From Clostridium pasteurianum (GTDB lineage Bacteria; Bacillota; Clostridia; Clostridiales; Clostridiaceae), in assembly GCF_001705235.1 (NCBI RefSeq), contig NZ_MCGV01000001.1, positions 2,046,001 through 2,110,000 on the forward strand: 64,000 nucleotides of DNA. Reading direction: 5' to 3'. Numbering within the stretch: the stretch's first letter is position 1; each line of letters starts with the position of its first letter. The notes under the pieces are model-generated. The model worked only from the letters and a program-made list of their open reading frames with translations. It was not told where the DNA came from and searched no databases. This document shows positions 1 through 64,000 of the stretch, piece by piece. A program made the translations under genes and the position numbers.

Positions 1-189
1 AGTCTTAAGCTTAAAAAAATCTTCAGATAATGCACTTGAAGAAAACATAATTGTATAGATGTTATTTTCCATACAAACAGATATACAATCCACCACGTCT
101 TTCTCTGAAGAAAGTTTCCATGATTTAGAAACAAATTTAATATATTTAATATTATTTTTATTTACTACTCTATAATTCAAAACATTCAT
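1..189 (-). CDS. DUF4180 domain protein, partial (N-terminal 63 residues; runs off the left edge)
   Basis: An open frame starts with ATG at 189, behind an AGAGGAGA ribosome site, and stays open to base 1. The translation begins MNVLNYRVVNKNNIKYI and continues to LSEDFFKLKT. The LSEDFF-LKT stretch is typical of the small DUF4180 family, whose function is unknown. It lies just downstream of the HTH-like gene at 208-624 on the same strand, so the two are probably cotranscribed. The C-terminal half lies outside the window. The family call rests on motif memory only. Confidence 0.7.
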   Translation of the reverse strand, partial: MNVLNYRVVNKNNIKYIKFVSKSWKLSSEKDVVDCISVCMENNIYTIMFSSSALSEDFFKLKT

Positions 190-207
190 TCTCCTCTATA
201 AATTAAT

Positions 208-624
208 TTATTCCACAAGCATAGAAATAGAATTTAGCATTTCTTCAATAAATCTTATATTCCCCCATAATAAAATTCTTAACCTACTTTCTTTTTCATC
301 ATATTTCATATTAATTGTTGATTTTCTCATTTTAGGATCTTTACAATTCATTACTGCTACAAGCGTATTTGATATTCTAAAATATTCTTCTTTATCTACA
401 TCATTTATATCTACAACAGTAGATACATTTACTCTTTGATTTACGATTCCTTTAACTTTTCCAATACCAACATAATCAATATTTGGCTCCTCACTAATCT
501 TTTTACCATTTATATTAACATTACTTTTTTCCATAAAGGGACTTAAATCATGACTTGAAATTCTCCATTGCCTTCCAACTTTACTTGCTGCAAGCTTATC
601 TATTGTATAAAATTGATTCCCCAT
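208..624 (-). CDS. Excisionase-type HTH protein with the helix-turn-helix core apparently deleted
   Basis: The 138-residue product starts MGNQFYTIDK and runs directly into LAASKVGRQWRISSHDL. In MerR/excisionase-type HTH proteins these two segments normally flank about 20 residues containing the two DNA-binding helices (pattern: YTIDEVA, helix-turn-helix, GKLPASKVGRQWRI, DLEEF). Here the middle is missing and the frame is kept. The C-terminal part, residues about 35-138, is a small unrecognised domain. No clear ribosome site precedes the ATG. It is followed 18 bases later by the DUF4180 gene. It may still be expressed, but DNA binding by the usual fold is unlikely. Confidence 0.6.
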   Translation of the reverse strand: MGNQFYTIDKLAASKVGRQWRISSHDLSPFMEKSNVNINGKKISEEPNIDYVGIGKVKGIVNQRVNVSTVVDINDVDKEEYFRISNTLVAVMNCKDPKMRKSTINMKYDEKESRLRILLWGNIRFIEEMLNSISMLVE

Positions 625-711
625 AAAAATCTGCGCTTTATTGTATCTTTTTAGTAACCTAATTGGTATCTATTACTATTTATGAAGCATATCCATATCC
701 TACTTGTTAAT

Positions 712-746
712 AAAAAAGAGAATCCTCATCCTCTGAGACTTCTCTT
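712..746 (-). terminator. Rho-independent terminator after glgD
   Basis: The minus strand carries a 7-bp stem (AAGAGAA with TTCTCTT) that encloses a nested CTC/GAG stem and is followed by a T-run. It sits just downstream of the glgD stop, where the glgC-glgD transcript would end. Confidence 0.7.
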
Positions 747-769
747 TCTTTTATATTTATGAAATATTT

Positions 770-1915
770 TTATACGATTTTCCTATCAACAATATCATTT
801 GTTATATGACTATCCTTTTTAATAACAATTGGGTTATCGTCATCTCCAATTATTCGTACACCTTCATCCACAATTACATTCTTATCTAAAATAGCATTTT
901 TTATATATGCATTTTTCTTTATAATTACGCTTGCCATAATAATGGAATGCTCAATAACAGCAGCTTCAGAAATTTTACACCTTCTTGCTATTAATGAATC
1001 TACAACAGTTCCATCAACTATAGACCCTGATGCGAACTGACTATTATTGACAACCGAGTTTTGTGCATAATAAGTTGGAACTTCATTTGCTAATTTTGTA
1101 TATATTTTTTGATTTGAGTAGAGCAAAGAATTAAATTTGTTTGGTTGAAGCATGTCCATATTAGCCCGATAATACGATGGAATATCATAAATATTGCTTA
1201 AATAGCCTGTGTATTCATAACTCATGCAAGATTCATTACCTATTTTTCCCCTAAGAACTTTTATAATACTTTCTACTTTTTTATCATAATTTTCTAATAT
1301 CTCTATTAACCATTGCGTTCTTACGATAAAAATATCCATGCATAAGTTGTACTTTTCCATTGGTTCTAATTCATCCTTGGAATAATTACAAGTATAAATA
1401 TTCCCATCTGATTCTAAATTAATTAATAAATTATCATCAGAAATGTTTTCAGAAGTAACCCTTTTATAAACTACAGTCATATTATGATTGCTTTGCTTAT
1501 GAATTTTAATAATTGACTTCAAATCTATATTACATAACATTTTACTTCCCATAATTAAAGTAATTTCTGAACTTGATTTTTGTAAAAAGTCTATGACATG
1601 AGAAACAAAACATTGTCCGCATTCACCTTCATCATTCTTTTTATTAAAATGCATAATAAATTTATTTCTAAGAGAATCTAAGCCCCATTCCTTTCCTCCA
1701 TTAATATGATCAAACACTGACTGCATATCATCATGGTTCATCAAAAGAAATAGCGATTGACTGTTTGCATTTACGATATTGGATAGTTGAAAATCAAGCA
1801 AACGATATTTGCAATCAAATGGAAGTGTTGCTAGTGGACGATGAGCTATTAACTCATGTAAGTCTCCATAACAATTTACATTATCAATTATCGCACTTAC
1901 TCTATTAGTCTTCAT
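770..1915 (-). CDS. glgD: GlgD, regulatory-type subunit of glucose-1-phosphate adenylyltransferase
   Basis: The 381-residue protein has the nucleotidyltransferase fold of ADP-glucose pyrophosphorylase. However, the N-terminal GGxGxRL nucleotide loop is degenerate, reading [20 protein letters not shown], as is usual for GlgD of Firmicutes. The C-terminal third has the repeating hexapeptide pattern of a left-handed beta-helix (residues about 290-370). It overlaps the end of glgC by 11 bases, so the two are translationally coupled. In this family GlgC/GlgD form a hetero-oligomer that makes ADP-glucose for glycogen (granulose) synthesis. GlgD modulates GlgC and is poorly active alone. Confidence 0.92.
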
Positions 1916-3050
1916 TTGAAATCACTCCTATCACTTCTGAATAGCCAACAACAGATATTTCGTCTTCAGAATATACTGTTGCATTGTCACCTACCACAGC
2001 ATTTTCTCCAATGATTGCATTCTTAATGAAAACATTTTTACCAATCGTTGCACCAGGCATAATGACACTCTTTTCAATTTTGCTTCCTTCCTTAACACGT
2101 ACATCCGTAGAAAGAATTGTATCTTTAATTTCTCCCGCAACATAGCATCCATCCACAATTAATGAATTTTTAATAACTGCCGTTTTAGTGAAAAAATGTG
2201 GCGGAGAGATTGTATTTTTAGAATAAATTCTCCAATCATGATTACGCATGTCCAAATCATTTTCTGTATCAATGAATTCCATGTTAGCTTCCCAAAGAGA
2301 ATCAATTGTTCCAACATCTTTCCAATATCCATCAAAGCGAAAAGCATATACGTTTTCTCCCGAATCTAGATATGATGGAATTACATGTTTTCCAAAATCA
2401 ATCATCTGACCATCTTTAGAATAACTGTTAATTAAAACTGTTCGAAGCCTTTGCCAATTAAAAATATAAATTCCCATTGAAGCCAAATTATTTTTTGGTT
2501 CCTCTGGTTTTTCTTCAAATTCTATAATACGAGAATTTTCGTCAGTATTCATAATTCCAAAACGAGATGCTTCTTTAATTGGTACTTCAATAACTGCAAC
2601 AGTTAGAGACGCATTTTTCTCTTTGTGAAAATCTAACATTTCCTCATAATTCATTTTGTATATGTGATCCCCTGATAAAATCAAAATGTATTCCGGATTA
2701 ACTTGGTCAATATACGCAATATTCTGATATATTGCATGTGCAGTACCCTGAAACCACTTTTCTCCATCAGAACTAGAGAAGGGTTGCAAAATTGTCAAAC
2801 CAGAATCAATACCATCAAACCCCCAGCTAGAGCCATTTCCTAAGTGATTGTTTAAAGCTAATGGTTGATATTGCGTTACAACACCTACCTCTTTTATCCC
2901 AGAGTTTGTACAATTACTTAAAGTAAAATCTATAATTCGATATCTTCCTCCAAAAGGTACAGCTGGTTTTGCAATATGCTTAGTTAATGCACCTAAACGA
3001 GTTCCCTGACCACCAGCTAGTATCATAGCTAGCATTTCTGTTTTCTTCAT
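1905..3050 (-). CDS. glgC: GlgC, glucose-1-phosphate adenylyltransferase catalytic subunit
   Basis: It makes ADP-glucose from ATP and glucose-1-phosphate, the committed step of bacterial glycogen synthesis. The nucleotide loop [12 protein letters not shown] is intact and is followed by [26 protein letters not shown] and EEKPEEP are the usual substrate-site segments, and a beta-helix domain fills residues about 290-380. The open frame extends to 3164, but homology begins at the ATG at 3050 (381 residues, normal length). A GTG at 3074 has the better ribosome site (AAGGGGG, 5 bases upstream) and would add eight residues, so the true start could be either. It is first in the operon with glgD, behind a long leader. 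Confidence 0.93.
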
Positions 3051-3255
3051 AATATTATTAGGTGAATAAATCACCTTTCCCCCTTCCACAAATCCTCTAT
3101 ATAAAAATAGTGCTTTCATTGATATTATTTCTATCAATAAATTCCATTCCTTGCCTACATACATTAATTGCTATAATTAACGCCGCTTCGACGCTTCTGC
3201 ATAAACTTCTTATAATATAAATTAAATTATTGCGAGATACAGCAATTTCAGTTTA

Positions 3256-3269
3256 AGTAAACGTTTACA
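3256..3269. promoter_or_regulatory. cre-like CcpA site 1 in the glgC leader
   Basis: AGTAAACGTTTACA matches the cre consensus TGWNANCGNTNWCA at 13 of 14 positions and contains a perfect GTAAACGTTTAC palindrome. It lies about 190-210 bases upstream of glgC and about 150 bases downstream of the predicted promoter. CcpA control of carbon storage is plausible; this is an inference from sequence match only. Confidence 0.6.
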
Positions 3270-3278
3270 AGAGGCATA

Positions 3279-3341
3279 TTATAATAAAAGCTCCCTGTTT
3301 TGTTTAACTAAACCTTCAAAAAATAACTTTTGACTAATCAT
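3279..3341 (-). CDS. 20-residue leader ORF in the glgC 5' region
   Basis: An ATG at 3341 follows a very strong AAAAGGAGGAATCAT ribosome site. It encodes MISQKLFFEGLVKQNRELLL before TAA at 3279. It lies between the two cre-like sites inside the predicted glgC leader. It may be a leader peptide, or the 5' remnant of a lost gene that used the same promoter. It resembles no family I can name. Translation is likely from the ribosome site alone; function is unknown. Confidence 0.35.
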   Translation of the reverse strand: MISQKLFFEGLVKQNRELLL

Positions 3342-3373
3342 ATGATTCCTCCTTTTTTATAAATTTCAGAATA

Positions 3374-3387
3374 AGTAAACGTATTCA
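3374..3387. promoter_or_regulatory. cre-like CcpA site 2, close to the glgC promoter
   Basis: AGTAAACGTATTCA matches the cre consensus at 12 of 14 positions and shares the longer flank TAAGTAAACGT with site 1. It would sit about 30-45 bases downstream of the predicted start of transcription, a position where CcpA usually represses by roadblock. Confidence 0.5.
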
Positions 3388-3423
3388 AAAACTGTAACAA
3401 ATACTTATTTTGTTTATACTTAT

Positions 3424-3452
3424 ATGATATCTAAATTAGATGTAATTGTCAA
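3424..3452 (-). promoter_or_regulatory. Sigma-A-type promoter for the glgC leader
   Basis: The minus strand reads TTGACA (3452-3447), a 17-base spacer, then TATCAT (3429-3424). This is the best promoter match between the lipoprotein gene and glgC. It implies an untranslated leader of roughly 340-365 bases containing both cre-like sites and the short ORF. Apart from these and the terminator at 3491-3539, I see nothing coding in 3165-3596. Confidence 0.6.
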
Positions 3453-3490
3453 TGTTTTGTGGGCTCAAATGGCAAATCAAACATACATAT

Positions 3491-3539
3491 AAAAAACACA
3501 ATCGCCTGTAAATAACTCTGTTAAGGTCACCTTACAAGC
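3491..3539 (-). terminator. Probable terminator after the lipoprotein gene
   Basis: On the minus strand GCTTGTAA pairs with TTACAGGC (one G-U pair). An inner AAGGT-ACCTT dyad lies between them, and TTTTTT follows after a short spacer. It lies 58 bases downstream of the lipoprotein stop. Confidence 0.45.
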
Positions 3540-3596
3540 AATCGTAGGAATGCATAGTAGTGACGAGGAACACTTTAACTTAACTATTTTATATTA

Positions 3597-4217
3597 TTAC
3601 TTAACAAATGAACAAAAAATGGATAAACTTTTAGGCAATAATTTGAGATGACTACTTATTAATCCCCCACAAAGAGCATCCATAAGCGGACCATCCATTT
3701 TGATTTTCCATACTCCATTCGTTTTGTGTAGTTTGATTTTTAAGTCAGTTGTAACCATTTTTTTGCTATCAGTATTTTTGATTGCCTCAATTAGTGGATC
3801 ATCCGAATCTTTGTAACGCAGTATATCATTATCTACATTTGACAAATCTCGGTTGATAACTTTTACTTGAGCTGTTGCCGAATCTTTATTTTCATTTACT
3901 TCCCCTATTTTATAAGAAAGATTAGCAAAAATACTCTTTGTATATTTTTTCTCTTTTTCATTTAAATTATTTCCAAAAAGTTTATTGTCCTTATATACAA
4001 AAGCACCATGTCGTCCTTCATCATATTGAACAAGTTGATTAAATTGCTTTGAATTTGCATTTTTCAGTGACTCAAAGGCAATTTTTATAGTTTGCTTAGG
4101 AGTTGCTGCTACTAACAAATTGTTTGTTTTATTATTAGCATCTGATGAATTTCCACAAGCTGATAATGAAATTATAAATACAAAGGCAATTAATAAAAGG
4201 AAAAACTTTTTTTTCAA
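3597..4217 (-). CDS. Secreted lipoprotein, DUF4878/NTF2-like type
   Basis: The 206-residue product has a lipoprotein signal peptide: MKKK, a hydrophobic core, then the lipobox LSAC with the modified Cys near residue 21. After a short linker, residues about 40-180 form a single domain with PKQTIKIAFESLKNAN near its start and TNGVWKIKM near its end. This is the layout of small lipoproteins with a DUF4878 or NTF2-like fold. The last 25 residues look unlike the family and may result from a late frame change. The gene follows an XRE regulator with only one base between them. No molecular function is known for such proteins. Confidence 0.65.
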   Translation of the reverse strand: MKKKFFLLLIAFVFIISLSACGNSSDANNKTNNLLVAATPKQTIKIAFESLKNANSKQFNQLVQYDEGRHGAFVYKDNKLFGNNLNEKEKKYTKSIFANLSYKIGEVNENKDSATAQVKVINRDLSNVDNDILRYKDSDDPLIEAIKNTDSKKMVTTDLKIKLHKTNGVWKIKMDGPLMDALCGGLISSHLKLLPKSLSIFCSFVK

Positions 4218-4218
4218 T

Positions 4219-4581
4219 TTAATGGCCTCCTAAAAATGTTTTTAGTAAAAGAGTAAGGCTAAAAAGGAACAGAACCGCTATAGCGGAAATACCTGCAATA
4301 AGCAAAAGTTTGGTAACCATTTTTTTTAGCATATGATCACCGCTATTTTTTTTAGGGTTAATTTCTATTGGCTCATTTATGGGCTCCACACCTTTTAATA
4401 AATAGTCGGTACTTACATTGTAAACTTCGCTTAATTTAATGATATTATCAATATCCGGATTACCCTGGTTACTCTCCCATTTTGATATTGCTTGCCTTGT
4501 TACTCCTAACTTTTCTGCTAACTGTTCTTGTGAATAGCCTCCCTGCTTTCTTAATTTCTGTAATCTTTCAGACATACCCAC
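4219..4581 (-). CDS. XRE-family regulator with C-terminal membrane helix
   Basis: This 120-residue protein has a classic HTH_3 domain at residues 3-57 (LRKQGGYSQEQLAEKLGVTR, then QAISKWESNQGNPD). A hydrophobic helix at about 88-115 would tether it to the membrane. A GTG start at 4581 is chosen because a GGGGGG run lies 8 bases upstream; an ATG two codons later is also possible. The lipoprotein gene follows after one base, so the two form an operon. A membrane-bound repressor paired with a surface lipoprotein suggests envelope-linked control of the pair (inference). Confidence 0.8.
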   Translation of the reverse strand: MGMSERLQKLRKQGGYSQEQLAEKLGVTRQAISKWESNQGNPDIDNIIKLSEVYNVSTDYLLKGVEPINEPIEINPKKNSGDHMLKKMVTKLLLIAGISAIAVLFLFSLTLLLKTFLGGH

Positions 4582-4668
4582 TAACTCGCCCCCCTCTTAT
4601 TGGATTATATAGAAAATCATAAGTTGCAGTCTACCAAAAAGTGCTGAAAATTTGTCAACTAAGCGTTG

Positions 4669-5163
4669 CTATTTGCTTTTTTTACTGTATACATACAGTG
4701 CCATACTATAATTATTTTTTAATTTTTTCTCGCCTGTACATATAAAACCTTCATTTTCATATAGCATTCTCAATTTATTCCTTTTTGAATTACAATCTAA
4801 TCTTAGAAAATTAATACCATTTTTTGATAATAAATTTTGGGCAAATTTTATAAGTTCTTTTGAAACACCTTTACCTGCGACCTCCCTCTTAACAGCTAAT
4901 TTATGTAAATAAAGTGACTTTCCCTTTGGAATTTCAGCCCAATACTTCGTGTCTAAATCAGTTATAGCCATACATCCTACAGGCACACCATCCTGATAAT
5001 CAATATAAAAATCATTAATCTGATAATCTTTTGATAGAGAACTCCATTTTATACTATCTTCGTTCCATTGATTCTGTAATTTATTTTTTTCCATCCACAT
5101 TACTGCATCCAATAATATTTCCTCAATCACTAAAGTATCATGTTCTTCTGCCTGCTTTATCAT
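4669..5163 (-). CDS. GNAT-family N-acetyltransferase
   Basis: The 164-residue product has a GNAT fold. LYLHKLAVKREVAGKGVSKE is the beta4 and acetyl-CoA pyrophosphate-binding loop (R/Q-x-x-G-x-G/A type). LRLDCNSKRNKLRMLYENEG is the beta5-alpha4 segment that ends in the usual YE.EGF motif. The ATG at 5163 is preferred over an upstream ATG at 5202 because a GGGGGG run lies 8 bases before it and the domain begins there. The substrate cannot be told. It stands alone between terminator-like hairpins. Confidence 0.82.
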   Translation of the reverse strand: MIKQAEEHDTLVIEEILLDAVMWMEKNKLQNQWNEDSIKWSSLSKDYQINDFYIDYQDGVPVGCMAITDLDTKYWAEIPKGKSLYLHKLAVKREVAGKGVSKELIKFAQNLLSKNGINFLRLDCNSKRNKLRMLYENEGFICTGEKKLKNNYSMALYVYSKKSK

Positions 5164-5273
5164 AGATAATCCCCCCAAAATTACCATTTGTCTATTATTC
5201 AATTTTTTTCCTGATTTTATTATAACATGTTTTATAAATGTTCTATTACTTACGATACGGTATTTTAGGCTAT

Positions 5274-5312
5274 AAAAACAGCCTTAGGCAGATCATGTAA
5301 GTACCTAAGGCT
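5274..5312 (-). terminator. Terminator after the LRR surface protein; copy 1 of an intergenic hairpin repeat
   Basis: A perfect 9-bp stem (AGCCTTAGG with CCTAAGGCT) is followed on the minus strand by a TTTTT stretch, 19 bases after the surface-protein stop. A similar hairpin recurs at 10336-10370 (see findings). Confidence 0.75.
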
Positions 5313-5330
5313 ATGAACATTATTGAATAT

Positions 5331-8300
5331 TTATTGAATTTTAACAAACACTATTTTATTAGTATATCCACTATAAACTTTTATGCCATCAACAATTTTA
5401 TATGATCTTATTCTATAATAATAAGTTTTACCCTCAGTAAGTGCTGTATCAGTATAACTTGTCTCTGTTAATGTAGCTATATAAGTATATGCACTTGCGT
5501 TTGATGAAGCTCTCCATACTTCATACCCACTTACTCCAGTTACTTTGTTCCAATTTATCTTAGCACTTGTTGCTGATGGCTTTGATTTTGTTATTGTAAT
5601 TGGTGCTACCGGATTTTGAGCCCATTTTGCATATAACGTTGTATCCTTAGTAACTTTGTCTATTGTAAAATCCCACCTTGTAACAAAAGTTGACTCCTTA
5701 TACCATGCTAGGAACGTATATCCTACTCTTGTTGGATTTGCTGGTGCAGACACTAAATCATTATAAGGCACTACTTTATTAGCTACAGTAGTTCCACCAT
5801 TACTATTAAACATTACCGTGTAGGTTGCAATCACATTAACCGTAAATGTTGCTACTTTTCCATTATAGTTCACTGTTATTGTCTGTGTTCCTGCTTGATT
5901 TGCATTGTAGCCACTCACCATTTCTGATGTTACATTTACTATTTCAGTTGTTCCATCATTGTATGTTGCTACGATCTTAGCTCCTGTTACATCTAAACTT
6001 TGCCCTTGTATATAACTTGTTTTTGTTGGTGGAGTATTCATTGTGACATTGGTTAACGCTTTCGCTACCACATTAACCGTAAATGTTGCTACTTTTCCAT
6101 TGTAGTTCACTGTTATTGTCTGTGTTCCTGCTTGATTTGCATTGTAGCCGCTCACCATTTCTGGTGTTACATTTACTGTTTCATTTGTTCCGTCATTGTA
6201 TGCTGCTATGATCTTAGCTCCTGTTAAATCTAAACTTTGTCCTTGAATATAACTTGTTTTTGTTGGTGGTGTATTCATTGTGATATTGGTTAACGCTTTT
6301 GCTATCACATCAACCGTAAATGTTGTTATCTTTCCATTGTAGTTCACTGTTATTGTCTGCGTTCCTGCCTGATTTGCATTGTAGCCACTTACCATTTCTG
6401 GTGTTACATTTACTGTTTCATTTGTTCCGTCATTGTATGCTGCTACGATCTTAGCTCCTGTTACATCTAGTCCTTGTCCTTGAATATAACTTGTTTTTGT
6501 TGGTGGGGTATTCATTGTGATATTGGTTAATGCTTTTGCTATCACATTAACCGTAAATGTTGCTACTTTTCCATTGTAGTTCACTGTTACTATTTGTGTA
6601 CCTACTTGATTTGCATTGTAACCACTCACCATTCCTGATGTTACATTTACTGTTTCATTTGTTCCGTCATTGTATGCTGCTACTATCTTAGCTCCTGTTA
6701 CATCTAAACTTTGCCCTTGGATATAACTTGTTTTTGTTGGTGAAGTATTCATTGTGATATTGGTTAATACTTTCGCTATCACATCAACCGTAAATGTTGC
6801 TACTTTTCCATTGTAGTTCACTGTTATTGTCTGTATACCTGCTTGATTTGCATTGTACCCACTCACCATTTCTGGTGTTACATTTACTGTTTCATTTGTT
6901 CCGTCATTGTATGCTGCTACAATCTTAGCTCCTGTTACATCTAAACTTTGCCCTTGGATATAACTCGTTTTTGTTGGTGAGGTATTCATTGTGATATTTG
7001 TTACAACCCTGTCTATCCATTTTGCAAACAACGTTACATTATCAGTTACTCTATCATTTGTAAAATCCCATAAAGTATTGAAGCTTATGTCCTTATACCA
7101 ACCACCAAATATATATCCTGCCTTTATAGGTGATATTGGTTCTGATATTAAAGCATTATTATCTACTTGAACGCTCCCTACAGTACTTCCACCTTCAGAA
7201 TTAAATGTTGCTGTATATTTTACTGCCAGTAGCTCCTCAAACGCAATAGAGTTACTACCTGCATATACCTGTGCGTAAGAACCTCCAAAGCCCTTCATTA
7301 TAAAAGCCGGATTACAACTATCGAAGGTTAAAAAGCCAATATTAGTAACACTCTGTGGAATAGTTATTTCTGTTAAAGATGTACAATAATAAAATGCATA
7401 ATCTCCTATACTTGTAACACTATCTGGGATTATTATATTTGTAAAAGCATAACAATGAGCAAATGCATTAAAGTCTATGATTTTAACAGTGTTTGGAATC
7501 GTAACATTTGAAAGGACTTTACACATAATGAAAGCTCGATAACCAATTCTCGTCACGCCTTCAGGAATCACTATATTTGCAAGTGCTGTACAATTTTCAA
7601 AAGCACTATTTCCGATATTTGTAAGATTGCTTGGAAGCGTAACTCCTGTAAGAGAGAAGCAATTGTAGAATATAAAACTGCCCGTATCCGTAAGATTATT
7701 TGACAATTTTACATTTGATAAAAGTTGGCAATTATAAAACAAATAGTTTCCTATACTTGTTACGGTATCAGGCATTACAGCAGATGTAAGAGCCTTACAA
7801 TCCTTAAAGGCACCTTCGCCAATGTATGTGACACCACTAGGAATTGTTATATTCGTAAGGGAAATACACTCGAAAAACGCATAAGTTCCAATACTCGTTA
7901 CGCTGCTTGGTATTGTTATACTCGAAAATGCTTTGCAATCCTGAAAAGTAGAATTTCCTATACTACTAAGGTTAGTTGGAAGAGTTATATTGGGAAGAGA
8001 CATACAATATGCAAAAGCACTGTCTCCGATGCTCGTTACACTATTTGGTATTGATATACTTACGAGGGACGAACAATAATAAAACGCAAAACCACCTATA
8101 CTTGTAACAGTATCTGGAATTGTTACACTGGTTAAGGTCTGATATTTAGTAGTATTATTTCCATTAAACGCATTATTTGCTATACTCGTAACCGTATGAC
8201 CATCTATGGAACTTGGTATCGTAATATTTGTATCACTACCATTGTACCCTGTTATTGAATAGTTTACCCCATCATCAGACTGCCACGTAAAACCATTTGC

Positions 8301-8405
8301 ATCTACACCTGATGTAACTGCAACAGCAGTTATACTATTAACGTTTACAAATAAGCTTATCAAAATGATCAGCAAGGACATAAATTTGGTTTTTCTTTTT
8401 TTCAT
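5331..8405 (-). CDS. Large secreted BspA-type LRR protein with Ig-like repeats and a fibronectin type III domain
   Basis: The 1024-residue protein has a signal peptide at residues 1-30. About 13 leucine-rich repeats of the BspA (LRR_5) type follow at residues 60-385, each near 23 residues with pattern TSIGxxAFxxCxSLxxITIP. A Listeria-Bacteroides repeat (GGWYKD to LFAKW) ends near 465. Next come five 79-residue bacterial Ig-like (Big_3) repeats at about 466-860, a second Listeria-Bacteroides repeat (to LYAKW) near 930, and a C-terminal fibronectin type III domain. I see no LPxTG, choline-binding or SLH anchor, so it may be released or held by an unrecognised means. The ribosome site is GGAGAAAAG. 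Such proteins usually act in adhesion or protein binding; the ligand is unknown. Confidence 0.88.
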   Translation of the reverse strand: MKKRKTKFMSLLIILISLFVNVNSITAVAVTSGVDANGFTWQSDDGVNYSITGYNGSDTNITIPSSIDGHTVTSIANNAFNGNNTTKYQTLTSVTIPDTVTSIGGFAFYYCSSLVSISIPNSVTSIGDSAFAYCMSLPNITLPTNLSSIGNSTFQDCKAFSSITIPSSVTSIGTYAFFECISLTNITIPSGVTYIGEGAFKDCKALTSAVMPDTVTSIGNYLFYNCQLLSNVKLSNNLTDTGSFIFYNCFSLTGVTLPSNLTNIGNSAFENCTALANIVIPEGVTRIGYRAFIMCKVLSNVTIPNTVKIIDFNAFAHCYAFTNIIIPDSVTSIGDYAFYYCTSLTEITIPQSVTNIGFLTFDSCNPAFIMKGFGGSYAQVYAGSNSIAFEELLAVKYTATFNSEGGSTVGSVQVDNNALISEPISPIKAGYIFGGWYKDISFNTLWDFTNDRVTDNVTLFAKWIDRVVTNITMNTSPTKTSYIQGQSLDVTGAKIVAAYNDGTNETVNVTPEMVSGYNANQAGIQTITVNYNGKVATFTVDVIAKVLTNITMNTSPTKTSYIQGQSLDVTGAKIVAAYNDGTNETVNVTSGMVSGYNANQVGTQIVTVNYNGKVATFTVNVIAKALTNITMNTPPTKTSYIQGQGLDVTGAKIVAAYNDGTNETVNVTPEMVSGYNANQAGTQTITVNYNGKITTFTVDVIAKALTNITMNTPPTKTSYIQGQSLDLTGAKIIAAYNDGTNETVNVTPEMVSGYNANQAGTQTITVNYNGKVATFTVNVVAKALTNVTMNTPPTKTSYIQGQSLDVTGAKIVATYNDGTTEIVNVTSEMVSGYNANQAGTQTITVNYNGKVATFTVNVIATYTVMFNSNGGTTVANKVVPYNDLVSAPANPTRVGYTFLAWYKESTFVTRWDFTIDKVTKDTTLYAKWAQNPVAPITITKSKPSATSAKINWNKVTGVSGYEVWRASSNASAYTYIATLTETSYTDTALTEGKTYYYRIRSYKIVDGIKVYSGYTNKIVFVKIQ
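5826..7010 (-). repeat. Five tandem 237-bp coding repeats (Big_3 modules)
   Basis: The bases encoding the five Ig-like modules repeat every 237 bases and are nearly identical. For example, the segments coding TKTSYIQGQ and NVTPEMVSGYNANQ recur in each unit. The close identity points to recent amplification or gene conversion. Copy number is likely to vary between strains and may collapse in short-read assemblies. Confidence 0.9.
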
Positions 8406-8596
8406 CTCTTTTCTCCTATAGAATAAATTTATTTTTTTATTGTAAATAAAACTATACTATTATAATTTTCGTATTCTTCTTTTATTTTCTTTACTCGCTT
8501 TTTACTACCAATAAATAGAATTTATTAAAAATAATTATAATAATTAGAATAAAATATTACACAGGAAAGTCATTACATACACCAAAGCAAATTTTA

Positions 8597-8636
8597 AAAA
8601 ATCAACCACTGGATTAATTTTAGTGGTTGATTTTTT
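8597..8636. terminator. Bidirectional terminator hairpin
   Basis: A 14-bp stem (AAAAATCAACCACT with AGTGGTTGATTTTT) encloses an 11-base loop, with an A-run on one side and a T-run on the other. It works in either direction and separates the LRR gene promoter region from the decayed TetR fragment. The rest of 8406-8663 holds only the LRR gene ribosome site and AT-rich upstream DNA. Confidence 0.8.
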
Positions 8637-8663
8637 ATGATATAAATATTAATGTATCAAACT

Positions 8664-8810
8664 TTATTTATATATTTTGCTCAGATAATTGAATATTGAT
8701 ATAACATCTTTTATAGCTTCTGACATTTCTTCTGGTGATTTCTTAGCATTGTCATTCAGCCACAGAACAATGATATGCATAAAACCTCCTGTGCTGAATG
8801 TTAACGCATA
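8664..8810 (-). pseudogene. Remnant of a TetR-family regulator (C-terminal end only)
   Basis: In the minus frame ending with TAA at 8664, the sequence reads TFSTGGFMHIIVLWL, then KKSPEEMSEAIKDVI. This is the last part of the TetR C-terminal domain found in many clostridial regulators (GGxxxIIxxWLxxGxxxSPEEM). A stop codon at 8811-8813 closes the frame upstream, so no HTH domain remains. It abuts the equally truncated HXXEE fragment on the other strand, which suggests that one deletion removed both 5' ends. Confidence 0.7.
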
Positions 8811-9115
8811 TTAAATGTTTTCTTTTGAAAAAAGCATCTTACTTAGCAGTTACCTTACACATGATTCTTCTTCATATGCTTATGTGTATCCGCTTTAAAG
8901 GTTATGTACCAGGAGTCATTTCTTCAGTAATTTTTGTGCTACCGAGCATCTGGTTTCTATTCAAGGCAGAAAAGATACTGCATTATAGTGTAGGTTCAAT
9001 TCTTTTTGCCTGCCTAATCGCAGTTATTTTAACTGTAATTATTATAACAACACTTCATAACCTTATGGGCTACCTGTCTAAATTAATATATAAATATTCA
9101 GAAGTAAAAAAATAA
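8798..9115 (+). pseudogene. Truncated HXXEE-family membrane protein (C-terminal part)
   Basis: The frame encodes 105 residues with three hydrophobic segments. The core MCIRFKGYVPGVISSV, then LPSIWFLF, resembles the C-terminal half of HXXEE membrane proteins, which often sit beside a TetR regulator. The N-terminal half with the HXXEE motif is absent. The ATG lies inside the TetR remnant on the opposite strand, and pyrimidine-rich DNA with no ribosome site precedes it, so translation is doubtful. The family assignment is moderate. Confidence 0.5.
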
Positions 9116-9155
9116 ATAGGTATAATCAATGGTTAAGAATAAAAACCTTATTTAT

Positions 9156-9557
9156 TTATGATCCACTATACATGATTTCTGCAAAAATTTCATGTATATT
9201 CCCATCTGGGTCAGCAAATAGTGCTGTTCTTTGATTCCAAGGCATATCTTGTGGTTCATGAACAGAGATTGCTCCTTTAGCGATTAATTCCTTAAACGAT
9301 TCATCAACATCATTAGGATTTTCACATGGAAAAGCAAGTTCAAATTCTTGTCCAATTGGACCTTTCCTATATTCGCTACTATACACATGCATAACATCTC
9401 TCATGCAAATAGCAAACCTTGCTCCATCATTTTCAAATTCAACATAATTACCAAGATCATTTTGGATTCTAAATCCGAGGACTTGATTATAGAAGTTTTT
9501 CATTTTATCTATATCATTTGTCCAAATCGTAATAAGATTAATTTGTGCTTTCATCAT
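9156..9557 (-). CDS. VOC-superfamily (glyoxalase/bleomycin-resistance-like) protein
   Basis: The 133-residue protein has two paired beta-alpha-beta-beta-beta modules. The first is INLITIWTNDIDKMKNFYNQ, then VLGF. The second ends with FADPDGNIHEIFAE, where the Glu is a typical metal ligand of the fold. The ribosome site is AAAGGAAAA. Small VOC proteins of this length may be lyases, dioxygenases or drug-binding proteins, and nothing here decides among them. It stands alone, 38 bases from the next gene. Confidence 0.8.
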   Translation of the reverse strand: MMKAQINLITIWTNDIDKMKNFYNQVLGFRIQNDLGNYVEFENDGARFAICMRDVMHVYSSEYRKGPIGQEFELAFPCENPNDVDESFKELIAKGAISVHEPQDMPWNQRTALFADPDGNIHEIFAEIMYSGS

Positions 9558-9595
9558 ATGTTTTTTCCTTTCTTAATTTAAATCATATAGTTCAA

Positions 9596-10006
9596 TTAGA
9601 TTATTATGCCTTCAAAATGATCCATTTCATGTTGAATTATCTGTGCTGTAAATCCAGTAAACACTTGCTTTTGCTTTTTAAAATTTCTATCAAGATACTC
9701 CACCTCTATCATTTCATATCTCTTTGTTTTTCTAGATCCAATTAAAGATAAACAACTCTCTTCTGTTTCATAAGGTTTTTCTTTCTTTAAAATAACCGGA
9801 TTTATCATAGGCACAATAAGACTACCTACAGCAAATACCAATATACGCTTTTTTGCTCTAATCATATTACCAGCGAGTCCAACACAAGTCTCTAGGTTTG
9901 CTCTTAATGTATCTATTAAATCATCAACTACTGCTATATCATTTTTAGTTGCCTCTTCTGATTTTTGTCCTAAAAATAACACATCTTTTACAATCGGTCT
10001 TATCAT
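9596..10006 (-). CDS. Peptide-deformylase-family protein with divergent motif 1
   Basis: The 136-residue protein has the family's metal site. Motif 3 is HEMDH (His126, Glu127, His130) and motif 2 is ESCLS with Cys85 as the third metal ligand. Motif 1, normally GxGLAAxQ, reads VGLAGNMI and lacks the Gln that contacts the substrate formyl group. Length and motif order fit the short Def-like proteins found in clostridia as extra copies. Removal of N-formyl from nascent proteins is possible, but the main housekeeping Def is probably elsewhere. It follows the unknown gene at 10020-10286 by 13 bases. Confidence 0.75.
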   Translation of the reverse strand: MIRPIVKDVLFLGQKSEEATKNDIAVVDDLIDTLRANLETCVGLAGNMIRAKKRILVFAVGSLIVPMINPVILKKEKPYETEESCLSLIGSRKTKRYEMIEVEYLDRNFKKQKQVFTGFTAQIIQHEMDHFEGIII

Positions 10007-10019
10007 AATTTTTACCTCC

Positions 10020-10286
10020 TTATTCTTTAATTACTGATTTTCCACACTGCTCTTGAATACTTAAATCATATATATCTTTTGCCTTTTCAAATCCTTGTTT
10101 ATATTCATTTAAATCTACATTCTGAATATATTGCCTATAATCTGTGAATTCTGTAGATTCAGAAGCTTGCTCTTTTATTATATCAAATATAGCATGATCG
10201 TTTACCCTTTTACTAATAGCCTTTAGATAATTCTTCATCCCAATTTGAGCAATCATTTGTGGCGTTACTTCATTTTTGTATGGCAC
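10020..10286 (-). CDS. Unrecognised 88-residue protein
   Basis: A GTG start at 10286, preceded by GGTGAAAT, opens a frame for a hydrophilic, mostly alpha-helical protein (VTPQMIAQIGMKNYLKAISK; C-terminal QEQCGKSVIKE). I recognise no domain, signal peptide or membrane segment. It is 13 bases upstream of the deformylase-like gene on the same strand, so the two are probably cotranscribed. It could be the C-terminal piece of a larger regulator, but no HTH is visible. Confidence 0.5.
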   Translation of the reverse strand: MPYKNEVTPQMIAQIGMKNYLKAISKRVNDHAIFDIIKEQASESTEFTDYRQYIQNVDLNEYKQGFEKAKDIYDLSIQEQCGKSVIKE

Positions 10287-10335
10287 ATTTCACCAACTAA
10301 CTATCAAATATGATACAGTATTTTTAGTTATAAAA

Positions 10336-10370
10336 TAGCCTTAGGCATTGATACTACTTGTCTAAAGCTA
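10336..10370 (-). repeat. Copy 2 of the intergenic hairpin repeat (orphan terminator-like)
   Basis: TAGCCTTAG pairs with CTAAAGCTA (one mismatch). The surroundings match the hairpin at 5274-5312, including the flanks TATAAAA and GCTATGAAC. On the minus strand a short T-stretch follows. No leftward gene now ends here, since the next gene to the right (10509) runs on the plus strand. It may mark the 3' end of a lost gene. Confidence 0.55.
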
Positions 10371-10508
10371 TGAACCTCACTTATTATATATATTATAAGT
10401 GGTAATTTATGTTATTATATTAAAAAATTCTTTGATATAATATTATGTAGATTATTTACATTAATATAAAACAGAATAAATTGAGATTGTTTAGAAAGGT
10501 AGAGCAGA

Positions 10509-11186
10509 ATGAATAAGATATTAATCGTAGAAGATGATCCTAAAATTAATAAAATGCTACAAACCTTATTAATAAAAAATAAATATACAACGGCAGCTGC
10601 CTTTTCTGGTACAGAGGCTCTTTTATTACTAGAAAAGGAATCCTTTGATTTGATTTTATTGGACTTAATGTTACCAGGCTTAAGTGGTGAAGAAATTTTA
10701 ACAAAAATTAATGAAGAGTTTCAAATTCCTATTATATGTGTATCTGCAAAAGATGATTTAGACACTAAACTTGGGATGATCCGGGACGGTGCAGATGATT
10801 ATATAACAAAGCCATTTAATAATGAAGAATTAATTGTAAGGATAGGTGCAGTATTAAGAAGAATGAATAAGGGGACAAGCATAGATAAAACCAATATATT
10901 TACATTTAAAGATTTAGTTTTAGATAGTGAAAATCATATTGTAACTATCAATAATGAACCTATTGAACTTACAGTAAAAGAATATAAAATATTAAAATTA
11001 CTAATTAGCAATCCTAAGAAAGTATTTACAAAACAGAATATATTTGAAAGTGTTTGGTCTGAAGAATATATTCTAGATGAAAGAGTGGTTACAGTGCATG
11101 TTAGTAATTTGCGCAATAAATTGAAACATGGTGATACATATATAAAAACAGTTTGGGGAATAGGATATAAAATGCAAGATAATTGA
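10509..11186 (+). CDS. OmpR/PhoB-type response regulator
   Basis: The 225-residue protein has an N-terminal receiver domain with acidic pair Glu8-Asp9-Asp10, phospho-acceptor Asp52 (LILLDLMLPG) and conserved Lys in ITKPFN. A C-terminal winged-helix domain follows at about 125-223 (VTVHVSNLRNKLK, IKTVWGIGYK). The ribosome site is GAAAGGTAGAG. Its partner kinase is most likely the HK at 14357-15268, with the ABC genes between them as probable targets. This layout is typical of bacitracin or lantibiotic detoxification modules. Confidence 0.9.
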   Translation: MNKILIVEDDPKINKMLQTLLIKNKYTTAAAFSGTEALLLLEKESFDLILLDLMLPGLSGEEILTKINEEFQIPIICVSAKDDLDTKLGMIRDGADDYITKPFNNEELIVRIGAVLRRMNKGTSIDKTNIFTFKDLVLDSENHIVTINNEPIELTVKEYKILKLLISNPKKVFTKQNIFESVWSEEYILDERVVTVHVSNLRNKLKHGDTYIKTVWGIGYKMQDN

Positions 11187-11304
11187 TTTATAAAACTTGA
11201 TACTTTCTTGATAAATTCTAAAATGTATTTTAATACTTTTTAGTTAGTATTTAAATATAGAATTAAAAAATATTTTAATTACAGAAAGTAAGAGGTATAA
11301 GTAT

Positions 11305-12210
11305 ATGGGATTAGTATTGCAAACTAATTGTTTGACTAAGAAATATGGAAAGCAATTAGCTATAAATAAGATTAATATGAAGGTTGAAAAAGGTGATATT
11401 TACGGGTTAATAGGTAAAAATGGTGCAGGAAAAACAACAATTATGAAAATTGCTTGTGGATTAATTCATCAAAGTCAGGGGGATATTCAATTATTTGAAA
11501 GTAGCGATGTAGAAAAAGGAAGAAAAAGAATTGGATGTATTATTGAATATCCAGCATTGTACCCTTATATGACAGCAAGAGAAAACTTGATTTATTACGA
11601 TAAGCTGCTTGGCATTGTAGACTATAGTAATGTAGATGAGGTTTTAAATCTAGTTGGCTTGAGTGATACAGGAAAAAAGAAAACTAAAGCTTTTTCGCTT
11701 GGCATGAAACAGCGCTTATCCATTGCAATTTCCTTATTAGGTAATCCTGATTTTCTTATCTTAGATGAACCTATCAATGGATTAGATCCTTATGGTATTA
11801 AAGAAATTAGGGAACTGCTATTAAGACTAAATACTGAAAATGAAATTACCATTTTAATTTCTTCTCATATTTTAGGAGAACTTGCTAAGATTGCAACAAA
11901 ATATGGAATTATAAATAAAGGAGTGCTTATCGATGAATTTAAAGCATCTGAATTGAATGAACGCTGCAAAAAATGTCTTACTGTAGTAGTGAATGATTCT
12001 GAAAAGGCAGCTTACATTTTAAAAAACAACATAAAAAGTTCAGATTTTGAAGTGTTTAATGAAGGAAAAATTTGCATTTATGATTTCCTGGATATACCTG
12101 CCAAGATTAATAAAGAATTGATTGAAAATGGCGTTCTAGTATCAAGTATTGGTTTAGAAGGAAATGATATAGAAGCGTATTTCGTGAAAATGATGGGAGG
12201 CAATCAATAA
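11305..12210 (+). CDS. ABC transporter ATP-binding protein, BcrA/lantibiotic-immunity type
   Basis: The 301-residue ATPase has Walker A GKNGAGKTT, signature SLGMKQRLSIA, Walker B FLILDEPINGLDP and an H-loop (SSHIL). An extra C-terminal stretch of about 85 residues is typical of the BcrA/NukF/MutF group that exports peptide antibiotics from the membrane. Its stop overlaps the permease start by one base (TAATG). With the RR upstream and HK downstream it forms a peptide-resistance module; the actual substrate is not predictable. Confidence 0.88.
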   Translation: MGLVLQTNCLTKKYGKQLAINKINMKVEKGDIYGLIGKNGAGKTTIMKIACGLIHQSQGDIQLFESSDVEKGRKRIGCIIEYPALYPYMTARENLIYYDKLLGIVDYSNVDEVLNLVGLSDTGKKKTKAFSLGMKQRLSIAISLLGNPDFLILDEPINGLDPYGIKEIRELLLRLNTENEITILISSHILGELAKIATKYGIINKGVLIDEFKASELNERCKKCLTVVVNDSEKAAYILKNNIKSSDFEVFNEGKICIYDFLDIPAKINKELIENGVLVSSIGLEGNDIEAYFVKMMGGNQ

Positions 12211-12959
12211 TGCTAAATGTAATTTCTAGTGAATTTTATAAGATATTTAAAAGTAAAATTTTTTATGCTATATCAATTATACTCCTAGCAATGAATTGTA
12301 TTTCTTTATTTTTAAAGAAATCAACTCTTGTCACTTCTAAGCTAAAAGGACAAATGTTAGTAACAGGATTTTCTAGCTATCGAGAATCCTACAATGCAGA
12401 TTTTATTTTCTATATTATCCTCATATTTGTGGTTTGTTTAATTACTGCTGAGTATGCAAATGGCAGCATACGTCAAATGGCCTGCCATGGAATTGCTAGA
12501 TGGAAATTAGTTCTTGGACAGTATATAGCTATGTCTTCTATCATTACAATAATCTTATTGAGTTTTGGAATTTTAAATTTATTAACAGATACAATAGCCT
12601 TTCGATTAGGAGAAGTTCCTATAGCAGCATTTATTCGGATGAATATAGGAATGATTTGCATGTTTTGGGGTGTGTCGGGAGTTGGCACTTTTTTATCTTA
12701 TTTTATAAAAAGTGTAAGCGTTACAATTATAGTTTCCATGTTATTAGTGGTGAGCTGCAACCTTATGGTAAATTTGCTTACTTTATTAACAAAAAACGAT
12801 GTTTTTACAAAATACTCTCTTACAAATATGCGTAATACCCTAATTAATTTTAATTCAAAACCAGAAGATGTTGTGAAATGTTCAATCATATTTGTACTAA
12901 TTGGGATAACTACACTTTTGGGAGCTAGTTTACTATTTTCAAAAAGAGATATTGATTAA
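12210..12959 (+). CDS. ABC-2-type permease, BcrB/lantibiotic-immunity type
   Basis: The 249-residue protein has six predicted membrane segments. A conserved motif precedes helix 2-3 (TAEYANGSIRQMACHGIARW), typical of ABC-2 permeases of the MutE/BcrB kind. It is translationally coupled to the ATPase gene at 11305. The likely role is membrane export or extraction of a peptide antibiotic. The downstream neighbour on the same strand is a decayed FtsX-type transporter, so this pair may be the only working transporter in the module. Confidence 0.85.
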   Translation: MLNVISSEFYKIFKSKIFYAISIILLAMNCISLFLKKSTLVTSKLKGQMLVTGFSSYRESYNADFIFYIILIFVVCLITAEYANGSIRQMACHGIARWKLVLGQYIAMSSIITIILLSFGILNLLTDTIAFRLGEVPIAAFIRMNIGMICMFWGVSGVGTFLSYFIKSVSVTIIVSMLLVVSCNLMVNLLTLLTKNDVFTKYSLTNMRNTLINFNSKPEDVVKCSIIFVLIGITTLLGASLLFSKRDID

Positions 12960-12990
12960 TAATAATAAATAAATGAGAGGAGATAATATT

Positions 12991-14300
12991 TTGTATATAT
13001 TAAGAACAGAAAATTTTTCAAAAATCTATGGAGATGGAGAAACAAAGGTTACTGCATTAGACAATTTAAATTTGAAAATAGATAAAGAACAATTTATCTC
13101 AATAATTGGACCAAGTGGATTAGGAAAATCTATATGGAATTAGTAATAATAGTGATGCAAATACCCAATTTATTATAATTATGACTATAGTGATAATTTT
13201 ATTTTTACTAGTCATGGGCACATTTATTCTTATTATTTATAATGCATTTTTACTATCTGCTAATATCAGAATTAAGGAATTGAGTATTCTAAAAAGCTTA
13301 GGAGCAACTCCAAAACAAATTAAATATTCTGTAATTTATAAAGGATTTTTATTATGGATTATTCAATTACCAATTGGTTTGATTGTTGGTATAGAATGAT
13401 TAATAAAATTATATCTCTACCTGAAATTAAAGATAGTGTAATTAGAAGACAAGTACGTACTTCAACTTATTTATCATCAAATCAGGAGTCAAAAGTTTTT
13501 GCTAAAGCTGGTGGATTTGCGGGAGTTGACTACAAAAAATACAACGTATTAAAACAAAATGGCAAATATAGAATTATAGTAAATTTAGTAGGCTTGAATG
13601 ATGACGCCTTTAATAAGTATTGCAAAAAAATTGGTACTAATTCTGAAAAATATTATAAAAAAGATACAACAACAGGTATACTATTAAATAGCACACATTA
13701 TAAACCAGATAATTCTAATAAGGTGAAACTATTACCTTTGTTAAATACAAAAGCTGGAAGTAAAATGCTTTTATATGAAAAAGTAGAAGATAACGTGTAA
13801 AGAAAAAGCTAACACAAATTTGTAATCCCTACTTACCATACCAGGATTTTACAATATGGTGCTTAGTAGACAAAAAGCATCATGGAGAGCTTGTTCAGAA
13901 AGCTATTTCAATTAGCGTTTTGCTGTTGCTTTAGTGATTGGAATAATTGGCATTCTCAATACATTTTTCAACTGTTTCAAATAATATTAGACTGAATAAG
14001 AAAGAATTTTCTATGCTGCGATCAATTAGAGTAACACCTAAAGGATTAAATAAAATGCTTGGCTTATAAGGTTTATTCTTTGCATTGAGGCCAATTATTA
14101 TTGGCATTCCAGTTGTATTTATTATTTGTTTTTATATGCTTAAGCTAACATCAATGACATGGAGAGAATTTATAGCAGTTTTTCAAGGTACAGCAATTTC
14201 AATTTACATTATGATAATATTTGTTTCTATATTCTTGTCATATTGGATTTCTTCTGAATCAATTAAACAAAATAATATTATAGAAGCAATGAAAGATTAA
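12991..14300 (+). pseudogene. Decayed MacB-like ABC transporter (ATPase and FtsX permease fused by deletion and frameshifted)
   Basis: A TTG start at 12991, with an AGAGGAG ribosome site, opens a MacB-type ATPase that reads to Walker A as GPSGLGKS and then stops at 13143, after 50 residues. The bases directly after belong to the middle of an FtsX permease in another frame (RIKELSILKSLGATPKQIKY), which ends at 13399. A third frame (13354-13800) carries its extracytoplasmic domain. Broken stretches follow, such as the segment coding NKKEFSMLRS. The C-terminal helices resume at 14085-14300 and end IKQNNIIEAMKD. At least one large deletion and several frame changes are needed to explain it. Confidence 0.85.
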
Positions 14301-14356
14301 GTAGTATGATTTTCGTTTTTGTGTAAATACAAGGTGATTCATATAAAGGAGTTAGT

Positions 14357-15268
14357 ATGAAAAACATTTGGATGGTTACAACTTTTTTGTCCCTTTTTAT
14401 ACTTGTCATGCTTATTTTTTATCATTTATATTATCGCATGAATATTAAACATATTACAAAACAATTAAAGGAAATTATGAATATAAAAGATACCAATGAG
14501 CTTTTGACGGTAGTAGTAAAGCAAAGAGATATTGCGAATTTGGTTAATCAACTCAATAATTTAATAGGAGATATAAGAAGGTCTCGTATAAAAATTAAAA
14601 GATTAAACAGAAATTTTAGACAGAGTATAACTAATATTTCTCATGATTTACGTACACCATTAACAACTGCTAGTGGGTATGTTCAAATGCTCCAGGCAAG
14701 TGCTGTAGATAAAGAACAACAGGAATATTTAGCAATAGTGCTGGAACGACAAAACATGGTTAAGATACTGCTGGAACAATTATTTGAATATGTACGTATA
14801 GAATCAGGAGAGATTGTTTATAAACATATACCTATAGATGCGAAAAAAATTTTTATGGATATACTTGTTATGTATTATGATGATTTTTATAAAAAAGGAC
14901 AAGAGCCAACTGTTCATTTACCGGAAAAACCATGCATGATACAAGGAGACGAACAAGGAGTCAAAAGAATATTTTCAAATGTTCTATTTAATGCAATTGT
15001 ACATGGTAAGGGAGAATATTGTTTTGAAGTCCAGGAAGTTGGTAGAAGCTATGCGTTTACTTTTTCTAATTTTAGTGAACCCATGACCAAAGATGATTTA
15101 GATTATATTTTTAAACGCTCTTATACAAAGGATAAATCCAGAAATAAAAAGACTACAGGATTAGGACTTACAATAGCCAGAGAAATTACAAAACGATTGA
15201 ATGGAACAATAGAAGCTTTTTATAATAATGGTAAGTTCTCAATATATATTTTATTTCCTAAAGTTTAA
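14357..15268 (+). CDS. Sensor histidine kinase with one N-terminal membrane segment
   Basis: The 303-residue kinase has one hydrophobic segment near the N-terminus and a coiled linker. The H-box is ITNISHDLRTPL, the N-box RIFSNVLFNAIVHG, and the G-box TTGLGLTIAREI. There is almost no extracytoplasmic loop, as in intramembrane-sensing kinases that take their signal from an ABC transporter. It lies at the end of the module starting with the RR at 10509, after the decayed transporter. If the lost FtsX transporter was its sensor partner, signalling may be impaired (inference). The ribosome site AAAGGAG precedes the ATG. Confidence 0.88.
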   Translation: MKNIWMVTTFLSLFILVMLIFYHLYYRMNIKHITKQLKEIMNIKDTNELLTVVVKQRDIANLVNQLNNLIGDIRRSRIKIKRLNRNFRQSITNISHDLRTPLTTASGYVQMLQASAVDKEQQEYLAIVLERQNMVKILLEQLFEYVRIESGEIVYKHIPIDAKKIFMDILVMYYDDFYKKGQEPTVHLPEKPCMIQGDEQGVKRIFSNVLFNAIVHGKGEYCFEVQEVGRSYAFTFSNFSEPMTKDDLDYIFKRSYTKDKSRNKKTTGLGLTIAREITKRLNGTIEAFYNNGKFSIYILFPKV

Positions 15269-15518
15269 TAAATATATAAATAAGGATAATTCAATATTAA
15301 ATGCTTTCTGATTTAATTCCGTTTTTATCACATATGTGATTCTACAGACATTATTTAAAAAAGATGAAATAAGAGATACAAAAAGAAATTTAATAAGGTG
15401 CAGTTAATTACAATGTTATGTTTGGGGCAATTAGACCCTCCTTACAATTATCTATATTAAAATTAAACTAATCTAATAAAATCAGTGTATCTAACGTTGT
15501 TTATATATAAAATGTCTA

Positions 15519-15561
15519 AAAAATAGTAGCCCCGACTCTCAATTGGAAAGCTACTATTTTT
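15519..15561. terminator. Bidirectional terminator between the HK and the DUF1003 gene
   Basis: A 12-bp stem (AAAAATAGTAGC with GCTACTATTTTT) has a 19-base loop, and T-tracts lie on both strands. It ends the rightward HK transcript and the leftward DUF1003 transcript. The remainder of 15269-15694 is AT-rich, and I see no gene in it. Confidence 0.8.
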
Positions 15562-15694
15562 AATATATAAAATTTATAAGCTTATAGTGTGTTCCTCAAT
15601 TTTACTTACTATCCTTTATTTATTACACGGTTCCCCATATCTAATCCTAGACCTTCTTATATATGTACACCTACACCATACCCATAACAATACC

Positions 15695-16210
15695 CTATTT
15701 GTTTTTCTCCATTTCAGCAATTTTTTTCATCATAGTTTTTTGATTTTCTATAATTTCGTCCATTTTGAAATGCAAATCTTCTATAATTATCTCGGATTTC
15801 AAATTCACTTTATAATCATTTTTAGCCTTTATTCTATCTTTATCTCCTTCTCTGTTTTGGGACATCATTATTATTGGTGCCTGTATTGCGGCAACACATG
15901 ACAAAAATAAATTTAAAAGAATAAATGGAAATGGATCAAAGGGCTTTATTATGTATGATACATTTATAATTATCCAAATTATAATCATTGACACTGATAC
16001 TATTATAAATGGCCAGCTTCCAACAAAACTAGAAACCTTATCAGATACTCTATCCCCAAAACTCAGCTTTTTTTCATCTATGTCGTTAGCATCCTTAGAA
16101 ATCTTACCATGTATTAATTCATGTATGAGTTCCTCCTCTACGCCGTCAAATTGCTCTCTATTTTCTAATATCTTTTTAGTTATTTCCTCGTAATCATATT
16201 TACTCTCCAC
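15695..16210 (-). CDS. DUF1003 membrane protein
   Basis: The 171-residue protein has two closely spaced membrane helices (SWPFIIVSVSMIIIWIIINV; FPFILLNLFLSCVAAIQAPI) with the DUF1003 signature FDPFPFILLN between them. QAPIIMMSQNR follows the second helix. A hydrophilic N-terminus (residues 1-60) and a coiled-coil C-terminus (about 140-170) flank them. Family members are widespread, and I know of no established biochemical role. It lies 29 bases downstream of the BceB-like gene and may be the last gene of that transcript. Confidence 0.88.
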   Translation of the reverse strand: MESKYDYEEITKKILENREQFDGVEEELIHELIHGKISKDANDIDEKKLSFGDRVSDKVSSFVGSWPFIIVSVSMIIIWIIINVSYIIKPFDPFPFILLNLFLSCVAAIQAPIIMMSQNREGDKDRIKAKNDYKVNLKSEIIIEDLHFKMDEIIENQKTMMKKIAEMEKNK

Positions 16211-16239
16211 GTAATAAATCCTCCGCTTTCACAAATTTA

Positions 16240-18120
16240 TCATATAAACTTTTTAACATATTTTTTACCATAAATCAAGCAAATCATTACTTCCAGCAGC
16301 GTATAACCTGTTCCTGACATTAAAGCATATTTAAATGCATTCATATCCATTCTTAATAATAATAGAAAATATACTCCTATTGCTAATACACACGGTGATA
16401 AGAACATGACACCTAATTCTTTTAAAATATTTTTTGAGATTTCCCTTTCGGTAATTCCAATTTTATAAACCTTATTGTATTTAACTTTCTCATATTCATA
16501 CTCCATTAAAAGTTTAAAATGAAACATTAAATTTGAAGCTATAAAAAATAGCACAAATATAAAACTAAATAGAAATTTCAAAAACGAGTCCGAATCCTGC
16601 GTAAGTTTATAGGTATCTATCTTTGAAGAAGGTTTGAATCTATCCATATCTTCTGCTTTACTCTTGAAACTCAAACTTTTATTTTTATTACATTCATTTA
16701 ATTTATTAGTAAGCTTATTTATTATGCCTTGTGTCTTATGCCAGTCCTCATCAAAATTAATTAGTTTTATAGTTCCTATACTATCTTGAAGTGCCGCTTC
16801 TTTTATTCTTATATAATCATCATTATTAACTATTAGGTATGTATTGTTTATCAAATTAACATTATTAAATATTACCTTTTCTATTTTTCCCTGACAATGA
16901 TACACGTTATTATTTATATAGCAGCTTTTTAAATCCATATTATCACTGCTGTGATCATAACCATCGTTTTTATCTATCTGATATAGGTATATAAACTTTC
17001 CCTTATTCACTTTAAAGTTTGTTCCAACTGTACTATTTAAATTTTTATCAGAAATTACGGGCATTCGATCTTGAATTATTTCCAAACTTTTTAATGAACT
17101 TATTCTTGTATTTTCACTTTTAACTATATTATTTAAATCCTTTGCTGAAAGCTGATTCTTCCCATATAATTCAGCATAAGCAGCATCATATGGATTATAC
17201 CTTAACGTATAAATTTTCATTTCCTTTGAGCTTGTAAAAATCATACTAGCAAAGAAAATAACTACAGCAATAAGCATAGTTATTGAAAACAATATGTTCT
17301 TTGAACTTCCAATTTTATATCTTATATTACTGATAAAAAACATGTTTTTGAAGCACCTATTTTTACGTATTTTCAAAAAGCTTTCTATAAAACACTGTAA
17401 ATTAGATACTATTAAATATATCCCTATAACATAAACCGCTATGCTTACATAAATTAACGTCTTAGACTTTATAAAACCTTGAATAGCAATTGATAAAGCT
17501 ACACATATTACCCCTAAAATCGCAAAACCTTTTCTACCTAAAAAATTGTTATCTTCCTTCTTTGCACTCTTAATCAAATTTGCAATATTGCATCTTCCTA
17601 TAATTACACAGCTCTTTAAGATTGAAAACATACTAATTGTTCCAAAAAATGCTACAGTATATATATAACTTTTTAAATTTATTGAAAGTGTTATATTTAC
17701 TTCGATTATTTTTAACACTACAGCATAAAACACACTTGATATTAATGTTCCAAAGAATAAACCTAACACTAGAGAAATCACTGCAATAATCATATTTTCA
17801 TATATAATAATCTTTCCTATATCCATGTCAGTCATTCCAATAGTCATAAAAACTCCAAAATCCTTTTTTCTAAGTTTAATAAAATAATTATGTGAATAGA
17901 CAATAAAAAAAGCTAAAAATGTAGCTAGAATTACCGTTGATCCAAATATATTACTGGATATCATAGGATCTAATTTAAGTGGATCATTAAAATCCTTATT
18001 TGTATAGATGGTAATGTACAGGAAAAATATAATTACTGAAAAGCTATTACACAACATATATAATATGTATCGTCTTATATTTTGCTTAAACATTTTAAAT
18101 GAAATTTCTTTAAAATTCAT
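16240..18120 (-). CDS. BceB-type ABC transporter permease (FtsX domains)
   Basis: The 626-residue protein has about ten membrane helices. An FtsX-type domain lies near residues 60-190. A large extracytoplasmic domain at about 310-520 lies between helices 7 and 8. The last helices follow (SFLKFLFSFIFVLFFIASNL; GITEREISKNILKELG). This is the layout of bacitracin/lantibiotic detoxification permeases that also signal to BceS-type kinases. It overlaps its ATPase gene by four bases. No two-component pair is adjacent in the same operon, so control could come from the RR/HK at 20751-22855 or from elsewhere. Confidence 0.88.
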   Translation of the reverse strand: MNFKEISFKMFKQNIRRYILYMLCNSFSVIIFFLYITIYTNKDFNDPLKLDPMISSNIFGSTVILATFLAFFIVYSHNYFIKLRKKDFGVFMTIGMTDMDIGKIIIYENMIIAVISLVLGLFFGTLISSVFYAVVLKIIEVNITLSINLKSYIYTVAFFGTISMFSILKSCVIIGRCNIANLIKSAKKEDNNFLGRKGFAILGVICVALSIAIQGFIKSKTLIYVSIAVYVIGIYLIVSNLQCFIESFLKIRKNRCFKNMFFISNIRYKIGSSKNILFSITMLIAVVIFFASMIFTSSKEMKIYTLRYNPYDAAYAELYGKNQLSAKDLNNIVKSENTRISSLKSLEIIQDRMPVISDKNLNSTVGTNFKVNKGKFIYLYQIDKNDGYDHSSDNMDLKSCYINNNVYHCQGKIEKVIFNNVNLINNTYLIVNNDDYIRIKEAALQDSIGTIKLINFDEDWHKTQGIINKLTNKLNECNKNKSLSFKSKAEDMDRFKPSSKIDTYKLTQDSDSFLKFLFSFIFVLFFIASNLMFHFKLLMEYEYEKVKYNKVYKIGITEREISKNILKELGVMFLSPCVLAIGVYFLLLLRMDMNAFKYALMSGTGYTLLEVMICLIYGKKYVKKFI

Positions 18121-18875
18121 GCCCTACCCCCAATAACAGCAAGCTTATGTAAAATTTCTTCAAAAAATTCCTCTCTAGTTCCCTGCTTCTTTTCAATTTT
18201 AGAATCAATTACCCCATCTTTTATAAAAACTATTCTATTACAATAACTAGCTGTAAAAGGATCATGAGTTACGACCACTATAGTCTTTTTTTGTATTCCA
18301 TTTATCTTTTCAAAGTGCTCCATTACAACAGCCGATGATTTTGAGTCTAAATTCCCAGTTGGTTCATCTGCAAATAGAATATCGGGATTATTTATTATAG
18401 CTCTACCTATGGCTGCCCTTTGCTGTTGTCCTCCAGAAACATTGTAGGGATATTTATCTTGAGCTTCTAAAATTCCAAGCATTCTCATCATATCTTGAGT
18501 TTTTTTCTCTACTTCATCTTCATCTTGACCTTCCAGACTGAGAGGAAGCATTATGTTTTCTTTTAAAGTTAAACTGTCTAAAAGATTAAATTCTTGAAAT
18601 ACAAAGCCTAAATATTTGCGCCTGAATAATGCCATATCATTTCTTGAAGACTTGTTTATATCTTTTCCTAAAATCTCAATTTCTCCTGATGTAGCCTTAT
18701 CTATTCCACTTAAAATATTAAGTAATGTAGTTTTTCCACTACCTGATGGACCCATTATGCCCACAAATTCTCCTTCATTTATATCTAAGTCAATACCATT
18801 AATTGCTTCAGTACTATTAATTGCTTTTTTATCTTTATAAGTCTTTTTTAGATTTCTAATGCTTAGAACATTCAT
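18117..18875 (-). CDS. BceA-type ABC transporter ATPase
   Basis: The 252-residue ATPase has Walker A GPSGSGKTT, a Q-loop in FVFQEFNLLD, signature VSGGQQQRAA, Walker B ILFADEPTGNLD and H-loop VTHD. ATG 18875 (MNVLSIRNLKKTYKDKK) is preferred over a TTG five codons upstream, because GGGGCGAG then serves as the ribosome site. It powers the permease at 16240-18120, with which it overlaps by four bases. The pair probably protects against cell-wall-targeting peptides. Confidence 0.9.
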   Translation of the reverse strand: MNVLSIRNLKKTYKDKKAINSTEAINGIDLDINEGEFVGIMGPSGSGKTTLLNILSGIDKATSGEIEILGKDINKSSRNDMALFRRKYLGFVFQEFNLLDSLTLKENIMLPLSLEGQDEDEVEKKTQDMMRMLGILEAQDKYPYNVSGGQQQRAAIGRAIINNPDILFADEPTGNLDSKSSAVVMEHFEKINGIQKKTIVVVTHDPFTASYCNRIVFIKDGVIDSKIEKKQGTREEFFEEILHKLAVIGGRA

Positions 18876-18980
18876 AATAACTCGCCCCAATCTTATTTAT
18901 CATATATATTAAATATTAACGCTCTAATAAAAAGCTGTCTATTTTTATTTGTAAATACATATTTCATTTTACAAAACAAA

Positions 18981-19051
18981 AGGTAGGATTTTTTATAATA
19001 AGTTGTCTCCTGCCTGATTGACAGGTAGACAGCTTACAAAAATCCTACCTC
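18981..19051 (-). terminator. Large cruciform terminator after the lipoprotein gene
   Basis: AGGTAGGATTTTT pairs with AAAAATCCTACCT. The enclosed DNA forms a second stem from TGTCTCCTGCCTG and CAGGTAGACA. The whole structure is about 70 bases and lies 29 bases after the stop of the lipoprotein gene. Confidence 0.7.
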
Positions 19052-19079
19052 TTAAAATATATTCAATTTCGGTTATTAT

Positions 19080-19721
19080 CTATTCTTTACAAATCATTTT
19101 TCCAAGCTGTTTCTCAAAATCATTTTCATCTTGAGGAATCCATCCTTGTCCACCTTTTTTAAACTTAAAGTCTTTATTAATTGTTTCTGATTTTGGTTTT
19201 GCTTCATTTAAGTCCTGTATAACATATTTTAGGTATACTTCAACAGCCTTATTTTTTGCTTCTTCTTCATCTGTTAACCCCATTGACATAATATCTTCAG
19301 TTGCTTGGCCTTCAGCCTTTTTTACAATTTCATTCATATCAATGTAATTTGTTTTAACATTTACAACAGCTGTATCACCATCTACAGAAACCTGCTTTGT
19401 TGTTATAGTAATATTTTTTATAGCCTTCAAATATGCATCACATATTTGTTTATACTGGTCGTCTGATATATTTACACCTTCGCCAGAAACGCCGTCTTTT
19501 AATTTGTTAGTAAAACTATCCTTCAATTTTTTATAATATCCATTGACTTCTTTTTGATCACTTACAAGCTCCGATATTTTTGTCTTATCATTCTTGATTA
19601 TAAAATTACACATAATTTTAGCTGATTCGTCTGGTTTAATTTTAGGTGCACATCCAATTAACACGATTGGAATAAGTAGTGCCGCTAATAATACTTTTAT
19701 TGGTCTCCCTGATTTTCTCAT
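19080..19721 (-). CDS. Secreted lipoprotein, DUF5105-like
   Basis: The 213-residue product begins MRKSGRPIKVLLAALLIPIV and reaches the lipobox LIGC with the lipidated Cys near residue 24. The mature part is helical (ESAKIMCNFIIKNDKTKISE; EAKNKAVEVYLKYVIQDL). It carries a VSVDGDTAVVNVKTNYIDM strand pair like other DUF5105 or DUF4878 clostridial lipoproteins. ATG 19721 has GGAGGG four bases upstream and is preferred to the ATG at 19733. It is a single-gene unit ended by the large hairpin at 18981. Function unknown. Confidence 0.7.
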   Translation of the reverse strand: MRKSGRPIKVLLAALLIPIVLIGCAPKIKPDESAKIMCNFIIKNDKTKISELVSDQKEVNGYYKKLKDSFTNKLKDGVSGEGVNISDDQYKQICDAYLKAIKNITITTKQVSVDGDTAVVNVKTNYIDMNEIVKKAEGQATEDIMSMGLTDEEEAKNKAVEVYLKYVIQDLNEAKPKSETINKDFKFKKGGQGWIPQDENDFEKQLGKMICKE

Positions 19722-19932
19722 ATTACCCTCCATTATATTCCTTGTTTATTGTAATAAATTTCATATATCGGCTTATTACACTAAATATTGTACTAATTTT
19801 GGCACCACTTGTCAACATTGTTTTAATAAAAAGTTAAATTACTTTAAACTTATAATTAAACATATTGATTTTGCAGCCGTTTAGGATATAATATTCCAAA
19901 ATACAAGTTATTTTTTTAATTGTCTATAACGT

Positions 19933-19965
19933 AAAAAAGCACACTGCTTTCGCAATATGCTTTTT
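19933..19965. terminator. Terminator after the membrane-anchored extracellular protein gene
   Basis: AAAAAAGCA pairs with TGCTTTTT around a 16-base loop, with T-runs in both directions. It lies 15 bases after the stop of the leftward gene at 19980. Confidence 0.75.
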
Positions 19966-19979
19966 AATATAATCATTTT

Positions 19980-20636
19980 TTATTCTCTATCAATTTCGAA
20001 ATAAACTCCACCGCCGTAAAGAATCATAGTATTATTACCCTTTATATAAAATGTACATCCTTTACCACTTGAGTCCTTTACCTCAATCATAGTAATTGTG
20101 GAACCACTTACTCCTAAATTATTAAAAGTGACCTTATTTTGAGCTTCAAAATCATCTTTAAAGACACTTGATTTCGAATACATTGGATTTTGAACACTTT
20201 CATTCAAGTAACTTATGCTGTCTCCAAAACAAGTTGCCTTTTGTGGCGAGAAAGTAAGCCTTTTACCCATTAAGTTATTTATATCGCTCTTACTATAAGT
20301 CTCTGCTGGACCATATGCAATTACTTTTCTTATAACCCAATTTCCCATGTAGACTTCTTCTTGACTCTTTGGGGCACTATTTTGCTTTTGCTGCGTTTGC
20401 TGAGTTGGCTTCTTCTGCACTGCATTTTGCTGTGAACTTTCATCTACTTTTTTGGTTTCATCCTTATTTTCTGTAACATCCTCTTTAGTTTTTTCATTGT
20501 CTTTTTTATCACTAGAGGCTGTGCTATTTTTCACCTCTGAACCATCTTTTGAATTTCCAAACTTCGTATATGCCGCATATCCGCCCCCTGCAACAACAGC
20601 TGCTGCTAATATCCATGCTATTAGTTTTTTCTTCAT
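19980..20636 (-). CDS. Membrane-anchored extracellular protein with low-complexity linker
   Basis: The 218-residue protein has an N-terminal uncleaved signal anchor (MKKKLIAWILAAAVVAGGGY) and a Lys/Glu/Gln/Ser-rich linker at about 30-92. Its C-terminal domain (about 95-218) starts with MGNWVIRKVIAYGPAETYS and includes GKRLTFSPQKATCFGD. I have a general memory of this domain in other clostridial extracytoplasmic proteins, but no function. It is divergent from the RR gene at 20751 and may belong to the regulon of that envelope-stress system (inference). Confidence 0.65.
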   Translation of the reverse strand: MKKKLIAWILAAAVVAGGGYAAYTKFGNSKDGSEVKNSTASSDKKDNEKTKEDVTENKDETKKVDESSQQNAVQKKPTQQTQQKQNSAPKSQEEVYMGNWVIRKVIAYGPAETYSKSDINNLMGKRLTFSPQKATCFGDSISYLNESVQNPMYSKSSVFKDDFEAQNKVTFNNLGVSGSTITMIEVKDSSGKGCTFYIKGNNTMILYGGGVYFEIDRE

Positions 20637-20750
20637 CTGCTCATCTCCCCTCTTCTTATTATTATATCAAATAGTTTTTATATTTCATACAATAATCTTA
20701 TAAACACTTCAATTCGCAATTATGATAAAATTATTATGGGGTGATATTAA

Positions 20751-21443
20751 ATGGATAATGTTCTAATAATAGATGATGAAAAAGAACTTGCAGAGTTAAT
20801 CTGTGATCTTTTAGAAGTAGATGGCATAAAAGGTACCTGCTGCTTTGACGGAGAAAAAGCATTAACCTATTTCTTAAAATATAAGCCTAAAGTAGTGGTG
20901 CTTGATATCATGCTTCCCCATGTAAATGGAATAGAATTGTGTAAACAAATAAGAAAGGTTTCAAATGTTCCAATAATAATGCTCAGTGCAAGAATAAGTG
21001 ATACGGATAAAATTTTATCACTGGGTTTTGGTGCAGATGACTACGTTACTAAACCCTTCAGCACAGGTGAACTTGTAGCAAGAATAAAAGCACAAATTAG
21101 GCGATATAATATGACTGAAAATACAATATCCTATGGAGAAATATCTATTGGAGGGCTAATCATAGATAAAAAAAGATTTCTTGTAAAAATTAGATGTACT
21201 AAGATTGACCTTTCTTCAAAAGAATTTGACATCTTATATCTTTTAGCCTCAAATAAAGGACAAGTTTTCACAAAGGAAACAATATTCGATAAAGTTTGGG
21301 GAATCGACAATTTTGGAGATATAAATACAGTTTCCGTACACATAAGAAAATTAAGAGAAAAGCTCGAAAAAAATCCTTCCAAACCTGAGTATATAAAAAC
21401 GGTGTGGGCTGTTGGATATAAACTGGATTATGAGGAGGAATGA
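20751..21443 (+). CDS. OmpR/VanR-type response regulator
   Basis: The 230-residue protein has a receiver domain with acidic residues Asp8-Asp9-Glu10, phospho-acceptor Asp52 (VVVLDIMLPH) and Lys in VTKPFS. The winged helix at about 130-228 includes VSVHIRKLREKLE and IKTVWAVGYK. Its stop overlaps the kinase start by four bases. Together with the kinase and the ABC pair at 22937-26066 it forms a Bce-like detoxification locus. Confidence 0.92.
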   Translation: MDNVLIIDDEKELAELICDLLEVDGIKGTCCFDGEKALTYFLKYKPKVVVLDIMLPHVNGIELCKQIRKVSNVPIIMLSARISDTDKILSLGFGADDYVTKPFSTGELVARIKAQIRRYNMTENTISYGEISIGGLIIDKKRFLVKIRCTKIDLSSKEFDILYLLASNKGQVFTKETIFDKVWGIDNFGDINTVSVHIRKLREKLEKNPSKPEYIKTVWAVGYKLDYEEE

Positions 21444-22855
21444 TCTTGAAAAGTAAAAACATAAAAAAAAATACACTTATAATATGCTTTATTATTATAG
21501 TATCCATTCTTCTATTTAATACACTCATCCTTAATAATATAAAAAAAGAGCGTGAAGAAATTTACAGCAAAAGTATAATAAATAATATAAGAATAAAGGT
21601 AAAACCATCCCTAGATACAGCTAAAAACTTCATTATGGATAAATCCTACAAAAATAAATTAACAAAAGAACTTAAACACGATAATTTAAAGATGGCAATA
21701 ATAAGTACAGATAGTACTATAATATATAAATCTCAGAATCTAAATGATGAAATCAATTCCTTAGACGAAAGCATGTACATGGACAACAGCTTTTTAGCCT
21801 CAGATAAGCATTTCTATAAAATAGCATTTCCAATAGTAATAAGTAACAATTTAAAAGGAACTGCAATTTTTTATCTAAATTCAAAAGATGTATATGTAAA
21901 TAGAAACTTGTATCTAAACAGAATAATATTTTTAATAATTCTCGAAATAATATTTTTGATATTTATGATTTTAGTTGTTTATGGTCTAATTAAAAAGAAA
22001 GTTCTAACGCCATTAAATGTCCTTCAAAAAGCAGCCCACCGAATAAATACTGGTGACTTCGATTTTGAAATACCTCACAGTGAAAACGAAGTTGGACAAT
22101 TTGCAGCTTCCTTTGAACTAATGAGAGATGAAATTTACGAAAACATAAAAACTAGAAACCGAGCAGAAAAAAGCAATAAGGAACTAATAGCAGCAATCTC
22201 TCATGATATAAGAACACCTGTTGCTACTATAAGTGCTTATATTGAAGCAATAAAAAGTGGTGTAGCCAAGGATGAAGAGAGACTAAATAAATATTTAAAT
22301 ATAATTTATTCAAAAAGTCTTGAGCTGAAAAAACTTACAGAGGATTTATTTATTCATAGCGAAATAAACGCAAATAAGCTTATTATTAATAAAAAAGAAA
22401 TATATTTTAAAGATTTCATAAAAAAGATGCTTGAGCCAGTATATTTAGAAACTAACAATTTAGGAATAAACTTTAAACTTAAAACTGATATTCCTGACAT
22501 AATTGTAAATATAGATGAAAGAAGAATTTGTGAGGTTTTCCTCAATATAATAGAAAACAGTAAAAAGTATATAAAAGAGAATGGAAAAATTGAACTTTAT
22601 CTTAAACTTAAAAATGACAGAATTGAAGTTAAGATAAAAGACAATGGTATTGGAATTAAAGCAGAGGACATGCCATATATTTTTGATAAGTTTTATAGAG
22701 GGGAGAAATCAAGAAATAAGGCTTACGGCGGTGCAGGTCTCGGACTTTCCATATGCAAAAATATCATTGAAGCACATGGCGGAGAAATACACATAGATTC
22801 TTTAGATGAAGTAGAAACTACTGTTTCATTTACTATACCTGTGGATAACTTTTAA
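21440..22855 (+). CDS. Sensor histidine kinase with extracytoplasmic domain and HAMP
   Basis: The 471-residue kinase has membrane helices at about 11-30 and 160-185, enclosing a sensor domain of roughly 125 residues. HAMP follows, then H-box IAAISHDIRTPVATISAYIE, N-box VFLNIIENSKKYIKE, DNGIGI and GGAGLGLSICKNI. It is translationally coupled to the RR. The sizeable outer domain suggests it senses its ligand directly, unlike the small kinase at 14357. Confidence 0.92.
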   Translation: MILKSKNIKKNTLIICFIIIVSILLFNTLILNNIKKEREEIYSKSIINNIRIKVKPSLDTAKNFIMDKSYKNKLTKELKHDNLKMAIISTDSTIIYKSQNLNDEINSLDESMYMDNSFLASDKHFYKIAFPIVISNNLKGTAIFYLNSKDVYVNRNLYLNRIIFLIILEIIFLIFMILVVYGLIKKKVLTPLNVLQKAAHRINTGDFDFEIPHSENEVGQFAASFELMRDEIYENIKTRNRAEKSNKELIAAISHDIRTPVATISAYIEAIKSGVAKDEERLNKYLNIIYSKSLELKKLTEDLFIHSEINANKLIINKKEIYFKDFIKKMLEPVYLETNNLGINFKLKTDIPDIIVNIDERRICEVFLNIIENSKKYIKENGKIELYLKLKNDRIEVKIKDNGIGIKAEDMPYIFDKFYRGEKSRNKAYGGAGLGLSICKNIIEAHGGEIHIDSLDEVETTVSFTIPVDNF

Positions 22856-22936
22856 TAATTACTTAAAGATTATAAAAGATTTACTTAAAGTATTCCATAT
22901 ATAATAAACCTGTATTAGTTAAGGAGGGTAACGTAA

Positions 22937-23695
22937 ATGAAAGAAATAGCAATCACAGCAGACAAATTATGCAAGACATATTATTCTGACGGTGAAGGAA
23001 ATCACGTAATAAAAAATATAGATTTAGACATATATAAAGGTGAATTTACCGTAATAATGGGAAGCTCAGGCTCGGGTAAATCCACACTTTTGTATCTATT
23101 AAGCGGCCTTGAAACTAAAACAAGTGGAGATATAAAAGTTCTGGGAAACGAAATAGGGAAACTTAGGGGAAAAAAATTAGCTGAGTTTAGAAGACGTGAA
23201 ATAGGTTTTGTGTATCAAAGCTTTAATTTAATACAAAGTCTCACCTTGATGGAAAATGTAGTTTTACCTGCTTATTTAGTAAATGGAAATAAAAAGAATG
23301 CAGATTTGAGGGCTAAAGAATTACTAAAAACCGTGGGACTTGAAAATCAAGTAAAAAAACTTCCGACTAAAGTTTCTGGAGGACAAAACCAAAGGTGTGC
23401 TATTGCAAGAGCACTAATAAACGACCCACCAATAATCTTTGCAGATGAACCAACTGGAGCTTTAAACTCTAAATCAGGTATAGAAATTCTTGATATGTTA
23501 ACTAATTTATCAAGAGAAGGTAAAACAGTAGTAATGGTAACGCATGATATAAAAGCCGCAGTACGTGCAGATAGAATCGTATTTATAAAAGATGGACGAA
23601 TAGGCGGAGAACTCCCACTAAATAAATATACTGAAGATAAAGCATCTTACAGAGAAAAAGAAATATTCTCCTATTTAAATGATATGGGGTGGTAA
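22937..23695 (+). CDS. MacB/BceA-type ABC transporter ATPase
   Basis: The 252-residue ATPase has Walker A GSSGSGKST, signature VSGGQNQRCA, Walker B IIFADEPTGALN and H-loop VTHD. Note Asn in GALN, where Asp is more common after Walker B. The ribosome site AAGGAGGGT precedes the ATG. It pairs with the permease gene that starts one base after its stop, and lies downstream of the RR/HK pair that probably controls it. Confidence 0.9.
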   Translation: MKEIAITADKLCKTYYSDGEGNHVIKNIDLDIYKGEFTVIMGSSGSGKSTLLYLLSGLETKTSGDIKVLGNEIGKLRGKKLAEFRRREIGFVYQSFNLIQSLTLMENVVLPAYLVNGNKKNADLRAKELLKTVGLENQVKKLPTKVSGGQNQRCAIARALINDPPIIFADEPTGALNSKSGIEILDMLTNLSREGKTVVMVTHDIKAAVRADRIVFIKDGRIGGELPLNKYTEDKASYREKEIFSYLNDMGW

Positions 23696-23696
23696 A

Positions 23697-26066
23697 ATGA
23701 GAGCTGTATTAAAAATTGCAATTAATAATATTAAAAAGAAAAAGCTTCAAAGCATACTCAGCCTACTTATTATAATGACAGCGGCAGTTTTATTCTCCAT
23801 TTCATTAAATTTATTATTCAGTGTAAATAAACCCTTTGGTGAAATGCATAAAAACTTAAATGCTTTTGATAACAAAATAAATATAAATCCTAATATAGAA
23901 AATTTAAATAAAATAGTTAATTTATTTAAAAATGACAGCAGAGTTAAAGAAATTCAAGTAGATAATTGTTACTCTGGAGATGATTCGCCTAAAATTAATG
24001 GAGTACAGCTTAAGGAAAACTACATGATTGCTGAAAAGGCAAATAAGAATATTGGAATAGATAGGCTTATAACCTTAGAAGGTGACAAGGGTAAAAGTCC
24101 AAAACCTAATGAAGTATGGCTTGCAAAAGATGTTGCTGACAATGACAATATTAAACTTAATGATACTGTATATTTTAATATAAACGGAAAAAGAATATCA
24201 AGAAAAATAGGTGCTCTTATAGTTGATCCGTCCTATGGAAGTTCTTATATGGGCATCTGCAGATTTTGGGTAGGCAAAGGTGAGCTTTCTAAAATGCTAC
24301 CTAAAAGAGATATAAATAAAAGCATTGAAATTACATTTAAAAAATGCGGTGATGGAACTGATGTTAATTTGTCCATTGAAAATAAACTGGGCAGACCTAT
24401 TATAGGAACTTGTGTAAAGTACAGTTTAATCAAATTAGCATATACAGAAGCATTTAACATAATGGGAGCAATTTTAGGTGTGATAGCTGGATTTATACTA
24501 ATTTTCACTCTTATTATAATAATGATAACCATAACAAGTTTAATATTTAATGATTATAAAAATATAGGTATAGAAAGTTCAATTGGCTTCACTAAGCTTC
24601 AAATTATAATTAACTATATGTTAAGCTTTTTTATGCTCGCAATAGTTTCATCCATAATAGGAATTCTTATTGGTAATGCTTTTTCAAATGTTTATATGCA
24701 AAGATTCTATAGTTCCCTTGGCTTTGCAAAAGTAACGCTGCCACTATTTAAAACTTCAATTATAACTATATCAATTATAAGTATATTTATACTTGTTTCA
24801 TCCTTCATAGCTTCAATTTCTATAATAAAAATAAGCCCTGTAAAAGCTATAAGAGATGGAGCTTCACCAGTAAAAGACAAACGAAAAAATACAATTTCTT
24901 TAATGACTATGAAAGGATTAAATTTAGATTTCTCTTTAGCAATAAAAGATTTGCTTAATAATGTAAAACAAAATTTACTTCTCTTTATATTAATAGGTGC
25001 TGCTGTTTATATGACAGCGTTTTGCATAAACACAAGGTATGCACTAAAAAATGTTGGCAAAAACGCAGCATACTGGGGATTTGAAAAAAGTGATATTTCA
25101 CTTACAGCAAAAAATAATGTGACTAGATCAAAAATATTAAAGGACATGAATGATATAAAAAGAGATACTAAAGCAGCTGAAGTAGCTAATTTTTATGCTT
25201 ACTATGTATCAATACCCAAAACGGATGAATTTCCAAGTTCAAATACTATGACCTTCGTATATGATTCAGATTTTGACAGCATAGGATTAGAAAATGTTAC
25301 GGGAAAAAATCCTAGACAAGATGATGAAATCAGTATATCAACTAAACTAAGCAGCAAGTACAAAAAAGATGTAGGCGATTATTTTACAATCTATATAAAC
25401 GGTAATAAAAAAAGTTTTCTCATAACAGGAATATATCAAAATAGTTTTAATGCAGGGGAAAACATTAGGCTAAAAGACAGTATTGTAAGTAAATTAGATG
25501 CCAGCTTCAAAGATAAAGTCCCAGCTCAAAGCTCCATCATAATTAAAGATAAAGCAAATACTTCTAAGATGTTTAACAAAATAAAAGATAAATATAATAA
25601 TAACTACTATATAGAAACTGGAAATCAATATCTTTCAAATCATATCTCAGGATCTTTAGCGCCAATAAGTGGAATACTTATGGTTATAATAATAAGTTTT
25701 GTTATCGTAGCTGTATTTTGTATATTTAATTTTAATTTAATAAATATCTACGCTTATAAAAAAACACTTGGAATATACAAAAGTTTAGGCTTCACCAATA
25801 ATGAAATAGTAAAAATTTATGCATACAAAGTGCTTCTTATAACTATTAGTTCCATAATACTGTTTTTACCTATAGAAAAAGTTACTCAAAGTCCTGTAAT
25901 AAGCACTATACTTTCAATTATGGGAATTAGGAAAATGCCACTTTCTATGTGCTCTTTACAAATTGCAGCAAGTTTAATTGTCTTTATAATTTTAATTTGT
26001 ATTTCAGTTATAATAAGCTGCCGAACAATATCCAATATAAACACAAGGGATCTTGTAAATGAATAA
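23697..26066 (+). CDS. ABC transporter permease with two FtsX domains
   Basis: The 789-residue protein (MRAVLKIAINNIKKKKLQSI) has an N-terminal helix and an extracytoplasmic MacB-like domain at about 45-245. Three helices with an FtsX domain follow at about 255-390 (NIGIESSIGFTKLQ). A second helix/periplasmic set lies at about 420-650, and the final FtsX domain includes TLGIYKSLGFTNNEIVKIYA. GGGGTGG before ATG 23697 decides the start over an upstream in-frame ATG at 23679. The substrate is unknown; by context it handles envelope-active peptides. Confidence 0.88.
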   Translation: MRAVLKIAINNIKKKKLQSILSLLIIMTAAVLFSISLNLLFSVNKPFGEMHKNLNAFDNKININPNIENLNKIVNLFKNDSRVKEIQVDNCYSGDDSPKINGVQLKENYMIAEKANKNIGIDRLITLEGDKGKSPKPNEVWLAKDVADNDNIKLNDTVYFNINGKRISRKIGALIVDPSYGSSYMGICRFWVGKGELSKMLPKRDINKSIEITFKKCGDGTDVNLSIENKLGRPIIGTCVKYSLIKLAYTEAFNIMGAILGVIAGFILIFTLIIIMITITSLIFNDYKNIGIESSIGFTKLQIIINYMLSFFMLAIVSSIIGILIGNAFSNVYMQRFYSSLGFAKVTLPLFKTSIITISIISIFILVSSFIASISIIKISPVKAIRDGASPVKDKRKNTISLMTMKGLNLDFSLAIKDLLNNVKQNLLLFILIGAAVYMTAFCINTRYALKNVGKNAAYWGFEKSDISLTAKNNVTRSKILKDMNDIKRDTKAAEVANFYAYYVSIPKTDEFPSSNTMTFVYDSDFDSIGLENVTGKNPRQDDEISISTKLSSKYKKDVGDYFTIYINGNKKSFLITGIYQNSFNAGENIRLKDSIVSKLDASFKDKVPAQSSIIIKDKANTSKMFNKIKDKYNNNYYIETGNQYLSNHISGSLAPISGILMVIIISFVIVAVFCIFNFNLINIYAYKKTLGIYKSLGFTNNEIVKIYAYKVLLITISSIILFLPIEKVTQSPVISTILSIMGIRKMPLSMCSLQIAASLIVFIILICISVIISCRTISNINTRDLVNE

Positions 26067-26321
26067 GCGTCCTTGAAATACGCAGTATAACATCTTTAGG
26101 AACTTTTTTGCATTTCCATAATGCATTTATTGATAATCTATAATAATTTTTGATTTCATTACTTCAATTTAATTCTCCACCATATTTTTAAAAAATATGA
26201 TATTATATAATTATAGTAAAAGTAAAAATGTTTTTATTTTATGTTATAGTAAGCAATAAATTGTACTACTGTGTATTAATGTAAAATGATTAATTCACAA
26301 AAATAGAGAGGAAAATGTATT

Positions 26322-27146
26322 ATGGAAAATATTGATGAAATCAATGCTTTTAACATTTTATTACCTTACTTAAATGTAATTTTTGATAATGAGGTATCTG
26401 TAGCAATAGCCGATCTTGAAAAATTTGTAGCTATATTCCCAAACGATAAGCTGCCAATGAATTCAAAGGAAGGCGACCCTGTTCCTAATGGCGGAGCTAT
26501 CAATGAAGCTTTAAAAGGTGGAAATACAATAGTAAAAAAGGTCCCAAAGGAAGTTTACGGTGTACCTTTTAAATCATATGCAATACCACTTAAGGATTCT
26601 AACGGTAAAGTAAAAGGCATTATTGCCGCAGGAAAAAGTTTGGAAAAGAATGCGCAAGTTGACAATTTATCAATTAACCTTTCAAAACAGTTATCAGAAA
26701 TATCTAATGTAATTTCTAACTTATCAGAAGAAATACAAAAACTAGTTAAATTAAATGAAAATACAAACAAAGAAATTTCATCTGCAATTGAAATAACTAA
26801 AAATACAGATGAAATAGTAAATTTTGTCCAAGGCATTTCAAAGCAAACAAATCTTCTTGGAATTAACGCAGCAATTGAATCTGCAAGAGCAGGTGAAGCC
26901 GGAAAGGGCTTTAACGTTGTAGCGCAAGAAATAAGGAAATTATCTAATTCAAGCACTGAATCAATACAAAAAATCGAATCAGTATTAAAAAGTGTTAAAG
27001 GTTCTATAGAAAAAGCAGCTGATAATGCTAGTCAAACTAATGAATTATTCCAAGAACAAGTTGCTGCATTTGAACAAATTAATGCTTCAATACAAGAAAT
27101 AAATTCTAATGCACAGGTGCTAAAGGAATTTTCTGAAAAATTATAA
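26322..27146 (+). CDS. Soluble methyl-accepting chemotaxis-like protein
   Basis: The 274-residue protein has no membrane segment. Residues about 1-110 form a sensor domain ([20 protein letters not shown]; then [20 protein letters not shown], which looks PAS/Cache-like). A short signalling domain follows, with the conserved hairpin tip [20 protein letters not shown]. The methylation and HAMP regions of full-length receptors are absent. It therefore resembles short cytoplasmic receptors that may feed a CheA array. The nearest chemosensory operon is 14 kb away at 40.7-47.3 kb. The 255 bases before it hold no gene that I can see. Confidence 0.85.
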
Positions 27147-27165
27147 TCTAAAGTATAAAAAAACA

Positions 27166-27218
27166 GATGGGCATAGACTTTAGCTTAAATTTTTTAAGGC
27201 TAAAATCCATACCCATTT
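27166..27218. terminator. Terminator between the chemoreceptor and flavodoxin genes
   Basis: A long stem is built from ATGGG/CCCAT and TTTAGC/GCTAAA segments with small bulges. It lies between convergent genes and can end both transcripts. Confidence 0.7.
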
Positions 27219-27243
27219 CTCTATACATAAATTATTTTATGTG

Positions 27244-27690
27244 TTATATATTAATACCTTCAGCAAATTTTTTTGCATTAGAAATATCTTCAGCATTTGG
27301 TCTTCCCTTTGCTATTCCACCAACCAATTTAAGAGGTCCAAATGTGTCAAATCCCTTACATGCAAAGCTTCCAACAACTTGAAATCCTTTTTTAGTAAGT
27401 TCTTCTTTTAAAGAATGATTGCTTTCTTCTCTCCCTTGACCACTTGTTGAAAAAACAAAGGCTTTTTGATTATTTCCTGCTTTAATTTCTTTAACCAGTT
27501 TCAAAATGTTTTTATGAAACTTGCCATAAAATATACCAGAACCAAAACCTATTAATTCATAATCCTTTAGTTCATTAATATTTACATCTTGAGGTTTTAC
27601 AAGTTCTGCTTTTAAAACTTCTCCAATAGCTCTAGCAACTTTTTCTGTATTTCCATGATGCACCGATTCATAAATTATAATACTTTTCAT
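27244..27690 (-). CDS. Flavodoxin-family protein
   Basis: The 148-residue protein has the flavodoxin FMN phosphate loop IYESVHHGNTEKVARAIGE at residues about 5-25. GFGSGIFYGKFHKN follows near 50, and the third loop FSTSGQGREESNH near 80. Its length equals that of short-chain flavodoxins. It probably carries electrons via FMN; no partner enzyme is adjacent, though the nitrogenase-like operon at 54-57 kb would need some donor (speculative). Confidence 0.85.
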   Translation of the reverse strand: MKSIIIYESVHHGNTEKVARAIGEVLKAELVKPQDVNINELKDYELIGFGSGIFYGKFHKNILKLVKEIKAGNNQKAFVFSTSGQGREESNHSLKEELTKKGFQVVGSFACKGFDTFGPLKLVGGIAKGRPNAEDISNAKKFAEGINI

Positions 27691-27774
27691 GCTACCACCT
27701 CAACCTATATTATTTTAGCAAACCTCTCGTTAAAATTATTTGCACTACATATTAATATACACCAAATTTGCGGA

Positions 27775-28872
27775 TTATGTTTCCCTAAAATTTAATATAT
27801 TCTTTATTCCTTTAATACCAAGTCCTGCCCCAGCATTAAGCACAATCTTATTATTATGATAAATTGCTCCACCAATAACGTCATCCCTACTGCAGAGCTG
27901 AGGTCCATCAAGATCAACTTTTGTTATTACACTCTTAGCTGCTGCAAGATTTGCCGCGGCTGTTACACTAACTTTTCCTTCAAGCATACAGCCAATCATG
28001 CATTCAATCCCATAAGTTTCTGCTAAAGAACATATTTTAAGAGCATTATATATTCCACCTGTTTTCATAAGTTTTATATTTATTAAATCAGCCGCTCTCA
28101 TTTCCATTACTTTTACTGCATCTCTTGGAGAAAATACACTTTCATCTGCCATAACAGGAATATCTACATTGTCAGTAACCATTTTAAGGCCATCAATATT
28201 CCCTGCATCTACAGGCTGCTCCACAAGCTCTATGTTAATACCCGCATCTTCAATTTTTCTTAGAGTTCTTACAGCTTCTTTAGGTTTCCATCCCTGATTG
28301 GCATCTATTCTAAGGTTAATATTATTGCTAGTAGCTTTCCTTATAGCTTTCATTCTTTCTATGTCAATGGCTGCATTCCCGCCCACTTTTATCTTCAATG
28401 TTTTATACCCTAGCTTTACAGCCTCCATACTGTCTTTAGCCATTTCACTTGGAGAATTAACACTTATAGTAATATCTGTTTCAAGTTCTTTTCTATATCC
28501 TCCGAGAATTTTATAGAGTGGTGCATTATACATTTGTCCATACAAATCATAAATTGCAATATCAACAGCTGCCTTTGCACTTGTATTTCTTACAATACAG
28601 GAATTTAGTTTCATAAGAATTCCTTCTATATTTTCAATATCCATGTCAATTATGCTTTTCTTTATATAATTACTAATAGCCCCATCTATGGATTCCATAG
28701 TATCCCCAGTAACTAACCCTGTGGACGCAGCACTGCCAAATCCAACATTTCCTGTGTCCGTAATGACTTTTACAATAACATCATTTAATGTATTAGCACT
28801 TCTTACGGCTGTCTTAAACGACTTCTTTAATGGCAAACTCATTCTTCCTAAAATTATATCTTTTACAATAAT
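27775..28872 (-). CDS. Dipeptide epimerase (enolase superfamily), possibly with an ATT start
   Basis: Numbered from ATG 28842 (355 residues), the protein has the full muconate-lactonizing-type active site: Lys150-x-Lys152, metal ligands Asp180, Glu208 and Asp233, and Lys257 on the opposite face. A DLDGP motif near the C-terminus is typical of L-Ala-D/L-Glu epimerases. Family members usually begin about ten residues earlier, with a strand like that encoded just upstream (IIVKDIILGR). In that frame no ATG, GTG or TTG exists. AGGGGAAG lies 9 bases before ATT codons at 28872-28867, so the coordinates given assume initiation there. Role: epimerising dipeptides, possibly from murein recycling. Confidence 0.8.
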   Translation of the reverse strand: MIVKDIILGRMSLPLKKSFKTAVRSANTLNDVIVKVITDTGNVGFGSAASTGLVTGDTMESIDGAISNYIKKSIIDMDIENIEGILMKLNSCIVRNTSAKAAVDIAIYDLYGQMYNAPLYKILGGYRKELETDITISVNSPSEMAKDSMEAVKLGYKTLKIKVGGNAAIDIERMKAIRKATSNNINLRIDANQGWKPKEAVRTLRKIEDAGINIELVEQPVDAGNIDGLKMVTDNVDIPVMADESVFSPRDAVKVMEMRAADLINIKLMKTGGIYNALKICSLAETYGIECMIGCMLEGKVSVTAAANLAAAKSVITKVDLDGPQLCSRDDVIGGAIYHNNKIVLNAGAGLGIKGIKNILNFRET

Positions 28873-29241
28873 GTTGACACACTTCCCCTGCTCTTTTTAT
28901 TCACCTAATATCATTATGAACCTCTGTGTTATATGATTCCATAATTTGCTTTATTAACTTATAATTTAATTGGTGGTATAATAATACTAAATTCATATCA
29001 GCTTACGTATCTCACATATTCACAATCAAAAATCATATTATAAAATAAGAACATATTTAAAAACATACCCAATAATATCATAATTTCTATAAAACCTGGT
29101 TAAACTATCTATAGTTCTTTAGAACCCTATCATTTTGGCCTATAAACTATTTATGCACAAGAAATACATCTTTAAAATTTTTTACAGAACAGAATTTCTT
29201 TAATATTTACTCTTAATTTAATAATTTAGGAGGTAAAAAAA
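28873..29241. other. Intergenic region between the divergent epimerase and YkuK-like genes
   Basis: This stretch of about 370 AT-rich bases holds the ribosome sites of both flanking genes (AGGGGAAG leftward, AGGAGGT rightward). A small dyad (GGTT...ACTAT/ATAGT...AACC) lies near 29096-29135. I see no ORF, RNA gene or convincing operator. Confidence 0.5.
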
Positions 29242-29709
29242 ATGCATAGTAATACTTTTGGAAATGTTTCTATAGATGAAATGGCCTATAGAATAAAAGA
29301 ATTCATAATGAAGGACAGAAAGTGTAACTACAAAATCACAATTGGTACAGACTCTCAAAATAGAAATCTAACAAAAGTAGTAGTTGTTGTCGCAATCCAC
29401 CGAATTGGCAGCGGAGGCATTTTCTTTTATGATATTAAATACGTTCCTAAAATCTCTAATGTAAGACAAAAAATATATTATGAAACATCTCTTAGCCTAG
29501 AACTTGCCTCAAAAGTATCTCAATCCTTTGCAGAAGCAAACATTCAAGAGGATATAGAAATTCACGTTGATATTGGAACTAACAAAAAAGGAAAAACCTA
29601 CTCCCTAATTAACGAAATCACTGGTTGGATTACGGGAGAAGGCTACAAATATCAAATCAAACCATATTCTTATGCTGCATCCTGTATAGCTGACAGACTA
29701 AGTAAATAA
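29242..29709 (+). CDS. YkuK/DUF458-family RNase H-like protein
   Basis: The 155-residue protein has the DUF458 pattern: KITIGTDSQN near residue 35, where the Asp resembles the first catalytic Asp of RNase H folds. FYDIKYVPKISNVRQKIYYE and IEIHVDIGTNKKGKTYSLIN follow, and the C-terminal YSYAASCIADRL closes the domain. B. subtilis YkuK is in this family, and its role is poorly defined. The ribosome site AGGAGGT precedes ATG 29242. It ends 20 bases from the convergent permease gene with no clear terminator between. Confidence 0.82.
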   Translation: MHSNTFGNVSIDEMAYRIKEFIMKDRKCNYKITIGTDSQNRNLTKVVVVVAIHRIGSGGIFFYDIKYVPKISNVRQKIYYETSLSLELASKVSQSFAEANIQEDIEIHVDIGTNKKGKTYSLINEITGWITGEGYKYQIKPYSYAASCIADRLSK

Positions 29710-29729
29710 TTCTATAAGTAATATCATAT

Positions 29730-30998
29730 TTAAAATGCCAACTTTTTATATACTCTATGAGAAATTATAAATGTGATAAAAAATGTTATTAAAAAAACAC
29801 ACAACATAATTGCTGTCAAACTTATAGATATGATATTACTTTTTAGAAATAAAATGAAAAAAATTAAAATATGAAAAAGTGGTATGCCCACAGTTATGCC
29901 ATAAAAAATTTGTAATTCCTGATCTATAATTTTTGTTAATTGCTTTTTAGAATACCCAAGCAATATGAGCTGTCTAAATACATTCTTTTTAAAATCACTA
30001 TCAAGTACAATTTTATAAATAATACTTACCGCAATCATTACTATAGCTGCAACATACGAAATTATGCATATAGTTTTAATCCTTGCATCATTCTGAAACA
30101 TTGCAATACAACACAATAGCAATTCTATTGTAACGGCTAAGGTTATAACTAAAAATTTCAGTTGATTAAAAGACTTACTAACATTACTTAAAGATATTAA
30201 TTTTATCTTATCACTTAAATACTTTTCTTTTTTAAGTTCTAATATTTTATTTGGGAAATAATATCTTAATACTCCCTGTATTCCGAACACCGTAAAAAAC
30301 ATATTTACAAAGCCAATTAAAGCAACCTTAGTTGGTGACATAGGTATGATTAACGATACTACTGGAACTAAATACGTTATTATATATATTCGTGAATTGA
30401 ATTTGATAAATCGAGTATCTGGAATGTGTGTGCTTTTATTTACGTTCATTAAGTTAATAATCTCTCTAGAATACACATAGCCATAGTCACCTATGCACAC
30501 ATATCCAAGCTGTATAATCAAAATTCCTATAGTTTCAAAAATGCTACTATATGAAAGCTCAAATACACTACCATTTGTCCCCATAACTACATACATAAGT
30601 TTCAAAAATTCTGGCATTAGAAGTATTCCAATAAATATCCCTATGGCGCAGCCAATTAATTCAATAATTCCATTTTCGAAAAGTAGTATTACTGCAAGCC
30701 TACCAGGCCACACACCACTCAATTCCTCAATTGCCATCTGCTTTGATTTAGACATAACGAAATAAGAATTAGCATAAAAGGTAAAGATACATATAAGCAG
30801 CGTTAAAAAAAATATTATAGACCCTGGTACATCAAATCTTCCCACCTGACCCTTTATATTAAAATTCCTATTGTTCATTATGTTCAATAGATTAAATATT
30901 ATTACTATGGGAAAAATTACTGACAATAAGTACGAAAAACCTTGCTTAAAATTAATCTTCAACATTTTGAGTGAAAACTTATAAATACCCATTCCCAA
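29730..30998 (-). CDS. FtsX-type ABC permease, third paralogue of the PadR-linked array
   Basis: This 422-residue membrane protein (MGMGIYKFSLKMLKINFKQG) has about eight to ten helices. Two FtsX-like segments flank the middle: SKSKQMAIEELSGVWPGRLA near residue 78 and ILLGYSKKQLTKIIDQELQI near 350. It is clearly paralogous to the permeases at 31825-33111 and 33993-35279, sharing the start pattern KFxLKMLK and the DYGYxxxREIINLMN motif. It lies 8 bases downstream of an ATPase gene. No large extracytoplasmic domain is present, unlike true BceB. Substrate unknown. Confidence 0.85.
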   Translation of the reverse strand: MGMGIYKFSLKMLKINFKQGFSYLLSVIFPIVIIFNLLNIMNNRNFNIKGQVGRFDVPGSIIFFLTLLICIFTFYANSYFVMSKSKQMAIEELSGVWPGRLAVILLFENGIIELIGCAIGIFIGILLMPEFLKLMYVVMGTNGSVFELSYSSIFETIGILIIQLGYVCIGDYGYVYSREIINLMNVNKSTHIPDTRFIKFNSRIYIITYLVPVVSLIIPMSPTKVALIGFVNMFFTVFGIQGVLRYYFPNKILELKKEKYLSDKIKLISLSNVSKSFNQLKFLVITLAVTIELLLCCIAMFQNDARIKTICIISYVAAIVMIAVSIIYKIVLDSDFKKNVFRQLILLGYSKKQLTKIIDQELQIFYGITVGIPLFHILIFFILFLKSNIISISLTAIMLCVFLITFFITFIISHRVYKKLAF

Positions 30999-31006
30999 AT
31001 CGCCCC

Positions 31007-31774
31007 TTAATCCATATTATCAAACAAAGCCTGTGATTCTTTAGATGTTATGTCAACTATCTTGTAGAAAAATTCTTTTTGGGTTAAATTCTCCCTATTA
31101 AGAGTTTCATCAATTTTTCCGTCTCTTAAAAATACAAGCTTCTTTGCATAACTAGCTATCATGGAATCATGAGTAACCATAAGTATCGCTATTCCGTCCT
31201 CTTCATTACGCTTTTTAAAAATTTTGAGAAGTTCATGAGAATTATTTGTATCCAAACTTCCAGTTGGCTCATCTGCCACAATTAGCTTAGGATTAGAAAT
31301 TAACGCTCTTGCTGCAGCAGCTCTCTGCCTTTGCCCACCAGAACACTCACTTGGAAAGCTATCAAGCACTTCATAAATATTTAATTCTTTAGCAAGCTTT
31401 TCAGTCCTTTTATCTATTTCTTCTTTTTGTACATCATCAAGCACCAAAGGGACTCCAATATTTTCTCTAATAGTGAGTGTATCTGCTAGATTAAAATCTT
31501 GAAAAACAAATCCCATATTTTTATATCTGATTTTAGCAACATCCTCTTCTGACATATCATATACACTTTGACCATTAATCCTAACAGTACCCTCAGTTGG
31601 CATATCTATAGTTGATAATACATTAAGGAATGTTGATTTTCCAGAACCAGATGGTCCCATTATACATACAAAATCTCCTTCATTAACTGTCATATTAAGA
31701 TTATTTAAAACTTTTACTTTGTGCTTGCCATCATAAACTTTAGTAATATCTTTTGCAAATAATATTTCTTTCAT
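31007..31774 (-). CDS. ABC transporter ATPase, second of the PadR-linked array
   Basis: The 255-residue ATPase has Walker A GPSGSGKST, Q-loop FVFQDFNLAD, signature CSGGQRQRAA, Walker B LIVADEPTGSLD and H-loop VTHD. Its tail (KEFFYKIVDITSKESQALFD) is shared almost word for word with the ATPase at 33183. ATG 31774 is chosen because GGGGGAG lies 7 bases upstream; the frame extends to 31825 without a better site. Spacing to the flanking permease genes is short, so one transcript is likely. Confidence 0.9.
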   Translation of the reverse strand: MKEILFAKDITKVYDGKHKVKVLNNLNMTVNEGDFVCIMGPSGSGKSTFLNVLSTIDMPTEGTVRINGQSVYDMSEEDVAKIRYKNMGFVFQDFNLADTLTIRENIGVPLVLDDVQKEEIDKRTEKLAKELNIYEVLDSFPSECSGGQRQRAAAARALISNPKLIVADEPTGSLDTNNSHELLKIFKKRNEEDGIAILMVTHDSMIASYAKKLVFLRDGKIDETLNRENLTQKEFFYKIVDITSKESQALFDNMD

Positions 31775-31824
31775 TTTAATTCTCCCCCTATCATATTCCT
31801 GATTTTGTATAACAAGTCCCCGCA

Positions 31825-33111
31825 TTATAAAATTCTATATGCCTTTTTTTCAAATATTAGTTTTGTATACATAATATAAGAAACTACAGCAGTAATAAAA
31901 AATACTATAAACAATATACACAACATAAAAATACTTATTTCCATAGATATAATATTGTTCTTTACAAATAAGTAAGCAAAAATTAAAATTGGTACCAATG
32001 ATATACCCACATTTATAGTATAAAAAATCTTAAATTCCTCATTCACAATGTTTTTTAGCTGTTTACTAGTATATCCAATGATTCTTAATTGAGCAAATGT
32101 ATGTCTTCTTGAATCAATATCAAGTATGGTTTTATAAACAAGACTCGATGCAATCATTATCATAGATGTAACATATGAAATTACACATACAGTTTTTATT
32201 TGAGGTTTATCTCCGAAAGCTGATGCAATACATAAAATTACCTCTGTAGTAATAATTAAAGTTGTAATTATAAATTTTACTTTCTTAATGGATTCATACA
32301 CATTGCTTAAAGCTATTAGCTTTATTTTATCTTCTGAATATTTTTCTTTTTTAAGTTTCAATATTTCTTCAGGAATATAAAAATTTAAAATTCCCCTTAC
32401 TCCAAATATAGTAAATACAACATTGAAAATACCCATTGTAGCCACATCTGTAGGCTCCTTACATATAAATATTGATAATATTGGGAGTAAATACAAAATA
32501 ATATATATCCTAGAATCAAACTTTAAAGATCGTACATCTCGAGATCGAACTTTCTTATTTATATTCATCAAATCAATAATTTCCCTAGTAGAAGCATAAC
32601 TATAATCCCCCATAGAAACATATCCTATCTGTAAAAACAAAATTGCTATAGTCCCCCCAACAGCTGTAGGGCTTAATATCCATATGCTGCCCTTTAATCC
32701 CATTACCGAATACATTAATTTTAAGAACAGTGGCATAAATAATATTCCAAGTATTATTCCTATAGCCCCTCCAATAATTTCTACAACAGCATTTTGAAAA
32801 AGCAATGTTTTTGCTAGTGTTCCTGATGTCATGCCATTTAACTCTTCAATTGCCATTTCCTTTGATTTCGATTTAATAAAATATGCATTAGCATAAAAGC
32901 TAAAAATACAAACAAGAATTGCCAGAAAAAACACTACTACAGCTGCATCATTTGCATTGTTACCTCCACCATTAACAAAAAAAGTTTGATTATTAATCAT
33001 ATTAATCAAATTAACTATAATTGCTATGGGAAAAATTATAGCAAACAAATACAAAAGACTTTGTTTAAAATTCACTTTTAGCATTTTTAAAGAAAATTTA
33101 TACGCACCCAC
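31825..33111 (-). CDS. FtsX-type ABC permease, second paralogue of the array
   Basis: The 428-residue paralogue (MGAYKFSLKMLKVNFKQSLL) has the same helix layout as its two neighbours, with SKSKEMAIEELNGMTSGTLA and IIGYTSKQLKNIVNEEFKIF as the FtsX landmarks. It sits between the two ATPase genes. Sequence similarity to the other permeases is spread over the whole length, so the set arose by tandem duplication of a permease-ATPase unit. Confidence 0.87.
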   Translation of the reverse strand: MGAYKFSLKMLKVNFKQSLLYLFAIIFPIAIIVNLINMINNQTFFVNGGGNNANDAAVVVFFLAILVCIFSFYANAYFIKSKSKEMAIEELNGMTSGTLAKTLLFQNAVVEIIGGAIGIILGILFMPLFLKLMYSVMGLKGSIWILSPTAVGGTIAILFLQIGYVSMGDYSYASTREIIDLMNINKKVRSRDVRSLKFDSRIYIILYLLPILSIFICKEPTDVATMGIFNVVFTIFGVRGILNFYIPEEILKLKKEKYSEDKIKLIALSNVYESIKKVKFIITTLIITTEVILCIASAFGDKPQIKTVCVISYVTSMIMIASSLVYKTILDIDSRRHTFAQLRIIGYTSKQLKNIVNEEFKIFYTINVGISLVPILIFAYLFVKNNIISMEISIFMLCILFIVFFITAVVSYIMYTKLIFEKKAYRIL

Positions 33112-33182
33112 AATAAGATCTCCTTAAATTAGTAAGCCCAAAATATTTCTCATCTTATGTAAGTAAAAAAATGCATCTATTT

Positions 33183-33947
33183 TTATCCCATTTTATCAAA
33201 TAAATCCTGTGATTCTTTAGATGTTATATCGACAATCTTATAGAAAAATTCTTTTTGAGTTGAATTTCCCCTTTCAATAACTTGATCAATTTTTCCATCT
33301 CTTAAAAACATTAGTTTCTTTGCATAACTAGCTATCATTGAATCATGTGTTACCATGAGTATAGCTGTCCCTTCTTCGTTACGCTTTTGAAAAATCTTAA
33401 GCAGTTCATGAGAATTCTTGGTATCTAAGCTTCCTGTCGGTTCATCTGCTACAATTAGCTTTGGATTTGTAATTAATGCTCTTGCTGCTGCCGCTCTTTG
33501 TCTTTGTCCTCCAGAACATTCATTAGGATGCCTATCAAGAGTTTCAAAAATTCCAAGTTCCTTAGCAATCTTTTCTGTCCTCTCATTTATCTCCTTCTTG
33601 CCAACATTACCGAGCACTAATGGAATTCCAATATTATCTCTAATAGTTAATGTATCCATTAAATTAAACTCCTGAAAAACAAATCCTATGTTTTCATATC
33701 TAAGCCTTCCTACATCAGAATCCGGCATAGTATATATACTCTTACCATCAAACTTAATAACTCCCTGACTTGGAACATCTACAGTTGAAAGTACATTTAA
33801 GAATGTTGATTTTCCAGAGCCTGAAGGTCCCATTATACAAACAAAATCGCCTTCATCAATTGTCATATTAACTTTATCTAAAACTCTAACCTTTTTTTTA
33901 CCACCATAATTTTTAATAATATTTTTTGCAAAAAGCAAATTACTCAT
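33183..33947 (-). CDS. ABC transporter ATPase, first of the PadR-linked array
   Basis: The 254-residue ATPase has Walker A GPSGSGKST, Q-loop FVFQEFNLMD, signature CSGGQRQRAA, Walker B LIVADEPTGSLD and VTHD. It is highly similar to the ATPase at 31007. It follows the first permease gene by 45 bases and precedes the second by 71. Either ATPase could serve any of the three permeases. Confidence 0.9.
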   Translation of the reverse strand: MSNLLFAKNIIKNYGGKKKVRVLDKVNMTIDEGDFVCIMGPSGSGKSTFLNVLSTVDVPSQGVIKFDGKSIYTMPDSDVGRLRYENIGFVFQEFNLMDTLTIRDNIGIPLVLGNVGKKEINERTEKIAKELGIFETLDRHPNECSGGQRQRAAAARALITNPKLIVADEPTGSLDTKNSHELLKIFQKRNEEGTAILMVTHDSMIASYAKKLMFLRDGKIDQVIERGNSTQKEFFYKIVDITSKESQDLFDKMG

Positions 33948-33992
33948 TTTAATTCCCCCAATAAGATACCTTGTATTAAGTTATTTTTACAA

Positions 33993-35279
33993 TTATAAGA
34001 TTCTATAAGTCTCTTCTTTAAATACCAACTTCTTATAAACAATAAAAGAAAGTACAATTGTAATTAAAAACACTGCTAAAAACACAACAAGCATCATTAT
34101 GACTAATTCTGTGGATATGATATTACTTCTTCTAAATAGGAACAAAAATATTAAAATATGAATTAATGGCACTCCTATAGTTATGGCATAAAAAACTTTT
34201 AATTCATGCTTTGCGGCACTCTCTAATTGTTTCCTAGTGTATCCAACCAGCTTTAATTCCATAAACCCGTGTCTCCTATTATTACTATCAAGCACTATTT
34301 TATACACTATACTTACCGCAATCATTACCACTGTAATAACATATGAAATTATACAAACAGCTCTAACACGTATATCATTTGGATACATTGCCATTATACA
34401 TAGAATTGCTTCTACCGAAACTGCTAAGGTTATAATTAAAAACTTTAACTGCTTTAAAGAAGCATATACATTACTTAAAGATATAAGTTTTACTTTATCA
34501 TTTAAATATTTTTTCTTTTTAAGCTTTAATATAGTTTCTGGAATGTAAAATTGTAAAAGTCCAGGAACTCCAAGCAAAGTAATTACAATGTTTAAATTTC
34601 CAATTCCTTCAATTTGCTCAGGTTTTGTAGCTATAAATAAAAATATTATTGGAATTAAGTATATAACAAGGTATACCTTTGAATTTATGTGTAAAAATCT
34701 TAAATCCTTAGGTCTACTCTTTTTATTTGCTCCAATCAAATCAATAATTTCCCTAGTAGATATATAACCATAGTCTCCTAAGCTCACATATCCCAGCTGC
34801 AAAATTAAAACCCATATAGTACTCCAAATACCATCAGGACTTATGGCAAATATACTGCCGGTTTTTCCCATAGCAATATACATTATTCCTAAAAATATAG
34901 GTACTAATATTATTCCAAATACTATTCCTATAGCACAGCCTATAACTTCAATGACGAGATTAGTAAAAAGAATCATTCTAGCTAATTTACCAGGCCATAT
35001 TCCTCCAAGTTCTTCTATTGCCATTTCCTTTGACTTTGAAGTAATAAAATATAAGTTCGCATAAAAAGTAAAAACGCATACAAGAACTGCTAAGAAAAAT
35101 ACTAATCCAGCTGCTATATCAACTTTTCCTGCCTGATAAATATAGAAAAAACTTTTATTATTCATTACGTTCAAAAGATTAAATATTATAGCTATAGGAA
35201 AACTTATAGATAATAAATATACTATAGTCAGCTTTCTATCTAGCTTTAACATTTTTAGCGCAAATTTATATGCTCCCAT
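33993..35279 (-). CDS. FtsX-type ABC permease, first paralogue of the array
   Basis: The 428-residue permease (MGAYKFALKMLKLDRKLTIV) is the first transporter gene after padR, 48 bases downstream. It shares SKSKEMAIEELGGIWPGKLA, LGDYGYISTREIIDLIGANK and LVGYTRKQLESAAKHELKVF with the other two permeases. There is no long outer domain. It is most likely part of a peptide or lipid-active efflux system induced when PadR releases DNA (inference). Confidence 0.87.
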   Translation of the reverse strand: MGAYKFALKMLKLDRKLTIVYLLSISFPIAIIFNLLNVMNNKSFFYIYQAGKVDIAAGLVFFLAVLVCVFTFYANLYFITSKSKEMAIEELGGIWPGKLARMILFTNLVIEVIGCAIGIVFGIILVPIFLGIMYIAMGKTGSIFAISPDGIWSTIWVLILQLGYVSLGDYGYISTREIIDLIGANKKSRPKDLRFLHINSKVYLVIYLIPIIFLFIATKPEQIEGIGNLNIVITLLGVPGLLQFYIPETILKLKKKKYLNDKVKLISLSNVYASLKQLKFLIITLAVSVEAILCIMAMYPNDIRVRAVCIISYVITVVMIAVSIVYKIVLDSNNRRHGFMELKLVGYTRKQLESAAKHELKVFYAITIGVPLIHILIFLFLFRRSNIISTELVIMMLVVFLAVFLITIVLSFIVYKKLVFKEETYRIL

Positions 35280-35327
35280 ATTAATCTCTCCCTTAGTTCT
35301 AAAATTGAGACAACGTTTACATAATTA

Positions 35328-35867
35328 CTATAACCTAGATTCTAAAAACTTAATTGCTTCATCTGCCCACCTAATATTTGCTTCACACGTATATTCACTT
35401 TTTAATATACATAATTTCCAAAACTCTAGTCCATCCCTAAATTTATTATCATCCTCATTTGTACCGCATTTATCATTTTTCAATTCTTCAAGATTATGGA
35501 GCTGTTCTTGCTTATATTTTTCAAGTGTTTCTATAGCCTCCTCCAAATTTCTTGATGCTTTAAAAAACAAATAAACTACAAAAGGATCATTCATTGTTCT
35601 ATTCTTTGGATATTTCCTAAGCCAAGCAAAAAATGCTTTCTTACCATCATCAGTAATTGAAAATACCTTTTTATCCGGTCTATCCGATTGATTGACTACC
35701 GAATGCATTACATATCCCTTTTCTTGCAATTCGTTTAAATCCCTATAGACTTGGCTTGCCTGAGCTGTTTTGAAAATTTTGTCATGTGAATTTAAAATTT
35801 TAGTTATATCATATCCCGTCTTATCTTTAAAATTTAATAAACCAAGTATAGAAAACTTTAACGACAT
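35328..35867 (-). CDS. PadR-family transcriptional regulator
   Basis: The 179-residue protein has an N-terminal winged helix (LGLLNFKDKTGYDITKILNS; ASQVYRDLNELQEKGYV) and a C-terminal Vir_act_alpha_C helical domain (about 95-179, ending ADEAIKFLESR) that dimerises PadR proteins. It is first in the leftward operon with three permeases and two ATPases, the usual place for a PadR repressor controlling its own efflux genes. A palindrome at 35912-35929, 45 bases upstream of its ATG, is a likely operator. Confidence 0.9.
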   Translation of the reverse strand: MSLKFSILGLLNFKDKTGYDITKILNSHDKIFKTAQASQVYRDLNELQEKGYVMHSVVNQSDRPDKKVFSITDDGKKAFFAWLRKYPKNRTMNDPFVVYLFFKASRNLEEAIETLEKYKQEQLHNLEELKNDKCGTNEDDNKFRDGLEFWKLCILKSEYTCEANIRWADEAIKFLESRL

Positions 35868-35911
35868 GATAAAATAATCACCTCTTTACATTAAAATAAA
35901 GCATATATACT

Positions 35912-35929
35912 ATGTATAATATTATACAT
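35912..35929. promoter_or_regulatory. Probable PadR operator upstream of padR
   Basis: ATGTATAATATTATACAT is a perfect 18-base palindrome, followed at once by a further ATGTATAATATT half-copy. PadR-family proteins commonly bind ATGT-N8-ACAT dyads; here the spacing is N10. The palindrome contains TATAAT and so overlaps a potential promoter, which suits repression of the padR-ABC operon. Confidence 0.6.
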
Positions 35930-36109
35930 GTATAATATTCCACTTACAACCATAATTTAATGCTTTTTGAATGAAAACATTACCAATGTAAAATACATTT
36001 ATTTTTTATTTGAGAATTATCACCTCAATCACATGAGAATAAATTTCTTAACAAACTTATATATTTTGCAACTACTTTGAATAAAATATTACATGAGGAG
36101 TTGTTTCTT

Positions 36110-36796
36110 ATGAAGTCTATAATCATAAAAATCATTTTAATTTTAGAGTTTATTATTTATATTACATTTACATATAATGATTTAAACTATAAAAACTTAT
36201 ATACAAATACTTCTTTTATAAAGTATATCGGAATATTACTCTGCTTACTTTTGTCTTTTTTGATAGGTAATGATGGATATAGTAAAAAAGACTCAACCCT
36301 GCTGCAATTTGCACTAATACTGACAGCCTTAGCTGATTTGTGCCTAGTAATTTTAAATAAAACTATCCCCGGAGTATTCTTTTTTTGCCTCGTACAGATT
36401 ACATATATAACCCGCTATAGTGGTGGCAAGCTACATCTTAAAAATATCTATACTATAGTAATACTTGTCATATTATCTGTATTTACTTCTAAAACTTATA
36501 TACATATCATAGATAGTAGACTTTTATTTATAGCAAGCATTTATGCAATTTTACTGCCTTATAGTGTTTATACTTCCTATAAAACTTTAAAAAGAAAAAT
36601 ATATCCTAAAGATAACTGCTATTTAGTTTCTATTGCCATGACACTATTTTTGTTATGTGATATAAACGTAGGCATATCACATACATTTTTAAATCACAAT
36701 GGAATTTCTACACTTCTGGTATGGACCTTCTACCTGCCCTCTCAGGTTCTACTTGCACTAAGTGGCTATGATTTTAAAAAGGAGCTGTCGCATTAA
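36110..36796 (+). CDS. YhhN-family (lysoplasmalogenase-like) membrane protein
   Basis: The 228-residue protein has about eight hydrophobic helices with family landmarks: a conserved Asp in LTALADLCLV (near residue 80), LCDINVGI near 195 and the C-terminal LVWTFYLPSQVLLALSG. Eukaryotic relatives (TMEM86) hydrolyse lysoplasmalogens. Clostridia make plasmalogens, so a lipid-turnover role is plausible but unproven. ATG 36110 with GAGGAG upstream is preferred to a TTG at 36077. Confidence 0.75.
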   Translation: MKSIIIKIILILEFIIYITFTYNDLNYKNLYTNTSFIKYIGILLCLLLSFLIGNDGYSKKDSTLLQFALILTALADLCLVILNKTIPGVFFFCLVQITYITRYSGGKLHLKNIYTIVILVILSVFTSKTYIHIIDSRLLFIASIYAILLPYSVYTSYKTLKRKIYPKDNCYLVSIAMTLFLLCDINVGISHTFLNHNGISTLLVWTFYLPSQVLLALSGYDFKKELSH

Positions 36797-36868
36797 AAAT
36801 TAATTTACTTATATCAACTTACTAACTATAATTATATTATAAAAATGAGGAAAATTAAGGAGCACTAA

Positions 36869-37459
36869 ATGATTATTTTATTAACAATTATAGTTTCTTT
36901 TCTGTTTGGTTCTATTCCAACAGGATACTTAATTACAAAGAAATTGTGTGGAATCGATATAAGAACTAAGGGCAGTGGAAATATAGGCTCAACAAACGTA
37001 AAAAGAATTGTTGGGACTAAACTTGCAATTCTTACTCAGGCAGGAGACGTTATAAAGGGAATAATACCGATGATTTTAGGAATTTATTTATCAAAAACTA
37101 TAAAGCTACCTGTAACAACTGAAGTTTATCTTTCCATTATCCCAATAGCCTGTGTTTTGGGCCATGATTATACACCCTTTCTTGGCTTTAATGGTGGTAA
37201 AGGAGTAAATACAACACTCGGTGCCTACTTTTTAATTGCACCGCTTCCAGTTTTACTTGGAGTGCTAATTCATTTTATACTGCTCTTATTTACGAAAATT
37301 GTAGCTATAAGATCAATTGTACTAGGTATATCCATACCGTTAACATGCGCCATAATGAAGCTTCCCCTTCCAATAATAATTTCTGCTTCACTTGCCAGTA
37401 TACTATTGATATATAGGCATAAAGATAACATAAAAAACGAAATAACATTGATAAAGTAA
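36869..37459 (+). CDS. plsY: PlsY, acyl-phosphate:glycerol-3-phosphate acyltransferase
   Basis: The 196-residue membrane enzyme has the three PlsY motifs: GSIPTGYLITK with GSGNIGSTNV (motif 1), GHDYTPFLGFNGGKGV (motif 2) and the charged C-terminal loop before YRHKDN (motif 3 region). It adds an acyl group from acyl-phosphate to sn-1 of glycerol-3-phosphate, the first step of phospholipid synthesis. It follows the YhhN gene by 72 bases on the same strand, a lipid-metabolism pairing. Clostridia often carry more than one PlsY, and this may be an extra copy. Confidence 0.9.
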   Translation: MIILLTIIVSFLFGSIPTGYLITKKLCGIDIRTKGSGNIGSTNVKRIVGTKLAILTQAGDVIKGIIPMILGIYLSKTIKLPVTTEVYLSIIPIACVLGHDYTPFLGFNGGKGVNTTLGAYFLIAPLPVLLGVLIHFILLLFTKIVAIRSIVLGISIPLTCAIMKLPLPIIISASLASILLIYRHKDNIKNEITLIK

Positions 37460-37490
37460 TATCATTTTAATATTACAAATCAATGTTATT
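37442..37490 (+). terminator. Hairpin overlapping the plsY 3' end
   Basis: ATAACATTGAT pairs with ATCAATGTTAT, with an inner TAATAT/ATATTA stem. The left arm lies within the last plsY codons. Only a weak T-rich stretch follows, so termination efficiency is uncertain. Confidence 0.5.
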
Positions 37491-37518
37491 CCACTCTCTT
37501 TTAAATACAAAAACTATG

Positions 37519-38040
37519 TTATTTTATAATCTTAATAACTCCAGCCTTTCTTTCATGTTCCTTTGGTTCCTCTGCTGGATATCCGATTGATGCCATTCCC
37601 CAGACAATATGATTTTGAGGTATATCAAGGCTTGTTAATACCTCTCTTACTTCTTTCTCGTCACATATAGTTTTAAGTTGATTGATCCAGCATGACCCTA
37701 TGCCTAAAGAATGTGCCATTAAGAATATATTTTCTAATGCACATGCAGAATCAGCAAGTCCATTTGAATTTTCCTTATCATTAGATACTAGAATTAAAGT
37801 TGCTGGCTTATAAAAATTATAGCTTTCACCTTTTCCTATAGCTTTTCTAACTACCTTTGCAAGGAGTTCTATTTTCTCTTTGTTTTGAACAGCTGTGAAC
37901 TTCCATGTCTGTTTATTCATACCACTTGGAGCATATGCTGCTGCTTTTAAAATTAATTCTAATTCCTCATCTTTTATCTGATCTTCCTTAAATTTTCTAA
38001 CACTTCTTCTTGTTAAAATATTCTGTAAAATCTCATTCAT
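37519..38040 (-). CDS. Nitroreductase-family FMN oxidoreductase
   Basis: The 173-residue protein starts MNEILQNILTRRSVRKFKED, the standard FMN-binding Arg/Ser pattern of small nitroreductases. AAYAPSGMNKQTWKF and LGIGSCWINQL follow, and the C-terminal GYPAEEPKEHER closes the flavin site. Such enzymes reduce nitro compounds, quinones or flavins with NAD(P)H; the natural substrate is unknown. It is convergent with plsY and has its own upstream region. Confidence 0.88.
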   Translation of the reverse strand: MNEILQNILTRRSVRKFKEDQIKDEELELILKAAAYAPSGMNKQTWKFTAVQNKEKIELLAKVVRKAIGKGESYNFYKPATLILVSNDKENSNGLADSACALENIFLMAHSLGIGSCWINQLKTICDEKEVREVLTSLDIPQNHIVWGMASIGYPAEEPKEHERKAGVIKIIK

Positions 38041-38316
38041 AATAATCTTCTCCCTTCAATATATAATTACAATCTTATTATATATTTATATATGCAATCT
38101 AACCAGTAATTTATTAAAATATATTTTTATACTTTGAAATAAAAATATTTGTTTTAGGTATTCAAAATTTAATTTAATAATATGCCTAAAATATGCCTTT
38201 AAAAATTCAAACTTTATTGTAAAATAATATTATAGAGAAAACAGTTTAACTTAGATTTTCCAATAATTTTTCCCTATTAGTATAAAATGCTTGCTGTCTT
38301 ATGGGAGGGAATTACA

Positions 38317-38865
38317 ATGTTAAAAGTAACTAAATTAAATTTAGAAGAAGTACTTGTATTGGAATACGACATTAAAGAAGATAATAGATCAATTTTTCAT
38401 AGAACTTTTTCAAAAAAGCAATTAGAAGAAGCAGGGGTTAAAAGCAACTTTGTTGAAGAAATCTTATATAATATACCAAAAAAAGACACTGTATATGGAA
38501 TTCATTTTCAAAATCACCCTAAAGCTCAAGAAAAATTGCTATATTGTACAAAAGGACGTGAGTTAGACTTTGCAATTGATTTGCGCCACACCTCAAAAAC
38601 ATTTAAAAAGTGGGTTTGTGTAGAGCTTAATCCTGAAAGTGGGAAACAAATATATATACCAGCAGGTTTTGGTCATGCTTTTTTATCTTTAGAAGATGAT
38701 ACTCAACTAGCTATGAGAATTGATACCTATTTCGACCCAGCTTTATCAAAATCCATAAAATATAATGATCCAGAACTTAATATTAATTTCAGCGTTTCAA
38801 ATCCTATCCTTTCAGATAAAGATAAAAATGCCCCAAATTTAAAGGATTGTAATTGTAATTTGTAA
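38317..38865 (+). CDS. RmlC-like dTDP-4-dehydrorhamnose 3,5-epimerase family protein
   Basis: The 182-residue cupin (MLKVTKLNLEEVLVLEYDIK) keeps family landmarks. VYGIHFQNHP carries the catalytic-type His. GRELDFAIDLRHTSKTFKKW follows, then IYIPAGFGHAFLSLEDD. ATG 38317 with GGGAGGG upstream is preferred to 38287. Unlike normal rfbC it is not with rfbABD. The C-terminus ends in an unusual Cys/Asn-rich tail (DCNCNL). Sugar-nucleotide epimerisation is likely but the substrate is uncertain. Confidence 0.8.
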   Translation: MLKVTKLNLEEVLVLEYDIKEDNRSIFHRTFSKKQLEEAGVKSNFVEEILYNIPKKDTVYGIHFQNHPKAQEKLLYCTKGRELDFAIDLRHTSKTFKKWVCVELNPESGKQIYIPAGFGHAFLSLEDDTQLAMRIDTYFDPALSKSIKYNDPELNINFSVSNPILSDKDKNAPNLKDCNCNL

Positions 38866-39009
38866 GCACATAATCCGTGCACAAAATAATACTGAAAATG
38901 GTATACTAGAAATCGTTAAATCGTTAAGAAATTATTAGATGACATCAGCTAAATGTAGTAATAATCATAAAGAGTATGATGTCAATATACAAACTGGAGA
39001 TGAATTAAT

Positions 39010-39696
39010 GTGAAAAAGACAATTGGAATACTCGCAGGAATGGGACCCAGATCTACAGCTCCTTTTATAGACCTTGTTGTGGATGAATGTCAGAAACAGT
39101 ATGGAGCAAAAAATGATAATGATTTTCCTAAAATGATGATATATTCACTCCCAACACCTTTTTATGTTGATAGGCCAATAAATCATAAAGCAATGAAGGA
39201 AACTATAATAGAAGGACTTCAAAAGCTTGAAAAAGCGGGCGTAGATTTTATAGCAATGCCCTGCAATTTTGCGCATATTTATTTTGAAGAACTGCAAAAA
39301 TCAATTAATATACCACTCTTAAACATTGTAGAAGAAACAGTAAAAAAGCTTCCTAAAAGCAGTAGAAAAATAACCCTGTTCGCAACAAATTCTACATATG
39401 AATTTGGAATTTATCAAAATGGAATAAAAAAATATGGACATGAATTTGCGTTTAAAAACAAATGGCAGGTCACATTAAATAACTTAATCAAAAATATAAA
39501 AATAAACAAGGACGATGAAAAAAACGTTGAGACTTTAAAGGCTCTAATTAATGAAGTAAAAGAAGAAGATATTGAAAATATTATAATAGGCTGTACAGAC
39601 ATAAATCCTGTTTTAAAAAAGCTTTCGCCAGAAATTAATATTATAGATTCTTCAAAATGCCTGGCAGAGGCTGTTATAAAAAAGTATTTAAAATAA
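39010..39696 (+). CDS. Aspartate/glutamate racemase-family protein
   Basis: The 228-residue protein has the two catalytic cysteines of cofactor-independent racemases, Cys85 in AMPCNFAH and Cys195 in IIGCTDIN, and the opening GILAGMGPRST. A GTG start at 39010 with GGAGATG upstream is used. It probably makes D-aspartate or D-glutamate. The PhzF-like gene follows by 31 bases, so an amino-acid-modifying operon is likely. Confidence 0.88.
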   Translation: MKKTIGILAGMGPRSTAPFIDLVVDECQKQYGAKNDNDFPKMMIYSLPTPFYVDRPINHKAMKETIIEGLQKLEKAGVDFIAMPCNFAHIYFEELQKSINIPLLNIVEETVKKLPKSSRKITLFATNSTYEFGIYQNGIKKYGHEFAFKNKWQVTLNNLIKNIKINKDDEKNVETLKALINEVKEEDIENIIIGCTDINPVLKKLSPEINIIDSSKCLAEAVIKKYLK

Positions 39697-39727
39697 TAAT
39701 TCTATATGAAAGGACAGAGAAAATCTT

Positions 39728-40597
39728 ATGAAATTAAAAGTTTATACCGTAAATGCTTTTGCAAAATCCCCTAACGGCGGCAACCCTGCCGGAGTAGTTA
39801 TGAATGCTGATACTTTATCTGAAAACGACATGAAAAAAATATCTAAAATTATTGGCTTCAGTGAAACTGCTTTTGTAATGAAATCAAATTGTGCAGATTT
39901 TAAAGTAAGATTTTTCACTCCAAATAGTGAGGTTGATCTTTGTGGACATGCTACTATTGGAACTTACCACACTCTATTAAGTGAAGGCTATATAAAACCC
40001 GGCAATTATTCTCAAGAAACTAAAGCAGGAATACTGAATATTAGTATAAATAAGGATACTTTAATAATGATGAATCAAACAATTCCCAACTTTTATCATA
40101 TTATTCCAAAAGAAGAAATAGCAGACTCCTTAAACTTAACTCTAAATGAAATAGAAGAGACTCTGCCTGTTCAAATAGTTTCAACAGGTCTAAAGGATAT
40201 ATTGGTTCCAATAAAAAATATGAAAATACTAGATTCCATGAAACCAAATTTCAAAAAAATTGAGCAGATAAGCCGCAAATATAACGTAATTGGTTATCAC
40301 GCTTTTACTCTTGAAACTCTCTATGGATCAAATGCTCATTGTAGAAACTTCGCTCCATTATATGACATACCAGAAGAATCGGCTACTGGCACTTCCAGTG
40401 GAGCTCTTGGATGTTACCTATATAAATACGGAAAAATAAGTTTAAACCAATGCCAAAATATTATTTTTGAGCAAGGTTATTCTATGAAGAAGCCATCGGA
40501 AATAATTGCTTTGTTAAATATTAAAAATAATAAAATTGTTGAAGTAAAAGTTGGCGGTAAGGCATTAAACTTGGCTTCAAGAGATCTTGAGATATAA
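39728..40597 (+). CDS. PhzF-family isomerase/epimerase-like protein
   Basis: The 289-residue protein has the diaminopimelate-epimerase-like double fold of PhzF. VNAFAKSPNGGNPAGVVM is the opening motif, and the catalytic Glu46 lies in FSETAFV. VDLCGHATIGTYH and ESATGTSSGALGCYL are the substrate loops. Real phenazine synthesis is unlikely without other phz genes; PhzF homologues act as isomerases on varied metabolites. It is linked with the Asp/Glu racemase upstream. Confidence 0.9.
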   Translation: MKLKVYTVNAFAKSPNGGNPAGVVMNADTLSENDMKKISKIIGFSETAFVMKSNCADFKVRFFTPNSEVDLCGHATIGTYHTLLSEGYIKPGNYSQETKAGILNISINKDTLIMMNQTIPNFYHIIPKEEIADSLNLTLNEIEETLPVQIVSTGLKDILVPIKNMKILDSMKPNFKKIEQISRKYNVIGYHAFTLETLYGSNAHCRNFAPLYDIPEESATGTSSGALGCYLYKYGKISLNQCQNIIFEQGYSMKKPSEIIALLNIKNNKIVEVKVGGKALNLASRDLEI

Positions 40598-40602
40598 ATA
40601 CT

Positions 40603-40651
40603 GCAAAGTAATAGTATTTTGAAATATTGAATAAAAATACTATTACTTCGC
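40603..40651. terminator. Bidirectional terminator between phzF-like and cheR
   Basis: GCAAAGTAATAGTATTTT pairs with AAAATACTATTACTTCGC (one mismatch) around a short AT loop. It ends the rightward racemase-phzF unit and the leftward chemosensory operon. Confidence 0.8.
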
Positions 40652-40671
40652 TTAAAATAAAAATCTTGTAT

Positions 40672-41487
40672 CTACTCTTTTCTATATACAGCTGGCTTAA
40701 CATATCTATATCTACTTTCATCCCTGTTAATTGTTTCTGAATGCCCTATAAAAAGATATCCTCCTGGCTCCGTTAAATCATAAAATTTATTTATTAACTT
40801 AGTCCTAGTTTCATTATTAAAATAAATCATTGCATTTCTGCAAAATATCACATGAAATTTCTTTTTAAAGGGAAATTTTCTATTCATAAGATTTAGCCTT
40901 CTATATATAACTTCATTTTTAATCTTATCCTTAACTTCATAATTCTTATCTTGAATTTTTTTAAGATAATTCATTTTCCAGATACATGGCAAATCTTTCA
41001 CATTATCCTCGTTATAAATTCCTTTCTTTGCAATATTAAGAACCTTTGTTGATAAGTCTGTTGCTAGCACTTTTGTATCCCAATTTGCTTTTTCATCAGA
41101 AAAAAATTCATCTAATATCATAGCAATAGTATATGCTTCCTCCCCAGAAGAGCACGCAGCACACCAAATACGCAAATCCCTGTTTGTTACCTTTTTCTTT
41201 AAGTACGGAAGTACCTCATTTTTAAAATAATAAAAGTGATCAGATTCTCTCATAAAAAATGTATGATTAGTAGTAACGACATTAATAAATCTAGATAATT
41301 TACTTCCACTTTTATCACTAATAACTTTGTTGTAATATTCTGTAAAGTTATTACACTTTTCTTCGTATAAAACCTTTTCAAGCTTATTACCTAATATTTC
41401 CTTCTTTTCTTCCTTTATAAATATACCAAAATTCTGATTTATAAAACTAGACAGCTTTTTAAATTCATCTTCTGTCATATGAATCAT
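40672..41487 (-). CDS. cheR: CheR, chemoreceptor glutamate methyltransferase
   Basis: The 271-residue protein has the CheR N-terminal helical domain (residues 1-75) and a SAM-dependent methyltransferase domain with IWCAACSSGEEAYTIAMIL as the SAM loop. VLATDLSTKVLNIAKKGIY and IFCRNAMIYF follow. It methylates Glu side chains of receptors. It is last in the che operon, 107 bases after the receptor gene; the ribosome site is GGTAGGAG. Confidence 0.93.
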   Translation of the reverse strand: MIHMTEDEFKKLSSFINQNFGIFIKEEKKEILGNKLEKVLYEEKCNNFTEYYNKVISDKSGSKLSRFINVVTTNHTFFMRESDHFYYFKNEVLPYLKKKVTNRDLRIWCAACSSGEEAYTIAMILDEFFSDEKANWDTKVLATDLSTKVLNIAKKGIYNEDNVKDLPCIWKMNYLKKIQDKNYEVKDKIKNEVIYRRLNLMNRKFPFKKKFHVIFCRNAMIYFNNETRTKLINKFYDLTEPGGYLFIGHSETINRDESRYRYVKPAVYRKE

Positions 41488-41594
41488 AAAATCTCCTACC
41501 TTTATTGTAATTTTATCAATTCAAATTCTAAGTTAAACATGTATAATGAACATTTTAAGACTATATATAGTTTAAATTACGTATGATAATCCAC

Positions 41595-43301
41595 TTAGTA
41601 TTTTCCAAATTCATTATCACTTAAATCTATTTTCTCTACATTCTTAAACGCTGTATCTTTCCTTAAAGCTTCTTTATTTTTACTCATTGATTTTAGCATA
41701 CTTAAAACTTCTGGATTGATTTCATTATTATACGGCCCTGAATATTCATTTATTTTCTTTAACTTAAATTTTGAAACCTGTTCCTGTAGAAGTTTTGCCT
41801 GTCCTGCAAGTTCCTCACTTGCTGTTGCACTTTCTTCCGATGTAGCTGAATTTTCCTGAACAACTTGTGATACCTGAATTACTCCTTGATTTATTTGTTC
41901 AAGGGCTGAAGCTTGCTCTGTTGATGCTGTAGATATTTGTTTAATAATATCTGATACTTTTCCAATTCCCCCTACAATATCATCCAATGCAGTTGCAGTT
42001 TCATTTGCAATTTTAGTACCCTGTTCTACCTTTTTAATAGAATTTTCTATCATCTCTGTTGTCTCCTTAGCTGCATTTGCAGATCTTGCAGCTAAATTTC
42101 TTACTTCTTCTGCAACTACCGCAAAACCTTTACCATGCTGACCAGCTCTTGCTGCCTCTACTGCTGCATTAAGGGCAAGAATATTAGTTTGAAAAGCAAT
42201 ATCATCTATAACCTTTATTATTTTGGATATGTTTTCTGAAGACGTATTTATTTCTTCCATACTTACAAGCATTTGCTTCATTTGCTCGTTTCCATTCTCC
42301 GCATTTTCCTTGACATTAGAAGATAACTCATCAGCCCTCTTAGCATTATCTGCATTAAGATTAGTTTGAGATGACACTTCTTCAATTGACGAGGTTAGTT
42401 CTTCTACCGAGCTCGCCTGCTCTGCCGCCCCCTGTGAAAGTGCTATACTTGAATCCGATATCTGTTTAGAGCCTATTGCCACTTGATTTGATGAAGCATT
42501 AATACTATTAAGAACATCATTAAGCTTCTCAGACATCCTTTTAAACGCCTGTGCCAAAATTCCAATTTCATCTTTAGAATCTAAACTTATATTTATATTG
42601 AGATCCCCTTCTGATATTGCATTTGCATCTTTTATAAGTTTCTTTATAGGAACACTTATAGAGCGTGAAATAACTATTCCTAGTATTATCCCCAATGCTG
42701 CACCTATAAAAATAAATACAATAATCATTTTTTTGCCATAACTTGCAGTTTCATCATTACTTTCGGAATTGATTTTAGCATGTTCCTTTTTTAAATTTGA
42801 TATATTGTTTAATGCCACTTGAACATCATTTTGCTTAGCTGTAAGCTTTGAACTTGCAAGATTAATTGCCTCTTGATTGTTTCCCCTTTCTGCCAGCTCA
42901 AATGCCTGCTTTAGCCCTTCCATATACTCTTTTTTACTGCTTTTAAGTTTATCTGCATCTCTTTTCCCCTCATCTGTTGATAACGTTTTTGAAAATTCGT
43001 CAAGTTTTGCATCAAATTCATCACTATAGCTATTTATATTATCTTCATACTGTTTTATATCCTCTTGCTTGCTTGACATAAGCACATCCCTCAATCTAGC
43101 TCTAATAGAACCAAAATCATATGTTATCGTAACAAGCTTATTTAGTGGCTCAACATTATTTTCATACATCAGAGTATCATTTGTGTTTATTGTGTTTATT
43201 TGTACTAATCCAACAATTCCTATTACCCCAGCAATTAAAATCATAATTATAAAACTTATCGAAAGTTTAACACCTATTTTTAAGTTCTTAAAGATATTCA
43301 T
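41595..43301 (-). CDS. Membrane methyl-accepting chemotaxis protein with four-helix-bundle sensor
   Basis: The 568-residue receptor has TM1 at about 12-33 and a four-helix-bundle periplasmic domain at about 35-185. TM2 lies at about 190-212 ([20 protein letters not shown]) and HAMP at about 212-265. A long signalling domain carries the tip [20 protein letters not shown]. The C-terminus ends [10 protein letters not shown] with no NWETF-type CheR tether. It is the only receptor in the operon, so it probably sets this pathway's input together with soluble receptors elsewhere. Confidence 0.92.
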
Positions 43302-43316
43302 AAATTCTTCCCCCTT

Positions 43317-43799
43317 TTATATATCTTGCAAATTTTTTACATCATCATATTTAAGTAATTTATTACAATCTAATATAAGTTTTATACCACTATTTGTTTT
43401 TCCTATAGCCCTTATGTACTCGTTATTATACCTACTTATTTCAGGAGGACTTACTATTTCAGAATCTGGTATATTTACTACCTCAGATACACCATCTACA
43501 ATAAGACCTACAAAAACATCTTCTAATTCGATAATTATAATGCATGTCCTATCATTATATTTTTTCTCCTTTTTCTTAAATCTCAGCCTTACATCCATTA
43601 CAGGTATAATCTTTCCCCTTAGGTTTATTATCCCCTTTATATACTCCGGCAGCTCCGGTATTTTACTTATATCCTGTATTACAATTATTTCTATAACATG
43701 TTTTATTTCTATACCATAAAACTCATTTTCTATTGTGAAGGTTAGAAATTTATCTTTTTGTGTATCTTCTTCTATTAACTCCTCTTCAGCCATTTTCAA
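43317..43799 (-). CDS. cheW: CheW coupling protein
   Basis: The 160-residue CheW has an acidic N-terminal extension of about 15 residues. The CheW fold follows: FLTFTIENEFYGIEIKHVIE, then PEYIKGIINLRGKIIPVMDV, the CheW hallmark, and VSEVVNIPDSEI. It links receptors to CheA. It is 15 bases upstream of the receptor gene and 9 bases downstream of cheA. Confidence 0.93.
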   Translation of the reverse strand: MKMAEEELIEEDTQKDKFLTFTIENEFYGIEIKHVIEIIVIQDISKIPELPEYIKGIINLRGKIIPVMDVRLRFKKKEKKYNDRTCIIIIELEDVFVGLIVDGVSEVVNIPDSEIVSPPEISRYNNEYIRAIGKTNSGIKLILDCNKLLKYDDVKNLQDI

Positions 43800-43808
43800 T
43801 CTCCCTTC

Positions 43809-45812
43809 TCATGTTTTATTTACAATCAATCCAGCAACATCTATTATTAAACTAATACCTCCATTTCCTAAAAGCGTGCATCCAGATATCCCCTCTATCT
43901 TTCTCATATTTTTAATGTAATTAGGCAGTGCTTTTATAACAACTTGCTGCTCTCCTATCAATTCATCTACAAATAAACATGCTACTTTATCATCCTGTTC
44001 CACAACAACAATTATTCCGTCATATAAATTTTTCACATTAGTTTTAATATTGTATACCTCATGAATTCTAAAAATTGTATAACACTTTTTTCTTATCATT
44101 ACCATCTCATTACCATTTAAGTCCCTTATTATATCCTCTTTTTTAGGCCTAAATGACTGTTTTATGTTATTCATTGGTATAGTATAATATGATTCTCCCA
44201 CTTTTACATTCATACCATTTATAATTGCTAAAGTAAGGGGTATCTTTAAAGTGAATATTGTTCCTTTTCCCTCTTCACTGCTAACATACGCATATCCACC
44301 TATTTCAGCAATATTTTTTGAAACTACATCCATACCAACCCCCCTACCACTAAATTCTGTTACATTATCATTTGTAGAAAAACCAGGCAAAAATATTAAA
44401 TTGTAAATTTCATCATCAGTCATTTCTTCTTCAGATTTAGTTAATACTCCATTCTCTATTGCCTTTTGTAATATTTTTTCTCTATTTAACCCTGCTCCAT
44501 CATCTGAAACTGTAATAATAACATAATTGCCTAAATTCTTTGCTTCTATTGTAATTGTGCCCTCTACGTCCTTTCCTGATTTTATTCTGTCTTCCCTCAT
44601 TTCTACACCATGATCTACACAATTACGCACAAGATGCATTAAAGGATCTGATATATGCTCTATAACATTTTTATCAACTTCAGTATCCTCACCAATGAGT
44701 TTTAAATTAACGTCCTTATTAAGTTTCTTTTTCATATCTCTAACAATTCGATTCATTTTTTTAAGAGTAGGTGCAAGTGATACCATTCTTATAGACATTA
44801 CAATATCCTGAAGTTCACTTGTTATCTTATGCAGCTGGCGTGCAGATTTTTTGAAGTTATCCAGTTCCATCCCATATAAATCGGGATTTTGAATAACCAT
44901 AGCTTCGGCAATAACCATTTCACCAACTAAATCCATAAGTTTGTCTACTTTTTTTATATCAACACTTATTATTTCTTGAACGTTCCCACTATGAGTTTTT
45001 GAAGAGCTTTTCTTTTCAGATACTTCAGTCTTTTTTATTAAAGGCTTGTCTATTAAATCTTTATCTTCTTTATTTAAATCTTTAAGTTCACTGTCATTCT
45101 CTAACTTAGTTAATTGGAACTTCTTTAGCATTACAGTTTTATTTAAAATTTCATTTACTTCTTCATAGCATTTATCTGTTTTAAAAGAAATCTGAAATCC
45201 CTTTTCCCTTATTATTTCAGATGTATCATCATCTTCAATAATATTTTCCGGTAAGTAATGTACATTCTCTGTAAGTTCTTCGATATCGTTTACAACAGTA
45301 TAAGCTCTTAAATTCTCCATTCCATCATCATCAAAGAAAATTACTGCTTTATATGTACTATCACTATTATCATTACAATTTTTATCTTTTTCTCCTAAAA
45401 CCTCCGTTGGATTATTTTTTAATTTACTTAAAAATTCTTCATTTTGCTTTATAAGTTCACTGCTATTTCCATCAACCTCATCACTATTTTTTATTTTTTC
45501 AAGCTCAACCTTTATAAAATCTATACTTTCGAACAATAAATCTGCCAAAGCTGAATAATCCACTTTTTCTGGAGTACACTCCCTAAAAAAATAGAAAATA
45601 TCCTCCATAGAATGCGCAAGAGTTGAAATATCGTTGAAAAGCATCATAGCTGAAGAACCTTTAATTGTATGCATTATACGAAAAATTTCATTGATAACTT
45701 CATCTGGATATCCATTTTCATTATCTAAGATTAATGCTTCAAGCTGATCTATAAATTGAGATGTTTCGAATATATATGCATCAAGTATAGGTTCATTTGA
45801 AGATTCTGACAT
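43809..45812 (-). CDS. cheA: CheA chemotaxis histidine kinase
   Basis: The 667-residue kinase has an Hpt domain with the phosphorylated His in IMHTIKGSS near residue 48. A variable P2-like region follows, then a P3 dimerisation helix pair (VDKLMDLVGEMVIAEAMV). The P4 ATPase has HLVRNCVDHGVE, DDGAGLNREK and GRGVGMDVV. P5 is the CheW-like domain. ATG 45812 with GGTGGTGAG upstream is preferred to the ATG at 45827. All catalytic boxes are present. It phosphorylates the CheY (45838) and CheB (46298) encoded just upstream. Confidence 0.93.
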   Translation of the reverse strand: MSESSNEPILDAYIFETSQFIDQLEALILDNENGYPDEVINEIFRIMHTIKGSSAMMLFNDISTLAHSMEDIFYFFRECTPEKVDYSALADLLFESIDFIKVELEKIKNSDEVDGNSSELIKQNEEFLSKLKNNPTEVLGEKDKNCNDNSDSTYKAVIFFDDDGMENLRAYTVVNDIEELTENVHYLPENIIEDDDTSEIIREKGFQISFKTDKCYEEVNEILNKTVMLKKFQLTKLENDSELKDLNKEDKDLIDKPLIKKTEVSEKKSSSKTHSGNVQEIISVDIKKVDKLMDLVGEMVIAEAMVIQNPDLYGMELDNFKKSARQLHKITSELQDIVMSIRMVSLAPTLKKMNRIVRDMKKKLNKDVNLKLIGEDTEVDKNVIEHISDPLMHLVRNCVDHGVEMREDRIKSGKDVEGTITIEAKNLGNYVIITVSDDGAGLNREKILQKAIENGVLTKSEEEMTDDEIYNLIFLPGFSTNDNVTEFSGRGVGMDVVSKNIAEIGGYAYVSSEEGKGTIFTLKIPLTLAIINGMNVKVGESYYTIPMNNIKQSFRPKKEDIIRDLNGNEMVMIRKKCYTIFRIHEVYNIKTNVKNLYDGIIVVVEQDDKVACLFVDELIGEQQVVIKALPNYIKNMRKIEGISGCTLLGNGGISLIIDVAGLIVNKT

Positions 45813-45837
45813 TATCTCACCACCCATTAACCTTATA

Positions 45838-46200
45838 TCATAATGACAATACTTTATTTAATGTTTCTACCAATTTAGCTTCATCAAACGGTTTTACAAT
45901 AAATGATTTTGCTCCATTTAATACTGCTCGCTTAACAGTTTTCCCTTGTCCCATTGCTGTAATCATCACAACTTTAGCTTTTGAATCATATTCTTTAATT
46001 AACTTTAATGATTGTATACCATCTAGCTTGGGCATTGTAACGTCCATAGTTACTATATCTGGACTAAGTTCCTTGTATTTAATTACTCCTATCTCACCAT
46101 TCTCAGCCTCTCCAACAACTTCAAACCCATTTTTTACAAGCATAGATTTCATAGATAAACGCATAAATGCTGCATCATCTACAATAAGAACTCTTGCCAT
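45838..46200 (-). CDS. cheY: CheY response regulator
   Basis: The 120-residue single-domain receiver has Asp8-Asp9, phospho-acceptor Asp53 (VTMDVTMPKLDG), the Thr in VMITAM and Lys in IVKPFD. AAAAGGGG precedes ATG 46200, which is preferred to a GTG three codons upstream. It is the diffusible output of the pathway. With no flagellar gene adjacent, the target could be the flagellar switch encoded elsewhere or another process. Confidence 0.92.
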   Translation of the reverse strand: MARVLIVDDAAFMRLSMKSMLVKNGFEVVGEAENGEIGVIKYKELSPDIVTMDVTMPKLDGIQSLKLIKEYDSKAKVVMITAMGQGKTVKRAVLNGAKSFIVKPFDEAKLVETLNKVLSL

Positions 46201-46297
46201 ATTGACCACCCCTTTTTATTTTTTTATAACTTTTTATTTTTAAAATTGCTTACTTAACACTAATTTATTAACTTCCATATTTGCATTTTCAAAACGT

Positions 46298-47323
46298 TTA
46301 CACGCTGCTTCTCAAAATTGAAATTAAAACTTGAGGTATATTAGAGAGTGAAGCTTGTCTCTCAACAGCTCCTATGTCATATGCAACCTTAGGCATACCA
46401 TAGATAACAGAAGACTTTTCATCCTGTCCTATAGTTTTAGCACCTTTTCTCTTCATTGCAAGTAATCCCTTCGCACCATCATATCCCATCCCTGTAAGTA
46501 TAATTCCTATAGCCTTATCCTTTGCTTCCTTAGCTACTGATTCAAACAAAACATCAACAGATGGGCAATGTCCATTTACCCTTTCACCTTCAAAGACTTC
46601 AGTATAGTATTTACCAAGCTTCTTTTTTATTACCATGTGCTTGCTTCCAGGTGCAATTAAAACCTTACCTTTTTCAATAATATCTCCACTTTCAGCTTCT
46701 TTTACATTTAATTTTGTTTGATTATTAAGTCTACTAGCAAACATCGTAGAAAATCCAGGCGGTATGTGCTGTGTAATTACTATTCCAGGCATATTGTGTG
46801 GAAACACACTAAGTAAATTATATATTGCCTCTGTTCCACCTGTTGAAGCACCTATTGCAATAATCGCATCCGTATTTATACTGTCTTTACCATATAAACT
46901 ATTAGTTTTTAATTTATTTTTATCTATAATATGAGACACAGCTGCTATTTTAATTTTTTTAATCAATTCTTTTATAAAATTTTCTACACTACTGGGAGAT
47001 TGTGCATCTGGTTTTGAAACAAAATCAACTGCACCCGCATTTATAGCATCAAAAACAGCCTCATTTATAGAACTAACAACTATAACTGGTATAGAATACT
47101 GTGGAAGTAATTTTCTTATGAACTCAATTCCATTCATCTTAGGCATTTCTATATCGCATGTCATCACATCTGGCTTAAATTTTAAAATTTGGTCCGCTGC
47201 TTCAAATGGATCCCCCGCCTTAGCAACCACTTCTATATTCTGCGATGAAGAAATTCCCATTGAAATTATTTCACGTGAAATCAGGCTATCATCAACAATT
47301 AGAACCCTTATTTTATTATTCAT
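46298..47323 (-). CDS. cheB: CheB receptor methylesterase/deamidase
   Basis: The 341-residue protein has an N-terminal receiver (Asp57 in MTCDIEMPKMNG) and a linker at about 120-150. The C-terminal esterase domain has the Ser-His-Asp triad in IGASTGG, TQHIPPGF and GMGYDGAKG. It removes methyl groups added by CheR, giving adaptation. It is first in the operon, so a promoter should lie in the AT-rich 47324-47489 interval. Confidence 0.93.
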   Translation of the reverse strand: MNNKIRVLIVDDSLISREIISMGISSSQNIEVVAKAGDPFEAADQILKFKPDVMTCDIEMPKMNGIEFIRKLLPQYSIPVIVVSSINEAVFDAINAGAVDFVSKPDAQSPSSVENFIKELIKKIKIAAVSHIIDKNKLKTNSLYGKDSINTDAIIAIGASTGGTEAIYNLLSVFPHNMPGIVITQHIPPGFSTMFASRLNNQTKLNVKEAESGDIIEKGKVLIAPGSKHMVIKKKLGKYYTEVFEGERVNGHCPSVDVLFESVAKEAKDKAIGIILTGMGYDGAKGLLAMKRKGAKTIGQDEKSSVIYGMPKVAYDIGAVERQASLSNIPQVLISILRSSV

Positions 47324-47489
47324 GGAATCTACCTCTTTTTAAAGGATTATCATACAATACCATTATAGATGATATAAACATTTTTTTCTATAATGTACCA
47401 TGTTTTTCTCATTTTTTTCTTTTATTTATTTTAATGTGTAAAGTAATTTCAATATTATTAATTATATATAAATAAACAAATTCCTTCAT

Positions 47490-48335
47490 TTACACCAACA
47501 AAAATTTTTTTAATACTTGCACAAATTTTTCTGGCTTCTCTTTTTGAGACCAGTGTTTACATCCTTTCATTATATGAAGCTCGCTATTTTTAATAACTTT
47601 ACTTGCCTCTGCTGCAAACTTTACAGGAACAGCAGAATCTTTTTCTCCATTGACTATTAAAACTGGCATTGTAAGTTCGCTTAGATGTGAAGTCAAATCT
47701 GTAGTGAGTTTTTTCTTTCCTATCTCATAACGCTGAAAAGATTCCCATGCCCTACCACTGTGAGGCTCATGAACAAGGTTGTATAAATCATCAACCAATT
47801 CATCGGAGATTCTATTTTTATCTCCAAACATAACTGATGCTATTCCCCATTTCACTAACTTCTTGCTCTTTCCAAACCATTCATTTGACTTATCATTAAA
47901 CTTTGAATTTACATACCATCTGCAAAACGAATGAAAATGTGGCATCCTAGAATATAAACCCATCGAATCAACTATAGTAAGCTTATTCACCATTTGAGGA
48001 TACTTTAATGAAAATGCTATACTTATGCCCCCTCCCATTGATAGTCCAACTAAATTAGTCTTTTCTATTTTTAATTGTCCAAGCACATCATATAATAATT
48101 CTACGAACATAGGAATAGAGTACGTAATATCAGGCTTATCACTTTCACCAAAGCCAAGCATGTCTATAGCGTAAATATCATAATCATTTCCCATCAATTC
48201 AATTACTTCTTTCCATGACATCATAGAATTATCCATTGCCCCTCCATGCATAAAAACTATTTTTTCATTCGTTTTTCCTTGCTTATGATATGCTATTACT
48301 TTATAGGATTTATAACTCAATACAATCTTCTCCAC
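47490..48335 (-). CDS. Alpha/beta-hydrolase
   Basis: The 281-residue hydrolase has oxyanion loop VFMHGGAMDN, nucleophile Ser99 in GLSMGGG, the acid Asp in VNGEKDSAVP and the catalytic His in KGCKHWS. A cap domain lies at about 125-200. It starts one base after the TetR stop, so the two form an operon. The TetR protein probably senses a substrate or product of this hydrolase (inference). Substrate unknown. Confidence 0.87.
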   Translation of the reverse strand: MEKIVLSYKSYKVIAYHKQGKTNEKIVFMHGGAMDNSMMSWKEVIELMGNDYDIYAIDMLGFGESDKPDITYSIPMFVELLYDVLGQLKIEKTNLVGLSMGGGISIAFSLKYPQMVNKLTIVDSMGLYSRMPHFHSFCRWYVNSKFNDKSNEWFGKSKKLVKWGIASVMFGDKNRISDELVDDLYNLVHEPHSGRAWESFQRYEIGKKKLTTDLTSHLSELTMPVLIVNGEKDSAVPVKFAAEASKVIKNSELHIMKGCKHWSQKEKPEKFVQVLKKFLLV

Positions 48336-48950
48336 CTACATTCCCTCCTTATACAAACCATATTTTAAAATTTTCATATACTCATAAACCTCATCTTGAA
48401 TCTCCTTTAAGTTCAGTTTACCTTCTGCCATTCTCTCTTTTATAAAACCTTCACTAATCCAAATAAGCATTTTAATTACTTTATTAGCATCATTCTTATT
48501 CTTGAATTTGCCTATATCAACATTGTCATTAAGTTTAACATATGCATCCTTTAAAATTCTTTGATTAATTGATTTTATATTATTTGCTACTGCATTATCT
48601 ACTTCATAATAAGCTCTTAAAGAAAAACTTAAAATATACGGGCATTCCATCATAGCCATTACTCTTGCCTCAACTATTTTCACATTTCTCTCAAAAAAAT
48701 CTCTTTCTTCTAATGCTTTTATTTCATGAATTTTTTTATATATTTTTTTGCAGCTGTACTCGTACAAATAGCAATATAAATCTCTTTTATTTCTAAAATA
48801 ATAAAACAAAGACCCCTTTGCTATACCAGCAGTGGCAGCTATATCTGCCGTTGAAGCCTTGCTGTATGGGCTTTCTGCAAATACTTTCATGGCTGCATTT
48901 ATAATTTTTATTTGTTTTTCTTTGCTTAAAGCACTGAAACTATCGTACAT
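48336..48950 (-). CDS. TetR-family transcriptional regulator
   Basis: The 204-residue protein has the TetR HTH at about 10-55 (KIINAAMKVFAESPYSKAST; ADIAATAGIAKGSLFYYFRN) followed by an all-helical ligand domain. ATG 48950 with a GGGGGG run upstream is preferred to a TTG at 48986. It is coupled to the hydrolase gene. A dyad at 48970-48986 lies just before its start and is a natural autoregulatory operator. Confidence 0.9.
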   Translation of the reverse strand: MYDSFSALSKEKQIKIINAAMKVFAESPYSKASTADIAATAGIAKGSLFYYFRNKRDLYCYLYEYSCKKIYKKIHEIKALEERDFFERNVKIVEARVMAMMECPYILSFSLRAYYEVDNAVANNIKSINQRILKDAYVKLNDNVDIGKFKNKNDANKVIKMLIWISEGFIKERMAEGKLNLKEIQDEVYEYMKILKYGLYKEGM

Positions 48951-48969
48951 AATCTTCCCCCCCCTTATC

Positions 48970-48986
48970 TTGACCGAACTGGTCAA
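48970..48986. promoter_or_regulatory. Probable TetR operator
   Basis: TTGACCGAACTGGTCAA is an inverted repeat with 6-base arms (TTGACC/GGTCAA) around a 5-base centre. It is located 20 bases before the tetR start. Size and position fit a TetR-family dimer site controlling the tetR-hydrolase operon. Confidence 0.6.
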
Positions 48987-49165
48987 TCATAATTTATATT
49001 GTAGCTAATTGACTCAAATTTACAAGGTGTAGATAAGACAAAGCCGCAATTGCTTTAGACAATTAAATACTATCTTTTTCTTAACAATCTTTACAGGCAT
49101 CTTAACTTTTTCTAAACTTTTAAGCACTATACTAAAAGCATAAAAAATATTTAGAGGTGATAATT

Positions 49166-49438
49166 TTGCCATATGCAGGAATGGTACTACACAGACAAAA
49201 CAAATATATAGCAGCCTTTAACTCTGCTGGTGCAATTGATAAAGAACATGCTGTAACTCTTGAAAAGATTCGTATTAAAAAAGATTCTATTTTTGATAAA
49301 ATGATTGCTTTAGGGGTATTTTTTGAATGTGAAAATGGATTTTTTTATATGAATGCAGATACTGCTGAGAAACTGAAGAATAACAGAAGTGGTTTCCATA
49401 TATGGAGGTTAGAAAAAAATAATAATGTAACTAAATAA
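49166..49438 (+). CDS. Small protein of unknown function
   Basis: A TTG start at 49166, with AGAGGTG 7 bases upstream, gives a 90-residue protein beginning MPYAGMVLHRQNKYIAAFNS. A GTG at 49157 is less well placed. It has no signal or membrane segment. The spacing of AVTLEKIRIKKDSIFDKM and LGVFFECENGFFYMNADTAE suggests one compact alpha/beta domain. I have a general memory of similar small clostridial proteins, but no function. It lies alone before the palindrome at 49437. Confidence 0.6.
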   Translation: MPYAGMVLHRQNKYIAAFNSAGAIDKEHAVTLEKIRIKKDSIFDKMIALGVFFECENGFFYMNADTAEKLKNNRSGFHIWRLEKNNNVTK

Positions 49439-49515
49439 AAAAATTAAGAATTAAGAATGAATGATAATTTTCCAGAGCAAAGCGGCGGAAAATCATCATT
49501 CATTCTTAATTTTTT
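49437..49515. repeat. Long palindrome acting as bidirectional terminator; MITE-like
   Basis: AATTAAGAATGAATGAT on the left pairs with ATCATTCATTCTTAATT on the right, continuing through an ATTTTCC/GGAAAAT stem around a GC-rich loop. A- and T-runs flank both ends. It separates the small unknown gene from the convergent hyp operon. The ATTAAGAATGA arms resemble small dispersed palindromic elements common in bacteria. Confidence 0.75.
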
Positions 49516-49542
49516 ATCATTTAGTAATTTTCTTAGTAACTA

Positions 49543-50547
49543 CTAGCATATTCTAGGAAGCAATTCTCCCCCGGGCTGAGGCAATAATGTTTCAGCGCCA
49601 ATTTCCGTTTTTACCATAACACGACCTGGCATATCAGAGGTTACCTCACCAATAATAGCAGCATTTGCAGAATATTTACCCTTATGTAATGTTTCAACAA
49701 TCTTTGGGGCAATTTCCTTTGGTGCAAAAACCACAAGCCTTCCCTCACATGCAAGATACAGTGGTTCTAAACCAAGCATACCGCATACACCTTTTACGCC
49801 ATCTGCTACAGGTATGTTCTTTGAATCAAGTTTAATTCCAACCTTGCTCTGCTCAGCAATTTCATATAAAACTGTACCGACACCTCCACGTGTAGCATCT
49901 CTCATTACGTGAATGTCCTTTGATGTATCAAGCATAGACTTTACTGTTCCCCAAAGCGGTGCGCAATCACTGGTTACATCCGCATCAATTCCAAACTCAT
50001 TTCGTGCCAGTAAAACAGTGCAGCCATGTCTTCCTATATCACCAGTTACAATAACTGCATCGCCTGGTTTAGCATTAAAGCCAGAGGTACTAACTCCGTC
50101 CATAAGTTGTCCAATTCCTGTTGTAGTTATAAATACACCATCAACTTGTCCTTTTCCAGCAACCTTTGTGTCTCCAGCTACTATTTTAACTCCTACTTCC
50201 TTTGCAGTCTTTTCCATAGCTGCTGCAATTTTTTCTAACTTGTCCATGAGAAAACCCTCTTCAATAACAAAGGCACATGTTAAATACAGCGGCTTTGCTC
50301 CCATGCAGGACAGATCATTTACCGTACCACAAATACTAAGTTTACCGATGTTTCCACCTGGAAATTCTGATGGAGAAACAATAAATCCATCTGTTGTAAA
50401 TGCTAGCTTTCCTCCATTAATATTAAGTACCGCAGCATCATCTGCTGTAAAATCAGGATTTGAAAAGTGAGCCTTAAAAACCTGATCTATTAATTCTGAT
50501 GTTTGTCTTCCTCCAGCTCCATGAGCCAGTGTAACTGTTTTATCCAT
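49543..50547 (-). CDS. hypE: HypE, carbamoyl dehydratase making the thiocyanate for Fe-CN ligands
   Basis: The 334-residue protein has the PurM/AIR-synthase-like fold (GAGGRQTSELI; DDAAVLNINGGKLAFTTDGF; DATRGGVGTVL). It ends PRIC, so the essential C-terminal Cys334, which carries the carbamoyl and then cyanide group, is intact. With ATP it turns HypF-made thiocarboxamide into thiocyanate. Its start overlaps hypD by 8 bases. It is the last gene of the nitrogenase-like/hyp operon. Confidence 0.95.
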   Translation of the reverse strand: MDKTVTLAHGAGGRQTSELIDQVFKAHFSNPDFTADDAAVLNINGGKLAFTTDGFIVSPSEFPGGNIGKLSICGTVNDLSCMGAKPLYLTCAFVIEEGFLMDKLEKIAAAMEKTAKEVGVKIVAGDTKVAGKGQVDGVFITTTGIGQLMDGVSTSGFNAKPGDAVIVTGDIGRHGCTVLLARNEFGIDADVTSDCAPLWGTVKSMLDTSKDIHVMRDATRGGVGTVLYEIAEQSKVGIKLDSKNIPVADGVKGVCGMLGLEPLYLACEGRLVVFAPKEIAPKIVETLHKGKYSANAAIIGEVTSDMPGRVMVKTEIGAETLLPQPGGELLPRIC

Positions 50548-51598
50548 TTATATTTCCTCCATACTGATAATATGCTGAACATGCACCCTCATTAGATACC
50601 ATGCAGGCTCCAATAGGATGCAGTGGTGTACATCCTTTTCCAAATACTTTACAATCTGATGGTTTACATTTTCCTTGCAAAACATCACCACAGCGGCATG
50701 CCGGATTGCTTCTTCCTTTTACCTCAGGCAAATCAAACTTAATTCTTGCATCAAACTCTTTATATTCCTCTTTAAGTTTATTACCAGAAGCCTTTATAAT
50801 TCCAAGACCTCTCCATTCAGAATCACAGCTCTCCATGATTTCAGACATAAGAGCCTGCGCCGATTTACTGCCCTCACGTGTTACAACTCTCGGATAACAA
50901 TTTTTAAAGAAACTGCCGCCTTCCTTAGACTTTGTAATTATTACAGCAAGTGCTGTCATGATTTCATTTGCAGTAAAACCTGTTATTACTCCGCTAACAC
51001 CTTCACTTACTAGCTCTTCACATAGCTTTGTACCTGTAATTGCATTAACATGACCTGGATATAAAAATGCATCTGCACTGCTCTTTAAAGCCTTGTATGC
51101 TCCTGGCATGGTTTTGTTTGCAGTAAGCAGTGAAAAATTTGTAAGTTCCGCAGCTTTTGCCTTCTTTACTGCTAAGCAGCTGGCAGGCGTTGTTGTTTCA
51201 AATCCTACTGATAAAAATACTACCTGTTCATTAAGGTGCTCTTTAGCATACTCATAAGCATCAATAGGTGAATATACTACTTTAACTTTAGCACCCTTAG
51301 ACCTAGCTCCTGCAAGATTCATCTCTGAGCCAGGTACTCTTACTAAATCTCCAAAGGTACATATTGTTGCGTTATGGTCAAGTGCCAGCATAATAGCTTC
51401 ATCAATAAATCCAACAGGGGTAACACATACTGGACATCCCGGTCCTGATATCAGTTCAATATTCCTTGGTATGATGCTTCTTATTCCAAGCCTAAATATC
51501 TCATGAGTATGGGTTCCACAAACTTCCATTATGCGAAGCTTAGGACCATCGTAAGTCTCAATAATCTCCTTTGCGGTTTTTCTTATGTTCTCAGCCAT
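50540..51598 (-). CDS. hypD: HypD, Fe-S scaffold for Fe(CN)2CO assembly
   Basis: The 352-residue protein keeps the conserved Cys27 in EVCGTHTHEIFR and the redox pair Cys55/Cys58 in GPGCPVCVTP. The C-terminal cysteine cluster of the [4Fe-4S] site runs from NPACRCGDVLQGKCKPSDC to GACSAYYQYG. HypD with HypC holds the iron on which CN and CO ligands are placed. It overlaps hypC by one base and hypE by eight. All key residues are present, so Fe(CN)2CO assembly looks functional. Confidence 0.95.
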   Translation of the reverse strand: MAENIRKTAKEIIETYDGPKLRIMEVCGTHTHEIFRLGIRSIIPRNIELISGPGCPVCVTPVGFIDEAIMLALDHNATICTFGDLVRVPGSEMNLAGARSKGAKVKVVYSPIDAYEYAKEHLNEQVVFLSVGFETTTPASCLAVKKAKAAELTNFSLLTANKTMPGAYKALKSSADAFLYPGHVNAITGTKLCEELVSEGVSGVITGFTANEIMTALAVIITKSKEGGSFFKNCYPRVVTREGSKSAQALMSEIMESCDSEWRGLGIIKASGNKLKEEYKEFDARIKFDLPEVKGRSNPACRCGDVLQGKCKPSDCKVFGKGCTPLHPIGACMVSNEGACSAYYQYGGNING

Positions 51599-51804
51599 TA
51601 TAATTCCTCCATGATTTCATCTGTTTCTTTTTTGTCATCGTTTGTGATTTTAGCAATTGCAATTCCCGCATGAACCATAACATAATCGCCTGGCTCCAGT
51701 TCATCTATTAATTCTGCTGATACCTCTCTTTTTGCTCCTGAAGCATCAATAACTGCAACACCATCTTTAATATTTACAACCTTTGCTGGTAAACCTACGC
51801 ACAT
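51598..51804 (-). CDS. hypC: HypC-family chaperone
   Basis: The 68-residue protein begins MCVGLPAKVV, with the Cys2 that binds the iron intermediate after Met removal. It contains GDYVMVHAGIAIAKI, the conserved strand with His45. HypC normally carries Fe(CN)2CO from HypD to a hydrogenase large subunit. No such subunit is encoded in the window, so its client may be different here. It lies 2 bases after hypF and overlaps hypD by one. Confidence 0.94.
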   Translation of the reverse strand: MCVGLPAKVVNIKDGVAVIDASGAKREVSAELIDELEPGDYVMVHAGIAIAKITNDDKKETDEIMEEL

Positions 51805-51806
51805 AA

Positions 51807-54128
51807 TTATTCTCCTTTCTTAACTTTGTTTATATAATTCATTGCCGCTGCTGCCTGTCCTAGTGCAATTCCACCATCATTTGGCGGCAGTAAACTATGG
51901 GTTAAAACTTTAAATCCTAATTTTTCTAAGCGTTCTACACTCATTTTCAGCAATAACTGGTTTTGGTATACTCCTCCACTTAATGCTACAGTGTTAATTC
52001 CACTCTTCTTTGAAGCATATGCACATCCAGCCGCAATCATGTCTGATAATTTATCATGGAAAAAATAAGCAAGCATATGATTATCTTCTCCAGATAGCAT
52101 TTTCTCTATGATTTCCTTTACTAAAACATCCGTTGCCATAATTAACTTTCCATATGAATTTTCATAGACAAGATTAGAAAGTTCAGTGTCATCATATTTT
52201 CCCTTATAATCCTCTGCTGCAAACTGGATGGCACTAGAAGCTTCCCCTTCAAAAGAAGACTTATTTCTAATATTCAAAATAGCACTTACGGCATCAAATA
52301 AACGCCCTGCACTTGTAGATATTATGCTGTTTATTTTATTATCATGCACGGCAAACTGTACCTTGCAATTTCTTTCATCGCATAATTTAAGTCTCTTTAC
52401 AATTTCAGCTGACTTTTGTTTATCCTTGTATATGCTATAAATCATAGATACCGCAATTCGCCAGCCTTCTTTAGCTGACAAATCACCGCCAACCTGCAAA
52501 AAAGGTTTTATACTTCCAAGCCTTTCAAAGCCATCATAATGGGCTTTCAGTAACTCACCACCCCAGATTGTCCCATCTGTCCCGTATCCTGTTCCATCAA
52601 AAGAAACACCTATAACTGGCTCAGAATAATCATTTTCAGCCATACAGGATAAGATATGCGCATAATGATGCTGAACCTTTAAAACAGGGATCCCAATTTC
52701 ATTAGCAACATAAGTAGTATTATACTTTGGATGCATATCGCATGCCACAATAGTTGGCTTAGACTCAAGTAAAGTTTCCATCCTTGTAATGGACTCCTTT
52801 AAAGCTTTTACTGTTCTTAAATCTCCCATATCGCCAACGTACGGTGACTGATAAAACAAATCATTTTTACCTATGCAAAATGAATTTTTTAGCTCTCCTC
52901 CAACTGCCAGTACTTCTCCTTTAAATCCTTTTGAAAGCATAAAAGGCAGCGGTGCGTATCCTCTAGAACGCCTTATCATATACGGTTTTCCACGAAAGAA
53001 ATCCATAACAGAATCATCTACACGCATGCGAATCTTTCGATTATTCGATAACATTACATCACACATATTTGATAATTCTTCTGCCGCATCCCTGTCGTCT
53101 CTACATATTGGCGCACCTGATGCATTGCCACTTGTCATGATAAGGCAATCTGGCATAACTATATCATCATCATATGTAAATATAAGAAGCTGAATAGGAG
53201 CATATGGAAGCATTACTCCGACCTTAAGATTGCAAGGAGCAACGGCGCTGCACAACTTTCCATTTGATTTTTTCTTTAAAAGTACAATTGGCTTCTGGTG
53301 TCCATCCAGTACTTTTCTTTGAACTTCTGTAACTTCTTCGCATTCACGCTTTACAGTTTCCATACTCTTCATCATAACTGCAAATGGTTTTGCTGGTCTT
53401 GTCTTTAATTTTCTAAGTCTCTCTACTGCTTTTTCATTTGATGCATCACAGCAAAGATGGAAACCTCCAATTCCCTTTATAGCTGCAATGCCTCCGTCAT
53501 GAATTATCTTCCTCGTATAAGTAATTGCATCCCTGCCACGTTCTTTTCTCCCAATGAGATAAACCTCTGGTCCACATTCATTGCAGCATACTGGCTGTGC
53601 GTCATACCTCCTAGTTTCAGGGTGCGTGTATTCATATTCACATTCAGGACACATTTTAAATTCACCCATGCTAGTGCGCACACGATCATATGGCATGGAA
53701 TCTAAAATAGTAAGCCTTGGCCCGCAGCATGTACAATTTATAAATGGATGAAGATATCTCCTGTCATTCTTATCAAAGAGTTCCTTTGTACATTCTGGAC
53801 AGATAGCAATATCAGGAGATACAAAAATTTCGCCCTTCTCTTTTTCGCTTTCAATAATTTCAAAACCATTAAATTTTTTTGCTTCATTTACCTCATGTAC
53901 ATCAACCTTTAATATGGATGAACGCTTTGGAGGATTATTTTTTAAATCGTACATAAATCCTTTCAGGTTACTACTTGTTCCCTGAGCCCATACCTCTACA
54001 TAAGACCCTTTGTTGCAAACACTACCTTTTACGTTATTTTTAGACGCATGTCTGCTCACTGTAGGCCTGAAGCCAACTCCCTGAACGATGCCGTATATTC
54101 TAATTATGAAAGTTTTATATTCTTCCAC
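51807..54128 (-). CDS. hypF: HypF carbamoyltransferase
   Basis: The 773-residue protein has all HypF modules. The acylphosphatase domain (GIVQGVGFRPTVSRHA) covers residues 1-90. Two zinc fingers (CPECTKEL...CTCCGPR; CPECEYEY...CCNECGP) lie at about 105-185. A YrdC-like domain lies at about 195-385 (GIAAIKGIGGFHLCCDASNE). The Kae1-like domain at about 400-770 has VQHHYAHILSCMAEN and the terminal ALSGGVYQN. It makes carbamoyl-AMP from carbamoyl phosphate and hands the carbamoyl to HypE. It lies 6 bases after the NifK-like gene. Confidence 0.95.
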   Translation of the reverse strand: MEEYKTFIIRIYGIVQGVGFRPTVSRHASKNNVKGSVCNKGSYVEVWAQGTSSNLKGFMYDLKNNPPKRSSILKVDVHEVNEAKKFNGFEIIESEKEKGEIFVSPDIAICPECTKELFDKNDRRYLHPFINCTCCGPRLTILDSMPYDRVRTSMGEFKMCPECEYEYTHPETRRYDAQPVCCNECGPEVYLIGRKERGRDAITYTRKIIHDGGIAAIKGIGGFHLCCDASNEKAVERLRKLKTRPAKPFAVMMKSMETVKRECEEVTEVQRKVLDGHQKPIVLLKKKSNGKLCSAVAPCNLKVGVMLPYAPIQLLIFTYDDDIVMPDCLIMTSGNASGAPICRDDRDAAEELSNMCDVMLSNNRKIRMRVDDSVMDFFRGKPYMIRRSRGYAPLPFMLSKGFKGEVLAVGGELKNSFCIGKNDLFYQSPYVGDMGDLRTVKALKESITRMETLLESKPTIVACDMHPKYNTTYVANEIGIPVLKVQHHYAHILSCMAENDYSEPVIGVSFDGTGYGTDGTIWGGELLKAHYDGFERLGSIKPFLQVGGDLSAKEGWRIAVSMIYSIYKDKQKSAEIVKRLKLCDERNCKVQFAVHDNKINSIISTSAGRLFDAVSAILNIRNKSSFEGEASSAIQFAAEDYKGKYDDTELSNLVYENSYGKLIMATDVLVKEIIEKMLSGEDNHMLAYFFHDKLSDMIAAGCAYASKKSGINTVALSGGVYQNQLLLKMSVERLEKLGFKVLTHSLLPPNDGGIALGQAAAAMNYINKVKKGE

Positions 54129-54134
54129 TTCATA

Positions 54135-55178
54135 TCACATCTTTCCTGAAACCGCAAAATGTGGTGCATCTATATACTTTCCTGTAAAATCCGGTATTGC
54201 ACGTTTCAATATATTATCTCCTACAATCACATCATAATTTCCCTGTTCTACGAGTCTTACAAACTGGTCTTCCTCTGTAAGGGAAATATCCTGAACTTCT
54301 TTCAATTCACTCTTTAGCATAAACCATGAGGCAACTGTTACATCTGAACTCACCATTCTGCGTATTGCATCCCTTATAGAATTTGCTATAACCTGCTGAT
54401 GTATTATTAGGATTTTTTTATCCTCAAAATCTTTAATCATTTCATCCTTTAATATGGATGAAGTCAAAGGATAATTAACTTCATAAGGTGTACCAAATCT
54501 TTCTTTTAAATACTGTGCTGCCTTTAACCCTGAAGGTGCTACCACAATATTTTTCGCAGCATTTCCAGCGGCTTCTACCTGTGACAAGTCCGCTCCCATT
54601 CCGTAGCAGTAAACATTTTTATAGCCCTGCGCTTTTAGCATATCCTTTATTTTATCTGCTGCTCCTAAGTCACTCATATCAAGGGGAATTGTTCCTATTA
54701 CACCGACGCTTCCTTTATCTACTGCAATATCATCCTTTGCAAAAGTTTTAAAGATTTCAATATAAGCTTTCTCAGCCCCTACATCATATAAATCCATGCC
54801 AGTAGTTTCTATAGTAAGAACGGGTATTTCAATTTTCTTTTCTGCCATTTTCTTTATTGCATTATAATCAGTACCAATAACCGATGGCACCGGAGTTCCT
54901 ATTACTGCTGCAAATTTTGCTTGAAGCTTCTTAGCAGCATCTGCAAGCTTTGCCACAAGCCTGTCATCACGTCCAAGTATAGCATCCATGTCACGAAGAC
55001 CAGCACTAAAAATGGCACTTTTCTCTGTGACCCATCTAGGCTCGTCAAAGCCGCATACATTTCCAGCACATCCTCCTGCATCACAAATAACTATAATTCC
55101 GCCCAGGCTGTAAAGAACTGATGCAGCACCAGATTGATCAGGTGCAAAAGGCGCTATATACTTCCTTAATCCTTTCAT
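54135..55178 (-). CDS. NifK/NifN-like (nitrogenase component 1 superfamily) protein
   Basis: The 347-residue protein is short for NifK, which exceeds 450 residues. It keeps the component 1 fold signs: YSLGGIIVICDAGGCAGNVC, with Cys32, Cys37 and Cys42, corresponds to the GSQGC P-cluster loop. VIGTPVPSVIGTDYNAIKK corresponds to the TCxxEVIGDD segment, but without its Cys. The first ligand position also lacks Cys. It starts at the base directly after the NifD-like stop and lies 6 bases before hypF. I infer that it pairs with the 55179 protein around a simpler Fe-S cluster. Confidence 0.8.
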   Translation of the reverse strand: MKGLRKYIAPFAPDQSGAASVLYSLGGIIVICDAGGCAGNVCGFDEPRWVTEKSAIFSAGLRDMDAILGRDDRLVAKLADAAKKLQAKFAAVIGTPVPSVIGTDYNAIKKMAEKKIEIPVLTIETTGMDLYDVGAEKAYIEIFKTFAKDDIAVDKGSVGVIGTIPLDMSDLGAADKIKDMLKAQGYKNVYCYGMGADLSQVEAAGNAAKNIVVAPSGLKAAQYLKERFGTPYEVNYPLTSSILKDEMIKDFEDKKILIIHQQVIANSIRDAIRRMVSSDVTVASWFMLKSELKEVQDISLTEEDQFVRLVEQGNYDVIVGDNILKRAIPDFTGKYIDAPHFAVSGKM

Positions 55179-56483
55179 TTATGCCTCCTTTCTAGAGCAA
55201 TCCAGTGAATATTTAAGCTCCTCAAATAATTTTTTTATGCCAGCATATCCAAATGGCTGAATGTCCTCATTCCACGGTACATTTACGCAGTCTGGATGAT
55301 AATACTCGGCATCTTTGCCAATGGTAATATCAAGCTTATCTTCACTGCAAGCATAATAAATCATAGTAGGCTCAAGATTAGAATAAATCTTAGTTTCAGG
55401 GCTTAATTTGGCAATTTTTCTAACATAAACAAAATCTTCAGCATTTGGACTAGCATATATTTCAGCCACCTTAAATCCATATCTTATTAGTGCTAAAGAT
55501 AGCTCAAAAGAGTTAGCATTCATTGCTTCCCCTACTGCAAAAATTATTCCTTTATAATCACTCTTCAAATCATCTATAGCCTTTTGTGCTTCATCATAAT
55601 ACTTTTCATCATCAAATTTTACATTGAGTGCATTTGCAAAAATACTGTACTGTTTCTGAACCTTATCTATCTGGTACAATCTTGCAAGCTCTAATGCTGG
55701 AATGTTCAGCCTTTTCATAATGTCCTGTGCTGCAAATCTTGCCTCTGGATTTAACACAAGGTTAAAGTTTGCCTCCGCCATACTCATATAGTCGTCAAAA
55801 TCCTTACAGCGAGAGATTTCATTTACTTTTTTTACGCCAATGTGCTTTAATAAAGCATACAATTCGCAATCATCTACAAGTGGAGCAAAATGCCCAAGTA
55901 TGTTAACTGTATCCGCCTTTTTCTTCATAGGTTTAAGAAGGGAATAAATAGACTGTCTTACATGTACCATAGGTGGTTTTCTGCCTTCCCTTGTCAGTGC
56001 ATACATATAGCAAGGAAGTACGGGAATATTAACCCTCTCCTCAGCTTTTCTGCAAACACGCTCCATATCAGTTCCGAGAAGTGCATCAACACATGTAATA
56101 CAAATCATGACTACTGACGGTGCAGTTTTAGCGCATTTACAAATCTCTTCTACCGCCTGTGGAATCTTTTTTAGATGACTTCCCGTTACAATATCAGTTT
56201 CATCCATGGTTAAATAAAAAATTCTGTCACCATATCCGCTGGACTCGCTTAATGTTGTTGTATTTCTACCACAGCATCCGGGAGCTACTAAAAGCATAAT
56301 TGACCCCGGTATTGCAAGTGCTGCACGTTTAACCCCAAACCCCTGTGCTCCAGGTGAATTAAAGGAAAGTGTTGCAGGAGAGCTATAAATCAAATGAGTA
56401 TTTGAAATAAGCTCCGAAGGAATGTTATCTTTACCTGCTTCGGCTAAATTTTCTGCTGTAATATAATATGACTCTTTTTTCAT
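55179..56483 (-). CDS. NifD/NifE-like (nitrogenase component 1 superfamily) protein
   Basis: The 434-residue protein aligns by eye with the NifD P-cluster region. [20 protein letters not shown] leads to Cys70-Cys71 in [11 protein letters not shown] (matching NifD Cys88). [16 protein letters not shown] holds Cys131 (matching NifD Cys154). The first P-cluster Cys (NifD Cys62) is absent, the aligned stretch being NSPGAQG. No FeMo-cofactor Cys275/His442 equivalents are visible; the C-terminal region reads [15 protein letters not shown]. It overlaps the NifH-like gene by four bases. It is not a nitrogen-fixing NifD, and its substrate is unknown. Confidence 0.8.
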
Positions 56484-57241
56484 TTTACTTCCTCACTTTT
56501 AAGTAATAACTTAGCTAATTCAAAAAAACGCTGGCTGACTTCAATGTCAGGATCTCCTTCAATGACTGTTTTTCCCATATCCTCAAACTTATTAATATCT
56601 TTGCTTCTAGGAATATCCCCTACAATTGGAAGCTTAACTTTGTCTGCAAATTCCTTTACTTTTTCTTCTTCATTTTCAATATTTCTATGATTAAATACAA
56701 TGCCAAACACCTTTGCATAACTTCTGTCTTCAAAATTTTTAACTGCACTGTTTATATTGTTAGCTGCATAAAGAGCCATTTTTTCACCAGAAGTAACAAT
56801 AAGTACTTTTTCAGCATATCCCTCACGAATAGGCGCCGCAAAACCTCCGCAGACTACATCTCCTAAGACATCATAAAGTACAACATCTGGTTTATAAGTT
56901 TCAAAAAGCTTTAAGTCTTCTAATAAATTAAACGTAGCTATAATGCCCCTTCCAGCGCAGCCAAGTCCTGGTGTAGGTCCTCCAGTTTCTATACACAAAA
57001 CACCTCCAAAACCAATTTTCGAAATGTCCTCTATTTTTTCTGGCGCTTCATCAAATTCTCTCATATAATTCATTACAGGCATAAGTGGTTTTCCACCAAG
57101 CAAGTTAATATTTGAATCTGCTTTAGGATCACATCCTATCTGAATAACCTTTTTTCCGAGTCTCGCAAAGGCTGCTGACAAATTACTAGTAATTGTAGAT
57201 TTTCCAATACCGCCTTTCCCGTATATAGCAACTTTTAACAT
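56480..57241 (-). CDS. NifH-like Fe-protein ATPase
   Basis: The 253-residue protein has Walker [10 protein letters not shown] (residues 8-16) and switch segments IGCDPKADS and [11 protein letters not shown]. Both cysteines that bridge the intersubunit [4Fe-4S] cluster are present: Cys95 in GLGCAGRG and Cys131 in VVCGGF. It is therefore a competent ATP-driven one-electron donor of the NifH/BchL/CfbC type. It is slightly shorter than NifH (about 270-295). First gene of the seven-gene operon, with GGGAGGA upstream of ATG 57241. It overlaps the NifD-like gene by four bases. Confidence 0.9.
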
Positions 57242-57320
57242 TCTAATCCTCCCAAAATCTTATTTATAATTGCTTTTTCTTATGTATTAAAATTCGCATA
57301 TATTCTTATCGAAGCCATAT

Positions 57321-57350
57321 AAAAAAGCTCCTCCCAAATTTGGAAAGAGC
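57321..57350 (-). terminator. Leader hairpin before the nitrogenase-like operon (AraC terminator or attenuator)
   Basis: On the minus strand GCTC pairs with GAGC, with wobble extension and a central CCAAATTTGG, and TTTTTT follows at once. It lies between the putative promoter (57362-57390) and the NifH-like start. It either ends the AraC transcript coming from the right or attenuates the operon. Confidence 0.65.
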
Positions 57351-57361
57351 CTAATACGGTC

Positions 57362-57390
57362 ATAATATATAATAATGCATTACAGCACAA
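57362..57390 (-). promoter_or_regulatory. Putative promoter of the nitrogenase-like/hyp operon
   Basis: The minus strand reads TTGTGC (57390-57385), a 17-base spacer, then TATTAT (57367-57362). The start of transcription would be near 57355, just before the hairpin at 57350-57321, leaving a leader of about 115 bases. It is the best match in the AraC-nifH-like interval. Confidence 0.45.
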
Positions 57391-57410
57391 AATATTACTT
57401 TTTTACTGCC

Positions 57411-57452
57411 CGCTCTTTATCTCAGGATTCCTTCGGCTTCAGAGTGACAAAA
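57411..57452. repeat. Dispersed-repeat-like segment
   Basis: The plus strand contains CTCAGGATTCCTTCGGCTTC followed by AGAGTGACAA. On the minus strand this gives the pattern TGTCACTCTGA-GCC-GAAGGAATCCTGAG. It resembles the GTCATTCTGAGC...GAAGAATCC element scattered in many unrelated bacterial genomes. It is more GC-rich than its surroundings and lies in the untranslated space after the AraC gene. Confidence 0.5.
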
Positions 57453-57520
57453 ATATTGATTTTTAATTAACAAATATTTATGGACTTAGTTTATCACTGA
57501 AAATCAGTATCGTCAAGAAA

Positions 57521-58423
57521 TTATGATATTGGAATATATACCTCAAGCTTTGAATTAATTCTTAAATCATGTGCATAATAGTAATCCGAATAATAGGCAC
57601 TTGAATACCCCATATCCATTGTAAAATCAGATGAAAGTTTATGTCCAGACATAGGTAACCATTCTCCATAAATATACTGAATTAATGTACTGTATTCTAT
57701 TGGACTAAGCACCTTATCACTGGAGAAAACCACAAATTTAGTTGGTGGAATTATTTTGCATATCATACCATCTGGTATATTTTTTGATGACACTTCAACA
57801 CAAGCCATATGATAGAGCTTATCCGTCTCTGGGTTATGAATCTCATATCCAATTGAAACATAAGGCTGTTTTATATTTTTAATTTGTATTATCTTAGGAA
57901 TAAACATATTGTGCCAAAACGAAGCAATTGTATTTTTCTCTATAGTATCCTGCACTGAAGTATACATTTCCATACCGATTAGAATAATCTCATCACTATT
58001 TAAAATTTTTACACTTACTTTTATAGAATCTCTTATCTTTGAATATTTATCTTCGATTTCTTTCCCAAATAACTCATACTTTTTAAAGGTTATTAATTCT
58101 TTTCCATCACTTCGATATTTTGTAGGACTTACTCCATAAAGTTGATTAAATGCTCTTGTAAATACTTCATGTGAATTAAATCCTGCTTCAATTGCTATAT
58201 CAATAATGCTTTTTCGCGTATTTATTAGTTCGTTGGCTGCTTTTGAAAGACGCCTATTTCTTATATACTCCCTAACTGTAAAACCTGTCATTGATAAAAA
58301 AATTTTATAAAAATGCGATAATGAAAAGTTAGATGCTCTTGCTACATCTTCTAAGCTTAAATTTTTATCTAAATTATTTTCAATGAACTCAATGGAATTT
58401 TCTATTCTATCATAAAATATCAT
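57521..58423 (-). CDS. AraC-family regulator with GyrI-like effector domain
   Basis: The 300-residue protein has two AraC HTH motifs at about 8-110 (LEDVARASNFSLSHFYKIFL; IDIAIEAGFNSHEVFTRAFN; LYGVSPTKYR). A C-terminal GyrI/SOUL-like small-molecule-binding domain lies at about 140-300, ending in KLEVYIPIS. This is the Rob/MarA-GyrI architecture. It is divergent from the Ntn amidase at 58545 and may regulate it. A role in the nitrogenase-like operon downstream is possible but unsupported. Confidence 0.87.
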   Translation of the reverse strand: MIFYDRIENSIEFIENNLDKNLSLEDVARASNFSLSHFYKIFLSMTGFTVREYIRNRRLSKAANELINTRKSIIDIAIEAGFNSHEVFTRAFNQLYGVSPTKYRSDGKELITFKKYELFGKEIEDKYSKIRDSIKVSVKILNSDEIILIGMEMYTSVQDTIEKNTIASFWHNMFIPKIIQIKNIKQPYVSIGYEIHNPETDKLYHMACVEVSSKNIPDGMICKIIPPTKFVVFSSDKVLSPIEYSTLIQYIYGEWLPMSGHKLSSDFTMDMGYSSAYYSDYYYAHDLRINSKLEVYIPIS

Positions 58424-58544
58424 AAACCTTCCCCTTTAAAGAAGTAATAATAATCTTAATAAAATTCGTCAAGCATATCTTTGGCTTATATTATAACATA
58501 GTCTTATAAGTATTTTATTTTTTAATGTTTGGAGGAATCATAAA

Positions 58545-59369
58545 ATGTGTACAAGTATTGCTGTGTACAAAGATAAACCTATATATGCAATGAACTTTGA
58601 TTATTGGGATGTAGAATCAAGAATTAGAATTAATAATTGCAATGATGTTCCAGTATTTTTCTTTGAGATAAACCAAGGAGAAGAATTTCTTGAAACTGCT
58701 GGAATGAATGCAAATGGTTTTTTTGGAAACTTTCAAGGCAACCTATCAGATAAACATAAAAATATAGTACCTGATTCAAATTGTATGACAATTGATAAGT
58801 TTTATAGAAAATTCTTAAATTCTGCAAAATCCATAGACGAATTAACTCGTGTGCTTGATAAAAAAACAATAGTATATCCGCCTGTTCCACCAGAATACAA
58901 TAAATTGCATAATATGTTTGCAGATAAAAATGGAGGAGCAATTATTCTAGAAACTTCTAATGGTAAAAATGATGTTACTACCATAAAAGACAATTTTTTA
59001 GTTATGACCAATTTTCCCGTAGGACAATTTAAAGATGCCGATTATAAAACCGTACTTGGAATTGGAAGTGACCGATACAAAGCAGCATATGAATATATCT
59101 CAAATATAAATATTAACTTTGGTATAGATAATGCTTTTGAAATTTTAAAAAATACCGTTCAAAAGGAAGAGAGCTTTGAGACTTTAATATCTATGGTTTT
59201 TGTTCCAACTGAATTAGCCATATACATTTCATTAAAAAGGGATTTCAAAAAAATTTGGAAGGTAGATATAACTAAAAATTGTATCGAAACCTTCCGTGGA
59301 TTTAAAAATAAAACAAGTATGAATATTGATAACTCAGGTATACTTATATCAAACTTGCAAAGTGCATAA
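58545..59369 (+). CDS. Choloylglycine-hydrolase-like linear amide C-N hydrolase (Ntn family)
   Basis: The 274-residue protein begins MCTSIAVYKDKPIYAMNFDY. Removal of Met would expose Cys2 as the N-terminal nucleophile, as in penicillin V acylases, bile-salt hydrolases and acid-ceramidase-like enzymes. FDYWD near residue 20, and the Asn of TNFPV near residue 160, fit the active-site loops. Substrate (bile salt, acyl-homoserine lactone, peptide amide) cannot be told. GGAGGAATC provides the ribosome site. Divergent from the AraC gene. Confidence 0.82.
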   Translation: MCTSIAVYKDKPIYAMNFDYWDVESRIRINNCNDVPVFFFEINQGEEFLETAGMNANGFFGNFQGNLSDKHKNIVPDSNCMTIDKFYRKFLNSAKSIDELTRVLDKKTIVYPPVPPEYNKLHNMFADKNGGAIILETSNGKNDVTTIKDNFLVMTNFPVGQFKDADYKTVLGIGSDRYKAAYEYISNININFGIDNAFEILKNTVQKEESFETLISMVFVPTELAIYISLKRDFKKIWKVDITKNCIETFRGFKNKTSMNIDNSGILISNLQSA

Positions 59370-59399
59370 TCATTAATAAATATGAAAATATACCATTAT

Positions 59400-59774
59400 C
59401 TAATTACATTCATGAAACAACTCGATTTTATTACCATTTATGTCTTTAAAAAACGCTATACGTGCTTTAAGTGGTGGATTTGATGGGATTGTAATATCTA
59501 CAGGTGCTTTTACAGATTCACACCCATAAGAAAGTGCCTGTTTATATGCTTCATCTACATCACTACACACATATGCCACATGTGCATATCCCTTTTCCTC
59601 ATCCTCTGGAAAAATTTCAATATGAGTACCATCTGGTGCTTTAAGCATTGCTCCACCATCCCACTGAAGCCTTATTTTATAATTCATTTTTTCTGTATAG
59701 AAATCAACAGTTTGCTGAATATCTTTAACCTTCATGCAAACATGATGAATTCCTCCTATAAGCTTTTCATCCAT
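59400..59774 (-). CDS. VOC-superfamily protein, glyoxalase-I-like
   Basis: The 124-residue protein (MDEKLIGGIHHVCMKVKDIQ) has a metal-type His in GIHHVC. GTHIEIFP carries a Glu at the end of the first module, HVAYVCSDV follows, and INGNKIELFHE ends the protein. This fits the Zn/Ni-binding VOC enzymes better than the protein at 9156 does. ATG 59774 with GGAGGGTG upstream is chosen over 59789. It may be a lactoylglutathione-lyase-like or epimerase-like enzyme. Confidence 0.82.
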   Translation of the reverse strand: MDEKLIGGIHHVCMKVKDIQQTVDFYTEKMNYKIRLQWDGGAMLKAPDGTHIEIFPEDEEKGYAHVAYVCSDVDEAYKQALSYGCESVKAPVDITIPSNPPLKARIAFFKDINGNKIELFHECN

Positions 59775-59805
59775 TGTATCACCCTCCATATTATAAAGTT
59801 ACTTT

Positions 59806-60294
59806 TTAAAATTTTAAAATCATATCATACCATGTGGCACCACCGTGAACTGATTTAGATGTACCTTTATTTACATATCCAAACTTAGAATAATAGTGAA
59901 TAAGCTTTTTTTTACAAGTAAGAATAATACCATTACGTCCAGCCACTTTTGCCATCTTTATCATATAATTCATTAATTGTGCCCCAACTCCCTGCTTCCT
60001 ATAATCTGGCATAACATCTAGTCCAAAAATTGCCTGATAATCTCCATCCAGAATGTGAAGTGAGGAATCTTCATACATTTCATCATAAATAGAAGTTGCA
60101 TTAGTAACACATCCATTTATAAATCCAATTATTTCTTCATCCTTCTCTGCCACAAAAAAAGTTTGTGGAAATGTTATTATGCGCTTCTTTAAGGATTCCC
60201 TTGAAGCTGCTTCCTTTTCAGGAAAACATATTTCTTCTATTTCAGATACCCTATCTAAATCTTCAAGCGATACTTGCCTAATGCTAATATCCAT
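59806..60294 (-). CDS. GNAT-family N-acetyltransferase
   Basis: The 162-residue protein (MDISIRQVSLEDLDRVSEIE) has the GNAT acetyl-CoA loop in LDVMPDYRKQGVGAQLMNYM and the beta5 segment GIILTCKKKLIHYYSKFGY. ATG 60294 with AAAGGGG upstream is preferred to 60312. The domain resembles RimI/PhnO-like acetyltransferases; substrate unknown. It lies 31 bases upstream of the VOC gene, so the two may be cotranscribed. Confidence 0.85.
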   Translation of the reverse strand: MDISIRQVSLEDLDRVSEIEEICFPEKEAASRESLKKRIITFPQTFFVAEKDEEIIGFINGCVTNATSIYDEMYEDSSLHILDGDYQAIFGLDVMPDYRKQGVGAQLMNYMIKMAKVAGRNGIILTCKKKLIHYYSKFGYVNKGTSKSVHGGATWYDMILKF

Positions 60295-60387
60295 GACGTA
60301 TCCCCTTTCCATCTTGAAAATTGGTTATATCTTTTTCTTCATCTAGTTTATATAATATTTTCTATATTGCAACATAATTTTATACTC

Positions 60388-60981
60388 TCATTTATCATTC
60401 ATAAATAAACTTCTGTTGCTGCTAAAATAATCTGCACATGAAATTATGGTTACAATAAGTGCAGCACTGAATATAATATAAGTACCACATTTTAAAAACC
60501 TTTCTACTGTATTAATATGTATATATATAAAATTACCTTGCTTTATTAGTTTTCTAAAATTCATGCATAATAACGCGAATATTACTGAAATTGTCTGCAA
60601 TACAGTTTTACTTGTATCCCATCGACTTTCTTTAATTGTGATTTTTTCACTGACAGCTATACCTATTAAACCTGAAATTGCAAATTCTGCACCTATTATT
60701 ATAGCAGCTGTCCATGCAGGTATAATATGTAATTCTACTAATGCAATAAGTGCTGTAGCTATTAAAAGCGTTTCTGAAAGTGGCTCCATAATTCTATTAA
60801 ATTTGGTATTTTGCCCTTTATTCTGATCCATATTCTTACTTATAATACCTAATAACACCGATAATACAAATATAAATATTGCTATACTTTGTCCAAAAGG
60901 TATCTTACGTACCATAATAAATATAAAAAATGCCAGAACTAATATGATTCTTATTAAAGTTAATTTACTTCTCAGTTTCAT
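60388..60981 (-). CDS. Degenerate PgsA-like (CDP-alcohol phosphatidyltransferase) membrane protein
   Basis: The 197-residue protein matches phosphatidylglycerophosphate synthase along its length: SKLTLIRIILV at the start, MEPLSETLLIATALIALVEL, IPAWTAAIIIGAEFAISGLI in the middle, and DYFSSN at the end. The catalytic motif DG-AR-G-D-D is destroyed. The DGxxAR part is missing, and the last two Asp of the FLDPLADK motif read MEPLSET. It is therefore probably inactive as an enzyme. Its start overlaps the HK stop by four bases, so it is the third gene of a two-component operon and may bind lipids or help sensing (inference). Confidence 0.75.
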   Translation of the reverse strand: MKLRSKLTLIRIILVLAFFIFIMVRKIPFGQSIAIFIFVLSVLLGIISKNMDQNKGQNTKFNRIMEPLSETLLIATALIALVELHIIPAWTAAIIIGAEFAISGLIGIAVSEKITIKESRWDTSKTVLQTISVIFALLCMNFRKLIKQGNFIYIHINTVERFLKCGTYIIFSAALIVTIISCADYFSSNRSLFMNDK

Positions 60982-62042
60982 CGCACTTCTCCTTTTTCTT
61001 TGGTATAATTATTTTCTAACTCAACTATAAAAGTTGAACCTTTTCCATATTCACTTTGCACGTCAATTTTGCCGCCGCATAAATCTACAATTCTCTTTAC
61101 AAGTGTGAGTCCAAGCCCATTTCCTTCCACATTACGGTTCTTATTTCCTTGATAAAATTTTTCAAATATATGCTTCCTAGTGTCCTCTATCATACCTATA
61201 CCTGTATCAGAAATTTCTACCGTTACCCAATTATAATTCTGCTGCATAGCTATGTGAATAGAACCATTTTCAGGAGTAAACTTAATTGCATTACTAAGTA
61301 AATTAACCCACACCTGCATAAGCAATTCTTCATTTCCATAAAAGTTAACTGGTTTAAGATCTATATCTAATTCTAGATTTTTTCTACTCCATTTTACTTC
61401 TAATAATAATAATGCCTGTCTTATTTGCTCATCTAACTGATACATGACCTTCTGAACAACAATTTCTTGATTTTCAAGTTTTGATAATTTTAATATATTG
61501 CTACTCAAAATGGACAGTTGTCTTGAACTTTCAATAATCATTTTTGTATATTCATCATGCTCTGCCTCAGATAATTCTTTGTCCTGAAGGAGAGTAGCAT
61601 ACCCTTCAATTGCAGCTATAGGCGTTTTAAACTCATGTGAAACATTAACTATAAAATCATTTTTAAAAGTTTCAATTCCACGAAGTTCACGTACCATTCT
61701 ATTAAAATAAATATTTACATCATTTATACCAATTTCCTTATAATTTTCTTTAAGATAAACATTTAAGTCTCCCTTAGCCACCTTTTTTGTAGCTTGAATT
61801 AGTCCTTCAACTGGCATAAGCACTCTTTTTCTCATTAAAAACGTAAAAAACAATGAAATTATTACACTTAGAATAAATACTCCAATGAATGGCATCAATC
61901 TTTTATTTAAGGTAAATGAAAAAGGACTAATTTTATATAAAGCAAAAGTTATTAATGCTATTAAAAAAAGTGATATAAGCATAATTAAAAAGGTACTTAT
62001 CATAAGATGTGAAAACAAATTAAGTTTTGATCTTCTCTTCAT
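60978..62042 (-). CDS. Sensor histidine kinase with HAMP domain
   Basis: The 354-residue kinase has two membrane helices at about 10-33 and 46-66 with only a short outer loop, and HAMP at about 70-120. H-box NVSHEFKTPIAAIEGYATLL, N-box VNLLSNAIKFTPENG, DTGIGM and GNGLGLTLVKRI follow. It overlaps both neighbours by four bases. The near absence of an extracytoplasmic domain suggests sensing within the membrane or through the PgsA-like partner or the ABC fusion protein. Confidence 0.92.
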   Translation of the reverse strand: MKRRSKLNLFSHLMISTFLIMLISLFLIALITFALYKISPFSFTLNKRLMPFIGVFILSVIISLFFTFLMRKRVLMPVEGLIQATKKVAKGDLNVYLKENYKEIGINDVNIYFNRMVRELRGIETFKNDFIVNVSHEFKTPIAAIEGYATLLQDKELSEAEHDEYTKMIIESSRQLSILSSNILKLSKLENQEIVVQKVMYQLDEQIRQALLLLEVKWSRKNLELDIDLKPVNFYGNEELLMQVWVNLLSNAIKFTPENGSIHIAMQQNYNWVTVEISDTGIGMIEDTRKHIFEKFYQGNKNRNVEGNGLGLTLVKRIVDLCGGKIDVQSEYGKGSTFIVELENNYTKEKGEVR

Positions 62043-62710
62043 TTTTTAACCACCTTATATCCAAGACCTCTTACAGTTAAAATTCCAAAATCAGGATTGT
62101 TCTCAAAATGCCTTCTGAGACGATTAATATGTACATCTATTGTCTGTGAATCAGATTCGCTATTAACTCCCCATATTTCATCCATAAGCTGCTGCCTTGT
62201 AAATATTTTGTTAGGAAAAGATACTAGCATATAAAGAAGATAAAATTCTTTCTGCGATAAAACTATTTCTTCTCCCATTCTTGAAACTGTAAGGCAGTCA
62301 TAATCCAGAGTTGTTTCACCAATGGTTTGTTTTCTATCATGAACAGTTTTAACTCTTCGCAATAATGCCCCAACACGTAGTATCATTTCATTTACATCAA
62401 TAGGTTTAACCATATAGTCATCAGTTCCAAGAAGAAAACTTCTTTTTTTAGCAACAAAATCTTCTTTCGCAGTAATAATCAAAATTGGAATTTCACTGTC
62501 TATATCTCTAACTGACTTGGTAAATTCATAGCCATCCATATTGGGCATCATAATATCAGATATAATTAAATCCATATGATTTTCTTCAATAATATTCCAT
62601 GCCTTAACACCATCCCCAGCTTGAAACGTGTTATAGCCATTCCTCACAAGAACAGTACTAAATAGCTTACGCAGCTTTATATCATCTTCTACAACTAAAA
62701 TATTAAACAT
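62039..62710 (-). CDS. OmpR/PhoB-type response regulator
   Basis: The 223-residue protein has a receiver with Glu8-Asp9-Asp10, phospho-acceptor Asp52 (LIISDIMMPNMDG) and Lys in MVKPID. The winged helix includes IDVHINRLRRHFE and LTVRGLGYKVV. The ribosome site AAAGGAGGT precedes the ATG. It is first in the operon RR-HK-PgsA-like and divergent from the ABC fusion gene at 62898, its probable target. Confidence 0.93.
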   Translation of the reverse strand: MFNILVVEDDIKLRKLFSTVLVRNGYNTFQAGDGVKAWNIIEENHMDLIISDIMMPNMDGYEFTKSVRDIDSEIPILIITAKEDFVAKKRSFLLGTDDYMVKPIDVNEMILRVGALLRRVKTVHDRKQTIGETTLDYDCLTVSRMGEEIVLSQKEFYLLYMLVSFPNKIFTRQQLMDEIWGVNSESDSQTIDVHINRLRRHFENNPDFGILTVRGLGYKVVKK

Positions 62711-62824
62711 TGGCTACCTCCTTTGTTCAAATTACATAGTTTATTTTATTATAACCTTAAAAGTTAAACTGAAAATGAAATTTTAATTAATCTTAATTTA
62801 TTTTTTATTTCATTTTCAGTTCAT

Positions 62825-62841
62825 GTTGAGTTAAGGTTGAG
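62825..62841. promoter_or_regulatory. Direct repeat, candidate response-regulator site
   Basis: GTTGAG occurs at 62825-62830 and again at 62836-62841, one helical turn (11 bases) apart. The spacer is TTAAG. Tandem hexamers with this spacing are the usual target of OmpR/PhoB-type regulators. They lie in the divergent region between the RR gene and the ABC fusion gene, upstream of a TAATAT-like element. Confidence 0.45.
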
Positions 62842-62897
62842 TTTATTTCTTGAGCTTAAACTAAGCATAATATAAAAAAGTAGAAAGGAGAAATCAA

Positions 62898-64000
62898 ATG
62901 CTAGAATTAAAAGAAATAACAAAAACCTATACTACTGGCGATTTTACACAGATTGCTTTAGATAAAGTAAATTTAAAATTTAGAAAAAGTGAATTTGCAG
63001 CTATACTCGGACCAAGCGGTTCTGGTAAAACCACCCTCTTAAATGTAATTGGAGGTCTTGATAAATATGACAGCGGTGATTTAATAATAAATGGAGCCTC
63101 AACAAAAAAATTTAAAGACAGAGATTGGGATGCATACCGCAATAACAGCGTAGGCTTTATTTTTCAAAGCTATAATTTAATTGGTCATTTAGGAATACTT
63201 GATAATGTAGAAATGGGCATGACGTTAAGCGGTATTTCCGCAGATGAGCGAAAAAAGAAAGCTTTAGATGCGTTAAAAAGAGTAGGTCTTGAAGATCATG
63301 CAAATAAAAAGCCAAACCAACTTTCCGGAGGTCAGATGCAAAGAGTTGCTATAGCAAGAGCTCTTGCCAATGATCCAGATATAATTCTTGCTGATGAACC
63401 CACTGGTGCTTTAGACACCAACACAAGCAAACAAATTATGGAGTTAATTAAAGAAATCGCCAAAGATAAATTGGTTATAATGGTTACCCACAATCCAGAA
63501 CTTGCAGAAAAATATGCAAGTCGTATTATCCATTTTCAAGATGGTCACATTATAAATGATAATGCCCCTGTAAATGAAGAAGAAACTATTAATTCTGATT
63601 ATAAACTAAAAAAAACAAGTATGAGTTTCCTAACAGCTTTAAAATTATCTGGTAAAAATATTATGACAAAAAAATGGAGAACAGGTCTTACTGCCTTTGC
63701 TTCCAGCATAGGTATAATTGGAATAGCTCTTATACTTTCACTTTCAAATGGATTTAATAAACAAATTGATTCCTATGAGAAAAGTACACTTTCAAATTTT
63801 CCTATAACTATTAGCACAACAGCTACTGACCTCTCCAGTATGACATCAAATAAATCATCATCTACCACTAATACTAATGATTCAGGAAAATTCCCTAAAA
63901 ATAAAGAAATATACCCATACAATCCTACAAACTCATCTACTCACATAAATAATTTGACTCAAAAATATGTAGATTATGTTTCGAAAATAGATAAAAATTT
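62898..64000 (+). CDS. ABC transporter ATPase-permease fusion, partial (runs off the right edge)
   Basis: ATG 62898, with AAAGGAG upstream, opens a frame that stays open for 367 codons to the end of the window. Residues 1-225 are a MacB-type ATPase: Walker A GPSGSGKTT, Q-loop FIFQSYNLIG, signature LSGGQMQRVA, Walker B IILADEPTGALD and VTHN in place of VTHD. After a linker, a membrane helix begins near residue 265 (TGLTAFASSIGIIGIALILS), followed by a Ser/Thr-rich outer domain. This single-chain ATPase-FtsX layout is common in clostridia and lactobacilli. It is likely induced by the divergent two-component system. Confidence 0.9.
   Translation, partial: MLELKEITKTYTTGDFTQIALDKVNLKFRKSEFAAILGPSGSGKTTLLNVIGGLDKYDSGDLIINGASTKKFKDRDWDAYRNNSVGFIFQSYNLIGHLGILDNVEMGMTLSGISADERKKKALDALKRVGLEDHANKKPNQLSGGQMQRVAIARALANDPDIILADEPTGALDTNTSKQIMELIKEIAKDKLVIMVTHNPELAEKYASRIIHFQDGHIINDNAPVNEEETINSDYKLKKTSMSFLTALKLSGKNIMTKKWRTGLTAFASSIGIIGIALILSLSNGFNKQIDSYEKSTLSNFPITISTTATDLSSMTSNKSSSTTNTNDSGKFPKNKEIYPYNPTNSSTHINNLTQKYVDYVSKIDKN

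Follow-up and report, generated by a model that had tools for sequence, protein, structure and literature searches.

The stretch of Clostridium pasteurianum DNA that we analysed (64,000 nucleotides, hereafter the window; its genome is G000) carries a tightly packed run of three nitrogenase-like (nfl) and four hyp genes. Re-reading the ORF coordinates bore out the position, strand, order and every junction of the seven leftward genes as given in a preliminary description of this DNA (Table 1): nflH and nflD overlap by 4 bases, the nflD/nflK gap is 0, gaps of 6 and 2 bases separate nflK from hypF and hypF from hypC, and hypC/hypD and hypD/hypE overlap by 1 and 8 bases, respectively. The inverted repeat beyond hypE is not among the sites of the consensus terminator scan; its loop is longer than the scan allows. 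The hairpin ahead of nflH could be a leader attenuator or the end of an upstream AraC-type gene, an assignment that is weak because the region holds 5 terminator-like sites where 5.0 are expected by chance. No Rfam model matched the window at its gathering score.

Table 1. Features of the nfl-hyp operon, in window coordinates
Feature	Position	Strand	Description
nflH1	56480..57241	-	NifH-like ATP-dependent Fe protein, 253 aa; P-loop and both [4Fe-4S] Cys motifs
nflD1	55179..56483	-	nitrogenase component 1-like subunit, 434 aa; clade D1
nflK1	54135..55178	-	nitrogenase component 1-like partner subunit, 347 aa
hypF	51807..54128	-	carbamoyltransferase, 773 aa, GTG start; TIGR00143 765.7 bits (cut-off 466.1)
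hypC	51598..51804	-	short HypC, 68 aa; N-terminal MC, VMVHAG
hypD	50540..51598	-	Fe(CN)/CO scaffold, 352 aa; in block HypD clade
hypE	49543..50547	-	cyanide-forming dehydratase, 334 aa; C-terminal PRIC
Inverted repeat, ~25 bp	49449..49511	-	just 3' of hypE; one mismatch, 13-nt loop, by eye; possible operon terminator
Terminator-like hairpin with T-run	57325..57352	-	~84 nt before nflH; consensus terminator scan

Each of the window's four Hyp proteins scores above its own NCBIfam cut-off, and the CN- and Fe-binding residues of the set are kept: MC and VMVHAG were read in 24/24 block HypC sequences, PRIC at the C-terminus in 22/22 HypE sequences, and CGTH and GPxCxVC are retained in HypD. In domain profile searches the nflH product matches Fer4_NifH at 291.7 bits and the nflD and nflK products match Oxidored_nitro at 115.6 and 83.8 bits. 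NflH alignment rows from both Nfl modules (the second is described below) hold GCAGRG in 38 of 39 cases and DVVCGGF in all 39. The proteins nevertheless fall short of the Nif family cut-offs, NflH scoring 306.6 of the 394.35 set for nifH, and NflD1 and NflK1 75.4 and 48.6 of the 505.1 set for nifE; none of the Cfb and Bch models that matched Nfl proteins did so above an NCBIfam cut-off. The solved structures nearest to Nfl component 1 by sequence are, weakly, nitrogenase alpha chains and NifE.

In the alignment, the FeMoco cysteine ligand (the equivalent of NifD Cys275, Azotobacter numbering) is replaced by His or Asn in D1 and by various residues in D2. G000 also has a separate four-gene component-1 cluster, taken for NifDKEN by size and order; the pair of G000 proteins that we regard as NifD and NifE carry Cys at this site. 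The P-cluster set, judged by alignment only, is incomplete: the first Cys is missing in D1, D2, K1 and K2, all four retain the counterpart of Cys88, and that of Cys154 is retained by D1 and D2 alone. Given the separate putative NifDKEN cluster and the ligands missing in Nfl, the block is rejected as an N2-fixing nitrogenase.

Conservation and genomic neighbourhood

NflD1 is found in 12 loci of a genome contig collection, in each with an unchanged gene order up to the point where the contig ends, and the block occurs in 13 of 393 sampled Clostridia genomes, the window's own included. The gene order is kept far beyond chance: carriers of the block in the class sample span five families (f1, f2, f24, f36 and f48), so it is conserved beyond close strains and the two chemistries that the preliminary description saw combined are indeed joined in one conserved operon. 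A chance junction of two operons is rejected on the same conservation of order.

The preliminary description missed what lies beyond the window's seven genes in relatives, where the block is followed by a further nitrogenase-like module, NflHDK2, and in many of them also by the [FeFe]-hydrogenase maturation genes TM1266, hydF and hydE; the fullest run reads nflHDK1 - hypFCDE - TM1266 - nflH2D2K2 - hydF - hydE. HydF is present in 13/13 class-sample block genomes. The hydF gene lies in the same gene run in 8 of the 12 that are HydG-less (G131, G264, G185, G062, G192, G280, G150 and G358) and away from the block in 3 (G118, G287 and G383), G318 being outside the 11 read for placement. In G150 an [FeFe]-hydrogenase catalytic subunit gene (PF02906, 316 bits) ends ~325 bp before nflH, and the HydG genome G360 carries TM1266-hydE-hydG-hydF instead of the block. 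BLAST found HydE in G000 and in 10/12 of G001-G012, with an unconfirmed hit in G003 and no match in G009. No sulfur genes were found among the scanned flank genes.

Relatives of NflHDK2 exist that have no hyp or hydE genes nearby. In a plasmid collection, the matches listed for NflD2 include only a distant relative in Treponema saccharophilum, and those listed for NflD1 the same relative and NifE-type proteins at 23-29%.

Distribution of the block relative to HydG and [NiFe]-hydrogenases

The 393 Clostridia genomes yielded 261 HydF matches, one of which (in the HydG genome G023) falls below the family cut-off; 25 are in genomes without HydG and 236 in genomes with it. NflD1 is present in 12 of the 25 HydG-less genomes versus 1 of the 236 (Fisher p 4e-13), the lone exception being the window's own, and NflD2 in 18 of the 25 versus 1 of the 236 (p 3e-21). 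The NflD2 profile itself was run on 80 genomes, absence elsewhere in the class resting on the NflD1 profile at E<=1e-20; among the 25, every genome that it detected had already been detected with the NflD1 profile. The 43 HydG controls for NflD2 include four chosen as known carriers of relatives (G075, G129, G143 and G243), which score 194-348 bits, under the lowest counted NflD2 (460).

The same opposition is seen within genera: six genomes of g56 have the block without HydG and four HydG without the block, in g7 the numbers are two and one, and in g180 one genome has NflD2 without HydG and one HydG without any NflD match. On a HydF tree of 55 rows, hand-picked from HydF-listed places and available loci, NflD2 presence needs at least six changes on well-supported branches, and over six independent pairs HydG is opposite to NflD2 in 5.2 and the same in 0.0 on average, a borderline result by sign test (median p 0.0625). 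HydG loss as an artefact of poor assembly is rejected, since G118, one 2.82-Mb contig, has the block with no HydG over cut-off and no [NiFe] match.

The exclusion is not complete in either direction. In a separate set HydG is absent from 11/13 genomes and present in G000 (493 bits, with both Cys motifs, and apparently intact) and G003; since HydG is there in G000 and in C. thailandense (683 bits), the block does not always replace it. Neither NflD1 nor NflD2 was found in 7/25 HydF-positive, HydG-less genomes; in three of these (G152, G255 and G300) TM1266 stands with hydE and hydF, and neither hydG nor a substitute for it was seen. A variant with NflHDK2 but no HypD, found in six HydG-less genomes, does not require Hyp, and in the four of them that were scanned an importer adjoins NflHDK2.

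Our genome search found no HydG in C. ljungdahlii and C. ragsdalei, which are also without it in Table 3 of PMC9431212. That acetogen survey did not find HydG by its criteria in five of eight species, for which it had no straightforward explanation, and it proposed that in most of the acetogens surveyed certain atypical radical-SAM proteins may be HydGs, which counts against the block as a replacement. Passages of PMC5640608 state that C. ljungdahlii oxidises H2 via the hydrogenases Hym and Hfn, and equate Hfn with Hyt of C. autoethanogenum, an [FeFe]-hydrogenase according to a reference title there.

Maturation of [NiFe]-hydrogenase, with NflHDK making the CO ligand of Fe(CN)2CO under anoxia, is an unlikely alternative, although G000 itself accords with it. 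The absence of hydrogenase genes stated in the preliminary description holds for the operon and not for the genome, in which a profile search located one [NiFe] large subunit (C2:179982-181235, on a 191-kb contig) in a locus with a small subunit, a protease and a HypA-like gene, and the window's hypD is the sole hypD. The Clostridium genomes G001-G003 likewise have full-length large-subunit matches (those in G008 and G009 are short), and PMC9571451 reports that the nitrogenase Fe protein alone reduces CO2.

The wider distribution argues against this alternative. A [NiFe] large-subunit (PF00374) match is absent in 11 of the 12 HydG-less block genomes, the twelfth having an Ech-type match beside a second HypD, and no match was found in 7/12 genomes of a further search. 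Conversely, all 55 tested HypD genomes without the block (of 58; G265, G326 and G395 were left out) have a [NiFe]/Ech large-subunit match, many of them short (profile positions 1-70, of an Ech-like kind) and taken as scored, and no strong NflD1, so [NiFe] maturation can proceed without the block. A HypD tree that included 39 of the 58 non-block genomes and the second HypD of G358 places the block HypDs in one clade (22 rows, support 100/100) apart from 40 [NiFe]/Ech-linked HypDs, and the loci read link the block to hydF, hydE and TM1266. A plain [NiFe] maturation operon is rejected on the [NiFe] distribution among HypD genomes. That the sole [NiFe]-hydrogenase depends on this hyp set is therefore true of G000 and not of the family, whose Hyp set mostly does not serve [NiFe]-hydrogenase, most HydG-less carriers having no match to one.

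A probable HydG-independent route to the diiron cofactor

Because the block stands where HydG is missing in many species, it looks like a second, so far undescribed route to the Fe-CO-CN active site of [FeFe]-hydrogenases. From the observed composition, conservation, linkage, distribution and residue retention we infer that the block is probably the first half of a HydG-independent pathway to the diiron (H-cluster) cofactor. HydG forms CO and CN from tyrosine, and HypE and HypF form cyanide from carbamoyl phosphate; with their residues kept here, HypF and HypE would likewise turn carbamoyl phosphate into enzyme-bound cyanide. HypC-HypD, the established site of Fe-CN-CO assembly for [NiFe], would carry the iron on which CN and CO assemble, its cysteines being kept. 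NflH, as an ATP-driven Fe protein, would drive two nitrogenase-like complexes. One of them probably generates the CO ligand, for which CO2 may be the source, or provides low-potential electrons to reduce or remodel the Fe-CN-CO unit, or does both; the other probably serves as a scaffold or transfer site, like NifEN beside NifDK. The product would replace the Fe(CO)2(CN) synthon of HydG and pass to HydE and HydF for completion of the [2Fe] site. A point against this pathway is that the known Hyp product is Fe(CN)2CO, whereas a single CN is bound to each iron of the H-cluster; a stoichiometry other than that of the known Hyp route is therefore required. In G000, with HydG, a [NiFe]-hydrogenase and a single hypD, the block route would probably run parallel to HydG, and its Hyp set has to mature the [NiFe] enzyme as well, provided that the latter is active.

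More tentatively, the block may be a full tyrosine- and HydG-independent Fe-CO-CN factory, in which Nfl makes CO by ATP-driven reduction (e.g. of CO2), HypF/E supply cyanide and HypC/D join them on iron, the synthon serving HydE/HydF and, in hosts like G000, [NiFe]; in the Hyp-less variant the importer would bring the precursor in.

Two further readings are less likely than [NiFe] maturation. In the version of the preliminary description, NflDK would itself be a new enzyme with an Fe(CN)xCO cofactor, and the HydE/HydF link would be one of shared regulation. A new cofactor, fed by Hyp, could sit in the two DK-like complexes, whose Cys ligands are altered and which lack the FeMoco Cys, but the absence of HydG in 12/13 class-sample block genomes and the replacement pattern inside genera are left unexplained, and we consider this improbable. 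The interpretation offered there is partly supported: it was right that the chemistries are joined, and it overlooked NflHDK2, the TM1266/HydF/HydE linkage, the [FeFe] gene of G150 and the near-exclusion with HydG. An unrelated nitrogenase-like reductase (of methylthio-alkane, isethionate or tetrapyrrole type) sharing a promoter with hyp by chance is very improbable: such reductases are known from work on Mar and Nfl (PMC10418091 and PMC11423573), and NflHDK2 has its relatives away from hyp and hydE, but the gene order persists across five families, and clades D1 and D2 of the D tree (built without the L013, L016 and L124 rows and without any row of <=350 residues) consist of rows from hyp-/hyd-linked or HydG-less genomes and the window's own.

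The proposed HydG-independent pathway shares with HydE/HydF/HydG maturation the retained and often linked HydE, HydF and TM1266 regulator and, presumably, the same diiron product, whereas most carriers lack HydG, which obtains CO and CN by cleaving tyrosine, and have NflHDK1, HypFCDE and NflHDK2 in the operon instead. Its Hyp proteins resemble the HypCDEF of [NiFe] maturation in family scores and binding residues and differ in their separate HypD clade, short HypC, operon shared with nitrogenase-like genes and, in most carriers, lack of a [NiFe] large-subunit match. Like NifHDK/NifEN, the system has an Fe protein and two related component-1 pairs, but with scores far under the Nif cut-offs, no FeMoco Cys equivalent and a partial P-cluster set. 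CfbCD, BchNB, BchYZ, MarHDK and the isethionate NflHDK have the same two-component architecture in different genomic contexts, the sequence comparison covering the Cfb and Bch models, whose cut-offs Nfl does not pass.

Our literature searches on the question found no description of a system of this composition, in line with the preliminary description, and no passage on the block genes was found in the main texts of transposon, mutagenesis and transcriptome papers on C. autoethanogenum and C. ljungdahlii. PMC3105041 reports that each of the five CO and CN ligands in the H-cluster derives from tyrosine; this is the reaction of HydG. As a concrete candidate for the route that is missing in acetogens without HydG, the block combines nitrogenase-like machinery with that of [NiFe]- and [FeFe]-hydrogenase assembly. 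With it, the origin of CO in anaerobes can be tested directly in gas-fermenting clostridia, which are tractable. If the factory reading is true, nitrogenase-like enzymes would gain a role in hydrogenase cofactor synthesis, and it would answer where anaerobes can get the CO ligand.

The operon and its neighbourhood in relatives

By Pfam and NCBIfam, the products of the operon are a NifH-like protein, two nitrogenase component 1-like proteins, HypF, HypC, HypD and HypE, and its gene order, leftward strand and six junctions are just as the preliminary description gave them. The four Hyp proteins all score over their family cut-offs. None of the Nif, Bch and Cfb models matched by the three nitrogenase-like proteins reaches its cut-off; these proteins carry labels of our own, NflH, NflD1 and NflK1. 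Searching genome contigs with NflD1 yielded 12 loci. Some belong to C. ljungdahlii, C. ragsdalei and C. thailandense, and the remainder to several Lachnospiraceae and other Bacillota of the gut or rumen, including a Faecalitalea MAG and Lachnospiraceae bacterium C10, whose record does not carry the MAG label. The order nflHDK-hypFCDE is the same in all 12 as far as the contigs extend (L013 ends after nflK, L014 after hypC and L015 inside hypD; L016 has a single long frame in place of nflD and nflK).

A second nitrogenase-like module, NflHDK2, lies downstream of hypE in all nine loci that extend beyond that gene (L005-L012 and L016), and in five of these (L008-L010, L012 and L016) a gene of the TM1266 type, a regulator family whose name refers to the iron-only hydrogenase system, stands between the two. 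The run continues into the [FeFe]-hydrogenase maturase genes hydF in L012 and hydE in L011. Genome G358 of our class sample has the full run nflHDK1-hypFCDE-TM1266-nflH2D2K2-hydF-hydE, its HydE, HydF and TM1266 all over NCBIfam cut-offs; runs without nflH2, some also without hydE, occur in G131, G264, G185, G062, G150 and G280 (in the last on two contigs), genes of this kind are ordered differently in G192, and hydF lies away from the block in G118, G287 and G383, its position having been read in every HydG-less block genome except G318. The arrangement in G360, a genome with the maturase HydG, is TM1266-hydE-hydG-hydF, and nflH of G150 is preceded by a [FeFe]-hydrogenase catalytic gene whose end lies ~325 bp away. 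In many carriers, therefore, the block occupies the [FeFe] maturation neighbourhood, at hydG's place.

Distribution relative to HydG

The sample comprised 393 Clostridia genomes with a completeness of 90% or more, in which NflD1 scores form two classes: 13 genomes from five families exceed 600 bits, and the other matches listed lie below 245. HydG is over its cut-off in 242 genomes and HydF was found in 261. Among the 25 genomes that have HydF but lack HydG, NflD1 is present in 12, versus one of the 236 with both (Fisher p = 4e-13), and NflD2 in 18, versus a single one among the 236 (p = 3e-21; the NflD2 profile was run on 43 of the 236 and the remainder were covered by the NflD1 profile only). 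Because the sampled genomes are related, these p-values overstate the association. The sole exception in each comparison is G000, the genome of the window. Exclusion with HydG is also seen inside genera, in g56 and g7 for the block and in g180 for NflD2. In a tree of HydF built from 55 chosen rows, NflD2 presence changes at least six times on branches with support, and independent pairs show HydG going almost always in the opposite direction to NflD2, the sign test being borderline. G118, a single 2.82-Mb contig, carries the block and lacks both HydG and a [NiFe] match.

Seven HydG-less genomes with HydF are not accounted for by NflD1 or NflD2. Gaps at HydG are possible in three of them (G300, G339 and G373), because members of the same genera carry it. 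At L188, L189 and L190 (G152, G255 and G300) TM1266, hydE and hydF stand together with neither hydG nor a nitrogenase-like match nearby, a third situation, either a gap or a further replacement.

Hyp proteins, nitrogenase-like subunits and the host genome

HypD was detected in 71 of the 393 genomes, 13 with the block and 58 others. All 55 of those 58 that were tested gave a match to a large subunit of the [NiFe] or Ech type, with many short ones among them; of the HydG-less block genomes, 11 out of 12 gave no such match. In the remaining one, G358, a short match of the Ech type is accompanied by a second HypD, and the two HypDs of this genome lie on opposite sides of the tree. There 22 block HypDs, that of the window included, form one clade (support 100/100) apart from 40 that are linked to [NiFe] or Ech enzymes. 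In most carriers the block's Hyp proteins do not serve a [NiFe]-hydrogenase. Its catalytic residues are kept, PRIC in HypE (22/22), CGTH and GPxCxVC in HypD (23/23) and MCVG and VMVHAG in HypC (24/24), so that cyanide and iron-scaffolding machinery is retained in genomes where no [NiFe]-hydrogenase is detectable.

NflD1 and NflD2 are two well-supported clades with 25% identity over 400 aligned columns. One P-cluster cysteine equivalent is kept in D1, D2, K1 and K2 and a second in D1 and D2, the FeMoco cysteine equivalent is absent, and D1 has additional invariant cysteines at 70, 128 and 158 (ten rows). As judged from these residues, NflDK is likely to hold a bridging Fe-S cluster and unlikely to hold a cofactor of the FeMoco type at the usual ligand. 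In having two component-1 pairs the system resembles NifDK plus NifEN, and the nearest solved chains by sequence are, weakly, nitrogenase alpha chains and NifE.

G000 measures 4.68 Mb in two contigs, C1 with the window and C2 of 191 kb. The absence of hydrogenase genes claimed at the outset holds for the operon and fails for the genome, which has one [NiFe] large subunit, on C2, beside genes that we named by reading their sequences as small-subunit-like, protease-like and cytochrome b5-like. The window's HypD is the only one in G000, and the block supplies the sole hypD for this [NiFe] enzyme. Four linked component-1 genes were taken for NifDKEN; two further nitrogenase-like pairs are present, one of them on C2 as TM1266-nflH2-nflD2-nflK2. 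HydE, HydF and HydG are all encoded, HydG with both cysteine motifs, and because G000 keeps HydG the block can offer no more than a parallel route in this host.

Coordinates of the operon and of individual features in G000 and related genomes
Feature	Location	Strand	Remarks
Seven-gene operon	window 49543..57241	leftward	nflH1-nflD1-nflK1-hypF-hypC-hypD-hypE
93-aa open frame	window 49157-49438	+	past the operon end; no family match
HypA-like protein, 88 aa	L003:12152-12418 (G000 C2)		adjoins the [NiFe]-hydrogenase genes; under the HypA cut-off; without CxxC motifs
Another NifH/D/K-like set	L124:5290-9232 (G000 C1, ~1.09 Mb)		two component-1 proteins under all NCBIfam cut-offs matched
TM1266-ATPase fusion, G138	L102:12269-13321		importer ATPase of the BtuD/FecE type, its C-terminal part fused to a TM1266 domain; adjoins nflHDK2
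TM1266-ATPase fusion, G337	L105:2187-3293		as in G138

A proposed route and its Hyp-less variant

By established Hyp chemistry, and given the residues that are kept, HypF and HypE would make cyanide and HypC and HypD would carry iron. HydF is found in all 13 sampled block genomes, and HydE was found by BLAST in G000 and in 10 of the 12 contig-search genomes (none in G009; G003 was outside those checked). Because HydE and HydF are retained, the product would enter at their stage, which is the entry point of HydG's product. Each iron carries two CN and one CO in the known Hyp product and one CN in the H-cluster, so the ligand number would have to be adjusted, perhaps by NflHDK2. CO would be the function still lacking a source, and NflHDK1 is a plausible candidate since the nitrogenase Fe protein alone is reported to reduce CO2 (PMC9571451).

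A published survey (PMC9431212) reports HydG absent, by its criteria, in C. ljungdahlii, C. ragsdalei, C. coskatii, C. sp. AWRP and C. carboxidivorans, names HydGs in three other species and, for every species but C. autoethanogenum, suggests that certain atypical radical-SAM proteins may be HydGs. It also describes HypCDEF without HypA/B in five species, reports that C. carboxidivorans has two HypCDE sets, and asks whether acetogens use unidentified mechanisms to incorporate the ligands; the word nitrogenase appears once in its text. Another article terms the anaerobic CO source unresolved (PMC12134894). The titles and abstracts searched, a scope with subscription journals and preprints largely outside it, held no description of nitrogenase-like, Hyp and [FeFe] maturation genes in combination.

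NflHDK2 occurs without a strong NflD1 match and without HypD in six HydG-less genomes (G073, G138, G207, G330, G337 and G399). FecCD/BtuC-type ABC importer parts accompany it in all four that were scanned (G138, G207, G337 and G399), and hydE and hydF share its run in G207 and G337. The two TM1266-ATPase fusions may couple import to hydrogenase maturation. NflD2 is nested among relatives at L107-L112, near which no match to hyp or hydE was found; the GTPase match to HydF in L110 is weak. At L107, at L109-L112 and on a Treponema saccharophilum plasmid (L185), NflHDK adjoins a three-gene importer-like run, identified by annotation in L185 and by gene size only in the others, with no hyp or hydE matches. 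These sets are probably relatives of the NflHDK2 ancestor.

Given the six genomes with NflHDK2 and no HypD, and the importer parts beside it in the four scanned, NflHDK2 is the constant part of the HydG-less systems carrying NflD2, and NflHDK1-Hyp and the importer look like alternatives. The pattern fits a module that either makes or fetches a precursor for NflHDK2.
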